Assembly (NCBI GenBank): GCA_021545665.1 | Contig: JAJRTX010000139.1 | Coordinates: forward strand, 1-42,325 | Direction: 5' to 3' | Length of the DNA stretch: 42,325 bases | Origin: Zetaproteobacteria bacterium | GTDB lineage: Bacteria > Pseudomonadota > Zetaproteobacteria > Mariprofundales > Mariprofundaceae | Shown: positions 1 through 42,325 of the stretch, piece after piece | Position numbering within the stretch: position 1 is the stretch's first letter | Layout: the number at the start of each line of letters is the position of its first letter | Notes under the pieces: model-generated | Seen by the model: the letters and a program-made list of their open reading frames with translations, nothing else | Databases searched by the model: none | Told to the model about the DNA's origin: nothing | Position numbers and translations under genes: made by a program

Positions 1-1017
1 ATCCTCTCCGCCCATGGATGGCTCACTGATTTCAACCAGTTTCACATCCGGAATAAGTTTGTTGAAGGTATGACGTGCCTGTGAAAGCAAGGTGGTATCA
101 TTATTCAGAACGGGTGTGGCCTGTTTGAGATTAAAGCAGGCTGTTGCACCCCAGGTTTCTGCGGTCTGGCGGATAATATGATCCATGCAACTGCGGATTT
201 CCTCATGGGCTTCCAGGTGCAAGCTGCGGAAGGTGCCGGAAAAGCTCACATGATCCGGAATGACGTTACCTGCATGACCACCGTGAATCTGACCGATGGT
301 CAGTACAGCCGGATGCAGGGGGTTAACGCGGCGACCGATGATGTGGTGCAGCGCCTGGATCACATGTGTGGCAACCAGAATCACATCAATACACTCCTGT
401 GGGCGTGCCGCATGACCGCCATGGCCTTGAATACTCACATCAAACATATCGGCTGCAGCACACATTACACCTTCTCTGAGACCAATCGAACCTGCCGGCA
501 GATAGGGATAAACGTGCAGGGCGTAAATTCTCTCAGGTTGAATGGCTTTGAAGATATTTTCGTGTAACATGGCGGCAGCCCCTTCGCAGCTCTCTTCAGC
601 AGGCTGAAAAACAAAGGCGACATTGTAAGGCAGAGGTTCTTTTAACTGGCTGAGTAGTTGAGCGACACCAAGCAGCATTGCAGTATGAGCATCATGACCG
701 CAGGCATGTGAAATTCCTCCGCTTTGTGATGCATATGAGCATTGTTTTGTATCCTGAACAGGCAGGGCATCCATATCAGCGCGAAATGCGATCCAGCGAT
801 GTGTTCCGGTGGTTTCAATCGTGGCCAGTATACCGTGGCCACCAATGCCTTGTTCTACTTTTAGCCCCAGTTTGAGACAGGTGCTGGCTACCAGCAATGC
901 CGTTTGTTCTTCCTGTCCCGACAATTCAGGATGCTGGTGTAAATGACGCCTTATACGGATGATCTCCGGCATGATTTTATCTACAGCACTGGCAAGCTGT
1001 TCAGTCGTAATCTTCAT
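1..1017 (-). CDS. M20D-family amidohydrolase (N-acyl amino acid / hippurate hydrolase type), C-terminus cut by window edge
   Basis: This is a zinc-dependent hydrolase that would cleave an N-acyl or amide bond of an amino-acid conjugate in the cytoplasm. The reading frame is open from the ATG at 1017 to the window edge (339 codons). Metallopeptidase M20 signatures appear in order: HPELSGQE (about residues 29-36), RADMDALP (79-86), HACGHDAH (104-111, with the likely metal ligands Cys106 and His108), the FQPAEE acid pair (Glu141/Glu142), and a GGHAARP segment in the dimerisation domain. The family is usually about 380-400 residues, so some 50 residues are missing. The start codon overlaps the stop of the upstream ligase gene in an ATGA arrangement (1014-1017), which implies translational coupling. 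The exact substrate cannot be read from the sequence. Confidence 0.9.
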   Translation of the reverse strand, partial: MKITTEQLASAVDKIMPEIIRIRRHLHQHPELSGQEEQTALLVASTCLKLGLKVEQGIGGHGILATIETTGTHRWIAFRADMDALPVQDTKQCSYASQSGGISHACGHDAHTAMLLGVAQLLSQLKEPLPYNVAFVFQPAEESCEGAAAMLHENIFKAIQPERIYALHVYPYLPAGSIGLREGVMCAAADMFDVSIQGHGGHAARPQECIDVILVATHVIQALHHIIGRRVNPLHPAVLTIGQIHGGHAGNVIPDHVSFSGTFRSLHLEAHEEIRSCMDHIIRQTAETWGATACFNLKQATPVLNNDTTLLSQARHTFNKLIPDVKLVEISEPSMGGED

Positions 1018-2159
1018 AATTTCCAGCCATCCTGTTCCCGCATGGCAGTAATCATAGTTGAAAAATCAATATTTGTGTCATACAGCCGCTTCTGTAGTTC
1101 CGCACCACCGCCATGCTTGCGCCATTGGGGTATTTGCCTGGCAACGATATTCAGTTCACTTGTGTCGGCTCCGTGCCCCGCAAGGTATTCCAGTCGTGCC
1201 TCCAGCCAGTCGAGAACAGGCAGAAGATTCTCAGTCACCGGGTCAATCATTGTGGCAGCCATACCGTATCGACAAGCTCGCCAGCGGTTTTCACGAATCA
1301 GTGATGGATGTACATAAGGAATTTCAGACAGTGACATTGCAGCGATGGCCTCCGCCCGCACATAGGCAATATATGCTGCTGCATCTTCACATCGGGCAGG
1401 CATATCACCGACGCGAATTTCCAATGTGCCAAAAGCAGGATGCGGCCTCATTTCCCACCAGATATCACGTATGGAATCAATACTACCTGTTGCCAGCAAG
1501 CGACCGGCACAGTGTTCAAAGTCCTGCCAGTCTTTGAAATAGAAAGGCATGCCTCCCTGACTTAAGCCTTCAAAAACTTTAATGCGGCTGGCAGCGAGAC
1601 CGGTATCTTCTCCCTGCCAGAAAGGCGAGTTGGCCGATATGGCCAGAAAGACCGGCATGATAGGTAATAAGTGATTCAGAGCCTGAATACAGGTATCACC
1701 ATCAGGCATGCCGACGTGCACGTGGATGCCAAAAATATTAAAGCGCTTTGCCATCCATTGCAGGCGATCAAGCAGTTGTTTATAACGTGGATCGTCAGTG
1801 ATCTCAAGATGGCGCCAGTGCGAAAAAGGGTGTGTGGCGCTGGCCAGCAGGGCAGCATTCCTGGTTGATAAGATATTCGATACAATTTGATAGTGTGCGC
1901 AAAGTTCTTCAATACATGCCAGCGTTTCACTATGAATTTCAGAATTAATTTCTATAGTTGATGTGAATAACTCAGGTTTGATGCGTGGGGATGGCCCCAG
2001 AATCTGGAATACATCCGGGGCAGCAGGAATCTGGGCTCCTGTTTCAGCATCCACAGTAAGCCATTCCATTTCCACGCCCAGCGTACCGGGTATGGAGTCA
2101 TGAAAAACAATGGAGTGCAGATTTTCTGACATCACAGCTATTATAGCGGTTAATCCCAT
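1014..2159 (-). CDS. YbdK-type carboxylate-amine ligase (GCS2 family)
   Basis: This is an ATP-dependent ligase of the glutamate-cysteine ligase 2 family, which joins a carboxylate to an amine. YbdK of E. coli has weak glutamate-cysteine ligase activity, but the physiological substrates of most members are unknown. The 381 residues match the family size of about 370. Visible family features are the GVEMEWLTVD segment near the N-terminus, the GIHVHVGMPDG motif near the middle, and the RIKVFEGLSQGGMPF and EIRVGDMPA segments. An internal Met at codon 10 (base 2132) may be the true start, since family members begin close to the conserved phenylalanine/glycine segment. The gene overlaps the downstream M20 hydrolase by 4 bases. 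A ligase coupled to an amide hydrolase suggests synthesis and breakdown of the same amide, which is inference. Confidence 0.88.
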   Translation of the reverse strand: MGLTAIIAVMSENLHSIVFHDSIPGTLGVEMEWLTVDAETGAQIPAAPDVFQILGPSPRIKPELFTSTIEINSEIHSETLACIEELCAHYQIVSNILSTRNAALLASATHPFSHWRHLEITDDPRYKQLLDRLQWMAKRFNIFGIHVHVGMPDGDTCIQALNHLLPIMPVFLAISANSPFWQGEDTGLAASRIKVFEGLSQGGMPFYFKDWQDFEHCAGRLLATGSIDSIRDIWWEMRPHPAFGTLEIRVGDMPARCEDAAAYIAYVRAEAIAAMSLSEIPYVHPSLIRENRWRACRYGMAATMIDPVTENLLPVLDWLEARLEYLAGHGADTSELNIVARQIPQWRKHGGGAELQKRLYDTNIDFSTMITAMREQDGWKL

Positions 2160-2279
2160 GATGATGAAGCTTAAATCTTAATTTTTCTGACATGTTGAGA
2201 AATAATACCTGTACGTTATTATCTGAATCAGGTTTGAGAGAGAGAAAGGAGTGGGGATTAGGCGATTCATGGTACATTT
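2160..2279. promoter_or_regulatory. Divergent intergenic region between the YbdK ligase and the DUF1538 operon
   Basis: These 120 bases separate two divergently oriented transcription units and must hold both promoters. No unambiguous -35/-10 pair or repressor palindrome stands out. The sequence AGAGAGAAAGGAGTGGGG at about 2238-2255 is purine-rich, but it lies too far from the ATG at 2280 to be a normal ribosome binding site. Confidence 0.35.
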
Positions 2280-3029
2280 ATGCCAGTGATTTTTCGTAGC
2301 TTTATGGCAGCCGCCCGTCCATTGCTTGAGGCTATTCGTGATCTGGCGCCGATTATTCTGGTCATCCTCTTTTTTCAGGAAGTCGTGCTGCAGCAACCCA
2401 TCCCCAATCTGGAAAATATGTTTATGGGCCTGGCTCTTGTATTGACAGGCCTGGCGTTATTTGTCCGGGGTCTGAAAATTGGCCTGTTTCCGGTCGGCGA
2501 AGCAATGGCAAATGCATTTGTGCGCAAAGGTAATGCATTCTGGTTGCTTTCATTTGCTTTTTTACTTGGTTTTTCGACCACAGTGGCAGAACCGGCCTTG
2601 ATCGCCATTGCCGACAAGGCCGGGGAAATAGCTGCGCAGGGGGGCGTGATTGAATCGACGCAGCAAGCTATGAACTCCTATGCCTTCGGTCTTCGAATCA
2701 CTGTCGCATTATCCGTTGGTCTCGCTATTTTGCTGGGTGTGATGCGTATCCTTTTTAACTGGCCTTTACATTATTGTATTATCACCGGTTATTGCCTTGT
2801 CGTTGCTATGACTTCTATAGCACCGGATGAAATTATTGGTATTGCCTATGATTCAGGTGGTGTGACAACATCAACAATAACTGTGCCGATGGTGACTGCT
2901 CTGGGTATAGGTCTGGCGTCCTCCATTCGGGGACGCAATCCTATGCTTGATGGCTTTGGTCTGATTGCATTTGCCTCCCTAATGCCTATGATTTTTGTTA
3001 TGGCTTATGGAATATGGGTATTTTCTTGA
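2280..3029 (+). CDS. DUF1538 integral membrane protein, first paralogue
   Basis: This is a polytopic inner-membrane protein of the uncharacterised DUF1538 family, 249 residues. It has several hydrophobic segments and two signature blocks shared with the next gene: [18 protein letters not shown] in the first half and [14 protein letters not shown] followed by [23 protein letters not shown] in the second half. Each block contains a Ser-Thr-Thr/Thr-Thr-Ser core, which suggests an internal duplication with inverted topology as in many transporters (inference). The gene opens an operon with a second DUF1538 protein, a P-II-like protein and a CBS protein. That points to a transporter whose activity is set by cellular energy or nitrogen state. 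The transported substrate is unknown. The annotated ATG lacks a strong Shine-Dalgarno sequence. Confidence 0.85.
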
Positions 3030-3832
3030 TAGTAGAATTGCTGCTGATGTTTTATGACACTCTGCTGGATACATTAAGGGATATCGCCCCAATTATTATG
3101 ATGCTGCTGTTCTTTCAGTTTGCTATCCTGCGTGCACCGATGGTTGCGCCAATGCGAGTGCTGCGCGGTTTTGCCTATGTGATTCTTGGCATGGTGTTTT
3201 TCCTGATGGGTTTACAGGAAGCTATTTTCCCGCTGGGAGAAGTTATGGCCCGGCAATTGACTGATCCGGAGTTCATTTATGGAACAGCGAGTCGGAGTGC
3301 GGACTATGTGCAATGGGATGCCTACGGTTGGGTTTATGTATTTGCTTTTGCCATCGGGTTTTCAACAACACTGGCCGAACCGGCTCTGATCGCAGTGGGT
3401 ATGAAAGCTGAAAAGATTTCAGCTGGTACTATTTCTGCCTGGGGCTTGCGAATGGCTGTTTCTCTGGGTGTGGCAACTGGTGTTATGATTGGTTGTTTTC
3501 GGATCATTACCGGCACTGAACTATGGATGTATATCACCATCGTCTATGTTATTGTCATTATACAGACAATTTTTGCTCCACGCATGATTATTCCCCTTGC
3601 TTATGATTCAGGTGGTGTGACAACGTCAACTGTGACAGTGCCGCTGTTGGCTGCTTTGGGGCTGGGACTGGCATCGTCGATTCCCGGGCGTAGCCCGCTG
3701 ATTGATGGTTTTGGCCTGATCGCTTTTGCCAGTGTGTTCCCGATTATGACCGTGATGGCCTATGCATGGTTTTCAGAATTTGTAGAGAAATGTCGCAGAA
3801 AAATTGAATCAGTCACACAGGAAATGGAATGA
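3014..3832 (+). CDS. DUF1538 integral membrane protein, second paralogue
   Basis: This is a second DUF1538 membrane protein, 272 residues, overlapping the first by 16 bases. It carries the same two blocks: [18 protein letters not shown] in the first half and [14 protein letters not shown], then [23 protein letters not shown], in the second. Between them sits a loop specific to this copy (around [14 protein letters not shown]). The C-terminus ends in a charged cytoplasmic-type tail ([17 protein letters not shown]). The strong similarity, tight overlap and shared motifs suggest the two subunits form a heteromer, although tandem duplication with divergent function is also possible. An internal Met at base 3047 is an alternative start, and neither start has a strong ribosome binding site. 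Confidence 0.85.
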
Positions 3833-3847
3833 CTCAGGAGGTGAAAG

Positions 3848-4198
3848 ATGCATTTTAAATTGATCATTGCTCTGGTGGATGATGCCAGGACTCAGAAAGT
3901 TATGGATGCCGCACGCGAATCCGGCGCGACTGGCTCCACACTTGTTGGAGATGCACGAGGCGAAGGGTTGAAGCCGAAGAAGACATTCTTCGGCCTGACT
4001 ATGGAGGCATCGCGCGACATGTTACTGTTTTTGGTTGAAGAGCATTTGAGCCGGAAAATTCTCGAACGGATTGCTGAGGAGGCTGGTTTTGAAGAACATC
4101 CGGGTTCCGGTGTGGCATTTCTGATTGATGTTGAAGATACAGTCGGCCTCGGCAGCCAGATTGTATGCCTGATGGATGAAGTGGAGGAACAGATATGA
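3848..4198 (+). CDS. P-II-like signal transduction protein
   Basis: This small cytoplasmic protein of 116 residues has the P-II/GlnB-like ferredoxin fold pattern: an N-terminal FKLIIALVDD strand, a T-loop-like region (GDARGEGLKPKKTFFGLTMEASRD) and a C-terminal GSGVAFLIDVEDTVGLGSQ segment. It lacks the usual uridylylation tyrosine context of GlnB/GlnK, so it belongs with the diverged P-II-like proteins often encoded next to transporters. The start has a very strong Shine-Dalgarno sequence (AGGAGGTGA) 5 bases upstream of the ATG. Its stop overlaps the start of the CBS-domain gene by 4 bases. By analogy with GlnK-AmtB it probably binds nucleotides and gates the two DUF1538 membrane proteins. The ligand and partner are inferred. 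Confidence 0.82.
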   Translation: MHFKLIIALVDDARTQKVMDAARESGATGSTLVGDARGEGLKPKKTFFGLTMEASRDMLLFLVEEHLSRKILERIAEEAGFEEHPGSGVAFLIDVEDTVGLGSQIVCLMDEVEEQI

Positions 4199-4602
4199 GT
4201 GACAAGTCTGTGATATATGTAAAAGATGTGATGAAAGAGCAATATGATATGGTTGAGAGTGTGGCCACGGTGCGTCAGGCACTGGAAGTGATGTGCTTTG
4301 TGGAGACCAAATGTCTGATTGTCGATAAAGGCCACAACAAGGATGAATATGGCATCGTCATGATTTCTGATATCGCCAACAAAGTGCTAGCTGCAAATCG
4401 CAATCCGGATCGTGTCAGTATTTATGAGGTAATGAGCAAGCCTGCGATTACTGTACACCCGGATATGGATATTCGTTATGCCAGCACTCTGTTTGCCCAA
4501 TTTGGCCTGTCGCGTGCACCGGTGGTGGATCAAAATGGCAAAGTGATCGGCATCATCAGCCATACAGATATGGTCATGAAAGGCTTGTTGAAGTTGATAT
4601 GA
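4195..4602 (+). CDS. CBS-domain pair protein (DUF1538/P-II operon)
   Basis: This 135-residue protein consists of a tandem pair of CBS domains. The first spans about residues 5-70 (VKDVMKEQYDMVESVATVRQAL through YGIVMISDIANKV). The second follows from about residue 78 (VMSKPAITVHPDMDIRYA through GIISHTDMVMKG). CBS pairs bind adenine nucleotides such as AMP, ATP or SAM and act as energy or ligand sensors. The gene overlaps the P-II-like gene by 4 bases and is translationally coupled to it. A P-II protein and a CBS protein in one operon would give two adenine-nucleotide-responsive inputs to the DUF1538 transporters (inference). Confidence 0.85.
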   Translation: MSDKSVIYVKDVMKEQYDMVESVATVRQALEVMCFVETKCLIVDKGHNKDEYGIVMISDIANKVLAANRNPDRVSIYEVMSKPAITVHPDMDIRYASTLFAQFGLSRAPVVDQNGKVIGIISHTDMVMKGLLKLI

Positions 4603-4618
4603 GATATGGAGTTTATAT

Positions 4619-5419
4619 TTGAGCCTGATTATCAGCAAAGCAATTTCGCAGCTGTTGTTGCCACCGGGTGGACTTATTCTACTTGCTTTACTGGGTCTGA
4701 TTTTCTGGAAACGGTTGTGGGGAAGGGGACTGATTGCCTTGTCCCTGCTGTCTTTCTGGTTACTTGCAACTGAACCTGTACGTGATCAATTGCTGTCTCC
4801 GTTGGAAAATGAATATCCGGCTTTGCAGATGTCCAGTCTTCCGGCTGATATGCTCTCCGATGGCAAGCTGACCATTGTTTTGCTGGGTGGTGGTATTTAT
4901 GAAAAGGCTTCCGAATATGGTGGGCGCGACATGCTTAAAGGCCATGCATTACAGCGCACTGTCTATGCAGCTGATCTGGCTCTGAAGACCGGACTGGAGG
5001 TCTATAGCACAGGTGGAACGATGTCCCCGGAATTCACTGAACCTGAAGGTCTGATTATGAAACGCCGACTGGTTCGTTTGGGCGTACCCGCAGGTCGAAT
5101 ACATGCTGAAACAGCTGCTGCCAACACTTGGGAGAATGCTTTCAATATTTCAATGTTGATGAAACAGAAAGGCATAAAAGAGATTATCCTGGTTACAACT
5201 GCCGGTCACATGCCACGTTCCGTCTGGGTATTTAAAGAACATGGCATGCGTGTGATACCGGCACCCTGCGCCTATGAAGTTGAGAAAGGGCCATATGATC
5301 TGCGCAGCTTTCTGCCGCGCTGGGATGTGTTTGCAGATTCAGGGGATGCCCTGCATGAATATTTGGGGCTTTTCTGGTATCGTTTTCGCTATAGTGATGA
5401 CTATACATATGAGGGATAG
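4619..5419 (+). CDS. DUF218 family protein (YdcF/ElyC/SanA-like), TTG start
   Basis: This is an inner-membrane-anchored DUF218 protein of 266 residues. Two N-terminal hydrophobic segments (about residues 9-24 and 32-50) precede the globular domain. That domain begins with TIVLLGGGIYEKASEY and continues through LKTGLEVYSTGG, AETAAANTWENAFN and EIILVTTAGHMPRSVWVFKEHG, the usual order of DUF218 motifs. E. coli ElyC is involved in envelope and peptidoglycan precursor metabolism, and other members bind SAM. The precise role here is unknown. The chosen start is TTG at 4619, preceded by GGAG at 4608-4611 with 7-base spacing. It lies 16 bases after the CBS gene and may be the last gene of that transcript. 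Confidence 0.82.
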   Translation: MSLIISKAISQLLLPPGGLILLALLGLIFWKRLWGRGLIALSLLSFWLLATEPVRDQLLSPLENEYPALQMSSLPADMLSDGKLTIVLLGGGIYEKASEYGGRDMLKGHALQRTVYAADLALKTGLEVYSTGGTMSPEFTEPEGLIMKRRLVRLGVPAGRIHAETAAANTWENAFNISMLMKQKGIKEIILVTTAGHMPRSVWVFKEHGMRVIPAPCAYEVEKGPYDLRSFLPRWDVFADSGDALHEYLGLFWYRFRYSDDYTYEG

Positions 5420-5605
5420 TTCTGGCGATTTGTGTGTGGAAACATCCTGGATGAAAAGAATTACTGCTTTGGCAGTATTCGAGGCGGGCTGGATTCAAGT
5501 ATTTTCTATGCTGATTATACCATTGTTTGCATGTCTGACTGGACAGACAGGACGACAAAACAGGACAGTTACATAGGATGTTGATGATAAACAGGAGAGA
5601 ACTTG

Positions 5606-6079
5606 ATGACGGCTGAAAACTTTTTTGTGATGGCGCGGATTTTGCATGTGATCGGTGTTGTATTATGGATTGGCGGTATCGCATTCCTTGCCCTGGTGCT
5701 GGTGCCCACATTACGTACCCTGCCAGAGCCGGAAAAGAGCTTTAAAATATTTGCCGCAGTTGAAGGGCGTTTTAAAGGTCAGGCCAAAATCGTAACTGTG
5801 ATGACCGGATTATCAGGCTTCTTCATGCTGTTTTGGCTAAATGCATGGGACAGGTATCTGGACCTGTCATTCTGGTGGGTACACCTGATGACGTTCATCT
5901 GGGTGTTCTTCACGCTGGTGCTGTTTGTCATTGAGCCGATACTGATCAAACGCAATATCCACGAAAAAGCAATGCGCGACCCGGCAGTCACGTTCAAGTT
6001 CGCAAACCGTATGTTAATGGTGCTGACCATACTAAGTATGACAGCCATCCTCGGCGCGATTGCAGGCGTTCACGGTTGA
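5606..6079 (+). CDS. Small integral membrane protein, CopD-like four-helix type
   Basis: This membrane protein has about 157 residues and four predicted transmembrane helices: LHVIGVVLWIGGIAFLALVLVPTL, IVTVMTGLSGFFMLFWL, WVHLMTFIWVFFTLVLFVIEPIL and MLMVLTILSMTAILGAIAG. Histidines at the start of helices 1 and 3 (RILHVIG, WWVHLMT) and the WIGG motif resemble CopD/YphA-type proteins that may bind heme or copper. The family function is not established. The ATG at 5606 is preferred over the TTG one codon earlier because AGGAGA at 5593-5598 gives correct spacing. It stands alone, with about 190 bases upstream and 1 kb of gene-poor sequence downstream. Confidence 0.75.
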   Translation: MTAENFFVMARILHVIGVVLWIGGIAFLALVLVPTLRTLPEPEKSFKIFAAVEGRFKGQAKIVTVMTGLSGFFMLFWLNAWDRYLDLSFWWVHLMTFIWVFFTLVLFVIEPILIKRNIHEKAMRDPAVTFKFANRMLMVLTILSMTAILGAIAGVHG

Positions 6080-6586
6080 TCATACGTGGGAATTAGAGAT
6101 GCAGTGTTTTGGGTGACGGGCAAAAATATGATACGTTATTTGGAGGTAAGGAAACGGGAATGTGTGACAGGGAAACGCTATAATTGATAGACTTGACTCT
6201 CTCCCCTTCATTCTTGTCGAGGGTTGGAGAACCATTACCCTGATCGTTGCGCGAAGCCTTCTTGTGTTGAATTGAACTGGTCTGGATACAGTTTCATTGC
6301 ACATTACCATATCACATACGGCTATTTATATCACTATATCAGAGAGTTATAGTTTATTAAGGAATATCTATAAATTGATTCCTTTCATGACCCGATCAAC
6401 GTCACAGAATTCACTCAAAGCTTAGTCCTGCAAAGGTTCGCCTTAATCGAGCATTACTGTGTCAGACTCCACGGCATCATAGCGCTGGTGACTATGAGCT
6501 GCGGTATTACCTTTCTTGCATACATCCCGATTGGGGCACAGTAACGCGGCTCATGAAGGACTTGTTCAGAGTTTCTATAGCCCTTT
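6080..6586. other. Gene-poor stretch without a supported gene
   Basis: About 500 AT-richer bases with stops in all frames. A short open stretch around 6435-6540 on the plus strand reads RLHGIIALVTMSCGITFLAYIPIG, which looks like one membrane helix. It might be debris of a small membrane protein, but there is no start, no ribosome site and no continuation. I see no terminator or RNA gene. Confidence 0.4.
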
Positions 6587-7060
6587 CTAATACCATGCTT
6601 GCACTTTGAAGTGCAGGCGGCTGGAACGTTTCGTATTAAACGCGGTCTGGTTCAAGAAATCGTCCACAGGCCTGCTCAGGACATAGGCATAGTATAAGTC
6701 CAGAGAAAAGCTATCCTGTCGCCAATGTATACCCGGGCTGATGGTTAGTGTACGATCTTTGTGAAAGATTTGGCCAGGGAAAGAACTATTGTTAGCCCAC
6801 CATTCATAGGATGGAGTATACAGTTCAGAACTGACCACAACTCCCTTGTCAGTAGAAATATTACCGTCTATGAGACCACGTACATTCAGTTGACCAGCCG
6901 GTCTAAATTGCTCTGCAGCAAGTAGTTCAGAAGATGTAAACTGGCTTTTAGTCATCACGGCGAACGACCAACCATTGTCCTGCTTATATTTGAAAACCGG
7001 CGTAGTAACTAAAACAATCAAATTTGGCGCTGGCATCTGAAATGACGGACAGGACAAATT
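6587..7060 (-). pseudogene. 3' remnant of a TpsB/FhaC/ShlB-type outer-membrane transporter gene
   Basis: The minus-strand frame encodes what looks like the last 150 or so residues of a two-partner-secretion outer-membrane barrel. The pattern SSELLAAEQFRPAGQLNVRG is close to the conserved seqF-lGG-xxVRG segment of TpsB proteins. It is followed by SSELYTP and alternating beta-strand sequence, and it ends in an aromatic residue (QAWY) as barrel proteins do. The frame stays open further upstream, but there it runs antisense to the start of mnmA and shows no barrel similarity. The POTRA domains, the first half of the barrel and any start codon are therefore missing. This is a 5'-truncated relic, probably cut by the rearrangement that placed mnmA here. 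No partner exoprotein gene lies nearby. Confidence 0.62.
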
Positions 7061-7084
7061 CCGGGCTGCTGCTAATATGCAGGC

Positions 7085-8212
7085 ATGTCTGACAAAATAT
7101 CTGAAATTGCCGAAAGCATTATATCTGATCTTACCCCATTCAAGGGGGTGAGGGTGATTGCCGCCATGAGCGGCGGGGTGGATTCGTCGGTGATGGCGGC
7201 ATTGCTGAAAGAAGCAGATGTGGATGTGGTTGGCGTGTTTCTCAATGTCTGGGAATATTCCAGAGATCAGGTGAGCGGTCATGGTTCCTGCTGTTCGCTG
7301 GAAGATTCTTATGATGCCAGGCGCGTAGCTGATCACATTGGCATACCGTTTTATGCCATGGATATGCGCGAGAATTTCCGTCGTGATGTGATTGATCCAT
7401 TCATTAACGATTATGAAACAGGGCGCACGCCGAATCCCTGCGAGCGCTGCAATCGCTTCGTGAAATTTGGTGCCCTGTTGCAGGCAGCGGACAAGCTGGA
7501 AGCTAAATATATTGCCACCGGCCATTATGTGCAGCGCCACGATGATGAGCATGACATTCATTTATTCAAGGGCAATGATGTGGTTAAGGATCAGAGCTAT
7601 TTTCTTGCCACCACGAGCAGAGAGCAGGCCAGCCGCATCCTGTTTCCGGTCGGCGGGTTGGAAAAAGATGATACGCGCAAGCTTGCTCATTATTATAATC
7701 TGCCGACAGCGGATAAACATGAGAGTCAGGACATCTGCTTTATTCCATCGGGGGATCGCATTGCTTTTTTAAAATCCGAGGGAGCGAAAGCCGGATTTGT
7801 TGAAGGTGATATTGTTGATGGCGAAGGTCAAATCCTCGGGCGGCATCAGGGTATCGCGCATTTCACGCTGGGCCAGCGAAAGGGGTTAGGTTTACCGGAT
7901 GGTCCCTGGCATGTGGTGGCGCTGGATGGGCAAACAGCCCGTGTGGTTGTAGCGCACCCTGAAGATGCGCTGATCTGGGAAGTGGAAGTCGGAGAAGTGA
8001 GCTGGATTCGTCAGCCCAAAAAAACAGAAACGATCACAGCCAAAGTGCGTTATCAGATGCAACCGGCTGCATGTCGAATTCAGTTTGATGGTGATCAGAT
8101 TCGCCTGCTGTTTGATGAAGCACAGAAACCCACCGCGCCGGGACAGGTGGCGGCCTTTTATGCCGGTGATGAGTTGCTCGGCGGCGGCATTGTCAGCAGG
8201 GTCTGTCGGTAG
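7085..8212 (+). CDS. mnmA: tRNA-specific 2-thiouridylase MnmA
   Basis: MnmA adenylates the wobble uridine of Lys, Glu and Gln tRNAs and transfers persulfide sulfur to make 2-thiouridine. The 375-residue protein shows the PP-loop AMSGGVDSS (about 28-35), the FGALLQAADKLEAKYIATGHY region, and the two active-site cysteines. Cys122 in NPCERCNRF is the expected nucleophile and Cys218 in ESQDICFIP is the persulfide carrier. The GQRKGLGL segment leads into the C-terminal beta-barrel domain. The N-terminus is about 20 residues longer than E. coli MnmA. No good ribosome binding site precedes the ATG. The gene sits directly against the barrel-protein relic, so its present promoter may lie in recombined DNA. 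Confidence 0.96.
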   Translation: MSDKISEIAESIISDLTPFKGVRVIAAMSGGVDSSVMAALLKEADVDVVGVFLNVWEYSRDQVSGHGSCCSLEDSYDARRVADHIGIPFYAMDMRENFRRDVIDPFINDYETGRTPNPCERCNRFVKFGALLQAADKLEAKYIATGHYVQRHDDEHDIHLFKGNDVVKDQSYFLATTSREQASRILFPVGGLEKDDTRKLAHYYNLPTADKHESQDICFIPSGDRIAFLKSEGAKAGFVEGDIVDGEGQILGRHQGIAHFTLGQRKGLGLPDGPWHVVALDGQTARVVVAHPEDALIWEVEVGEVSWIRQPKKTETITAKVRYQMQPAACRIQFDGDQIRLLFDEAQKPTAPGQVAAFYAGDELLGGGIVSRVCR

Positions 8213-8306
8213 CAAGTATTTGCATCATTCGACATCTTCATTTGTAATGCCGCTTCACTTTCTGCGACAATTTAGCAATTCGGATCGGACAGGAGTTTTT
8301 TAGATT

Positions 8307-9272
8307 ATGCATGCAACATTACCTTTGCTTGAGAAGAGTGATTTCCCTGCCATTCGACGCGATAAGCTGGAGGTGTTGCAGGTAAACCTTGGCTATTTGT
8401 GTAATCAGACCTGTATCCATTGTCATGTGAATGCCGGGCCGCGTCGCAAAGAGGTCATGGATAAGGGCACAGTTGATACCGTGCTCGACTTTTTGCGGCA
8501 GTCGGATATTCATACGCTTGATCTGACCGGCGGCGCGCCTGAGATGAATCCACATTTTCGCTATCTGGTGAGCGAAGCGCGCAAGCTGGGTGTGCAGGTG
8601 ATGGACCGTTGCAATTTGACTATACTTGAAGAACCCGGTTATGAGGAAATGGCTGAATTTCTGGTTGAACATCAGGTGGATATTGTGGCTTCATTACCTT
8701 GTTATTTGCAGGATAATGTTGATTTACAACGCGGCAATGGCACGTTTGAAGCCAGCATAAAAGGTTTGAAACGCCTGAATGCACTGGGTTATGGCACCCG
8801 GGGTTCAGGCCTGCATCTGAATCTGGTCTATAATCCAACTGGAGCCAGTCTTCCACCGGCCCAGGGAGAGCTTGAGGCCGCCTACAAGGATCAATTGGGC
8901 GAACGCTTTGGTGTGGCATTTAATCAGTTGTTTACCATCACCAACATGCCGATCAAGCGCTTTGGCAGCTGGCTGATTTCCAAGGGTGAATTTGCCTCAT
9001 ATATGCAATTGCTGAAGGAGGCTTATCAGCCACAAAACCTGGATTCAGTGATGTGTAAAAACCTGATCAGTGTAGACTGGCAGGGTTATGTCTATGATTG
9101 CGATTTCAATCAGATGCTGGATTTGCCGCTGATTGCCGAAGAGCGGCCAAAGACGCATTTAAAAGAACTGCTGGTGGATCAAATGTTTGGCTTGCCGATT
9201 GTGGTGAAGGATCACTGTTACGGCTGCACCGCCGGGCAGGGTTCAAGTTGCGGTGGTGCTCTGGATGGGTGA
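8307..9272 (+). CDS. arsS: Arsenosugar biosynthesis radical SAM protein ArsS
   Basis: ArsS is the radical SAM enzyme proposed to transfer the 5'-deoxyadenosyl group of SAM onto methylated arsenic during arsenosugar synthesis. The 321-residue protein has the canonical CNQTCIHC cluster motif (CX3CX2C) near residue 32, the LDLTGGAPEMNP SAM-binding segment, and the long C-terminal region with HLNLVYNPTGASLPP. It ends in a cysteine-rich tail (CKNL, YDCDFNQML, HCYGCTAGQGSSCGG) typical of this family and likely binding an auxiliary cluster. An AGGAG sits 11 bases before the ATG. It lies 94 bases after mnmA and 31 bases before arsM, and the arsS-arsM pairing supports the call. Confidence 0.93.
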   Translation: MHATLPLLEKSDFPAIRRDKLEVLQVNLGYLCNQTCIHCHVNAGPRRKEVMDKGTVDTVLDFLRQSDIHTLDLTGGAPEMNPHFRYLVSEARKLGVQVMDRCNLTILEEPGYEEMAEFLVEHQVDIVASLPCYLQDNVDLQRGNGTFEASIKGLKRLNALGYGTRGSGLHLNLVYNPTGASLPPAQGELEAAYKDQLGERFGVAFNQLFTITNMPIKRFGSWLISKGEFASYMQLLKEAYQPQNLDSVMCKNLISVDWQGYVYDCDFNQMLDLPLIAEERPKTHLKELLVDQMFGLPIVVKDHCYGCTAGQGSSCGGALDG

Positions 9273-9303
9273 ATCAGTTAATTAATATGTGGAGAAAACA
9301 GAT

Positions 9304-10107
9304 ATGAGTTATGAAAAGGATTCGGTGCGCCAGTATGTGCGCAATAGTTATGCCGAAGTGGCCGAAGCGAGCAATGATGGCACCTGCTGCGGAGAAGAAT
9401 CCAGTTGCTGCGGTGTTTCTGATGATGCGGCGATTAACACGTTGATTTCCACCCGCCTGGCTTATTCAGAAGATGATTTGAGCAAAGTGCCCGAGGGTGC
9501 GGATATGGGGCTGGGTTGCGGCAATCCGCGCGCCATTGCCAGTCTGAAAGCGGGTGAGGTTGTTATTGATCTGGGTAGCGGCGGCGGCTTTGATGCTTTT
9601 CTCGCCGCCCATGAAGTAGGGGAGTCCGGTCATGTGATCGGTATTGACATGACACCTGCCATGCTCAGTAAAGCGCGCAAAAATGCTGAGAAAGGACGGT
9701 TTTCCAATGTTGAATTCAGGCTTGGAGAAATTGAACATATCCCGGTAGCCGACAACACAGCCGATGTGATTATTTCCAATTGCGTCATCAATCTGTCACC
9801 GCATAAGGAGCAGGTGTTTGCAGATACCTTTAGGGTATTGAAACCTGGTGGACGATTGGCGATTTCGGATGTGGTGGCCACAGCAGAAATGCCGGAAGAG
9901 ATGAAAAATGATCCGTATTTGCATGCTGGTTGCATGGCAGGGGCTCTATTGATTGATGAGTTGGAAACAATAATGGGAGAGGCAGGTTTTGAAAAAATAA
10001 GCATAGCGCCCAAAGATGAGTCACGCGATTTTATCCGTGACTGGGCGCCGGGACGTGGTGTGGAAGCCTATGTCGTTTCTGCTTGTATTGAGGCTGTAAA
10101 GCCTTAA
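9304..10107 (+). CDS. arsM: Arsenite S-adenosylmethionine methyltransferase ArsM
   Basis: ArsM methylates As(III) using SAM. The 267-residue protein has the class I methyltransferase motif [14 protein letters not shown], then GIDMTPAML, and the three cysteines expected to bind arsenic: Cys72 in GLGCGNPRA, Cys160 in [10 protein letters not shown] and Cys210 in HAGCMAGAL. An N-terminal CC pair cluster ([12 protein letters not shown]) is also present, as in many ArsM proteins. The ATG at 9304 is chosen because GGAG at 9291-9294 is correctly spaced. A GTG five codons earlier is open but has the Shine-Dalgarno inside it. With arsS it would turn arsenite into dimethylated and then sugar-linked arsenic. 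No arsR or efflux gene is adjacent. Confidence 0.95.
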
Positions 10108-10154
10108 TAAAAAAAATATCCTGAAAGAACCAGTATAAACTATAGGCGAACCTT

Positions 10155-10926
10155 TCCACCTACTAGTCCAACCCGGCCACCTAAAATGGAACAAATGGCC
10201 GATGGTGCTGATTGTCCAATCAAACAAGTTGGGTCAAAACTGCTCACTTGATTGAGGTGCCATTTCGTATGTGGCTGAGCATGGGTGTAAGTGGTGCGGT
10301 TTACCAAAGAAGTATGGCAACTGGCACGATCTATACCCGTATGAACTGCTGGGCCAGGAAAGGCGTCCTGGAACGGGTGTTTAATGAGTTACAAAAGGAA
10401 CAAGCTATTCAGCTTAAGATTGAAGGTCTTTCTCCGGATAGTACAGCCGTCAAAGTTCACCCTGATGGTACAGGCGTTTCTAAAAAAACGGTTCGCAATC
10501 CATAGGAGAATCGCGAGCTGGCTGGACGATAAAGATTCACCTTGTTGCCGCCAATGATCGTTGCGCTGCAAGCTTTTCACTCTCCTCCGGCAATGCTCAC
10601 GATGCCCCTGAAGGGCGTAAATTAATGCGAGAACTCCCCATGCAACCCATATTCGCTCCTCATCTTATTATGGACAACAGGGCATATGAAGGTGGTGAGA
10701 CACGCCAATTGGCATTGGATCTTGGTTTTTTACCTGTAATTCCCCAAAAATAAAACCGGAACAACCCTTGGGAATATGATACGGAGATTTATAAAAACCG
10801 AAATCAGGTTGAACGGTTATTTATAAGACTCAAAGATTTTCGACGAACTTTTTCTCGCTTTGATAAACTTGATGTCGTCTTTTCTTTCTTCATCTACTTC
10901 GCCTTGATCATCGAAATCATCAAATA
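10155..10926 (+). pseudogene. Degenerate IS5-family transposase
   Basis: Pieces of one transposase can be followed across several frames. GAISYVAEHGCKWCGLPKKYGNW comes first (about 10253-10330). After a frameshift comes WARKGVLERVFNELQKEQ, then DSTAVKVHPDGTG (to about 10480), then GWTIKIHLVAANDRCA and LSSGNAHDAPEGRKLMREL (10515-10635). LIMDNRAYEGGETRQLALDLGF follows (10665-10730), and finally an in-frame stop precedes NPWEYD, the NQVERLF motif and FRRTFSRFDKLDVVFSFFIYFALIIEI (10755-10920). These are the DDE-domain landmarks of IS5-family elements. Several frameshifts and stops make it inactive. Terminal inverted repeats were not clearly identified, so the limits are approximate. Confidence 0.85.
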
Positions 10927-11005
10927 GTGTTAACAGGTTCCAGTAAATCTGTAGCCAGGCTCTACCAACTTAATGCCAAATTTAAACGGAAGTGGCTGGA
11001 TTACT

Positions 11006-11626
11006 TTAACTGACAGCCTGGGCAAGCACTTCCCGGAACATCTTCTCTGTTAATCGGCGGGTTTGGGTGTTGTAGCGGGAGCAGTGATAGGAATCGAAGA
11101 GTTTGCGACCATCGGGCAGGATGTGTTCGGCGGCATGTCCGAATTTGAGGGCGGAAAGTTTCAGGTCATAAGCGCGGGCAATAGAGTCATGGGCGATTTT
11201 TCCCAGAGCGAGCAGGTTGCATGATTTGGTCAGGGCATTGATTTCGACTTTTAAATAGGCGTTACACTGTTTTATTTCGGATGTTTCCGGTTTGTTTTGG
11301 GGTGGCAGGCATTTGACGGCGTTGGTGATGCGGACGCCGTTTAATTGCAGGGCATCATCTGCTGAGACTGATGTCGACTGATTGCTGAATCCGAGATCGA
11401 ACAGGGTCTGGTAGAGCAGGATGCCGGCATAATCGCCGGTGAACGGGCGACCGCTCCGGTTGGCCCCATGCATGCCGGGTGCGAGGCCGACAATCAGTAG
11501 CTTTGGGTTTGCGTCGCCAAAAGCCGGAACCGGTCTGGCAAAATAATCGGGATATTTCTTACCTACATCATCAAGAAAGTCGGCCAGCCGGGGGCAATCT
11601 TTACAATCCGGATTAAACGATGTCAT
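11006..11626 (-). CDS. Family 5 uracil-DNA glycosylase (UDGb-type)
   Basis: This is an iron-sulfur uracil-DNA glycosylase that removes uracil and other deaminated bases from DNA. The 206-residue protein carries motif 1 as GLAPGMHGANRSGRPF (about 47-62), which is the type seen in family 5 (UDGb) enzymes rather than families 1 or 4. It has a C-terminal HCSRYNTQTRR motif 2. Four cysteines (Cys8, Cys11, Cys106, Cys121) are placed as expected for the 4Fe-4S cluster. The gene overlaps the 3' end of rdgB by 14 bases, so it is the last gene of the rph-rdgB-udg operon. A family 4 assignment is less likely because of the HGANR sequence. Confidence 0.9.
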   Translation of the reverse strand: MTSFNPDCKDCPRLADFLDDVGKKYPDYFARPVPAFGDANPKLLIVGLAPGMHGANRSGRPFTGDYAGILLYQTLFDLGFSNQSTSVSADDALQLNGVRITNAVKCLPPQNKPETSEIKQCNAYLKVEINALTKSCNLLALGKIAHDSIARAYDLKLSALKFGHAAEHILPDGRKLFDSYHCSRYNTQTRRLTEKMFREVLAQAVS

Positions 11627-12203
11627 GAGATTTCAATTGTTCGGCAAGTTTGCGAAGGGCTCGACCACGATGGGATATCGAAGCTTTTTCTTCCGGAGTT
11701 GAATCGGCAAAGGCCTTGCCGAGTTCCGGGCAGAAGAATAGCGGGTCGTAGCCAAAGCCGCCGGAACCTGTTTGCTGATTCAGAATTTCGCCGTTAACCT
11801 GGCCTTCGGCGATAAATGCCTTATCACTGTCTGGAAAAGCCAGATGCAGGGCGCAGGCGAAATGGGCTGAACGATTGCTATGTATTTCCAGTTCAGCCAG
11901 CAGCTTTTGGTTGTTGTCAGAATCCGATGCATCGGGAGCGGCGAAACGCGCTGAATAAACGCCTGGTGCGCCATCCAGAGCATCAACGCACAAACCGGAA
12001 TCATCGGCCAGTGCAGGTAGATGATTGGCTTTGGCAAAAGCCTCGGCTTTTTTTCGGGCATTGCCGGCAAAGCTGTCGGCGTCTTCTATGACATTGACAA
12101 AGGTTGTTTCTTCCGGTTTTACCAGTTCAACACCGAGCGCGCCCAGAATGGCTGCGATTTCCCGGCATTTCTTTGCATTATTACTGGCTACAACGAGTTT
12201 CAT
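11613..12203 (-). CDS. rdgB: Non-canonical purine NTP pyrophosphatase RdgB/HAM1
   Basis: RdgB hydrolyses dITP, XTP and related deaminated purine triphosphates to monophosphates, preventing their incorporation. The chosen start at 12203 gives 196 residues beginning MKLVVASNNAKKCREI, the standard HAM1 N-terminus. The DDSGLCVDALDGAPGVYSARFA catalytic segment and GFGYDPLFFCPELGKAFADSTPEEKASISHRGRAL signature follow. An open frame extends 61 codons further upstream, but that part lies in the spacer and antisense to nothing conserved, so it is not counted. The gene follows rph by 49 bases and overlaps the uracil-DNA glycosylase gene, grouping two enzymes that deal with deaminated bases. Confidence 0.95.
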   Translation of the reverse strand: MKLVVASNNAKKCREIAAILGALGVELVKPEETTFVNVIEDADSFAGNARKKAEAFAKANHLPALADDSGLCVDALDGAPGVYSARFAAPDASDSDNNQKLLAELEIHSNRSAHFACALHLAFPDSDKAFIAEGQVNGEILNQQTGSGGFGYDPLFFCPELGKAFADSTPEEKASISHRGRALRKLAEQLKSHDIV

Positions 12204-12252
12204 ATCTGGAAAGGATTCATCACGAGAGCACGAAGTAAGAAGTAAGAAGTAT

Positions 12253-12966
12253 TTAAGCAGAGACAGCTTGCTGTTGTATAACAGCAAGCTCGGAGACGCC
12301 TTTATCGGCCAGAGCTTTGAGTTGCATGAACTGATTCCAATGTAAGGGTTTATCTTCGGCTGTGGCCTGCACTTCAATGACGCCACCTTCAGGGGTCATA
12401 ATGAAGTTGGCATCCATTTCGGCTCTGGAATCTTCAGAATATTGTAAATCCAGCAAAGCTTCACCTTCTACAAGTCCGCAACTGACAGCTGCGACCTGTG
12501 CAAAAATCGGATCATGTTTGAGCGTACCATTTTCCAGCAGTTGATTGACGGCAATGCGCAGTGCCACCCATGAGCCGGTAATGGCTGCGGTACGGGTGCC
12601 GCCATCGGCCTGCAACACATCGCAGTCCAGGCTGATTGAGCGCGGTCCCAGTGCTTCAAGATCGACTACGGCTCTGAGCGAGCGGCCAATCAGGCGCTGA
12701 ATTTCAACCGTGCGTCCGCCCTGCTTGCCGCGTGCCGCTTCGCGACCCCCACGCGTGTGAGTGGCGCGCGGCAGCATGCCGTATTCAGCTGTAACCCAAC
12801 CCTGTTCTGTTTTACGCAGGAATGGCGGCTGTTTCTCCTCGACACTGGCGGTGCACAATACGCGGGTATGGCCAAATGTAATCAGGGCGGAGCCTTCGGC
12901 ATAACGGTTGAATGAGGTGTCAATGGATATGGGGCGGAGTGCATCCGCTTTACGATCTTCACGCAT
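12253..12966 (-). CDS. rph: Ribonuclease PH
   Basis: RNase PH is a phosphorolytic 3'-5' exoribonuclease that trims tRNA 3' ends. The 237-residue protein has the standard length and signatures: R-x-D-GR-like N-terminus ([12 protein letters not shown]), the [21 protein letters not shown] phosphate and RNA binding segment, [30 protein letters not shown] and [19 protein letters not shown]. It heads the rph-rdgB-udg operon. The last codons contain an 11-bp perfect hairpin (12265-12290) just before the stop. The N-terminus starts directly with MREDRKAD, typical of the family. Confidence 0.96.
12265..12290 (-). other. Perfect 11-bp hairpin at the 3' end of rph
   Basis: The arms AGCTTGCTGTT and AACAGCAAGCT pair perfectly around a 4-base loop, within the last coding codons of rph and 10 bases before its stop codon. 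No U tract follows on the minus strand, so it is not a standard terminator. It could stabilise or cut the transcript between rph and rdgB. Confidence 0.55.
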
Positions 12967-13000
12967 ATTATTTTCCTGTTTATAACTATTTTAGAACCAT

Positions 13001-13100
13001 TTACCGCAGAGTACGCAAAGGAACGCAAGGTAAAGAAAAAACCAAATAAATTCTTCGATTACTTTCCTCTATGCTCTTTTACGTACTTTGCGGTGAAAAG
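13001..13100. repeat. Palindromic intergenic repeat, CCGCAGAG/TGCGGT type (copy between rph and dsbC)
   Basis: The spacer upstream of rph and downstream of dsbC contains an interrupted palindrome: TTACCGCAGAGTACGCAAAG on the left and TACTTTGCGGTGAAAAG on the right, with an AT-rich centre. The outer arms (ACCGCA/TGCGGT) match those of the element at 18149-18236. It could act as a bidirectional transcript end for dsbC. Confidence 0.6.
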
Positions 13101-13138
13101 CTTTTGACTGTTCCTGTTTACCTTATGTGCGTTGACTA

Positions 13139-13849
13139 CTATTTATCAGCCAGCCACGCTTTTAAATCATCGGCGGTTTTCCAACCGGCTGACATGCGCC
13201 CGTCACCGGCAAACAGTGTTGGCGTGCCGGTCACATTCAACTTTTTACCAAGTGCGGCAATTTCATCAAGCGGCGTATCACATTTCCCTACTTTCGGGTT
13301 GGTTCTATCCAGAATAACTTTCAACATGGTTTCATGCTGGTTTTTACTGCACCAGATGGCTTCAGACTTGCCTCGGGCATCGGGGTGCATGGGTAGCGGA
13401 AACAGGAACGTGTATACTTTTATTCCTTTTACCTGCTTTAATTCCTGTTCCAGTTTCTGGCAAAAAGGGCAGTCAGGGTCAGTAAATACAGCTACTTTCA
13501 ATTTAGCGTTTTTATCGCCGGAGACAATGGCTTTCTCCAGGGGCAGGATACTCCAGTCGATACGGCTGAACTCCTGCATGCGTTCGCGAGTCAGGTTACG
13601 GCGGGTGGCGGTTTCAATAATTTGTCCTCCAAATAATACATGTTCACCAGTTAAGTCACTGTAGAATACATTTTTTCCGACTCTGATTTCATATAATCCT
13701 GCAACGGGAGCTTTCTTGATTTCATCAATTTTAATGTCGGGAAATGCTTTGCTGATTTTGTCAGTGACAACTTTTAAAACATCAGTATTGTCTGCTGCTG
13801 AAGCCATAGAGGATATCATGATGGTCATGACTAATAATAGTATACGCAT
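13139..13849 (-). CDS. dsbC: Periplasmic thiol:disulfide isomerase DsbC
   Basis: DsbC is a dimeric periplasmic disulfide isomerase that is kept reduced by DsbD. The 236-residue precursor starts with a signal peptide (MRILLLVMTIMISSMASAAD, cleavage probably after ASA). A dimerisation domain follows (about 25-80, GLYEIRVGKNVFYSDLTGEHVLFGGQI) and then a thioredoxin-fold domain with FTDPDCPFCQKLE, where Cys127 and Cys130 form the active site. The cis-proline segment is VTGTPTLFAGDG. A second cysteine pair (AIWCSKNQ and VGKCDTP) is in the usual position. It is transcribed divergently from the sulfur operon and stands alone. Confidence 0.94.
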   Translation of the reverse strand: MRILLLVMTIMISSMASAADNTDVLKVVTDKISKAFPDIKIDEIKKAPVAGLYEIRVGKNVFYSDLTGEHVLFGGQIIETATRRNLTRERMQEFSRIDWSILPLEKAIVSGDKNAKLKVAVFTDPDCPFCQKLEQELKQVKGIKVYTFLFPLPMHPDARGKSEAIWCSKNQHETMLKVILDRTNPKVGKCDTPLDEIAALGKKLNVTGTPTLFAGDGRMSAGWKTADDLKAWLADK

Positions 13850-13995
13850 TCAAACTCCTGTTGTTAAGTCAACTGTTACCTGCAAGTTTTGAAGGTAGCT
13901 GGTTATATAGTCCGCATAATGCTGATGGGCAGGCAGTCTGTGAAGGGGCAGTGTTTTTACTATGGACGCGCTGAGGAATTGATACTTGCATTTTG

Positions 13996-14024
13996 TTGAA
14001 ACAGTACGATAGTTCGCAACTATA
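13996..14024 (+). promoter_or_regulatory. Predicted sigma-70-type promoter of the SAM-riboswitch operon
   Basis: TTGAAA at 13996-14001 and ACTATA at 14019-14024 are separated by 17 bases. Transcription would start near 14031-14033, exactly where helix P1 of the riboswitch begins. The match is seen in the sequence; promoter activity is inferred. Confidence 0.55.
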
Positions 14025-14031
14025 TATTAAT

Positions 14032-14166
14032 CCGGCTTTATCAAGAGCAGTGGAGGGTTACAGGCCCTGTGAGACTGCGGCAACCGGCCAGAGGGGATCG
14101 AAGATTCCTGCGGAGAATGGTGCCAATGCCTGCCCGACGGTGGAAACCTGAGGGAGCGATGATGGA
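14032..14166 (+). promoter_or_regulatory. SAM-I (S-box) riboswitch aptamer
   Basis: The leader has the conserved S-box landmarks in order: TTATCAAGAG (kink-turn side of P2), GGAGGG, CAGGCCCTGTGA, CTGCGGCAACC, GGTGCCAATGCCTGC, and a closing GAGCGATGATGG. Helix P1 pairs 14036-14042 with 14158-14164, and P2 pairs GCAG with CTGC around the AAGAG kink-turn. When bound to S-adenosylmethionine such aptamers normally favour the downstream terminator, so expression rises when SAM or methionine is scarce. It precedes a threonine synthase homologue rather than a usual met gene. The call rests on motif recognition; a covariance-model search was not possible. Confidence 0.9.
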
Positions 14167-14207
14167 CGGGTTGCTCGTTTGATGCACCATGGGTGCGCCA
14201 TTATGAC

Positions 14208-14236
14208 AACCTTCGCTTTCATCGCGGAGGTTTTTT
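14208..14236 (+). terminator. Intrinsic terminator forming the riboswitch expression platform
   Basis: AACCTTCGC at 14208-14216 pairs with GCGGAGGTT at 14224-14232 (one G-U pair) around a TTTCATC loop, and six T residues run to 14236. It lies 42 bases after the aptamer and 33 bases before the GTG start. This fits premature termination when SAM is bound. Confidence 0.85.
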
Positions 14237-14269
14237 GTTTCTGGATCTTGCTGTTGGGAGAGAAAACGC

Positions 14270-15508
14270 GTGAGTATTGTTCGAGCATTGAAGTGTCGTG
14301 AGTGTGGTCAGGAATATGCCATTGAGCCCACCCATGTCTGTGAGTTTTGTTTTGGCCCACTGGAAGTGGTTTATGATTATGATAAATTGCAAGGTAAATT
14401 TACCCGTGAACTGATTGAGTCGCGGCCACAGACTATGTGGCGTTATAAAGAACTGCTGCCGATTGACGGTGAACCGACGGTCGGTGTTCAAAATGGCTTT
14501 ACACCGCTGGTACGGGCAAACAACCTTGCCAAGGTGCTGGGTGTGTCCGAGTTGTATATCAAGAATGATTCGGTTTGTTATCCCACCCTGTCATTCAAGG
14601 ATCGCGTGGTTTCAGTTGCCTTGTCCAAAGCCGTTGAATTTGGCTTCACCACGGTAGCCTGTGCATCCACTGGCACTCTGGCCGGTTCAGTGGCGGCCAA
14701 TGCTGCTGCTGCGGGGCTCGAATCCTATGTCTTTATTCCGCACGATCTGGAACAGGGTAAAGTGATCGGTGCGGGCGTGTTTGGCACCAATATTATTGGC
14801 ATCAGGGGCGCTTATGACGATGTGAATCGCCTCTGTTCGGAAGTGGCCGGTAAATATGGCTGGGCCTTTGTCAATGTGAATGTGCGCCCGTTTTATGCCG
14901 AGGGTTCCAAGTCACTGGGTTATGAAATGATGGAACAGTTGGGCTGGCAGGCGCCGAAGCATGTGGTGGTGCCGATGGCTTCCGGTTCATTATGTACTAA
15001 AATAGACAAGTCGATTAAGGAATTCATTAAGCTGGGCCTGATTGAAGATAATGGCACGGCTGTTTATGGCGCCCAGGCCACTGGATGCTCGCCGATTACC
15101 AAATCGGTGAAAGATGGTACCGACCTGATTCATCCGGTGCGAGCCAACACCATTGCCAAATCACTGGCCATTGGCAATCCGGCCGATGGTTATTATGCCA
15201 ATCGGGTTATCAAGGAGTCCGGTGGTTGGTCTGAGGATGTGTCTGATCAGGAAGTAGTGGATGCCATGAAACTGCTGGCTGAAACAGAGGGTATTTTTGC
15301 TGAAACAGCAGGTGGCGTGACTTTGGGCTGTGCCAGGAAGATGATTGAGTCCGGCAAACTGCCGCGTGATGAATCGATTGTGCTGTGCATTACCGGCAAT
15401 GGCCTGAAGACAATGGAAGCGGTGACTGATGCCATTAATAAACCGCGCATTATTGAGGCGAGTTTGAAAGAATTTGACGCCCTGGCAGCAGCTGATGGCG
15501 TGAAGTAA
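14270..15508 (+). CDS. thrC: Threonine synthase homologue (PLP-dependent) with N-terminal zinc ribbon, under SAM riboswitch
   Basis: By family this enzyme converts O-phosphohomoserine to threonine using PLP. The 412-residue protein begins with a four-cysteine zinc ribbon (Cys9, Cys12, Cys24, Cys27). The PLP fold follows, with FTPLVRANNLA, the Schiff-base lysine Lys110 in PTLSFKDR, the phosphate-binding ASTGTLAGS loop, and FAETAGGVTLG. The start is GTG at 14270 with GGGAGA upstream at 8-base spacing. The leader is a SAM-I riboswitch plus terminator, and the next gene encodes a sulfur-carrier protein. Threonine synthases are not usually SAM-controlled. An alternative role is therefore beta/gamma-replacement on phosphohomoserine with carrier-bound sulfur to give homocysteine. 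That role is inference; threonine synthase remains the family-based call. Confidence 0.88.
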   Translation: MSIVRALKCRECGQEYAIEPTHVCEFCFGPLEVVYDYDKLQGKFTRELIESRPQTMWRYKELLPIDGEPTVGVQNGFTPLVRANNLAKVLGVSELYIKNDSVCYPTLSFKDRVVSVALSKAVEFGFTTVACASTGTLAGSVAANAAAAGLESYVFIPHDLEQGKVIGAGVFGTNIIGIRGAYDDVNRLCSEVAGKYGWAFVNVNVRPFYAEGSKSLGYEMMEQLGWQAPKHVVVPMASGSLCTKIDKSIKEFIKLGLIEDNGTAVYGAQATGCSPITKSVKDGTDLIHPVRANTIAKSLAIGNPADGYYANRVIKESGGWSEDVSDQEVVDAMKLLAETEGIFAETAGGVTLGCARKMIESGKLPRDESIVLCITGNGLKTMEAVTDAINKPRIIEASLKEFDALAAADGVK

Positions 15509-15514
15509 AGAAGC

Positions 15515-15571
15515 TCATCACGAAGGATACGAAGTAATTCCAATGTTTTTTCTTCGTACTCTTCGTGGTGA
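15515..15571. repeat. Hairpin repeat between thrC homologue and sulfur-carrier gene
   Basis: TCATCACGAAGGATACGAAG (15515-15534) faces CTTCGTACTCTTCGTGGTGA (15552-15571), with 17 of 20 positions complementary and a T-rich loop. A left-half-like copy (ATCACGAGAGCACGAAG) occurs at about 12218-12234 upstream of rdgB. It may tune mRNA levels between the genes. Confidence 0.75.
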
Positions 15572-15590
15572 AAAATAACAGGAGAGAAAA

Positions 15591-15869
15591 ATGAGTGTAA
15601 TTGTTCGTATTCCAACCCCGCTGCGCAAGCTGACCGGCGGTGCTGATGAAGTTGTTATTGGCGGCGACAATGTCGGCGAATTGATTGATAACCTGGAAGC
15701 GGCGCATGCCGGTCTGAAAGAGCGGCTGTGCGATGAAAATGGTGAGATTCGCCGTTTTGTCAATGTTTATGTCAATGATGAAGATGTGCGTTTTCTTGAT
15801 GGTCGCGCCACGGCGCTGAAAGATGGTGATGAAGTGTCCATCGTGCCGGCGATTGCAGGCGGCTGTTAG
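15591..15869 (+). CDS. MoaD/ThiS-family sulfur-carrier protein ending Gly-Gly-Cys
   Basis: This small beta-grasp protein of 92 residues carries sulfur as a C-terminal thiocarboxylate after activation by a ThiF/MoeB-type enzyme. It has the MoaD/CysO pattern ([72 protein letters not shown]). The usual end of a carrier is Gly-Gly, but here one extra Cys follows. Adenylation would need that Cys removed first, as for carriers processed by JAB-type proteases, and no such protease gene is seen in the window. It lies between the threonine synthase homologue and the NIL gene, resembling CysO of actinobacteria and HcyS of Wolinella in context. An AGGAGA ribosome site precedes the ATG. Confidence 0.9.
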
Positions 15870-16108
15870 TGCAGTTGCGCGTTTACCTGACGTTTAATGA
15901 GCAGACGGTTCGCGAACCGATTATCTGGAAGCTGGCTAAAGAGTTCGATGTGATCACCAATATCCGAACGGCAGAAGTGAAGAATCATCAGGGGCTGGTT
16001 GGTCTGGAAATTGATGGCGTGGATGATGACGTTGAAGCGGCTGTGAAATGGCTGGAAGAGCAGGGCGTTCATGTCGAACCGATTGAGCAAAATGTAATCG
16101 AAGGCTAG
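15869..16108 (+). CDS. NIL-domain protein
   Basis: This is a stand-alone NIL domain, 79 residues, starting at GTG 15869 and overlapping the carrier stop codon by one base. The pattern VYLTFNEQTVREPIIWKLAKEFDVITNIRTAEV, then GLVGLEIDGVDDDVEAAVKWLEEQGVHVEPIE matches the ACT-like NIL domain. That domain is found in methionine transporter ATPase MetN, where it binds methionine, and in ferredoxin fusions linked to homocysteine synthesis. A ligand-sensing or accessory role in carrier-dependent sulfur transfer is likely. Its presence here points to methionine rather than molybdopterin or thiamin synthesis. The function is inferred from context. Confidence 0.85.
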   Translation: MQLRVYLTFNEQTVREPIIWKLAKEFDVITNIRTAEVKNHQGLVGLEIDGVDDDVEAAVKWLEEQGVHVEPIEQNVIEG

Positions 16109-16130
16109 TAAGATAAAAATAGTCAAAAGC

Positions 16131-16192
16131 ATTTACCTCAGAGGACGCAGAGAAAACCACTTAAATGATTTTGTCCTCTGCGATGAAAGGGT
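16131..16192. repeat. Hairpin repeat between NIL gene and cysK
   Basis: CAGAGGACGCAGAG on the left faces TTTTGTCCTCTGCGATGAAA on the right around an AT-rich loop. The sequence is related in style (CGCAGAG/CTCTGCG) to the elements at 13001-13100 and 18149-18236. Confidence 0.65.
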
Positions 16193-16215
16193 TATGAAGT
16201 TAGAAGGAGATGAAT

Positions 16216-17148
<933 letters not shown>

Positions 17149-17154
17149 CTATTT

Positions 17155-17254
17155 AGATTGCCCCTTATTCGCTCGATTATGGCATTAAAATGCTCATTTA
17201 TAGAATGTAAGCTGCGCGTTCTTTCCTTGTACTCGAACAAATAAGGGGCAATCT
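17155..17254. repeat. 100-bp palindromic MITE-like element between cysK and the ThiF gene
   Basis: AGATTGCCCCTTATTCGCTC on the left and GAACAAATAAGGGGCAATCT on the right form terminal inverted repeats. Their outer 15 bases are perfectly complementary, and about 60 unique bases lie between. No coding capacity is present. The size and structure fit a miniature inverted-repeat element or a solo IS end pair. Confidence 0.75.
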
Positions 17255-17321
17255 GAACAGTCACATCGTAGTTGATTTTTACCACAGCACCTTAGGGTTA
17301 ACAAATGAGGTTTGGATTTTC

Positions 17322-18143
17322 ATGATTGATTTCACAGAAGAACAGATTGAGCGCTATTCGCGGCATATTATTCTGCCGGAAGTGGGTGCTGAAGGGCAGT
17401 CAAAGCTGCTCGAATCCAAAGTGTTTATGATTGGAGCCGGCGGCTTGGGATCGCCAGTGGCCTATTATCTGGCTGCAGCTGGCGTTGGCACGATTGGCAT
17501 CGCCGATGCTGATGTGGTGGATTCATCCAATTTACAGCGCCAGATTATTCATAATCGGGATCGAATCGGTATGCCCAAGGTAGAGAGCGCGCGTGAGACC
17601 ATGCAGGCGCTTAATCCCGATGTGAAAGTGAATACATATAACTATTTCATCACCGAAGACAATGTACGTGAAATTTTCCGTGAGTATGATCTTATTATTG
17701 ACGGTTGCGATAATTTTCCGACCCGTTTTCTGGTCAATGATGCCTGCTATTTTGAAAAAAAGCCGCTGATTTCAGGGGCCATGTTTCGCTTTGAAGGGCA
17801 GGTAGCGACATTCAAACCGCATCAGCAGAAAGACGCGCCATGCTACCGCTGTCTCTATCCCGAACCGCCACCGGCAGGACTGGTGCCAAGCTGCTCCGAG
17901 GCGGGGATTCTGGGTGCTCTGGCTGGTGCGGTGGGCACGATTCAGGCAGTTGAAGCAGTCAAAGAGTTGCTTGGCATTGGTGATTCACTGGCTGGAAAGC
18001 TGATGGTGTTTGATGCCCTGCGCATGGAGTGGAAAAAGCTAAAATTGCGCAAGGATCCAGGTTGTCCGCTATGCGGCGAAAATCCAACTATCACGGGTCT
18101 GGTTACTTATGATCAGGCATGCGAACTAAAGTTCGGCAAATAG
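17322..18143 (+). CDS. MoeB/ThiF-type sulfur-carrier adenylyltransferase
   Basis: This E1-like enzyme adenylates the C-terminal glycine of a sulfur-carrier protein. The 273-residue protein has the ATP-binding IGAGGLGSPVAYYLAAAGVG loop (about 37-55), DSSNLQRQ, and the DGCDNFPTRFLVND segment. It has zinc cysteine pairs Cys174/Cys177 (CYRC) and the CPLC pair near the C-terminus, plus Cys191 in VPSCSEAG at the catalytic cysteine position. Its place in the operon implies that the carrier encoded at 15591-15869 is its substrate. A role in molybdopterin synthesis as MoeB cannot be excluded, but no moa/moe genes are near. GAGG lies 11 bases before the ATG, a weak ribosome site. Confidence 0.9.
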   Translation: MIDFTEEQIERYSRHIILPEVGAEGQSKLLESKVFMIGAGGLGSPVAYYLAAAGVGTIGIADADVVDSSNLQRQIIHNRDRIGMPKVESARETMQALNPDVKVNTYNYFITEDNVREIFREYDLIIDGCDNFPTRFLVNDACYFEKKPLISGAMFRFEGQVATFKPHQQKDAPCYRCLYPEPPPAGLVPSCSEAGILGALAGAVGTIQAVEAVKELLGIGDSLAGKLMVFDALRMEWKKLKLRKDPGCPLCGENPTITGLVTYDQACELKFGK

Positions 18144-18148
18144 ATATT

Positions 18149-18236
18149 TTTTTACCGCAGAGAACGCAGGAGACGCAGAAGAATTCAATAAGAGTTTTTC
18201 CTCTGTGTCCTTTGCGTCTTCTGCGGTTAGTAGAGG
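18149..18236. repeat. Long hairpin repeat between ThiF gene and sulfite reductase gene
   Basis: ACCGCAGAGAACGCAGGAGA on the left faces TCCTTTGCGTCTTCTGCGGT on the right, giving a stem of more than 20 bp with a few mismatches. It nearly fills the gap between the two genes and ends about 8 bases before the next start codon, so it could influence translation of the reductase. Confidence 0.75.
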
Positions 18237-18243
18237 TTGAAAA

Positions 18244-20592
18244 ATGACAGAATATGATTTTGCACATACATCTGATGTCGATGAATTTGAAGCGGGGGTG
18301 AAGGCTTTTCTGGATGGCCGCATGTCCGAGGAGCGCTTTACGCCGTTTCGGCTTCAGATGGGCGTTTATGGACAACGGCAGGATGGGGTGCAGATGGTGC
18401 GCATCAAGCTTCCGGGTGGGATTGTCACCCCCGATCAGATGGATGTGATCGCCGATTGTGTGGAAAAATATACCGGGCAGTTACCGACCGATGGCACGCT
18501 GAGTGAGAACCCGGCAAAGCTGGCGCATGTGACTACCCGGCAGGATATTCAGACCAATTTTGTGGCGTTGAAAGATGCTGTGTCGTTTTTGCGCAGACTG
18601 GATGCGGCGGGACTGACCACGCGTGAGGCCTGTGGCAATACGGTGCGTAATGTTTCGGCCTGTTTTCTGGCCGGACGCTGCCCTGCCGAACATGCCGATG
18701 TCACGGTGCATGCGCGCAACTTCGCTGAATTCTATCTGCGCCATCCGCTGACGCAGCAGTTTCCGAGGAAATTCAAGGTCTCTTTTTCCGGTTGCGCTAC
18801 CGATTGCGCCCTTTCAAGCATGCACGATGTTGCTTTTATCGCCATGCAAAAAGATGGCAGGAAGGGTTTTCAGGTGTGGGCGGCCGGCGGCCTTTCAACC
18901 CAGCCGATGGGCGCCATTCTGCTTGAGGATTTTATTGATGAAGCGGAAACCCTGCTGGTTGGCGAGGCTCTGATGCGCATCCATTTCAAGTATAGCGAGC
19001 GCAAAGTTCGTTCCCGAGCACGCATGAAATATGTGGCGCAGAAGTTGGGTAAGGAAGGTTTTGTTGAGGAGTATCGCAAGCAGCGGGCGGTGATTAAAAC
19101 AACACATGCCAATGACGAAGCATATCCTCAGGCGAACTGGCGTACGCCGACAGCGGAACTGCCGCATTCGGATTCCGGTGTTGTTGATCAGCACAATGGC
19201 AAACATGCCATACTGATTAATCTGTTTCGTGGTGATTTAACCGCGTTGCAGTGCCGGGCCGTCGCCAGTGCGGCGCGCATAGTCGAGAGTGCCGAGCTGC
19301 GTGCAACCTGCGAACAGGGCATGGTTATTTTCGATGTGCCGGGAGAGCAGGTCAATGCTGTGCTGGCGATACTGAATGAGGCCGGTTTACAAACGGAATA
19401 TGCACGTGGCATTGCTGATATTGTTGCCTGTCCGGGTACCGAAACATGTCGTCTGGGCATCACTTCCAGTCGCGGTCTGGCTGAGGCTCTGCAACCGATG
19501 ATGGCTGAGCTGAAAAAAGACCGGACGCTGGCAGATCTGTCCATCAAGGCGTCTGGTTGCCAACATTCCTGCGCCCGCCACCATATTGCCGATCTCGGCT
19601 TTCACGGTCTGGCCAAGAAAATCAACAAGCAGGCCGTGCCACATTATCAGTTACATGTGGGCGGTTCCGGCAAGGCTGGCGAGAATTTGGCTTTTGCCAC
19701 CGACCCGATTCCCGCAATCAGAGCGCCGGAAGCAGGCATGACCATATTACATGCTTACAAGGATGGTCGCCAGACAGGTGAGAACGTGCATGACTGGGCG
19801 ACGCGTCTGGGTCAACAGGGTATCAATGCGATTTTAAAACCATTTGCGGGACAAGCAGGCGAAGTGGAAGGTTTGATCTATGACTGGAGTGAAAACGAGG
19901 CATTTAACACCAGAGGCAACAAGAAGGGCGAATGCGCCGGCGCGGTTCTATCGATGTCTGATGCGCTGTTTTCCGAGGCTGAATATGAGCTATTGATTGC
20001 GCGCGCTCATCTGGATGCGATGTTTTGGGCCGAGGCGCAGACGGCATTGCGCCGCTCCGTGCTTGCTTCTGCAAGGGCGTTTCTTGTGCCTTACGGCGAA
20101 GCACCCGAAGATGATGCTCAGGTCTTTGGCCTGCTAATGAGCAATGCCGGCGGCGATACTGAAGTGATGGGCGGCTTTAATGCTGTGCAAGCGGCAATGA
20201 TGAATATTGATCTGGCTGACCCGGCGGCGGGCGTCACGAAGCTGAAAGAGGCGCAGACTGACTGGCTGAAGTTGGCGGCCTTGCGTTTCGCAGCCGTGCC
20301 TGCTGATACGCAGAGCAATCAGGCTGAAGAAGCGGTGAGAGAAAGCGTTGCAGCAAGTGATATTGCCTTGCTGGATCTCTCCGGCGTGGCCTGCCCGATG
20401 AATTTTGTTAAAACCAAAATCAGGCTGACAACAATGCCAGTCGGATCTCTGCTGGATGTGATTCTCGATGACGGTGCGCCGATTGAGAATGTGCCGCTCT
20501 CACTCGAAGAACAGGGGCAGAAAGTACTTGAGAAAGAACGAATATCTGAAACCCAGTGGAAAATCCGGGTTGAGAAATTTTCTTCGACTTAG
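18244..20592 (+). CDS. Sulfite/nitrite reductase hemoprotein fused to a C-terminal TusA-like domain
   Basis: This siroheme-4Fe-4S reductase probably reduces sulfite to sulfide, 782 residues. The tandem reductase repeats fill about residues 30-560. The expected cluster and siroheme ligands are Cys396 and Cys402 (CPGTETCRLG) and Cys439 and Cys443 (SGCQHSCARHH). The half-domain signatures NTVRNVSAC and VSFSGCATDCALSS lie in the first half. About residues 560-690 form a helical, HEPN-like linker of unknown role. The C-terminal 75 residues are a TusA domain with the sulfur-relay cysteine Cys717 in SGVACPMNFVKTK. The fusion suggests that product sulfide or persulfide is handed to a TusA-type carrier. 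Sulfite rather than nitrite is favoured by the cysDN context. Confidence 0.9.
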   Translation: MTEYDFAHTSDVDEFEAGVKAFLDGRMSEERFTPFRLQMGVYGQRQDGVQMVRIKLPGGIVTPDQMDVIADCVEKYTGQLPTDGTLSENPAKLAHVTTRQDIQTNFVALKDAVSFLRRLDAAGLTTREACGNTVRNVSACFLAGRCPAEHADVTVHARNFAEFYLRHPLTQQFPRKFKVSFSGCATDCALSSMHDVAFIAMQKDGRKGFQVWAAGGLSTQPMGAILLEDFIDEAETLLVGEALMRIHFKYSERKVRSRARMKYVAQKLGKEGFVEEYRKQRAVIKTTHANDEAYPQANWRTPTAELPHSDSGVVDQHNGKHAILINLFRGDLTALQCRAVASAARIVESAELRATCEQGMVIFDVPGEQVNAVLAILNEAGLQTEYARGIADIVACPGTETCRLGITSSRGLAEALQPMMAELKKDRTLADLSIKASGCQHSCARHHIADLGFHGLAKKINKQAVPHYQLHVGGSGKAGENLAFATDPIPAIRAPEAGMTILHAYKDGRQTGENVHDWATRLGQQGINAILKPFAGQAGEVEGLIYDWSENEAFNTRGNKKGECAGAVLSMSDALFSEAEYELLIARAHLDAMFWAEAQTALRRSVLASARAFLVPYGEAPEDDAQVFGLLMSNAGGDTEVMGGFNAVQAAMMNIDLADPAAGVTKLKEAQTDWLKLAALRFAAVPADTQSNQAEEAVRESVAASDIALLDLSGVACPMNFVKTKIRLTTMPVGSLLDVILDDGAPIENVPLSLEEQGQKVLEKERISETQWKIRVEKFSST

Positions 20593-20595
20593 CTG

Positions 20596-23241
20596 ATGAA
20601 CGCCAGTACTGATTTGCATCCGTTTGCCAATCCGGGACGCACCAAGTTGTCTCTGGTTAGTCGTGGTGTGGCCTTGCCGGATGGGTTGCAGCATGCATCC
20701 CGGTGGATATCGCAGGCCAATGCCATTGAGACTGTGCTGGACATCAAATTACCAACCGGACAATGGTGCACTGTGCCGGTCGGACAGCCGTATACCGAGA
20801 AAAGCAGTTTTTCTCTTGAACAGAAGGGCGACAAAGCCCTGTTGCATTGCGGCGGCGAAGTTGCGGAAGTTACGTTGCTTCAGGCTCCTGCATTCTATCA
20901 GAAAACAACACGCAGCGGCGCCCGCATGGGTAGCTTTTCCGCCTTGCATGATCGACTGCTGATCCTGCATCCGTTTCTGGGCTGCGGTTTTTTTAATTTG
21001 CCGGAAAATGCCTGTCAGTATTGCCAGTATGATTCGATGTTGAATCAGGCGGAACCGCCATTGCGCGAGCCGCTGGAACTGGTTGAGACAGTTCGTGCAG
21101 CTCTGGCCGAACGCGAAGTGGACACGGTTTATTTGTATAATGGTTATTCACCTTCGGATGATGTGGGCCTGAGGCAGCTGGTCGCAGTGATCGCACTGTT
21201 GCGCAAACATCTGGGGCATCGCCAAATTGCGCTGGAGACAGTCGCACCTATAGATGTGCAGGTGCTTGATGAGTTATATGAAGCAGGGCTGGATGTGTTT
21301 GTCTGCAATCTTGAGATCAATGATGTCGACAGGTTTGCACAAGTATGTCCGGGCAAACAGCAGGCTGGAGGGCAGGATGCAATTTACAGGACACTGCGGC
21401 ATGCACGTTCAGTGTTTCGTGCCGGAGCTGTAGTCAGCCATCTGATTGTGGGACTGGAACCATTACAATCTACGCTTGATGGTATGAAAAAGCTGATTGA
21501 ACAGGGTATTATTCCTATGTTGTTGCCATTTCGACCATTGCCGGGCACGCCATTAAGCAGTAATCAGTTGGCCAGCCTGGATGATGTAGAACAGGCTCTG
21601 CTTGTACAGTATGAGCTGTTGGAAAATTCCGGCATGCCAACGCATCGATTGAGAGATATGGGGCGTGTATTAACGCCAATGGAAAGTGGCTTGTTGATTG
21701 GTAAGGACCCTTATCTGCAAGAGCAGGTGGTAACTTCCAGCATGGGGCGTCACATGTCCGGCTGGCTGGATAGTCTTCGACGTTATTTGCGTTCTAACGG
21801 CAAGGTGGACGATAGCTATCAGCAATCAGGGCACAGGCCAATGCACTGGTTATTAGCTAGAGAGGGGGTACCCTATTTAGCCCTGATTGTGCTCTCTGCT
21901 CTGGCTCTTTGGGCCGGGACGCAGGATGTTCCGGCCGGTTTAACCGGGAGTGGCTGGCATGCGCTGCTAATTTTTCTGTTTTGTCTTGCCCTGTGGATCA
22001 GTGCCTTGATTCCGTTGGCGGCAACTTCCTTGTTGGGGCTGGCGTTGTTGCCATTGACAGGCGTATTGCCGGCGGCTGATGCTTATAGCATGTTCGGTTC
22101 ATCCGCCGTATTTTTTATCCTCGGCGCATTCATGCTTGCCGCAGGCGCACGGGTCACAGGGCTGTCCGAGCATCTGGCGCTGAGCTTGATTGAACGCGTT
22201 GGACTGGGGCCGAAGCGGTTGTTGCTGGCGCTGCTGTTTTTGCCTGCCGTGATGGCGTTTGTGATGCCGGAGCATGCCGTGGCGGCAGTATTTTTGCCTA
22301 TAACATGGGACATTGTTCGCAGTCTGGATCTGAAAATGGGTGATCGCTATGCGCAGTCGCTGTTTTTTGCCGTGGCCTGGGGAGCGATTATCGGCGGTGT
22401 TATGACATTGCTTGGTGGGGCGCGTGGCCCATTGGCACTGGGCATGGTGCAGGAGATTTCCGGCCAGTCATTCACATTTATGGACTGGACGCTTGCTGCA
22501 TCACCACTGGTGCTGCTGATGCTTCTGGCGGCCATGATGGTGTTGCTTGTGATCACGCCTTTTGATGGCGTGAATGTTGGCAGGGCGCGCAGATGTGTGG
22601 AGCAGCGTCAGCTGGAGCTGGGAAACCTGGAACTGCGCGGCTGGCTGATGGGCATATTGCTTCTGGTCACTGTTGCAGCCTGGATGTTTGGCGGCCATGC
22701 TGCTTCACTGGCTGCGATCGCATTACTCAGCGTAGCGGCCATGTTCGCTTTGCGGCTGGTGAGTTGGGATGAAATCGAGCGTCATGTTAGCTGGAGCGTA
22801 GTGCTGATGTATGGCGGCGCTATTGCTGTGGGTTCGGCGTTAAGCGTCAGCGGAGCCGGGGCCTGGCTGGCGGCGCAGTTTTTCCCTGAAGGGTTGGTTG
22901 GCTTCGCACTGATTATTGTGCTGACTATTGCTACCCTGCTGCTGACTGAAGGGGTGAGCAATGCAGCGGCAGTGGCTATATTGTTGCCTGTTGCGATTCC
23001 TGTGGGCATTGCCGCCGGCATTGATCCGCTGACCATTGCTCTGGCTGTGGGCATTATTGCAGGATTTGCATTTATGTTGCCGATGGGAACGCCGCCCAAT
23101 GCCATGATTTACGGCACAGGGTTTGTTCAGCGACTGGCCATGCTACGTTTTGGTGGCATTCTTTCCCTGACATCGCTGGCATTATTTATTGTTATTGCAT
23201 GGGTCTGGTGGCCTATGCTTGATTTTGGCGTTGGTGGCTGA
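20596..23241 (+). CDS. Radical SAM domain fused to SLC13 (DASS) family anion permease
   Basis: A single uninterrupted frame of 881 codons encodes two modules. Residues 1 to about 410 are a cytoplasmic radical SAM-type domain with a CX9CX2C cluster motif (Cys130, Cys140, Cys143), an upstream AFYQKTTRSGARMGSF segment, and barrel-like VYLYNGYSPSDD, IALETVAPIDVQVLDEL and VVSHLIVGLEPLQ. It recalls the MSMEG_0568 radical SAM family from memory. Residues from about 422 to 881 are a membrane transporter of about 11-12 helices. The two SLC13 hairpin signatures are MPEHAVAAVFLPI, and TEGVSNAAAVAILLPVAI with MGTPPNAMIYGTG. It starts 3 bases after the sulfite reductase and 25 bases before cysD, so sulfate is the likely cargo. 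What the radical SAM part does is unknown. Confidence 0.87.
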   Translation: MNASTDLHPFANPGRTKLSLVSRGVALPDGLQHASRWISQANAIETVLDIKLPTGQWCTVPVGQPYTEKSSFSLEQKGDKALLHCGGEVAEVTLLQAPAFYQKTTRSGARMGSFSALHDRLLILHPFLGCGFFNLPENACQYCQYDSMLNQAEPPLREPLELVETVRAALAEREVDTVYLYNGYSPSDDVGLRQLVAVIALLRKHLGHRQIALETVAPIDVQVLDELYEAGLDVFVCNLEINDVDRFAQVCPGKQQAGGQDAIYRTLRHARSVFRAGAVVSHLIVGLEPLQSTLDGMKKLIEQGIIPMLLPFRPLPGTPLSSNQLASLDDVEQALLVQYELLENSGMPTHRLRDMGRVLTPMESGLLIGKDPYLQEQVVTSSMGRHMSGWLDSLRRYLRSNGKVDDSYQQSGHRPMHWLLAREGVPYLALIVLSALALWAGTQDVPAGLTGSGWHALLIFLFCLALWISALIPLAATSLLGLALLPLTGVLPAADAYSMFGSSAVFFILGAFMLAAGARVTGLSEHLALSLIERVGLGPKRLLLALLFLPAVMAFVMPEHAVAAVFLPITWDIVRSLDLKMGDRYAQSLFFAVAWGAIIGGVMTLLGGARGPLALGMVQEISGQSFTFMDWTLAASPLVLLMLLAAMMVLLVITPFDGVNVGRARRCVEQRQLELGNLELRGWLMGILLLVTVAAWMFGGHAASLAAIALLSVAAMFALRLVSWDEIERHVSWSVVLMYGGAIAVGSALSVSGAGAWLAAQFFPEGLVGFALIIVLTIATLLLTEGVSNAAAVAILLPVAIPVGIAAGIDPLTIALAVGIIAGFAFMLPMGTPPNAMIYGTGFVQRLAMLRFGGILSLTSLALFIVIAWVWWPMLDFGVGG

Positions 23242-23266
23242 AGCCTAAGAGAAACAGGAGAGGTAA

Positions 23267-24190
23267 ATGTCTGAACATAAAATATCCGAGCATAAGCTGA
23301 CCCAGCTGAAAGCGCTGGAAGCGGAATCAATTCATATCATCCGTGAGGTGGTGGCTGAATTCCGTAATCCGGTGATGCTTTATTCGGTGGGCAAGGATTC
23401 CAGGGTGATGTTGCATCTGGCGCGTAAGGCTTTTTATCCTGCGCCGTTGCCCTTTTCGCTTCTGCATGTAGATACCGGCTTCAAATTCAAAGAGATGTAC
23501 AAATTCCGGGATGATTATTGTAAAGAAGTCGGTGCGAATCTGATTGTGCGCAAAAATGAGGATGCCATTGCCAAAGGCATGAATCCGAAAGATTTTGGTG
23601 TCGCTCGTTGTTGCGGCGCATTGAAAACGCAGGGTTTGCTCGCTGCGCTGGAGGAGGGTGAATACGATGCTGCTTTTGGTGGTGCACGCCGCGATGAGGA
23701 GCGCTCTCGTGCCAAGGAACGTGTGTTCTCAATGCGTGATGAGTTTGGTCAGTGGGATCCGAAAAATCAGCGCCCGGAGTTATGGAGCCTGTACAATGGT
23801 CGTATTCACGATGGTGAGAGTGTGCGTGTATTCCCGATTTCAAACTGGACCGAGATGGATGTCTGGCTCTATATCCGTGAGGAAGGCATTCCGATTGTGC
23901 CACTCTACTTCGCCAAAGAACGTTTGATGGTGGAGCGCAAGGATTTGCTGATTCCATATTATGAAGAAATGAAAAATCAGCTGTTGGAAGGCGAAGAGCC
24001 GAAGATGGTGATGAGCCGTTTCCGTACACTTGGTTGCAGCCCGTGTACAGGTGCTGTGCGTTCGCATGCAACGAATATGGATGAGATTGTGATTGAAGCG
24101 GCAGCAGCGCGACGCTCAGAGCGTGAAACGCGCATTATTGATCATGGTTCCAACACAATGGAAGACAAGAAAAAAGAAGGCTATTTCTGA
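23267..24190 (+). CDS. cysD: Sulfate adenylyltransferase subunit 2
   Basis: CysD is the ATP pyrophosphatase-type subunit that forms adenosine 5'-phosphosulfate from ATP and sulfate with the GTPase CysN. The 307-residue length is standard. Signatures are the modified PP-loop [36 protein letters not shown], the [17 protein letters not shown] segment, and the C-terminal YF(S)-type end (DKKKEGYF) seen in CysD. An AGGAG ribosome site (23256-23260) precedes the ATG. It is followed after a hairpin repeat by cysN. Confidence 0.96.
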
Positions 24191-24195
24191 GTGGA

Positions 24196-24258
24196 GTGAG
24201 GGGTGAAGAGTAAGAAGTCAGGGTTTGTTTTCCTCACACCTTACTCTTCACCCCTTAC
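24196..24258. repeat. Hairpin repeat between cysD and cysN
   Basis: GTGAGGGGTGAAGAGTAAG (24196-24214) faces CTTACTCTTCACCCCTTAC (24240-24258), with 18 of 19 positions complementary around a 25-base loop. No run of T residues follows, so transcription probably continues into cysN. Confidence 0.8.
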
Positions 24259-24279
24259 TTCATCCACAAGGATGAAAGA

Positions 24280-25563
24280 ATGACTGAATTGAATATTAAA
24301 CTGGCTGAAGAAATCGAGTTGTTGCGGCTGGTGACAGTGGGTAGTGTGGATGATGGTAAATCAACCCTGATTGGTCGTCTGCTGGTTGACACCAAGGGTG
24401 CGTTCGAGGATCAGTTGCTGGCCGTGCGCAAAAAGAAGGGGCAGGAGCATCATATTGCATCAGCCGCCGAGATTGATCTGGCCATGTTGACCGACGGCCT
24501 GTCCGCCGAGCGTGAACAGGGCATCACCATTGATGTGGCCTATCGCTATTTCGCTACGCCGAAGCGCAAGTTCATTATGGCTGATTGTCCGGGTCATGAG
24601 CAGTACACCCGCAATATGGTGACTGGCGCATCGACTGCCAATGCTGCCATCATATTGATTGATGCGCGCAACGGCGTCATGCCGCAAACCAGGCGGCATA
24701 CCCATATTCTTGGGCTGCTCGGCATTCCGCATCTGATTGTGGCGGTGAACAAGATGGATCTGGTCGGTCATGATCAGGCTGTTTATGAGCAGATTCGTGA
24801 AGAAATGAATGCCTACTGCGCCAAACAGGGCGTGAAGGATCTGATCTGTCTGCCGATGTCAGCACTCGATGGCGATATGGTGGCTGTGCGCGGTGATAAT
24901 ATGAACTGGTATGAAGGCGAGACTCTGTTAGAGACACTGGAAAGCTTGTCCGTTCTGGATGATATTGATAACAGCCCGTTCCGTTTCCCTGTACAGCTGG
25001 TCAACCGTCCACAAACCGCCGAGTTGCCGGATTATCGTGGTTTTATGGGTACGATTGCTTCGGGTACGGTGAGAGTTGGTGATGAAGTGGTAGCCGTACC
25101 GGGCGGCAATATCTCAACTGTAAAAGAGATTGTCACTTTCGATGGTAACCTTGACGAAGCATTTGCGCCGCAGAGCGTGACCCTGACCTTGAATGATGAG
25201 ATCGATGTCTCGCGCGGTGATATGCTCACTCTGCTCGGTGAGAAGGCATCTGACAGCAAAGAGCTGACGGCGAATGTTTGCTTGATTGGCGATGAAACGC
25301 TGACTAATCGTAATAAATATATCATAAAACACACCACCAATTCGGTAAAAGCGATGGTCACCAGCATCGATTTTCGTCGTAATATTTACAATCTGGATAA
25401 GGAAGAAGCGGATGAGCTGACCATGAATGAAATTGGTCAGATTACCTTCAAACTGCAAAAGCCGCTGCATTATGATTCCTATGCAGACAATCGTTCCACC
25501 GGCAGCTTTATTCTGATCGATACTTTCACCAACAACACTGTTGGTGCCGGGATGATTGTGTAA
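24280..25563 (+). CDS. cysN: Sulfate adenylyltransferase subunit 1 (GTPase)
   Basis: CysN couples GTP hydrolysis to APS synthesis by CysD. The 427-residue protein has G1 GSVDDGKSTLIGRLL, switch I EREQGITIDVAYRYF, G3 DCPGHEQYTRNM, and G4 NKMDLVG, followed by two beta-barrel domains (PVQLVNRPQ onward). There is no fused CysC kinase domain at the C-terminus. No cysC or cysH is in the window, so the next step (APS to sulfite) must be encoded elsewhere. It is the last gene of the cluster, converging with the yhdP-like gene. No strong terminator is evident in the 67-base gap. Confidence 0.96.
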   Translation: MTELNIKLAEEIELLRLVTVGSVDDGKSTLIGRLLVDTKGAFEDQLLAVRKKKGQEHHIASAAEIDLAMLTDGLSAEREQGITIDVAYRYFATPKRKFIMADCPGHEQYTRNMVTGASTANAAIILIDARNGVMPQTRRHTHILGLLGIPHLIVAVNKMDLVGHDQAVYEQIREEMNAYCAKQGVKDLICLPMSALDGDMVAVRGDNMNWYEGETLLETLESLSVLDDIDNSPFRFPVQLVNRPQTAELPDYRGFMGTIASGTVRVGDEVVAVPGGNISTVKEIVTFDGNLDEAFAPQSVTLTLNDEIDVSRGDMLTLLGEKASDSKELTANVCLIGDETLTNRNKYIIKHTTNSVKAMVTSIDFRRNIYNLDKEEADELTMNEIGQITFKLQKPLHYDSYADNRSTGSFILIDTFTNNTVGAGMIV

Positions 25564-25630
25564 AGCGGAGTTTCATTGCTTCATCTGGTTGGAAACAGTG
25601 TTCCCGAACGCAACCATTAGACTCTGTTCT

Positions 25631-28600
25631 TCACGATGGAGATAATGCTTCCGCAGGTTTTTCGGTTTCTTTTTCAGTGCCGAACCAGTTGTCGGGCAGG
25701 TTGAGCAGGCTTTCAATAAGGCCGGGAGAAGCAAGGCCGGCTTCTTCAGCCGTAACGGCTTCCACTTTAGCATCTTTGAAGGAACCATACATATGATATA
25801 CCTTACGCATAAAACTGTGCGATTTGCCACCAAGAATATCTCTGAGCAGAGGGACTTTGGCTAGCAGAGCATCAAGATTCTGTAATGGCTGGGCAATGAG
25901 ATAAAGGTCAACCGTGTCCTTGTTTATATTCATGTCGCCATGTCCAATCATATCGAAAGCTGTCGAGCGCATGGCGACATTACGGATATGAATATTCTGA
26001 TCCTGTATAATTGCTTCCATTTGCAGACGCTTAAACATGATGCCGGGGCCAGATAAGTCCTTACGCTTGCCGATGAGCAATTTAGGCAGGTCGGTCAGGC
26101 TTGTGGCTGCCAGAAAGGTGGTCAGAGTACCGCCTTCAAGGATGCGGCCTTCATCAACACGCAAACGTAAACGTCCGTCTAACCCTTGCCACCAGGGCTG
26201 CTCACGCAAAATGATTCCCTGACCGGAGAAGAATACATGTCCTTCACCTCCTTCAAAGCGCTGGGAAAGATTCCCCTGTTTCATTAAATAGCCATAGTCT
26301 CCTGCCAACTCGGCGAAACCGCGCCAGTGCATGCCACTATCTTTTTCTGGAGTCAGGGTGGCCGACATGGTCAATTGTTGTTTCTCAATATGGGCTGAGA
26401 AATGCTTCAAATCAACCTGGCCGTTACCCGGCAGAGAGAATCTGGCACTGACATTTTGCATATCCATTTGCATGGAGTGGATCAAGGTAGCTTCAAAGGT
26501 GCCAGTACTGCCTTTCATTGAATCCATGTGCATATGAATACCGGACATGCGGGCATCATCCCAGTCGAACCTGGCGATGCGTGCACGTAAAACCCAGGGC
26601 TTATTGATTAGTTGTGCAGGGTGATCGAGTGCTTTGGGGAGAGCGTTACGGTTCAGATATCTGGCCTGTGCATCAATCTCCCATGGGTTATTGCCGAACG
26701 GAACTACAATATCCAGCGAACCATCAAAAGCAGGTGTAAACAGGTTGTTCAGCTTTGCTGTGAGTTTATTGCGATTTATACTGGCACTGCCGTCCTTTAA
26801 TTGCAGGGCATTGCCTGTTGTTCTCAGTTTATTTAGACGAATGGTTGGGTTGAGCGTTTCAAGATCGAGTTCGCCAAGGTAACTGATAATAAAAGTATCA
26901 CCGATGGTTTTGCTTGATCCGAGTAAATGATCCCAGCTGGCAGCAGTCATATCTACATTCCCGGACCATTTACCATCATAATGAAGGCTCGTTAATATGG
27001 TTCCTTTTGCATTGGAGAGCGGTAATTGGTAGTTGGCTGCGAGTTTGGAAAAATCAGCCATGCCCTGACCATCAAGGCTGGATATCTGCCACTTTCCCTG
27101 TGCATCCGGAGCAGTACTCAATGACAGCTCACCCTGCATGCGTTCGCTGTGTATGTGCACGTTGCTTAATTCAATGCCAGAGGTCTGATTCCAGTGAACA
27201 GTGCCACGTGAGGCCTTCAGCGGAAAGCCGTTAATGGATAGTTCCCAGTCACCCTGGGGGTGCAGTACTACATCTGCTTCACGAGGGGTTTCTTCTCCAG
27301 GATCCCAGAGTAACTGAAAAGTGCCTTCAGATATTGAGTCGTTCCATTGCCAGTCAGTAATTTCGGTCGGTCCGAACCATTGCATCAGACTTGCCATATT
27401 AGCTTTGACATTGCCAGAGATGTGTAAATCAAGTGTTTCCCAGGGGATGTACAGATCACCGGTTGTTTGTCCCAGTTCACGTGGTAGTTCGGCATCCTGA
27501 ATGTGTGCGTTCAGACCATCCTGATCAATTTGGATATGAGCCTTTGTATGAAGCAGAAAGTCATCACTGGTGCCAAGTGCAATGTCGGCATCCTGAATCT
27601 CCACATTCACATGATATAGCATTTCGCGCCATGCCTGTGATTCCGGCAATGATCGCCATGGTTCTGGCCAGGAAAATGACAGCTCTGCGCTAGCCTGACT
27701 GGCAGTGCCTGCATGCATGAGTGTTAGCCAGTGACGCCAATCCTTATCCTCATTCAGTCGGTATAGCCATGACCATACCACTGGCATAGCCAAATGGTCG
27801 GATTGAGCCTGCAACTGAAGTTGCCCGTCATGCCAGTTTCCTTTGGCAGAAATTTTACTTTCAGCCAGAGACCAGTTGAAATTTTTGATGTTAACGATTT
27901 CAGGTCTGAAAAAATTATCCTTTGCAGTTGTGATCAGCAGTTCACCATCAAGATGATTCAGGCTAAACGCCTGTGCTCCACCAGGCATTAGTGTGATAAT
28001 ATTTTCTGAACTAATGGTTGTCTTTAGCTGCCATTGTTGCAGAGCAATGCGCTGTATTTCAATATCGACGGCAGGTTCGCCCTGAATATACTGAAGCAGT
28101 GGCTCGGGCAACCATTCAACATGACTGCAATGCAGCTTCATCTGCTTGAGTTGTCCATTTTGATCCAGTTGAGCAAATACCTGTAAGGTAGAAGAAGTGG
28201 CTTGCAAACTACGTGCGGAACCATCCATGTTGAGAAATATACCCGGCAGAATTCCCTGCCAGTCTTTGTAGTGCCAGTTGAGGTTGATATCTTCGAGAAT
28301 AAGCTGTTCTGCAGCCAGAGGAAGAGTTGATGAATTGGAAAAATCTATGGTCATGGAGCCGCCACTTAGACGAATCCGGTCAGGCGTTATGCTTCCTGAA
28401 AATAATGAATAAAGAGGCAGACGTACAGCAACGCGGCCATCTGCGTAGGCGAGTTTTTTGTCTTTACTGGTAAAATCCAGACGATCAGAGCGGAGCCACA
28501 GAAAGCCTGCCCATTGCCATGATAATTTACCCAGATTGACATTTTGCAGTTTCAGTTGTTGTTCAAGGTGTGCTGCAATTTGCGGGCGCAGGATGTCCAT

Positions 28601-28711
28601 GGATGGTAATTGCCAGTAAAACCATGTGCCAAGAGCAGTGATTCCCAGCAGTAGCAAAAGGAAGACGCGCCAGCATGAAGCCAGCGCCCGTTGGAAAAAA
28701 CTACCTGTCAC
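25631..28711 (-). CDS. YhdP/AsmA-like inner-membrane protein (DUF3971 type)
   Basis: This is a large AsmA-family protein of 1026 residues, anchored by one N-terminal helix (about 11-32) with the rest in the periplasm. The early segment (IAAHLEQQLKLQNVNLGKLSWQWAGFLWL) is the usual AsmA start. A long stretch of alternating beta strands fits the hydrophobic groove architecture. The C-terminal part (RIQDQ-like IIQDQNIHIRNVAMRSTAFDMIGHGDMNI, LDALLAKVPLLRDILGG) matches the AsmA_2/YhdP C-terminus. YhdP, TamB and YdbH carry phospholipids towards the outer membrane in E. coli. The gene follows mlaC by 19 bases, so retrograde (Mla) and presumed anterograde lipid transport are in one operon. It is shorter than E. 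coli YhdP. Confidence 0.85.
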   Translation of the reverse strand: MTGSFFQRALASCWRVFLLLLLGITALGTWFYWQLPSMDILRPQIAAHLEQQLKLQNVNLGKLSWQWAGFLWLRSDRLDFTSKDKKLAYADGRVAVRLPLYSLFSGSITPDRIRLSGGSMTIDFSNSSTLPLAAEQLILEDINLNWHYKDWQGILPGIFLNMDGSARSLQATSSTLQVFAQLDQNGQLKQMKLHCSHVEWLPEPLLQYIQGEPAVDIEIQRIALQQWQLKTTISSENIITLMPGGAQAFSLNHLDGELLITTAKDNFFRPEIVNIKNFNWSLAESKISAKGNWHDGQLQLQAQSDHLAMPVVWSWLYRLNEDKDWRHWLTLMHAGTASQASAELSFSWPEPWRSLPESQAWREMLYHVNVEIQDADIALGTSDDFLLHTKAHIQIDQDGLNAHIQDAELPRELGQTTGDLYIPWETLDLHISGNVKANMASLMQWFGPTEITDWQWNDSISEGTFQLLWDPGEETPREADVVLHPQGDWELSINGFPLKASRGTVHWNQTSGIELSNVHIHSERMQGELSLSTAPDAQGKWQISSLDGQGMADFSKLAANYQLPLSNAKGTILTSLHYDGKWSGNVDMTAASWDHLLGSSKTIGDTFIISYLGELDLETLNPTIRLNKLRTTGNALQLKDGSASINRNKLTAKLNNLFTPAFDGSLDIVVPFGNNPWEIDAQARYLNRNALPKALDHPAQLINKPWVLRARIARFDWDDARMSGIHMHMDSMKGSTGTFEATLIHSMQMDMQNVSARFSLPGNGQVDLKHFSAHIEKQQLTMSATLTPEKDSGMHWRGFAELAGDYGYLMKQGNLSQRFEGGEGHVFFSGQGIILREQPWWQGLDGRLRLRVDEGRILEGGTLTTFLAATSLTDLPKLLIGKRKDLSGPGIMFKRLQMEAIIQDQNIHIRNVAMRSTAFDMIGHGDMNINKDTVDLYLIAQPLQNLDALLAKVPLLRDILGGKSHSFMRKVYHMYGSFKDAKVEAVTAEEAGLASPGLIESLLNLPDNWFGTEKETEKPAEALSPS

Positions 28712-28730
28712 AGCTCTGCTTTTCTATTTT

Positions 28731-29342
28731 TTAGCTCGCGTCCCTGGCTTTAATTTTTGCAAGTTTATTTTCCAGTGCTTTCAGCAGCTCTTCGTAGCTG
28801 CCTTTTCGCATCATGGCTTTATATTCCTCATATTTTGTTTTCACCATGCTGGTTCCCTCAATCTTGATGTCATATACCTGCCAGCCTGTATCAGTCTGGT
28901 GCATACTGTAATCGACAGGCGTTTCACGGTTTCCATCTATCACTTTTGATTTAACACGTGCTTTCCCTCTTTTCAGTTCGGCATCAGCAAAGATCACTGT
29001 CTGGCCTTTATATTCGGCCAGCCGGTTACCATAGGAACGTTCAAGTGACTCGCGGTAAACGTCGGTAAAGTGATCTCTCTCTTTATCGCTTAGTTTCTTC
29101 CAGGGTTTACCCAGACTGCGTCTGGCCATATGTCGATAATCAAAGCGACCGTCTATCACCTGACGAATGGCCTCACGGTCCTTCTCAGTAAGTTTGCCCT
29201 TATCCTCGCGGGCATCCAAAGTGTTAATAATCTGATTGACTGTGTTTTCAATAACAGTTCTTGGACCTTCATCATTTGCCCATGCCGATATGGATATGAA
29301 CAGGGTGAACATGATGGCCAAGCTATGCTGGATCACTTTCAT
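28731..29342 (-). CDS. mlaC: Phospholipid-binding periplasmic protein MlaC
   Basis: MlaC shuttles phospholipids between the outer-membrane MlaA complex and the inner-membrane MlaFEDB transporter. The 203-residue precursor has a signal peptide (about 1-22, ending SAWA). The Tol_Tol_Ttg2 domain shows VIDGRFDYRHMARRSLGKPWKKLS, RESLERSYGNRLAEYKGQTV, and DTGWQVYDIKIEGTSMVKTKYEEY. The order mlaF-mlaE-mlaD-mlaC is the normal one. No mlaA or mlaB is adjacent; a 69-base gap separates it from mlaD. Confidence 0.93.
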   Translation of the reverse strand: MKVIQHSLAIMFTLFISISAWANDEGPRTVIENTVNQIINTLDAREDKGKLTEKDREAIRQVIDGRFDYRHMARRSLGKPWKKLSDKERDHFTDVYRESLERSYGNRLAEYKGQTVIFADAELKRGKARVKSKVIDGNRETPVDYSMHQTDTGWQVYDIKIEGTSMVKTKYEEYKAMMRKGSYEELLKALENKLAKIKARDAS

Positions 29343-29411
29343 TGCATTTACTCCTTGGTTGCGATAGCTGTTAATCTAATAAAGCTAGTAGTCTATTGTG
29401 AGGTGGAAAGA

Positions 29412-29861
29412 TTACTCCTTGCCGCTAAATATATACTTGCTGATCAGGTCTTCGATATTAATAGCTGATTCGGTTTCTTCTACTTCATTGCCGGGCTTCA
29501 GAAAGGTTTCTTCCATGCCCTGGGTAATTCTTATGTAACGATCTCCGATAATTCCTTTGGTGCGAATTGAGGCAAACGCATCCTCTGTAATCAGTATGCC
29601 ATCATTGATGCGCAGCACCATCGTAGCATGATCATTATCCTGTAAATGTACTGAATCCACACGACCGATAGTAACTCCTGCCATCATAATATCTCCACCT
29701 TTGCGAATCCCGCCGGCATCGTCAAAGTTAGCTGTCAGCGTGTACCCCGATTGCCCCAGGCCACCGACCTGTCCGACAATGATTGCCAGCCAGCCTATGG
29801 CGAACAGGCCGATAAAAACAAATACACCTACTGCCATCTCCGCACGTCTATATACTTGCAT
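29412..29861 (-). CDS. mlaD: MCE-domain protein MlaD
   Basis: MlaD is the hexameric periplasmic MCE ring of the Mla transporter, anchored by one N-terminal helix (AVGVFVFIGLFAIGWLAIIVG, about 9-29). The 149-residue protein has the MCE core YTLTANFDDAGGIRKGGDIMMAGVTIGRVDSVHL, then AFASIRTKGIIGDRYIRITQG, and a short C-terminal tail. It follows mlaE by 12 bases. Confidence 0.95.
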   Translation of the reverse strand: MQVYRRAEMAVGVFVFIGLFAIGWLAIIVGQVGGLGQSGYTLTANFDDAGGIRKGGDIMMAGVTIGRVDSVHLQDNDHATMVLRINDGILITEDAFASIRTKGIIGDRYIRITQGMEETFLKPGNEVEETESAINIEDLISKYIFSGKE

Positions 29862-29873
29862 ATCTTTTACTCC

Positions 29874-30677
29874 TCATAGGAAAAACGAAGTTAAAATGTA
29901 GTCAATGATCAGTACACAGACTGAAGCAATTACGACAGCCTGGGTTGTTGCCCTGGCTACACCTTCTGTAGTGGGTTCGGACCGGTAACCCATATAGGTG
30001 CAGATAATGCCGATTAAAAAGCCGAAAACGACTGCTTTTACCCAGCCGCCATTGAGGTCAATCATCTCGATTTTAGAGATTAGTTCGGCCATGTAGGCTC
30101 CGGGATTCACACCCAGCAATTCCACGCCAACGATATATCCGGATCCAATACCGACCACATCAAATAATGATACCAGCAGTGGTACAGCAAGCGTTGTGGC
30201 AATAATGCGTGGCAAGATAACCCGTTGCATCGGATTTATAGCCATCATCTCCAACGCATCCAGTTGCTCGGTAACACGCATAATACCAATTTCAGCAGTA
30301 ATACTGGAGCCTGCCCGTCCGATTACCATAAAGGCTCCAAGAACCGGGCCTAATTCACGTATAATAGACATGCCAACACCTGCACCCAGCAGAGACTCAG
30401 AACCGAATTTTGCCAGTGTGTAATAACCTTGCAGAGCCAGAACCATGCCGGTGAAAGCGCCTGTTATTATAATAATAGCCAGAGAGCCCACGCCCAGGGC
30501 ATGCATTTGCAGAATATAATGTTTACCTTGCCATGGCTTGGCAAATATCAGGCCTAGTGCTTGCAGTCCAAGTCGGGTTGCATCACCCATTTGTTCCAGT
30601 CCGCATAATGCGCGTCGTCCGAGGCGGCCAAAAAATACGGTGAGTGTGGATTGCTCTTTGGCAAAAATATCACTCAT
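29874..30677 (-). CDS. mlaE: ABC transporter permease MlaE
   Basis: MlaE is the inner-membrane permease of the phospholipid ABC transporter. The 267-residue protein has the five-helix pattern and family signatures GAFTGMVLALQGYYTLAKFG, RELGPVLGAFMVIGRAGSSI, TAEIGIMRVTEQLDALEMMAINP and ICTYMGYRSEPTTEGVARATTQAVV. Its start codon lies inside the 3' end of mlaF (8-base overlap), showing translational coupling. Confidence 0.95.
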   Translation of the reverse strand: MSDIFAKEQSTLTVFFGRLGRRALCGLEQMGDATRLGLQALGLIFAKPWQGKHYILQMHALGVGSLAIIIITGAFTGMVLALQGYYTLAKFGSESLLGAGVGMSIIRELGPVLGAFMVIGRAGSSITAEIGIMRVTEQLDALEMMAINPMQRVILPRIIATTLAVPLLVSLFDVVGIGSGYIVGVELLGVNPGAYMAELISKIEMIDLNGGWVKAVVFGFLIGIICTYMGYRSEPTTEGVARATTQAVVIASVCVLIIDYILTSFFL

Positions 30678-31485
30678 GTGTATCCAGTCTGACGGTTCCT
30701 GGTTTATGGGTTATATCCTCGATATAGGATGTGGTACTGCGGGAGAACGGAATGGGGCCGTCAGGGCGGCCTTCAAGAAACTGCTGTACACGTTCATCGT
30801 CGCTGTTTCGTATTTCTTCCGGAGAACCTTTGGCGATGATACTGCCTTGCCAAAGTAAAATAACATGATCGGCAATTCTGAGCCCGGCTGCTACATCATG
30901 CGTTACAACAACAGAAGTCATTCGGTTCATTTTTGAGGTGTCCTGAATAAGTGTGCTGATCACGCCTGATGAAATCGGATCCAACCCTGATGTTGGTTCA
31001 TCAAAAAAAACAATTCGGGGATCCATGGCCATGGCTCGTGCAAAGGCGACGCGTTTGGCCATGCCCCCTGATAGCTCTGAAGGCATAAGATGTTCAAAAC
31101 CACGCAAACCTACCTGCTCCAGTTTCATAGAGACCATGGTGCGGATTACATCTTCATCGAGATCAGTATGTTCGTGCAGTGGGAATGCAACATTATTATA
31201 TACATTCAGTGAATTAAGCAGAGCGGAATATTGAAATAGCATACCGATGCGTTCACGTAGTTCATACAGACGTTTGACTGAAATGCTGGACAGGTTCTCA
31301 TCACCATACCAGACACGACCTTCAGTCGGTTTTTCCAGACCAGCCAGAAGCCGTAGTAAAGTGGTTTTACCTGAACCGGAACCACCCATAATAACAGTGA
31401 TGGCTTCAGCTTGAATGTGGATGTCTGTTGATGATATAGCTTCCATATCACCATAGTGTTTACTAAGTTTCTCTCCGCGAATCAT
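30670..31485 (-). CDS. mlaF: ABC transporter ATPase MlaF
   Basis: MlaF is the cytoplasmic ATPase of the Mla phospholipid transporter. The 271-residue protein has Walker A GGSGSGKTTLLRLLAG, the Q-loop region GMLFQYSALLNSLNVYNNV, the signature LSGGMAKRVAFARAMAMDP, Walker B RIVFFDEPTSGLDP and the H-loop VVTHDV. It is the first gene of the minus-strand mlaFEDC-yhdP operon, with its promoter in the 300-base region shared with ilvE. Confidence 0.96.
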   Translation of the reverse strand: MIRGEKLSKHYGDMEAISSTDIHIQAEAITVIMGGSGSGKTTLLRLLAGLEKPTEGRVWYGDENLSSISVKRLYELRERIGMLFQYSALLNSLNVYNNVAFPLHEHTDLDEDVIRTMVSMKLEQVGLRGFEHLMPSELSGGMAKRVAFARAMAMDPRIVFFDEPTSGLDPISSGVISTLIQDTSKMNRMTSVVVTHDVAAGLRIADHVILLWQGSIIAKGSPEEIRNSDDERVQQFLEGRPDGPIPFSRSTTSYIEDITHKPGTVRLDTHE

Positions 31486-31788
31486 GGCGGAAGATTAGCA
31501 CGGCAGAAAAGCTTTGCACGTGCGCAGCAACACAAGTTTTCTCCGATCAGCCTGATCGGGGGTTCAATCATTCTCATTTACATGATTAAACAAAGCGTTT
31601 CTTCTTTATACCCGACCAAATCCGAGTTAAACATAACAGCGACATCAAGCCTTTGGAATTGTTAAGTACGTGCAAGGATGGCGCAGCCTGTGGCAGCACG
31701 CTACATTTACGCAACTTTTTTATGATAAATCGTATAAAGCTTGTGAATGGGTTTGTTATGACAGTATTTTTTATGTTGGAGATGGATG
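31486..31788. promoter_or_regulatory. Divergent intergenic region between mlaF and ilvE
   Basis: This stretch of about 300 bases carries the promoters for mlaF (minus) and ilvE (plus). No reading frame in it resembles a protein. A short palindrome GATCAGCCTGATC (about 31546-31558) lies 60 bases upstream of mlaF and may be an operator. GGAG at 31778-31781 serves ilvE. Confidence 0.4.
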
Positions 31789-32709
31789 ATGAATTTTGCA
31801 GATCGTGATGGATTAATTTGGTTTGACGGTCAGATGGTAGACTGGCGTGATGCAAAAGTGCATGTGCTGACACACACCTTGCACTATGGCATGGGTGTGT
31901 TTGAAGGCGTACGCGCTTATCATGCTGAGAATGGTACGGCAATCTTCCGTCTGCAGGCGCATACCGACCGTTTGTTCCGTTCTTCGAAAATCATGAACAT
32001 GAGTATGCCGTTTTCCAAAGACGAATTGAATGCTGCCCAGATCGCAGCAGTGAAAGAGAACAATCTGGATTCGGCCTATCTGCGCCCGATGGTGTTTTAC
32101 GGTTCCGAAGGCATGGGTCTGCGTGCTGATAATCTGAAAACGCATGTGATAATTGCTGCCTGGGAATGGGGAGCATACCTGGGGCAGGAGGCGCTGGAGC
32201 AGGGGATCCGTATCCGGACATCTTCCTTTACCCGTCATCATGTCAATGTTTCTATGTGCAAGGCCAAGGCCAATGGTAATTATATTAATTCCATGCTGGC
32301 TTTATCTGATGCCCTGCGCGACGGCTATGATGAAGCGCTGCTTTTGGATGTGGATGGTTTCGTCGCCGAAGGCAGCGGTGAAAATTTCTTCATGGTTTAT
32401 GATGGTGTGATCTTTACGCCGGAGCTGACCAGTGCACTGGACGGCATTACCCGTGCTACGGTAATTAAACTGGCCAGAGAAGAGGGTTATGAGGTGCGTG
32501 AGAAACGGATCACCCGCGATGAAGTCTATGTTGCCGATGAAGCCTTCTTCACCGGCACAGCTGCCGAGGTAACTCCAATCCGCGAACTGGATGGCCGCAC
32601 CATCGGTTGCGGATCACGGGGGCCTGTCACCGAAAAACTACAGAAAAAATATTTTGATGTAGTGCATGGCAGAAGTCCTGCCCACGATGATTGGCTTGCA
32701 TACGTTTGA
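31789..32709 (+). CDS. ilvE: Branched-chain amino acid aminotransferase
   Basis: This fold-type IV PLP aminotransferase interconverts Leu, Ile and Val with their 2-oxo acids. The protein has the LTHTLHYGMGVFEGVRAY N-terminal signature, the PLP lysine Lys160 in KAKANGNYINSML, EGSGENFFMVYDG and the GTAAEVTPI segment. Two ATG codons are adjacent (31786 and 31789). The second has the better spacing to GGAG at 31778-31781 and gives 306 residues with the lysine at the same number as in E. coli IlvE. It is monocistronic, ending in a strong terminator. Confidence 0.95.
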   Translation: MNFADRDGLIWFDGQMVDWRDAKVHVLTHTLHYGMGVFEGVRAYHAENGTAIFRLQAHTDRLFRSSKIMNMSMPFSKDELNAAQIAAVKENNLDSAYLRPMVFYGSEGMGLRADNLKTHVIIAAWEWGAYLGQEALEQGIRIRTSSFTRHHVNVSMCKAKANGNYINSMLALSDALRDGYDEALLLDVDGFVAEGSGENFFMVYDGVIFTPELTSALDGITRATVIKLAREEGYEVREKRITRDEVYVADEAFFTGTAAEVTPIRELDGRTIGCGSRGPVTEKLQKKYFDVVHGRSPAHDDWLAYV

Positions 32710-32725
32710 TTCTCAATCCATTCAC

Positions 32726-32758
32726 AAAAAAAGCCCGCAGGAAGCTGCGGGCTTTTTT
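32726..32758 (+). terminator. Bidirectional-type intrinsic terminator after ilvE
   Basis: AAGCCCGCAG pairs perfectly with CTGCGGGCTT around a GAAG loop. A run of A residues precedes it and T residues follow, 17 bases after the ilvE stop codon. Confidence 0.95.
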
Positions 32759-32805
32759 GTTTGCTCCAGCAATCAGGAAATCAGCTGAGTCGATTGACTC
32801 ACTTT

Positions 32806-32960
32806 GGCCTATGTTGTTGAAAAACTATTTATCCAGCCTCTGTCAAAAAAGGCGACCTCACCAAATCCTCTACAATCGATTTTTTTATCATAGGGCAAGG
32901 ATAAAAGGCCCCATAAAACAGAATGATTTCCATCCTTGGCAGAGTTTTTCAACAGCATAG
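32806..32960. mobile_element. MITE-like element with IS1182-type terminal inverted repeats
   Basis: The ends CTATGTTGTTGAAAAACT (32809-32826) and GAGTTTTTCAACAGCATAG (32942-32960) are inverted repeats that differ at one internal position. About 115 bases without coding capacity lie between them. The same end sequence closes the transposase relic at 34197-34218, so the element was probably mobilised by that family. The internal sequence has no recognised gene. Confidence 0.65.
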
Positions 32961-33176
32961 TCCAGCTCCGGACATACACAACTTCACTCGCTCTTAATGT
33001 GGTCAACCTATATTTCTTATCTATAAGGCAAGGTTTGTAGTGTGGTATGATTAAAAAACGGAGTTGCTTACCTGCTTCTTTAAGCTTTTGGAGTCCGTCC
33101 GTCCTAACTTCATAAGATGTTGCTGATAAGTACCAAGCTGAGATCAAAACCTCTATTCAGAATACCAGGAGTTAAT

Positions 33177-33848
33177 TTGAAAGAACACTTTATAGTGTGG
33201 CTGACCCCACGCTTTATCAAAGCAATTATCGCCTTTCTGTCGAATACGATTCGGTGGGAATATGTTGACTGGCGTTACAGTTCGACGGTCCCTGAACGCC
33301 ATATTTTCGCCTTCTGGCATTCACGTATTCTGATGATGGGTGTCGGACTAAAAGGCTGTCATGGCTATACGCTGATCTCCGAACACCGTGATGGCAGTTT
33401 TATTGCTGATACGCTGCATCTACAAGGATTTAGAACGGTTCGTGGTTCATCCAGTCGTAGTGGGGCCAGAGTGTTGCTGCAGATGATACGTTTGGCCAAG
33501 AAGGAGAATTGCGATTTCGGCATCACACCGGACGGGCCTAGAGGACCGCGAGAAAAAGTTCAGATGGGTACCGTCCAGCTAGCAAAGAAAACGGGACTTC
33601 CGGTCCGCCCGGTAATGTGGGCGACAAAACGGCAATGGAGCATTACTTCATCGTGGGATCACTTCCGTATTCCAAAACCATTTACCCGTGGCGTGTTTGT
33701 CTACGGTGAACCTGTGTTCGTTGCCCCTGATGCCAATAACGATGAAGCTCTGGTACGAATTCAGCACATGATGGATATCACGCAGGCAGCAGCGGATGGC
33801 TATTTCAAGGAGCTGGATTTAACTAAAAAGGCCAGCCTGATTGGGTAG
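33177..33848 (+). CDS. DUF374 lysophospholipid acyltransferase-like protein
   Basis: This predicted membrane-associated acyltransferase of the DUF374 group is related to LpxL-type and PlsC-type enzymes. Visible motifs are HIFAFWHSRILMMG with the candidate catalytic histidine, LISEHRDGSFIADTLHLQGFRTVRGSSSR, and CDFGITPDGPRGPREKVQMG. The TTG at 33177 with AGGAG five bases upstream (33167-33171) is preferred and gives 223 residues. An ATG at 33117 is in frame but has no ribosome site. The gene lies between two inverted-repeat ends of a transposable element, so it may be a passenger. The acyl acceptor is unknown, with lipid A or lysophospholipid possible. Confidence 0.85.
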   Translation: MKEHFIVWLTPRFIKAIIAFLSNTIRWEYVDWRYSSTVPERHIFAFWHSRILMMGVGLKGCHGYTLISEHRDGSFIADTLHLQGFRTVRGSSSRSGARVLLQMIRLAKKENCDFGITPDGPRGPREKVQMGTVQLAKKTGLPVRPVMWATKRQWSITSSWDHFRIPKPFTRGVFVYGEPVFVAPDANNDEALVRIQHMMDITQAAADGYFKELDLTKKASLIG

Positions 33849-33869
33849 TAGCCCAAACATCTCCCAGAA

Positions 33870-34088
33870 AGTACGTTTACTCACCATAAACAATCTCGCA
33901 AGGATCGGAAGAAGGTGGAGATGCTGTTCGCCCACCTCAAACGTATTCTAAAACTGGATCACTTGCGACTGCGAGGCTTGAGCGGTGCGCAGGATGAGTT
34001 CCTGCTGGCTGCTACTGCCCAAAACCTACGAAGAATGGCTCAATGGTGTACGCCGACACCAACGAAAAGAGTTATAGAACATGCATAA
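33870..34088 (+). pseudogene. 3' end of an IS1182-like transposase
   Basis: The frame from about 33870 to the stop at 34086-34088 encodes the terminal part of a DDE transposase. It contains SRKDRKKVEMLFAHLKRILK, LDHLRLRGLSGAQDEFLLAATAQNLRRMAQW and a short tail. This matches the conserved C-terminus of IS1182-type transposases from memory. Everything N-terminal is missing, replaced by the acyltransferase gene region. It is followed by a hairpin and an inverted-repeat end, so it is the right-hand end of an old element. Confidence 0.85.
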
Positions 34089-34109
34089 AGGCGAATAAAA
34101 CAAAACCGC

Positions 34110-34218
34110 CTACTGAATGAATCCAAAAAAAGGCGGTTGGATAGAGTGAAACTCTCAAACTCAGGATTGGTTAGGAATCAGCCCCAAGACAGAACCGAGT
34201 TTTTCAACAGAATAGGCC
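34110..34218. mobile_element. Right end of the IS1182-like relic with terminal inverted repeat
   Basis: After the transposase stop come the pairing arms AACCGCCT and AGGCGGTT (about 34107-34140). The terminal repeat GAGTTTTTCAACAGAATAGG follows (34197-34216, continuing CC). Its reverse complement matches the repeat that starts at 32806 in 19 of 22 positions. Confidence 0.65.
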
Positions 34219-34278
34219 GAGAATAGCCGTTCGCCAATGTCCGGTTGCGGTTTAGGTTGCTGTAAAATGTGGCGGGTA

Positions 34279-35289
34279 TTACATCACTCGTTTGGCAGGA
34301 GAAGTTTGAGCTTGTTTTGCCGATGCCAGGTCGATTTCCGGTTTGTGCAGGGCGAGGATGATTTCATCCATTTTATGGATGAGTTTCTTCATCCATTCGC
34401 CGCCCTTCGGGTCTTTGGCCAGCGCAACGGCAATATAGCGGCGGCCATCGTGTTCGATCAGGGCGCTGTCGGCATGGTAGCTGCGCCATGTGCCTGATTT
34501 GCGGTACATTTGTACATCCTGATAATCTGCTTGTAAGCCTTTGACAAACTTGTGGCTGATGCCCGGTCTGGAAAGGATATTTTTCATTTCATGCGAATAT
34601 TTGGGTGATACCAGCTGGCCGGTTTCCAGCAGATAATAATAGCGCGCTGTCTGCATTGCAGTAGCGCCATGAGAAAGATGGTGTAGTGGATCGCGATGGA
34701 AAGCCTGTCCACTGGCATACTCCTTGCCAACCCAGAGGCCACCATTGTAGTTCGGATCATAGAGCTTGTATTTCGGTGATTCAAGAACCTCATTGATATA
34801 ATTTCCGCCTACCTTCCTGATCATTTTCGTAGCGGCTTTGTTGGATGAATGGCGGATCATGTTGGTCATTGTTTTACGCAAATCATTATCCAGCGGCAGT
34901 TTTCCTTCGGCGATGCGTTCAAAAGCAGCCAGTAGAATTGCAATTTTGGGCAAACTGGCCGCATACATCATTTCATCACCGTTGACCTGTGCCATAGCCG
35001 GAGTGGAAGGATCGGTAATATCCACCAGTGCAACCGCAAGACGTTTGTCATGGATTGCCCTTGTCAGGTGCAGCGATGTAATACACTGCTCCAGCATTTG
35101 CTGCATCTTTGGATTAGCCTGTTCACGAACTACAGGATAAGTTTTTTTTATTGTCGTGATTTTATGACCACGCATAGGATGATGGGAATTTTCAACGGCT
35201 ACAGTTTTATGGGGAACCAGCATAAAAAACATTAGCCCGGTTATCAAACGGAACCATAGTTTTATTGCCAAACGTGATTTGCGTGCCAT
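34279..35289 (-). CDS. Class A beta-lactamase-like serine hydrolase
   Basis: This exported or membrane-anchored serine hydrolase of the penicillin-binding/class A beta-lactamase fold has 336 residues. The start at 35289 is preferred because GGAGGTGG is four bases upstream; 17 further codons are open before it. A signal-anchor helix covers about residues 10-25 (LWFRLITGLMFFMLV). The active-site motif is SLPK with Ser112 and Lys115. SSN (in IRHSSNKAATK) occupies the SDN position and KSG (YRKSGTWR) the KTG position. The canonical omega-loop glutamate is not obvious. True beta-lactamase activity is therefore uncertain, and a peptidoglycan-related hydrolase is as likely. Confidence 0.85.
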   Translation of the reverse strand: MARKSRLAIKLWFRLITGLMFFMLVPHKTVAVENSHHPMRGHKITTIKKTYPVVREQANPKMQQMLEQCITSLHLTRAIHDKRLAVALVDITDPSTPAMAQVNGDEMMYAASLPKIAILLAAFERIAEGKLPLDNDLRKTMTNMIRHSSNKAATKMIRKVGGNYINEVLESPKYKLYDPNYNGGLWVGKEYASGQAFHRDPLHHLSHGATAMQTARYYYLLETGQLVSPKYSHEMKNILSRPGISHKFVKGLQADYQDVQMYRKSGTWRSYHADSALIEHDGRRYIAVALAKDPKGGEWMKKLIHKMDEIILALHKPEIDLASAKQAQTSPAKRVM

Positions 35290-35454
35290 CTGACCACCTC
35301 CGCCAAACGATAGTCCTGACTGTGAAAACCACTCAAGCATACTCCCTGATGGTCTGTTTTGTCAAAGTATCTTAATCGGCTTCCTGGTCATTATTTATAA
35401 ACGTTCTCGAATTTTTGTAGTGCACCGGCATCTGATTGCTGTGGTTACACAGAT

Positions 35455-36954
35455 TCAGGGAAAAGAAGGCCACGAGCTGTTTGAGTTCAGGAACTGAATC
35501 CAGGGCTCGGTTGGACGCCGGTATTCGGACAGTTGCAAATCGAGCACACGGAGATCGGCATCTGAGATGTCGTTGGCGGAACTCTGGCGTTTGCCGATGC
35601 GATCCCTTAAAATATTTTCTTCGACATCCAGCCAGAAAAAATGGAAGGGGACATCGTACGTCTGCAGCAGATTGTGTGCCTGCTGGCGAGAATCCGGGTG
35701 TAGAAAGGTAGCATCCAGAATGACGGAAAAACCGGCAGTAAGTGCGGAGCGGGCATCGTCGAACATGGTCTTGTATGTATTGATATGCATTTCGCGGCTA
35801 TATAACTCCAGATCAGGGAAATCAGCAGCGATGCGTTTGCGGATAGCATCGCTTCGGATGATGATGGCCCGCTCTATGCCACAGCCCAGCAGGGCCAGAT
35901 GACTTTTGCCGCTGCCGGAGAGGCCGCCAATCACAAACAGTTCGGATTTTTTTGTACGGGTGTAAAGGGCAGCGAGATTGAAATATTGTTTTGCCTCCTT
36001 GAATTGCTGGCTTCGCTGATTTTTATCTGTGAATTCAGTGGCCAGCAGAGTAGCCACCTTGCCGCGCACAGTGGCGCGATAGAACAGGTATAGATTTAGC
36101 AGGCTGAGGCCGGAATAATCGCCTGTTTGCTCCAGATAACGGGACAGGAAACGAAAACCCAGATCAGGGCGCCCGTGCGCATCACAATCCATGAGCAGAA
36201 AGGCGGCATCATTCATGGTGTCGATTATGCGGAATTCATCACTGAATTCGATGCAGTCAAAAATGCAGGGTGTGTTATTGATCAGGGTGATATTTTTCAG
36301 ATGCAGGTCGCCATGGCAGGGGCGAATAAAGCCATCGTGTTGTCGTTTGAGCAGGTTTTCATTTTGGCGCGACAGTTCATCTCTGGCGAAGTCTCTGAGT
36401 TCAGCTATTGTGCGCTCGTTCAGCGCATCATTTATATACTCTGCGGCGACATCCAGATTGGTGCGGATATGGTCAGCGAGCATTTGTGGCTGGCCGAATT
36501 GTGATGTGCTGTGTTGTTCAATATGGAAGCGGGCAGTGCTTTCGGCCAGTTGATCCATCCATACCGGGTCGAACTGATCGTTTTTCAGGCGTTGATCCAG
36601 CAGGCCGGATTGATCGAACTGGCGCATCTTCAGGCAGTAATCGAGTACATCTCCCGAGCCGTCTAGTTTGTACATTTTGCCCTGTTGGCATAGGGGCAGT
36701 ACATCGAGATATATATCATTTGTCAGACGGCGGTTAAGTGTTAATTCCTGTTCACAGTAAAACTTACGATTGGCCAAGGTCGAAAAATCCAGAAAATCCA
36801 GATTCAGTGGTTTTTTCAGTTTATAAGCATAGTGACCGGTCAGAAATATCCATGAAATATGCGTTTGCATCATGATGATCTTCCCGACCGGGTGTGGATA
36901 TGTTTCAGGGTGATATAGAGCCTGAATGTGCGCGGGCAGGGGTGACTGGTTCAT
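35455..36954 (-). CDS. Bifunctional aminoglycoside-phosphotransferase-like / P-loop kinase fusion protein
   Basis: This cytoplasmic two-domain protein is about 499 residues from the internal Met at 36954 (seven more codons are open upstream). The first 325 residues resemble an APH/choline-kinase fold with the catalytic CHGDLHLKN (about 213-221) and IFDCIEFSDEFRIIDTMND metal-binding segment. The remaining part is an AAA_33-type kinase with Walker A GGLSGSGKS (about 343-351), IRSDAIRKRI and a DATFLHPDSR segment. Such fusions are common in proteobacteria and have no defined substrate. A 13-G tract lies 152 bases upstream of the start. Confidence 0.87.
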   Translation of the reverse strand: MNQSPLPAHIQALYHPETYPHPVGKIIMMQTHISWIFLTGHYAYKLKKPLNLDFLDFSTLANRKFYCEQELTLNRRLTNDIYLDVLPLCQQGKMYKLDGSGDVLDYCLKMRQFDQSGLLDQRLKNDQFDPVWMDQLAESTARFHIEQHSTSQFGQPQMLADHIRTNLDVAAEYINDALNERTIAELRDFARDELSRQNENLLKRQHDGFIRPCHGDLHLKNITLINNTPCIFDCIEFSDEFRIIDTMNDAAFLLMDCDAHGRPDLGFRFLSRYLEQTGDYSGLSLLNLYLFYRATVRGKVATLLATEFTDKNQRSQQFKEAKQYFNLAALYTRTKKSELFVIGGLSGSGKSHLALLGCGIERAIIIRSDAIRKRIAADFPDLELYSREMHINTYKTMFDDARSALTAGFSVILDATFLHPDSRQQAHNLLQTYDVPFHFFWLDVEENILRDRIGKRQSSANDISDADLRVLDLQLSEYRRPTEPWIQFLNSNSSWPSFP

Positions 36955-37105
36955 GGTATTGCAAGGATAGTCCACTTGATTAACGATTTCTATCGCGTCC
37001 TGGTTGAGAATAAGCTTAGCGCTTCCATATGAGCGGGTTCTCCTCCCTCTTTGACGGCAAATAAGGAACAGACATGTGCAAATCCCGTTTGGTCTCGGCT
37101 ATGTC

Positions 37106-37118
37106 GGGGGGGGGGGGG
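37106..37118. repeat. Homopolymeric tract of 13 G residues
   Basis: Thirteen consecutive G residues on the plus strand (C on the minus strand) stand in the spacer between the CBS gene and the kinase-fusion gene, upstream of the latter. Tracts of this length are prone to slippage. Confidence 0.9.
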
Positions 37119-37129
37119 ATGTTTTGTAA

Positions 37130-37172
37130 AAGAACAGGCCCCGACAAAATGTCAGAGCCTGATTTGGGCATC
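37130..37172 (-). terminator. Probable intrinsic terminator after the CBS-domain gene
   Basis: Read on the minus strand, AGGCTCTGACA pairs with TGTCGGGGCCT (internal mismatches in the middle) and is followed by TTCTTTT. It begins about 20 bases after the CBS-gene stop codon. Confidence 0.6.
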
Positions 37173-37186
37173 AGTTTTTGAAAGAC

Positions 37187-37636
37187 TTAGCTGAGCGTAA
37201 TAAACATGCCCCGGTTAATATCACCAATACTGACCATGCCTATCAGCTTGTTATCATCAACAACCGGCAAACGGCGCAGGTTTTTCAGACCCATATAGGA
37301 TGCAGCTTTAAGAACAGGCGTGGCTGAGTCCACTGTCATGGGGTTGGGTGTCATCACATCCTTTACCTTCATGCACATGACACGTTTATAATTTTCTTCC
37401 ATCTCTACAAAGTCGCGCCCGTGCTGGCTGTCATGCACATATTCACCAAAATTTGGATACAGTGGCAGCATTGAATCGCGTATTGCAATGATACCAATCA
37501 GTTTACTATTATCATCGTCATCAACAACAGGTAATGAGCCACAGCGGCGCATGACCATTTTTTGAACGGCCTCATGCAGACTGTCTCCCTGTTTGCAGTA
37601 GAGTCCGCCATATGTCATGACATCAGAAACTTTCAT
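37187..37636 (-). CDS. CBS-domain pair protein
   Basis: This 149-residue protein has two CBS domains and no other module. The first runs from MKVSDVMTYGGLYCKQGDSLHEAV to KLIGIIAIRDSMLP. The second runs from VKDVMTPNPMTVDSATPVLKAASYM to KLIGMVSIGDINRG. A linker of about 25 residues (NFGEYVHDSQHGRDFVEMEENY) separates them. CBS pairs usually bind adenosine nucleotides, and the target is unknown. It is monocistronic, with a terminator downstream and GGAGG about 7 bases before the ATG on the minus strand. It is distinct from the CBS protein at 4195-4602. Confidence 0.88.
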   Translation of the reverse strand: MKVSDVMTYGGLYCKQGDSLHEAVQKMVMRRCGSLPVVDDDDNSKLIGIIAIRDSMLPLYPNFGEYVHDSQHGRDFVEMEENYKRVMCMKVKDVMTPNPMTVDSATPVLKAASYMGLKNLRRLPVVDDNKLIGMVSIGDINRGMFITLS

Positions 37637-37851
37637 GATTCCTCCTTAAGTTGCTTAAACTTGAGTGGTATAGCGTCACACTCGTACAAGAACAGGCGCA
37701 ACTATACATATTGTGCCAATTATGTGCATGCAATATTGTCTGCTTTCTCCGATGAATGATGGTTGACAGTCCGGGATGGATGGGTATGGTTCCGCGCCTC
37801 ATCTAAATGCGCAGCCGTAACTTATTAAATGCCGCTGTAAGGAGTAAAAAA

Positions 37852-38115
37852 TTGGCAAATCATGCATCTTCATTAAAACGCGCCCGTCAGGACGAAAAAA
37901 AACGTGTACAGAACCGTGGACAGAAATCCGCAATGCGTACGGAAATCAAAAAAGTATTGGCTGCAGTAGATGCCGGTGACAAAGACACTGCTGCTGTTGC
38001 ACTGAAGAAAGCAACATCCTTGCTTGATCGTGCCGGACGCAAACATCATATTCATCCGAGTCAGGCTTCCCGTAGCGTTTCCCGACTGAATGCGCGAGTG
38101 AAAGCCATTTCCTGA
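37852..38115 (+). CDS. rpsT: 30S ribosomal protein S20, UUG start
   Basis: S20 binds 16S rRNA early in small-subunit assembly. The 87-residue protein starts ANHASSLKRARQDEKKR after the initiator, continues with QKSAMRTEIKKVLAAVDAGDKD, and ends HHIHPSQASRSVSRLNARVKAIS, the standard family pattern. The only sensible start is TTG at 37852, with AAGGAG at 37839-37844 and 7-base spacing. An ATG 15 codons earlier would add residues absent from S20. E. coli rpsT also uses UUG, which is tied to autogenous control, so the rare start may be functional here as well. Confidence 0.96.
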   Translation: MANHASSLKRARQDEKKRVQNRGQKSAMRTEIKKVLAAVDAGDKDTAAVALKKATSLLDRAGRKHHIHPSQASRSVSRLNARVKAIS

Positions 38116-38136
38116 TTTCAGAAGCTTTTTATTCTC

Positions 38137-38169
38137 AACCCGTCTGGCCCTGGCCCGGCGGGTTTTTTT
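38137..38169 (+). terminator. Intrinsic terminator after rpsT
   Basis: AACCCG pairs with CGGGTT, with an inner GGCC/GGCC-rich part in the loop. Seven T residues follow, about 20 bases after the rpsT stop codon. Confidence 0.85.
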
Positions 38170-38259
38170 ATGCCGGTTTTGCAAGTGGCTCTATAGACAG
38201 AAATACAGACATGTTTATCACAGATGCTACACTCATGGCATGGAGACAGGGCGTTTGAA

Positions 38260-38586
38260 ATGAAAAAGGTAAATAATATATATAGTGAAATCCCCGAAAA
38301 GTTGCCAAAGGAGTTAATTGAAGAAATTGTCGATGGGGAACAGTTTCGTATTGAGCGGATAGTTTCCAAAGGACATGCCTCACCTCCAGGGTTTTGGTAC
38401 GATCAGGAAAATGACGAGTGGGTAATCCTTCTTGCAGGGGCGGCGCGACTGTTGTTTGCAGATTGTGAAAAGCCAGTGTCACTCAAATCCGGTGATTACA
38501 TATTTATTCCTGCACACAGCAGGCATCGGGTGGAATGGACTCATCCCGATCAGCAAACTATCTGGCTGGCTGTTATTATTAGCTGA
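38260..38586 (+). CDS. Small cupin-domain protein
   Basis: This is a single-cupin protein of about 108 residues from the ATG at 38260 (an ATG at 38224 is also in frame). Cupin motif 1 is recognisable as GHASPPGFWYDQENDEWVILLAGAARLLF, with an acidic/histidine-poor metal site. Motif 2 is GDYIFIPAHSRHRVEWT, with a HxxH-like pair of histidines. Such proteins bind a metal or a small ligand, and the function is not predictable. It lies between rpsT and the glycosylase gene, convergent with the latter and almost abutting it (stop codons adjacent). Confidence 0.8.
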   Translation: MKKVNNIYSEIPEKLPKELIEEIVDGEQFRIERIVSKGHASPPGFWYDQENDEWVILLAGAARLLFADCEKPVSLKSGDYIFIPAHSRHRVEWTHPDQQTIWLAVIIS

Positions 38587-39258
38587 TTAACCGATTGAAA
38601 ATGCCGCGATTTTGCTCAGATGTGTATAGGGGAGTCGCGTTTGCTCATGCCACTGGTTAAATGCTTCCTGTATGCGTGTCAGATCACGTTTTCTATTCGG
38701 AGAAGCATTGATTTCCACGCCACTGTTTTGCAGGCAGCGAACCACATCAGGAGCCAGAACAAAAGTGTCTTTGCCGATATTTCGCAGAAATCTTGGCCCG
38801 GTATTGCCACCAAGGCGTGAACCACGTTTTTTTAATACCGCAAACAGACCAATCAGATCAGATGTGGGCCAGTCAGCGATAAAATGGCTGAAGCTGCCAT
38901 GCTCAAGCGCAATATCCTCAATGAACTGTGCATTGGTACGCACAGCCCTGATATTTTGCTGTCTGCGCACAATGCGTGTATCCCTGCCTATGTCTTCCCA
39001 ATCATCGGCTTGCAGGCCCAGGATGGTATTGGGGTCGAAACCATGAAACACCTCTTCAAACCCCGACCATTTCTGATTGATTACACGCCAGACAAAACCG
39101 GCCTGAAACAGACAGCGGCTCATCTCAGCCAGAAACCGGCTCTCATCCAGTGCTGCGATTATTTCAGGATTCTGTATCCGGGGTAACAGCTTTTTTAACG
39201 CTTCTTCACCGCCCTTGTTCCGGACAGCCTGCTGATAAATGGAATCGAATGATTTCAT
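38587..39258 (-). CDS. DNA-3-methyladenine glycosylase I family protein (Tag-like)
   Basis: This helix-hairpin-helix-superfamily base excision enzyme would remove 3-methyladenine from DNA. The 223-residue protein shows the Adenine_glyco pattern: FLAEMSRCLFQAGFVWRVINQKWSGFEEVFHGFDPNTI, IVRRQQNIRAVRTNAQFI, and GGNTGPRFLRNIGKDTFVLAPDVVRCL. It is about 35 residues longer than E. coli Tag and lacks its N-terminal zinc-binding Cys/His pair, so it belongs to a diverged Tag-like branch. It follows polA by 12 bases, which makes a short DNA repair operon. Confidence 0.85.
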   Translation of the reverse strand: MKSFDSIYQQAVRNKGGEEALKKLLPRIQNPEIIAALDESRFLAEMSRCLFQAGFVWRVINQKWSGFEEVFHGFDPNTILGLQADDWEDIGRDTRIVRRQQNIRAVRTNAQFIEDIALEHGSFSHFIADWPTSDLIGLFAVLKKRGSRLGGNTGPRFLRNIGKDTFVLAPDVVRCLQNSGVEINASPNRKRDLTRIQEAFNQWHEQTRLPYTHLSKIAAFSIG

Positions 39259-39270
39259 CAGAATAACGGT

Positions 39271-42015
39271 TTAGAGTTGGTGTGCATCGAACCAGCTATT
39301 ACCGGAACCGATATCGACGGTCAGCGGGACACGCAGTGTCACGGCGGACTCCATAGTCTCACGCATGATATTGGAGACAGCTTCAAGCTGATCTTTCGGA
39401 GCTTCTACGATTAATTCATCATGCACCTGTAATGTGATGGCAGCTTCCGGAGCCTCTGTGCGCAACCGCGTATGCAGGTTGATCATGGCAACCTTGATAA
39501 TGTCAGCAGCTGAGCCCTGTAGCGGCGCATTGATGGCTGTGCGCTCGGCATAAGCGCGGTGCATGCCGTTCTTGCTATTGATTTCGGGCACATAAACCCG
39601 ATGCCCGAGCAGGGTTTCAACAAAGCCTTGTTCACGAGCTTTCTCCAGTGTTTCATCCATAAACATACGTACCGTCGGGTAGCGGGCAAAATAGGATTCG
39701 ATAAACTCTGCTGCTTCTGTACGGCTCACGCCCAGTTGTTTGGCCAGGCCGAAGGCACTCATGCCATAGAGTATGCCAAAATTGATAATCTTGGCAGAAC
39801 GCCGCATTTCACCCGTGACATCGGCCTGATCAATCTGATTGACGGCAGCGGCTGTTGCAGCATGAATATCTCCGCCATCGGCAAAAGCTTTGATGAGCAC
39901 TTCATCCTGCGAAAAATGTGCCATCAGCCGCAGTTCAATCTGCGAATAGTCGGCAGCAATCAGCACGTTTCCCTGTTCGGCAATGAAGGCCTTGCGGATT
40001 TCACGTCCTTCGGCACTGCGGATCGGAATGTTCTGTAAATTCGGCTCAGAGGAAGAGAGCCGACCGGTGGTGGTGATGGCCTGATTGAATGAGGTGTGAA
40101 CGCGCCCGGTATCGCGGTGGATCAGCTTTGGCAGGGCATCGGTATAGGTGGATTTCAGCTTGTTCAGCTGGCGCACCTGTAGAATCAGCCGTGGCACCTC
40201 GTGTTCATCAGCAAGTTTTTCCAGCACTTCCTGACCTGTAGCCCATTGTCCTGATTTGGTTTTCTTGCCGCCTGTAATGCCCAGTGTTTCAAACAGCAAC
40301 ACGCCCAGCTGTTTGGGAGACTGGATATTGAATTCTTCACCTGCTGCGGCATGGATCGCGGCTTCCAGTTCCATAATTCGCTCACCGAAATGTGTAGATA
40401 ATTCACCCAGCTTGGCTGCATCAATGCGCGTTCCATACCATTCCATATCAGCCAGCACAGATGCCAGCGGTAATTCGATTTCATCATGCCGGTTCAATCT
40501 GTTTTCAGCTGCCAGTTTTTCTTTGAGCAGTGTTGTCAGGCGGAGAGCGATTTCTGCATCTTCTGAAGCGTAAGGCAGTGCAATATCAACCGCCACCTGA
40601 TCAAAACCGATCTGCTTGGCGCCTTTACCGGCCACTTCTTCATATGTGATACATTGATGGCCCAGATAATCCTCAGCCACTGTATCCATTTTGGGTGGAT
40701 ATTTAGCAGGATACAGGCAGTAAGCCAGCAGCATGGAATCGGCAACGATGCCAGCCAGTTCAATACCAGCCCGACGCAATACCTGCGCATCATATTTCAG
40801 ATTATGGCCGCATTTGGCCTTGTTCGCATTTTCAAGAATAGGTTGCAGGGCAGCCAGAACCTGCTCCCTTGGCAGTTGGTTCGGTGTCGGGGTCAGCAGA
40901 TCAGCAGCGCGGTGGCCGACCGGCACATAATAGCCAACACTTGCTTTGACAGAGAATGACAGGCCGACAATTTCTGCATCATGGGTTTTTAGTGAAGTAG
41001 TTTCCGTATCCAGCGCAATCAATTCGGCGCTGTTCAATGTCTCAATCAATTGCGAAAGTCCAGCTTCGTCATCAACCAGAATATCGGTGCGTGGCGTGTC
41101 TGTTGGTTCAGGTTTCGTTTTCACTACCGGCTCAGAAACGATTGCAGCTGGTTTGGATTTATTGCCATCATCCAGCTCAGTCAGAAAGCGGCGGAATTCG
41201 AGACGACTGAATATGTCTTTTAAATGCTCTCGGTCTGTGTCCTGAACAGCCAGTGCATCCAAACTTATTCCCACCGGTGTCTGATAGTCCAGCGCCACCA
41301 GTTTGTAGGACAGGCGTGCATCATCGGCATATTCAATCAGGTTTTCACGACGTTTGTTCTGTTTAACTTCGGAGGCATGAGTCAGAACACCCTCCAGATC
41401 ACCATAAGCATCCAGTAGCAAAACCGCTGTTTTCGGGCCGATACCGGGCACGCCCGGAATGTTGTCAGCCGAATCACCGGCCAGCGCCAGCAGATCCTGA
41501 ATGCGTTCTGGCCCGACTCCCCAACGCTCTTTTACCTCTTCGATGCCGTATTCCCTGCGTTTCATCGTATCGAGCATCCACACCCGTTCATTGACCAGTT
41601 GCATTAAATCCTTGTCGGTGGAAACGATGGTGACATCCCAGCCACGCTTATCTGCCTGAGTTGCCAGCGTGGCAATCACATCATCCGCTTCGTAGTTCTC
41701 GATGCAGATACGGTTGAGTTTAAAAGCATCGGTAATATCGTGTATCGGTTTCCACTGTGGCACCAGTTCTTCCGGCATCGGCGGGCGGTGTGCTTTATAA
41801 TCGGCATACATCTTATTGCGGAAGGTGCCGCCTTTCGGATCGAAGGCAACGGCCACATGCGTAGGGCTCAGCTCTTTCAAAATGCTGCGCAACATCTGCA
41901 CATACCCGAACACGGCATTGGTCGGTTCGCCTTTCGAGTTGGTCAGATTATGTCGCACAGCATGAAAAGCGCGAAAAACATAGTTGGGTCCATCAATCAG
42001 AACTAAATGCGGCAT
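39271..42015 (-). CDS. polA: DNA polymerase I
   Basis: PolA fills repair gaps and removes Okazaki primers. The 914-residue protein has all three domains. The N-terminal 5'-3' exonuclease shows LIDGPNYVFRAFHA, GDSADNIPGVPGIGPKTA. The 3'-5' exonuclease keeps its acidic residues in IALDTETTSLKTHDAEIVGLS and HNLKYDAQVL. The polymerase has motif A DYSQIELRLMAH, motif B RRSAKIINFGILYGMS and motif C QVHDELIVEAP. The proofreading DxE is intact, unlike in Taq. It precedes the Tag-like gene and is transcribed away from the antitoxin gene at 42107. Confidence 0.97.
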   Translation of the reverse strand: MPHLVLIDGPNYVFRAFHAVRHNLTNSKGEPTNAVFGYVQMLRSILKELSPTHVAVAFDPKGGTFRNKMYADYKAHRPPMPEELVPQWKPIHDITDAFKLNRICIENYEADDVIATLATQADKRGWDVTIVSTDKDLMQLVNERVWMLDTMKRREYGIEEVKERWGVGPERIQDLLALAGDSADNIPGVPGIGPKTAVLLLDAYGDLEGVLTHASEVKQNKRRENLIEYADDARLSYKLVALDYQTPVGISLDALAVQDTDREHLKDIFSRLEFRRFLTELDDGNKSKPAAIVSEPVVKTKPEPTDTPRTDILVDDEAGLSQLIETLNSAELIALDTETTSLKTHDAEIVGLSFSVKASVGYYVPVGHRAADLLTPTPNQLPREQVLAALQPILENANKAKCGHNLKYDAQVLRRAGIELAGIVADSMLLAYCLYPAKYPPKMDTVAEDYLGHQCITYEEVAGKGAKQIGFDQVAVDIALPYASEDAEIALRLTTLLKEKLAAENRLNRHDEIELPLASVLADMEWYGTRIDAAKLGELSTHFGERIMELEAAIHAAAGEEFNIQSPKQLGVLLFETLGITGGKKTKSGQWATGQEVLEKLADEHEVPRLILQVRQLNKLKSTYTDALPKLIHRDTGRVHTSFNQAITTTGRLSSSEPNLQNIPIRSAEGREIRKAFIAEQGNVLIAADYSQIELRLMAHFSQDEVLIKAFADGGDIHAATAAAVNQIDQADVTGEMRRSAKIINFGILYGMSAFGLAKQLGVSRTEAAEFIESYFARYPTVRMFMDETLEKAREQGFVETLLGHRVYVPEINSKNGMHRAYAERTAINAPLQGSAADIIKVAMINLHTRLRTEAPEAAITLQVHDELIVEAPKDQLEAVSNIMRETMESAVTLRVPLTVDIGSGNSWFDAHQL

Positions 42016-42079
42016 AGCCGCAGCCTGCCTTGCCTGTGCTCCCGGTCAAAGTTGTTTTATTTTTCAGAAGCAGATAGCG

Positions 42080-42096
42080 TACCAAATATTGTACAA
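42080..42096 (+). promoter_or_regulatory. Candidate operator upstream of the antitoxin gene
   Basis: GTACCAAATATTGTAC is an imperfect 16-base palindrome about 10 bases before the antitoxin start codon. It is a plausible autorepressor site for a Phd/YefM-type antitoxin. Confidence 0.4.
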
Positions 42097-42106
42097 GGAG
42101 ATTGAA

Positions 42107-42325
42107 ATGACTCATGTGAGTGTCAGTGAATTACGCGGAAATTTAAAAACAGTACTTGATCAGGTGAATGAAAACCATGAGCAGGTGTTGGTGACTCGCC
42201 CTAATGGTCAGGCGGTGATGCTAGTGGACGCGGACGACTACGAAAGCCTGATAGAAACCGTGCATCTGGTGCGCGTTCCGGCCAATGCAGAGCGTTTACT
42301 GAAAGGTGCTGAGCAGTATCGACAG
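42107..42325 (+). CDS. Phd/YefM-type antitoxin, 3' end cut by window edge
   Basis: This is the DNA-binding antitoxin of a type II toxin-antitoxin pair, with 73 codons present and open to the window edge. The N-terminal MTHVSVSELRGNLKTVLDQVNENHEQVLVTRPNG and AVMLVDADDYESLIET segments follow the Phd/YefM fold closely. ATG 42107 has AAGGAG six bases upstream. A toxin gene (RelE/YoeB or Doc type) would be expected directly downstream, outside the window. The remaining C-terminal part, which neutralises the toxin, begins after YESLIETVHL. Confidence 0.9.
   Translation, partial: MTHVSVSELRGNLKTVLDQVNENHEQVLVTRPNGQAVMLVDADDYESLIETVHLVRVPANAERLLKGAEQYRQ

What the first reader, a model, noticed from the sequence alone, without database searches (positions are those of the whole stretch)
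20596..23241. Radical SAM domain fused in frame to an SLC13 anion transporter inside a sulfate assimilation operon
One 881-codon frame joins a CX9CX2C radical SAM-like domain to a full-length DASS permease with both Pro/Asn hairpin signatures. I know of no described function for such a fusion. Position between sulfite reductase and cysD makes sulfate or another sulfur oxyanion or organosulfur compound the likely cargo. The soluble domain might modify the imported compound or sense SAM and gate transport.
Basis: partly seen in the sequence, partly recalled or inferred. Interest (0 to 1): 0.8.

Follow-up and report, generated by a model that had tools for sequence, protein, structure and literature searches.

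The report
Radical-SAM protein fused to sulfate permease
Marine iron-oxidising bacteria of one class carry, among their sulfur-uptake genes, a membrane importer (most likely for sulfate) joined to a radical-chemistry enzyme domain; the pairing is real and conserved, but what the enzyme half does is unknown.

Summary
One 881-codon frame (20596-23241, +) joins a radical SAM barrel (Cys130-x9-Cys140-x2-Cys143; NCBIfam NF045502) to a full DASS/SLC13 permease, three bases after a sulfite reductase-TusA gene and 25 before cysD. One detail is wrong: the first permease hairpin carries Pro-Glu-His, not the Asn motif.

The pair is general in Zetaproteobacteria: of 78 genomes, 65 have a match crossing the junction, 7 two adjacent genes, 2 are fragmentary, 4 lack it. 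With unfused permeases as outgroup, split forms branch first, so neighbouring genes probably fused. The three cysteines are invariant in 176 of 176 rows.

New here: a SAM-I riboswitch with a terminator-like hairpin heads the gene row; it recurs in 8 of 8 relatives scanned. A Fusobacteria permease with the same Glu-His and Arg signature precedes cysC, apr and cysD genes, without radical SAM; this points to sulfate as cargo.

Best reading: a sulfate importer coupled to a radical SAM enzyme of unknown substrate. A SAM-sensing gate is the novel reading not excluded. My paper searches found no description of the fusion.

The parts
20596..21795 (+). Radical SAM half of the fusion (residues about 1-400)
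20983..21024 (+). Cys130-x9-Cys140-x2-Cys143, the expected [4Fe-4S] loop between the first strand and first helix of the barrel
   Evidence: invariant in 176 of 176 rows with letters there; loop 125-158 lies between strand 121-124 and helix 159-172
21304..21348 (+). Cys237 and Cys251, two further invariant cysteines of the zetaproteobacterial family (C237-N-L-E, C251-P-G-K)
   Evidence: 177 of 177 rows; not conserved in the distant stand-alone relatives shown
21796..21840 (+). Linker between the halves; in split relatives the first gene ends and the second starts around here
21841..23220 (+). DASS/SLC13 permease half (residues about 416-875)
   Evidence: TIGR00785 250.9 bits, PF00939 208.8; Foldseek best NaCT, NaDC3, NaS1, VcINDY
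22267..22275 (+). P558-E559-H560 in hairpin HPin, in place of Ser-Asn-Thr
   Evidence: P, E and H in 51 of 51 zetaproteobacterial rows; E and H in 29 of 29 unfused relatives aligned; aligned with VcINDY
22423..22425 (+). R610 in loop L5 (GGARGPLA), next to the expected substrate site
   Evidence: 52 of 52 zetaproteobacterial rows and 29 of 29 unfused relatives
22957..22962 (+). S788-N789 in hairpin HPout (TEGVSNAAA), the intact second signature
   Evidence: 51 of 51 zetaproteobacterial rows; S 29 of 29 and N 28 of 29 in unfused relatives
14035..14165 (+). SAM-I (S-box) riboswitch at the head of the gene row
   Evidence: RF00162 59.1 bits, gathering 44.4, full model 1-108; same place in 8 of 8 relatives scanned
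14208..14232 (+). Terminator-like hairpin followed by a T run, between riboswitch and first gene; a possible expression platform
   Evidence: consensus match only
14270..15508 (+). Threonine synthase-like PLP protein, first gene of the row
   Evidence: TIGR00260 256.2 bits, cut-off 167.1
15591..15869 (+). ThiS/MoaD-like small sulfur carrier
   Evidence: PF02597 64.6, NF041918 63.9 bits
15869..16108 (+). 79-residue NIL-domain protein
   Evidence: PF09383 54.2 bits, cut-off 24
16210..17148 (+). Cysteine synthase (CysK/CysM)
   Evidence: TIGR01139 459.1 bits, cut-off 350.95
17322..18143 (+). MoeB/ThiF-type adenylyltransferase
   Evidence: PF00899 280.9; NF004281 316, cut-off 266
18244..20592 (+). 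Siroheme sulfite/nitrite reductase with C-terminal TusA
   Evidence: PF01077, PF03460, PF01206
23267..24190 (+). cysD, ATP sulfurylase small subunit
   Evidence: TIGR02039 438.4 bits, cut-off 396.6
24280..25563 (+). cysN, ATP sulfurylase GTPase subunit
   Evidence: TIGR02034 541.5 bits, cut-off 336.1

Best explanation
A two-module inner-membrane protein of Zetaproteobacteria. The C-terminal DASS permease imports sulfate for the sulfur assimilation genes around it, by the elevator mechanism of SLC13 proteins, with Glu559, His560 and Arg610 in place of one Na+/substrate half-site. The N-terminal module, which should face the cytoplasm (DASS orientation recalled), is an intact radical SAM enzyme: C130, C140 and C143 hold a [4Fe-4S] cluster that cleaves SAM, and the 5'-deoxyadenosyl radical acts on a small organic metabolite bound at the top of the barrel near E214, C237, N238, E240, K254 and R313. 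Shown: the fusion, its conservation, the predicted fold, the gene row and the riboswitch match. Inferred: sulfate as cargo, catalysis, the residues named as pocket, and that the two modules work in one pathway. The substrate is unknown. I put sulfate as cargo at about 0.75 and 'enzyme rather than sensor' at about 0.6.
For: Domain assignments above cut-off. Motif cysteines invariant in 176/176 rows. Barrel at pLDDT 89.2, pTM 0.88; best solved neighbours LIAS/LipA, HydE, HydG, PylB, BioB, which are enzymes. Gene order ThrS-ThiS-CysK/M-MoeB-Sir/TusA-rSAM-DASS-(CysH)-CysD-CysN in the loci of the class that reach far enough. The two halves are fused (65) or adjacent (7) in the 72 genomes where the junction can be seen, while cysH is not between permease and cysD and lies on another contig in, for example, G001 and G003. 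Sulfate as cargo: Ilyobacter polytropus, another phylum, has an unfused permease with the same MPEHAVAA and GGAR motifs directly before genes annotated cysC, APS reductase alpha subunit, ferredoxin and cysD; CysT over its cut-off in 0 of 78 genomes.
Against: SulP-family genes pass their cut-off in 70 of 78 and EI24 (CysZ-type) genes in 64 of 78 genomes, so sulfate has other possible doors; CysT-like ABC permeases under the cut-off match in 74 of 78. Sulfate itself cannot be a radical SAM substrate, so this reading does not explain why the two are joined. The second-strand motif is YNG, where several relatives have GGG or TTG. Nothing here shows cluster binding or catalysis. The Ilyobacter context is one independent case.
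Confidence: 0.48

Rival explanations
1. The radical SAM module is a SAM- or redox-responsive gate. SAM, end product of the pathway, binds the [4Fe-4S] module and slows sulfate uptake, a second SAM feedback next to the riboswitch that controls the genes.
For: SAM-I riboswitch at the head of the row in the window and in 8 of 8 relatives scanned. Tight linkage: fused or adjacent in the 72 genomes where the junction can be seen. Regulatory domains on sulfate permeases exist (SulP-STAS, recalled).
Against: I know of no radical SAM protein used as a sensor (recalled). The cluster motif and barrel are kept. Rows that branch deepest in the permease tree are separate proteins, so the covalent link is not essential.
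Confidence: 0.22
2. The permease carries an organosulfur anion such as a sulfonate, and the radical SAM module cuts it to release sulfite for the sulfite reductase next door.
For: The sulfite reductase gene ends three bases before the fusion. HydE-like and LipA-like folds handle C-S chemistry (folds; chemistry recalled). Other sulfate doors exist in most genomes of the class.
Against: The same permease signature occurs with cysC-apr-cysD genes and no annotated radical SAM gene nearby in Ilyobacter. ATP sulfurylase genes follow directly, which a sulfonate route would not need. L016 has 1.2 kb between sulfite reductase and radical SAM.
Confidence: 0.15
3. The radical SAM enzyme works in the sulfur pathway but has no functional link with the permease; neighbouring co-translated genes fused by accident and the fusion is tolerated.
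For: In six of the seven split genomes the first stop and the second start overlap or lie two bases apart, and split forms branch first in the permease tree.
Against: The pair was not seen apart where the junction can be seen, whereas cysH is outside the row in G001, G003 and others. The fusion persists in 65 of 78 genomes.
Confidence: 0.15

Closest known systems
MSMEG_0568-family radical SAM protein of the Nit1C nitrilase cluster (TIGR04043; COG2516-like)
   Same: Same NF045502 domain and the same CX9CX2C spacing; shared N-x-E or H-x-E and PGK motifs
   Different: The window protein scores 94.7 for TIGR04043 against a cut-off of 303.7; these kin are stand-alone and lack conserved C237 and C251
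DASS/SLC13 transporters (VcINDY, NaCT, NaS1)
   Same: Full-length fold and TIGR00785 match; second hairpin SN kept
   Different: First hairpin PEH instead of SNT, Arg in loop L5, N-terminal radical SAM module
Unfused DASS permease of Ilyobacter polytropus plasmid pILYOP02
   Same: MPEHAVAA, GGAR and SN motifs; sulfate activation genes downstream
   Different: No radical SAM gene among the 20 annotated features of the 17.4 kb shown; APS reductase annotated as an alpha subunit with a ferredoxin
Lipoyl synthase LipA/LIAS, HydE, PylB, BioB
   Different: 15-18% identity; no LipA, HydE, PylB or BioB model among the NCBIfam matches of the window protein; no CX3CX2C
SulP permeases with STAS, rhodanese or carbonic anhydrase domains (recalled, not fetched)
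   Same: Anion permease with an attached soluble domain
   Different: Unrelated permease family and unrelated soluble domains

Membership tests
NF045502 variant radical SAM domain | Score above curated cut-off | tested here: met
   166.4 bits against 125
Radical SAM superfamily | Three-cysteine cluster motif CX3CX2C | tested here: not met
   Spacing is CX9CX2C; the same spacing occurs in MSMEG_0568 proteins and one relative, L107, has CX3CX2C, so it is a spacing variant
Radical SAM superfamily | Barrel core with the cysteines in the first strand-helix loop | tested here: met
Radical SAM superfamily | Binds [4Fe-4S] and cleaves SAM | not testable with these tools
MSMEG_0568 family (TIGR04043) | Score above curated cut-off | tested here: not met
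   94.7 bits against 303.7
DASS family (TIGR00785) | Score above curated cut-off and SLC13 fold | tested here: met
   250.9 against 198.6; Foldseek NaCT, NaDC3, NaS1, VcINDY
DASS family | Two Ser-Asn-Thr type hairpin motifs | tested here: not met
   HPout keeps SN, HPin is PEH
Sulfate transporter | Moves sulfate | not testable with these tools
   Context only
Lipoyl synthase / biotin synthase | Equivalog model above cut-off | tested here: not met
   No LipA or BioB model among the four NCBIfam matches at E 0.001
SAM-I riboswitch RF00162 (head of the row) | Score above gathering cut-off | tested here: met
   59.1 against 44.4; 8 of 8 relatives scanned

The most novel reading that the evidence does not exclude
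The radical SAM barrel works as a SAM-sensing gate on the sulfate importer. SAM would then set both the making of the sulfur assimilation genes, through the S-box riboswitch, and the activity of the importer, through the fused barrel: a radical SAM fold used as an allosteric sensor.
Probability: 0.2. Interest if true: 0.85.

Novelty: new variant of a known kind. Interest (0 to 1): 0.56.

Why it matters
Both halves belong to known families, but I found no description of the pairing. It occurs in most genomes of a whole class of bacteria, so it is not a curiosity of one strain. It gives a radical SAM subfamily without known function a concrete pathway (sulfate assimilation under a SAM riboswitch) and a partner, so its substrate can be looked for among few metabolites. 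If the barrel gates uptake, it would be a new use of the fold.

Tried and rejected
Misassembly or a chance open frame: rejected, 119 of 120 listed homologues have the same architecture. A decayed radical SAM domain: rejected, three motif cysteines in 176/176 rows. Membership in the MSMEG_0568 family or, by absence of a match, LipA or BioB: rejected by NCBIfam. PPR repeat proteins in the PDB profile search: taken as repeat artefacts. DASS as the only sulfate door: not tenable, SulP-type genes in 70 of 78 and EI24-type in 64 of 78 genomes. A stop at the junction hidden in the 65 fused genomes: in the six I re-read, no stop lies at the junction (G016 has one at aligned residue 45, G076 one at 880, G034 changes frame inside the permease near residue 651-670; G026, G027 and G074 show none). 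For the other 59 I rely on the table, which reports none inside the match.

The radical SAM tree could not be rooted, outgroup branches being up to 10 changes per column; it neither supports nor contradicts the split-first reading of the permease tree. In that permease tree rows were called split or fused by protein length; the fused rows need 3 label changes, at least 2 forced by starred branches, so repeated fusion and later splitting cannot be told apart; one split row (P0206) lies inside a fused clade. The gene neighbourhoods of the 43-48% identical unfused permeases (for example of Deltaproteobacteria and Methanohalobium) could not be read, because no DNA for them was within reach. In 398 Pseudomonadota genomes, 70 had a match at E 1e-70 to such a permease, and all 70 places belong to genomes that also appear in the class search. 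The relative placement of the two domains in the full model is not trusted (pTM 0.70). One partial fused protein is labelled Gammaproteobacteria (P0187, longest contig 1159 bases) and was not followed up.

Rows left out before counts: one search used the window protein and 176 of the 196 proteins numbered (P0177-P0196, fragments and distant kin, left out; itself listed 120 of 186). One search used 29 of the 39 unfused permeases P0273-P0311. One search scanned 8 of the loci that hold the first gene. One search looked at 16 loci; two gave no gene call and two were called on the wrong strand.

Paper searches for the fusion, the motif, the pathway in these bacteria or the kin: and for the riboswitch with Mariprofundus (listings; no title or abstract start shown describes the fusion). 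One search was for SLC13A1. Of PMC1199592, PMC10980263, PMC7553777 and PMC4643136 I saw passages only.

Full report
The thing itself. The 881-codon frame at 20596-23241 is present exactly as described. Residues 65-322 match the NCBIfam domain NF045502 'variant_rSAM' at 166.4 bits (cut-off 125) and PF04055 at 32.6 (cut-off 29.5); residues 445-872 match TIGR00785 'dass' at 250.9 (cut-off 198.6) and PF00939 at 208.8. The cysteines are C130, C140 and C143, a CX9CX2C motif. The frame starts three bases after the stop of a sulfite reductase-TusA gene and ends 25 bases before cysD.

Conservation. A search of 5.8 billion proteins scored 7996 candidates and found 186; of the 120 listed, 119 are 871-896 aa long and align over at least 96% of the query. 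Names, where given in that list, are Mariprofundus, Ghiorsea, other Zetaproteobacteria, or just Proteobacteria (P0040). In 78 genomes of the class, 75 have some match at E 0.001, one of them (G038) only to a weak permease paralogue. By my count of that table, 65 of 78 have a match that crosses the junction (62 of these run from the radical SAM start well into the permease), 7 have two adjacent matches that meet at the junction (G045, G046, G047, G067, G069, G075, G077), 2 are cut by contig ends or scattered (G013, G068), and 4 have none (G010, G035, G036, G038). Two of those four also lack a long sulfite reductase match (G035, G038) and two have it cut short (G010, G036). Rows with a stop or a break were re-read: no stop lies at the junction. 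G016 has a stop at aligned residue 45 of the radical SAM half, and G034 changes frame inside the permease; whether these are sequencing errors I cannot tell.

Split forms. In six of the seven split genomes the second gene starts where the first stops: stop and start overlap or lie two bases apart. In G046 about 300 bases with inverted ends lie between them. With nine unfused permeases as outgroup (branch 100/100), the permease tree puts two groups of four split rows at the base of the class, beside one branch that holds all 31 fused and 21 other split rows; the fused rows need 3 label changes, at least 2 forced by starred branches. Rows were called split by protein length; adjacency to the radical SAM gene was read in the seven genomes only. 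So adjacent genes most likely came first and fused later, once or more than once. The radical SAM tree could not be rooted.

Nearest radical SAM relatives. NF045502 passes its cut-off in 86 of 398 Pseudomonadota genomes sampled, 15 of them outside the class by my count. Of 16 loci outside the class that I looked at, 12 gave a usable gene; 11 of these 12 have CX9CX2C, and 7 have directly upstream a protein whose start looks nitrilase-like by eye, as in the Nit1C cluster. Two tested score 604 and 569 bits for TIGR04043, MSMEG_0568 family. Podar et al. 2005 (PMC1199592, passages) place the Nit1C radical SAM proteins nearest to biotin synthase-related COG2516 proteins. The window protein scores only 94.7 for TIGR04043 (cut-off 303.7), so it is a cousin and not a member. 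One relative, L107, has the canonical CX3CX2C.

The permease half. In the first hairpin the zetaproteobacterial rows have P-E-H in 51 of 51 and the unfused relatives E-H in 29 of 29; R610 in loop L5 is kept in 52 of 52 and 29 of 29; the second hairpin keeps S-N (51 of 51; S 29 of 29, N 28 of 29). In human NaS1 the equivalent Ser and Thr hold sulfate and the Asn holds Na1 (PMC10980263, passages; position match from the VcINDY alignment). In the exchanger LaINDY an Arg salt-bridged to a Glu takes the Na1 place (PMC7553777, passages). By analogy, Glu559 and Arg610 may replace Na1 here, so Na+ coupling at that site is doubtful; this is inference.

Cargo. The gene row ThrS-ThiS-CysK/M-MoeB-Sir/TusA-rSAM-DASS-CysD-CysN recurs in the loci of the class that reach far enough; in many a gene fits between permease and cysD. 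In the five such gaps I translated it looks like an APS/PAPS reductase, and the one from L089 was confirmed by Pfam PF01507. In the closest relatives of the window the reductase lies on another contig (G001, G003). An independent case is the plasmid of Ilyobacter polytropus (Fusobacteriota): its permease is 37% identical to P0275, has MPEHAVAA, GGAR and SNS, and is followed by genes annotated cysC, APS reductase alpha subunit, ferredoxin and cysD, with no radical SAM gene among the 20 annotated features of the 17.4 kb shown. CysT passes its cut-off in 0 of 78 genomes of the class, with weaker ABC permease matches in 74, but SulP-type genes pass in 70 of 78 and EI24-type in 64 of 78. Sulfate is therefore the likeliest cargo, not a proven or exclusive one.

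Control by SAM. A SAM-I riboswitch (RF00162, 59.1 bits, gathering 44.4) lies at 14035-14165, followed by a terminator-like hairpin with a T run at 14208-14232 and the first gene at 14270. In 8 of 8 relatives scanned, the same riboswitch lies upstream of the threonine synthase-like gene. Whether one transcript runs through to the fusion is not shown. The gap between ThiS and CysK/M is mostly filled by a NIL-domain gene.

How it most likely works. I commit to a sulfate importer coupled to a working radical SAM enzyme of the same sulfur pathway. The case for an enzyme rests on the intact motif, the fold and the kin; the case for coupling rests on the two halves being fused or adjacent in the 72 genomes where the junction can be seen, while cysH is outside the row in some. 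Since sulfate offers no C-H bond, the enzyme substrate would be another metabolite. The SAM-gate reading gains from the riboswitch but has no precedent known to me. An organosulfur cargo cut by the enzyme remains possible.

Novelty. Searches of 5.39 million open papers for the fusion, the motif, the kin or the pathway in these bacteria gave no description in the listings shown; subscription papers are not covered. Databases that name the protein call it, for example, 'DASS family sodium-coupled anion symporter'. The architecture is a new variant built from known families.

Noticed in passing
window 14035-14270: SAM-I riboswitch and terminator-like hairpin directly before a threonine synthase-like gene, heading a row with a ThiS-like carrier, a NIL-domain protein, cysteine synthase and MoeB; this looks like a sulfur-carrier route to homocysteine or cysteine in which the PLP protein may not be a plain threonine synthase.
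   Followed up: partly
window 18244-20592: Sulfite/nitrite reductase fused to TusA; the best NCBIfam equivalog is far under its cut-off (215.1 of 523), so the exact reductase type is open. Matches at E 1e-40 in 72 of 78 genomes of the class.
   Followed up: partly
L018 12600-14120, L088 3000-4500: Some relatives have extra genes between the APS/PAPS reductase and cysD: one of about 175 residues without assignment here and a short TusA-like stretch.
   Followed up: no
L086 about 1220-1490: In split genome G046 about 300 bases with inverted ends (TGTCCCATCC...GGATGGGACA) lie between the radical SAM gene and the permease gene, like a small mobile insert.
   Followed up: no
plasmid collection: 471 plasmid records hold a relative of the radical SAM half at E 1e-8; 369 are Klebsiella, and the Klebsiella rows among the 20 shown are annotated MSMEG_0568 family.
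   Followed up: no
L107 7542-8621: A relative of the radical SAM half with the canonical CX3CX2C motif (GCGFSCQYC), which suggests that the longer spacing arose by an insert in the cluster loop.
   Followed up: no
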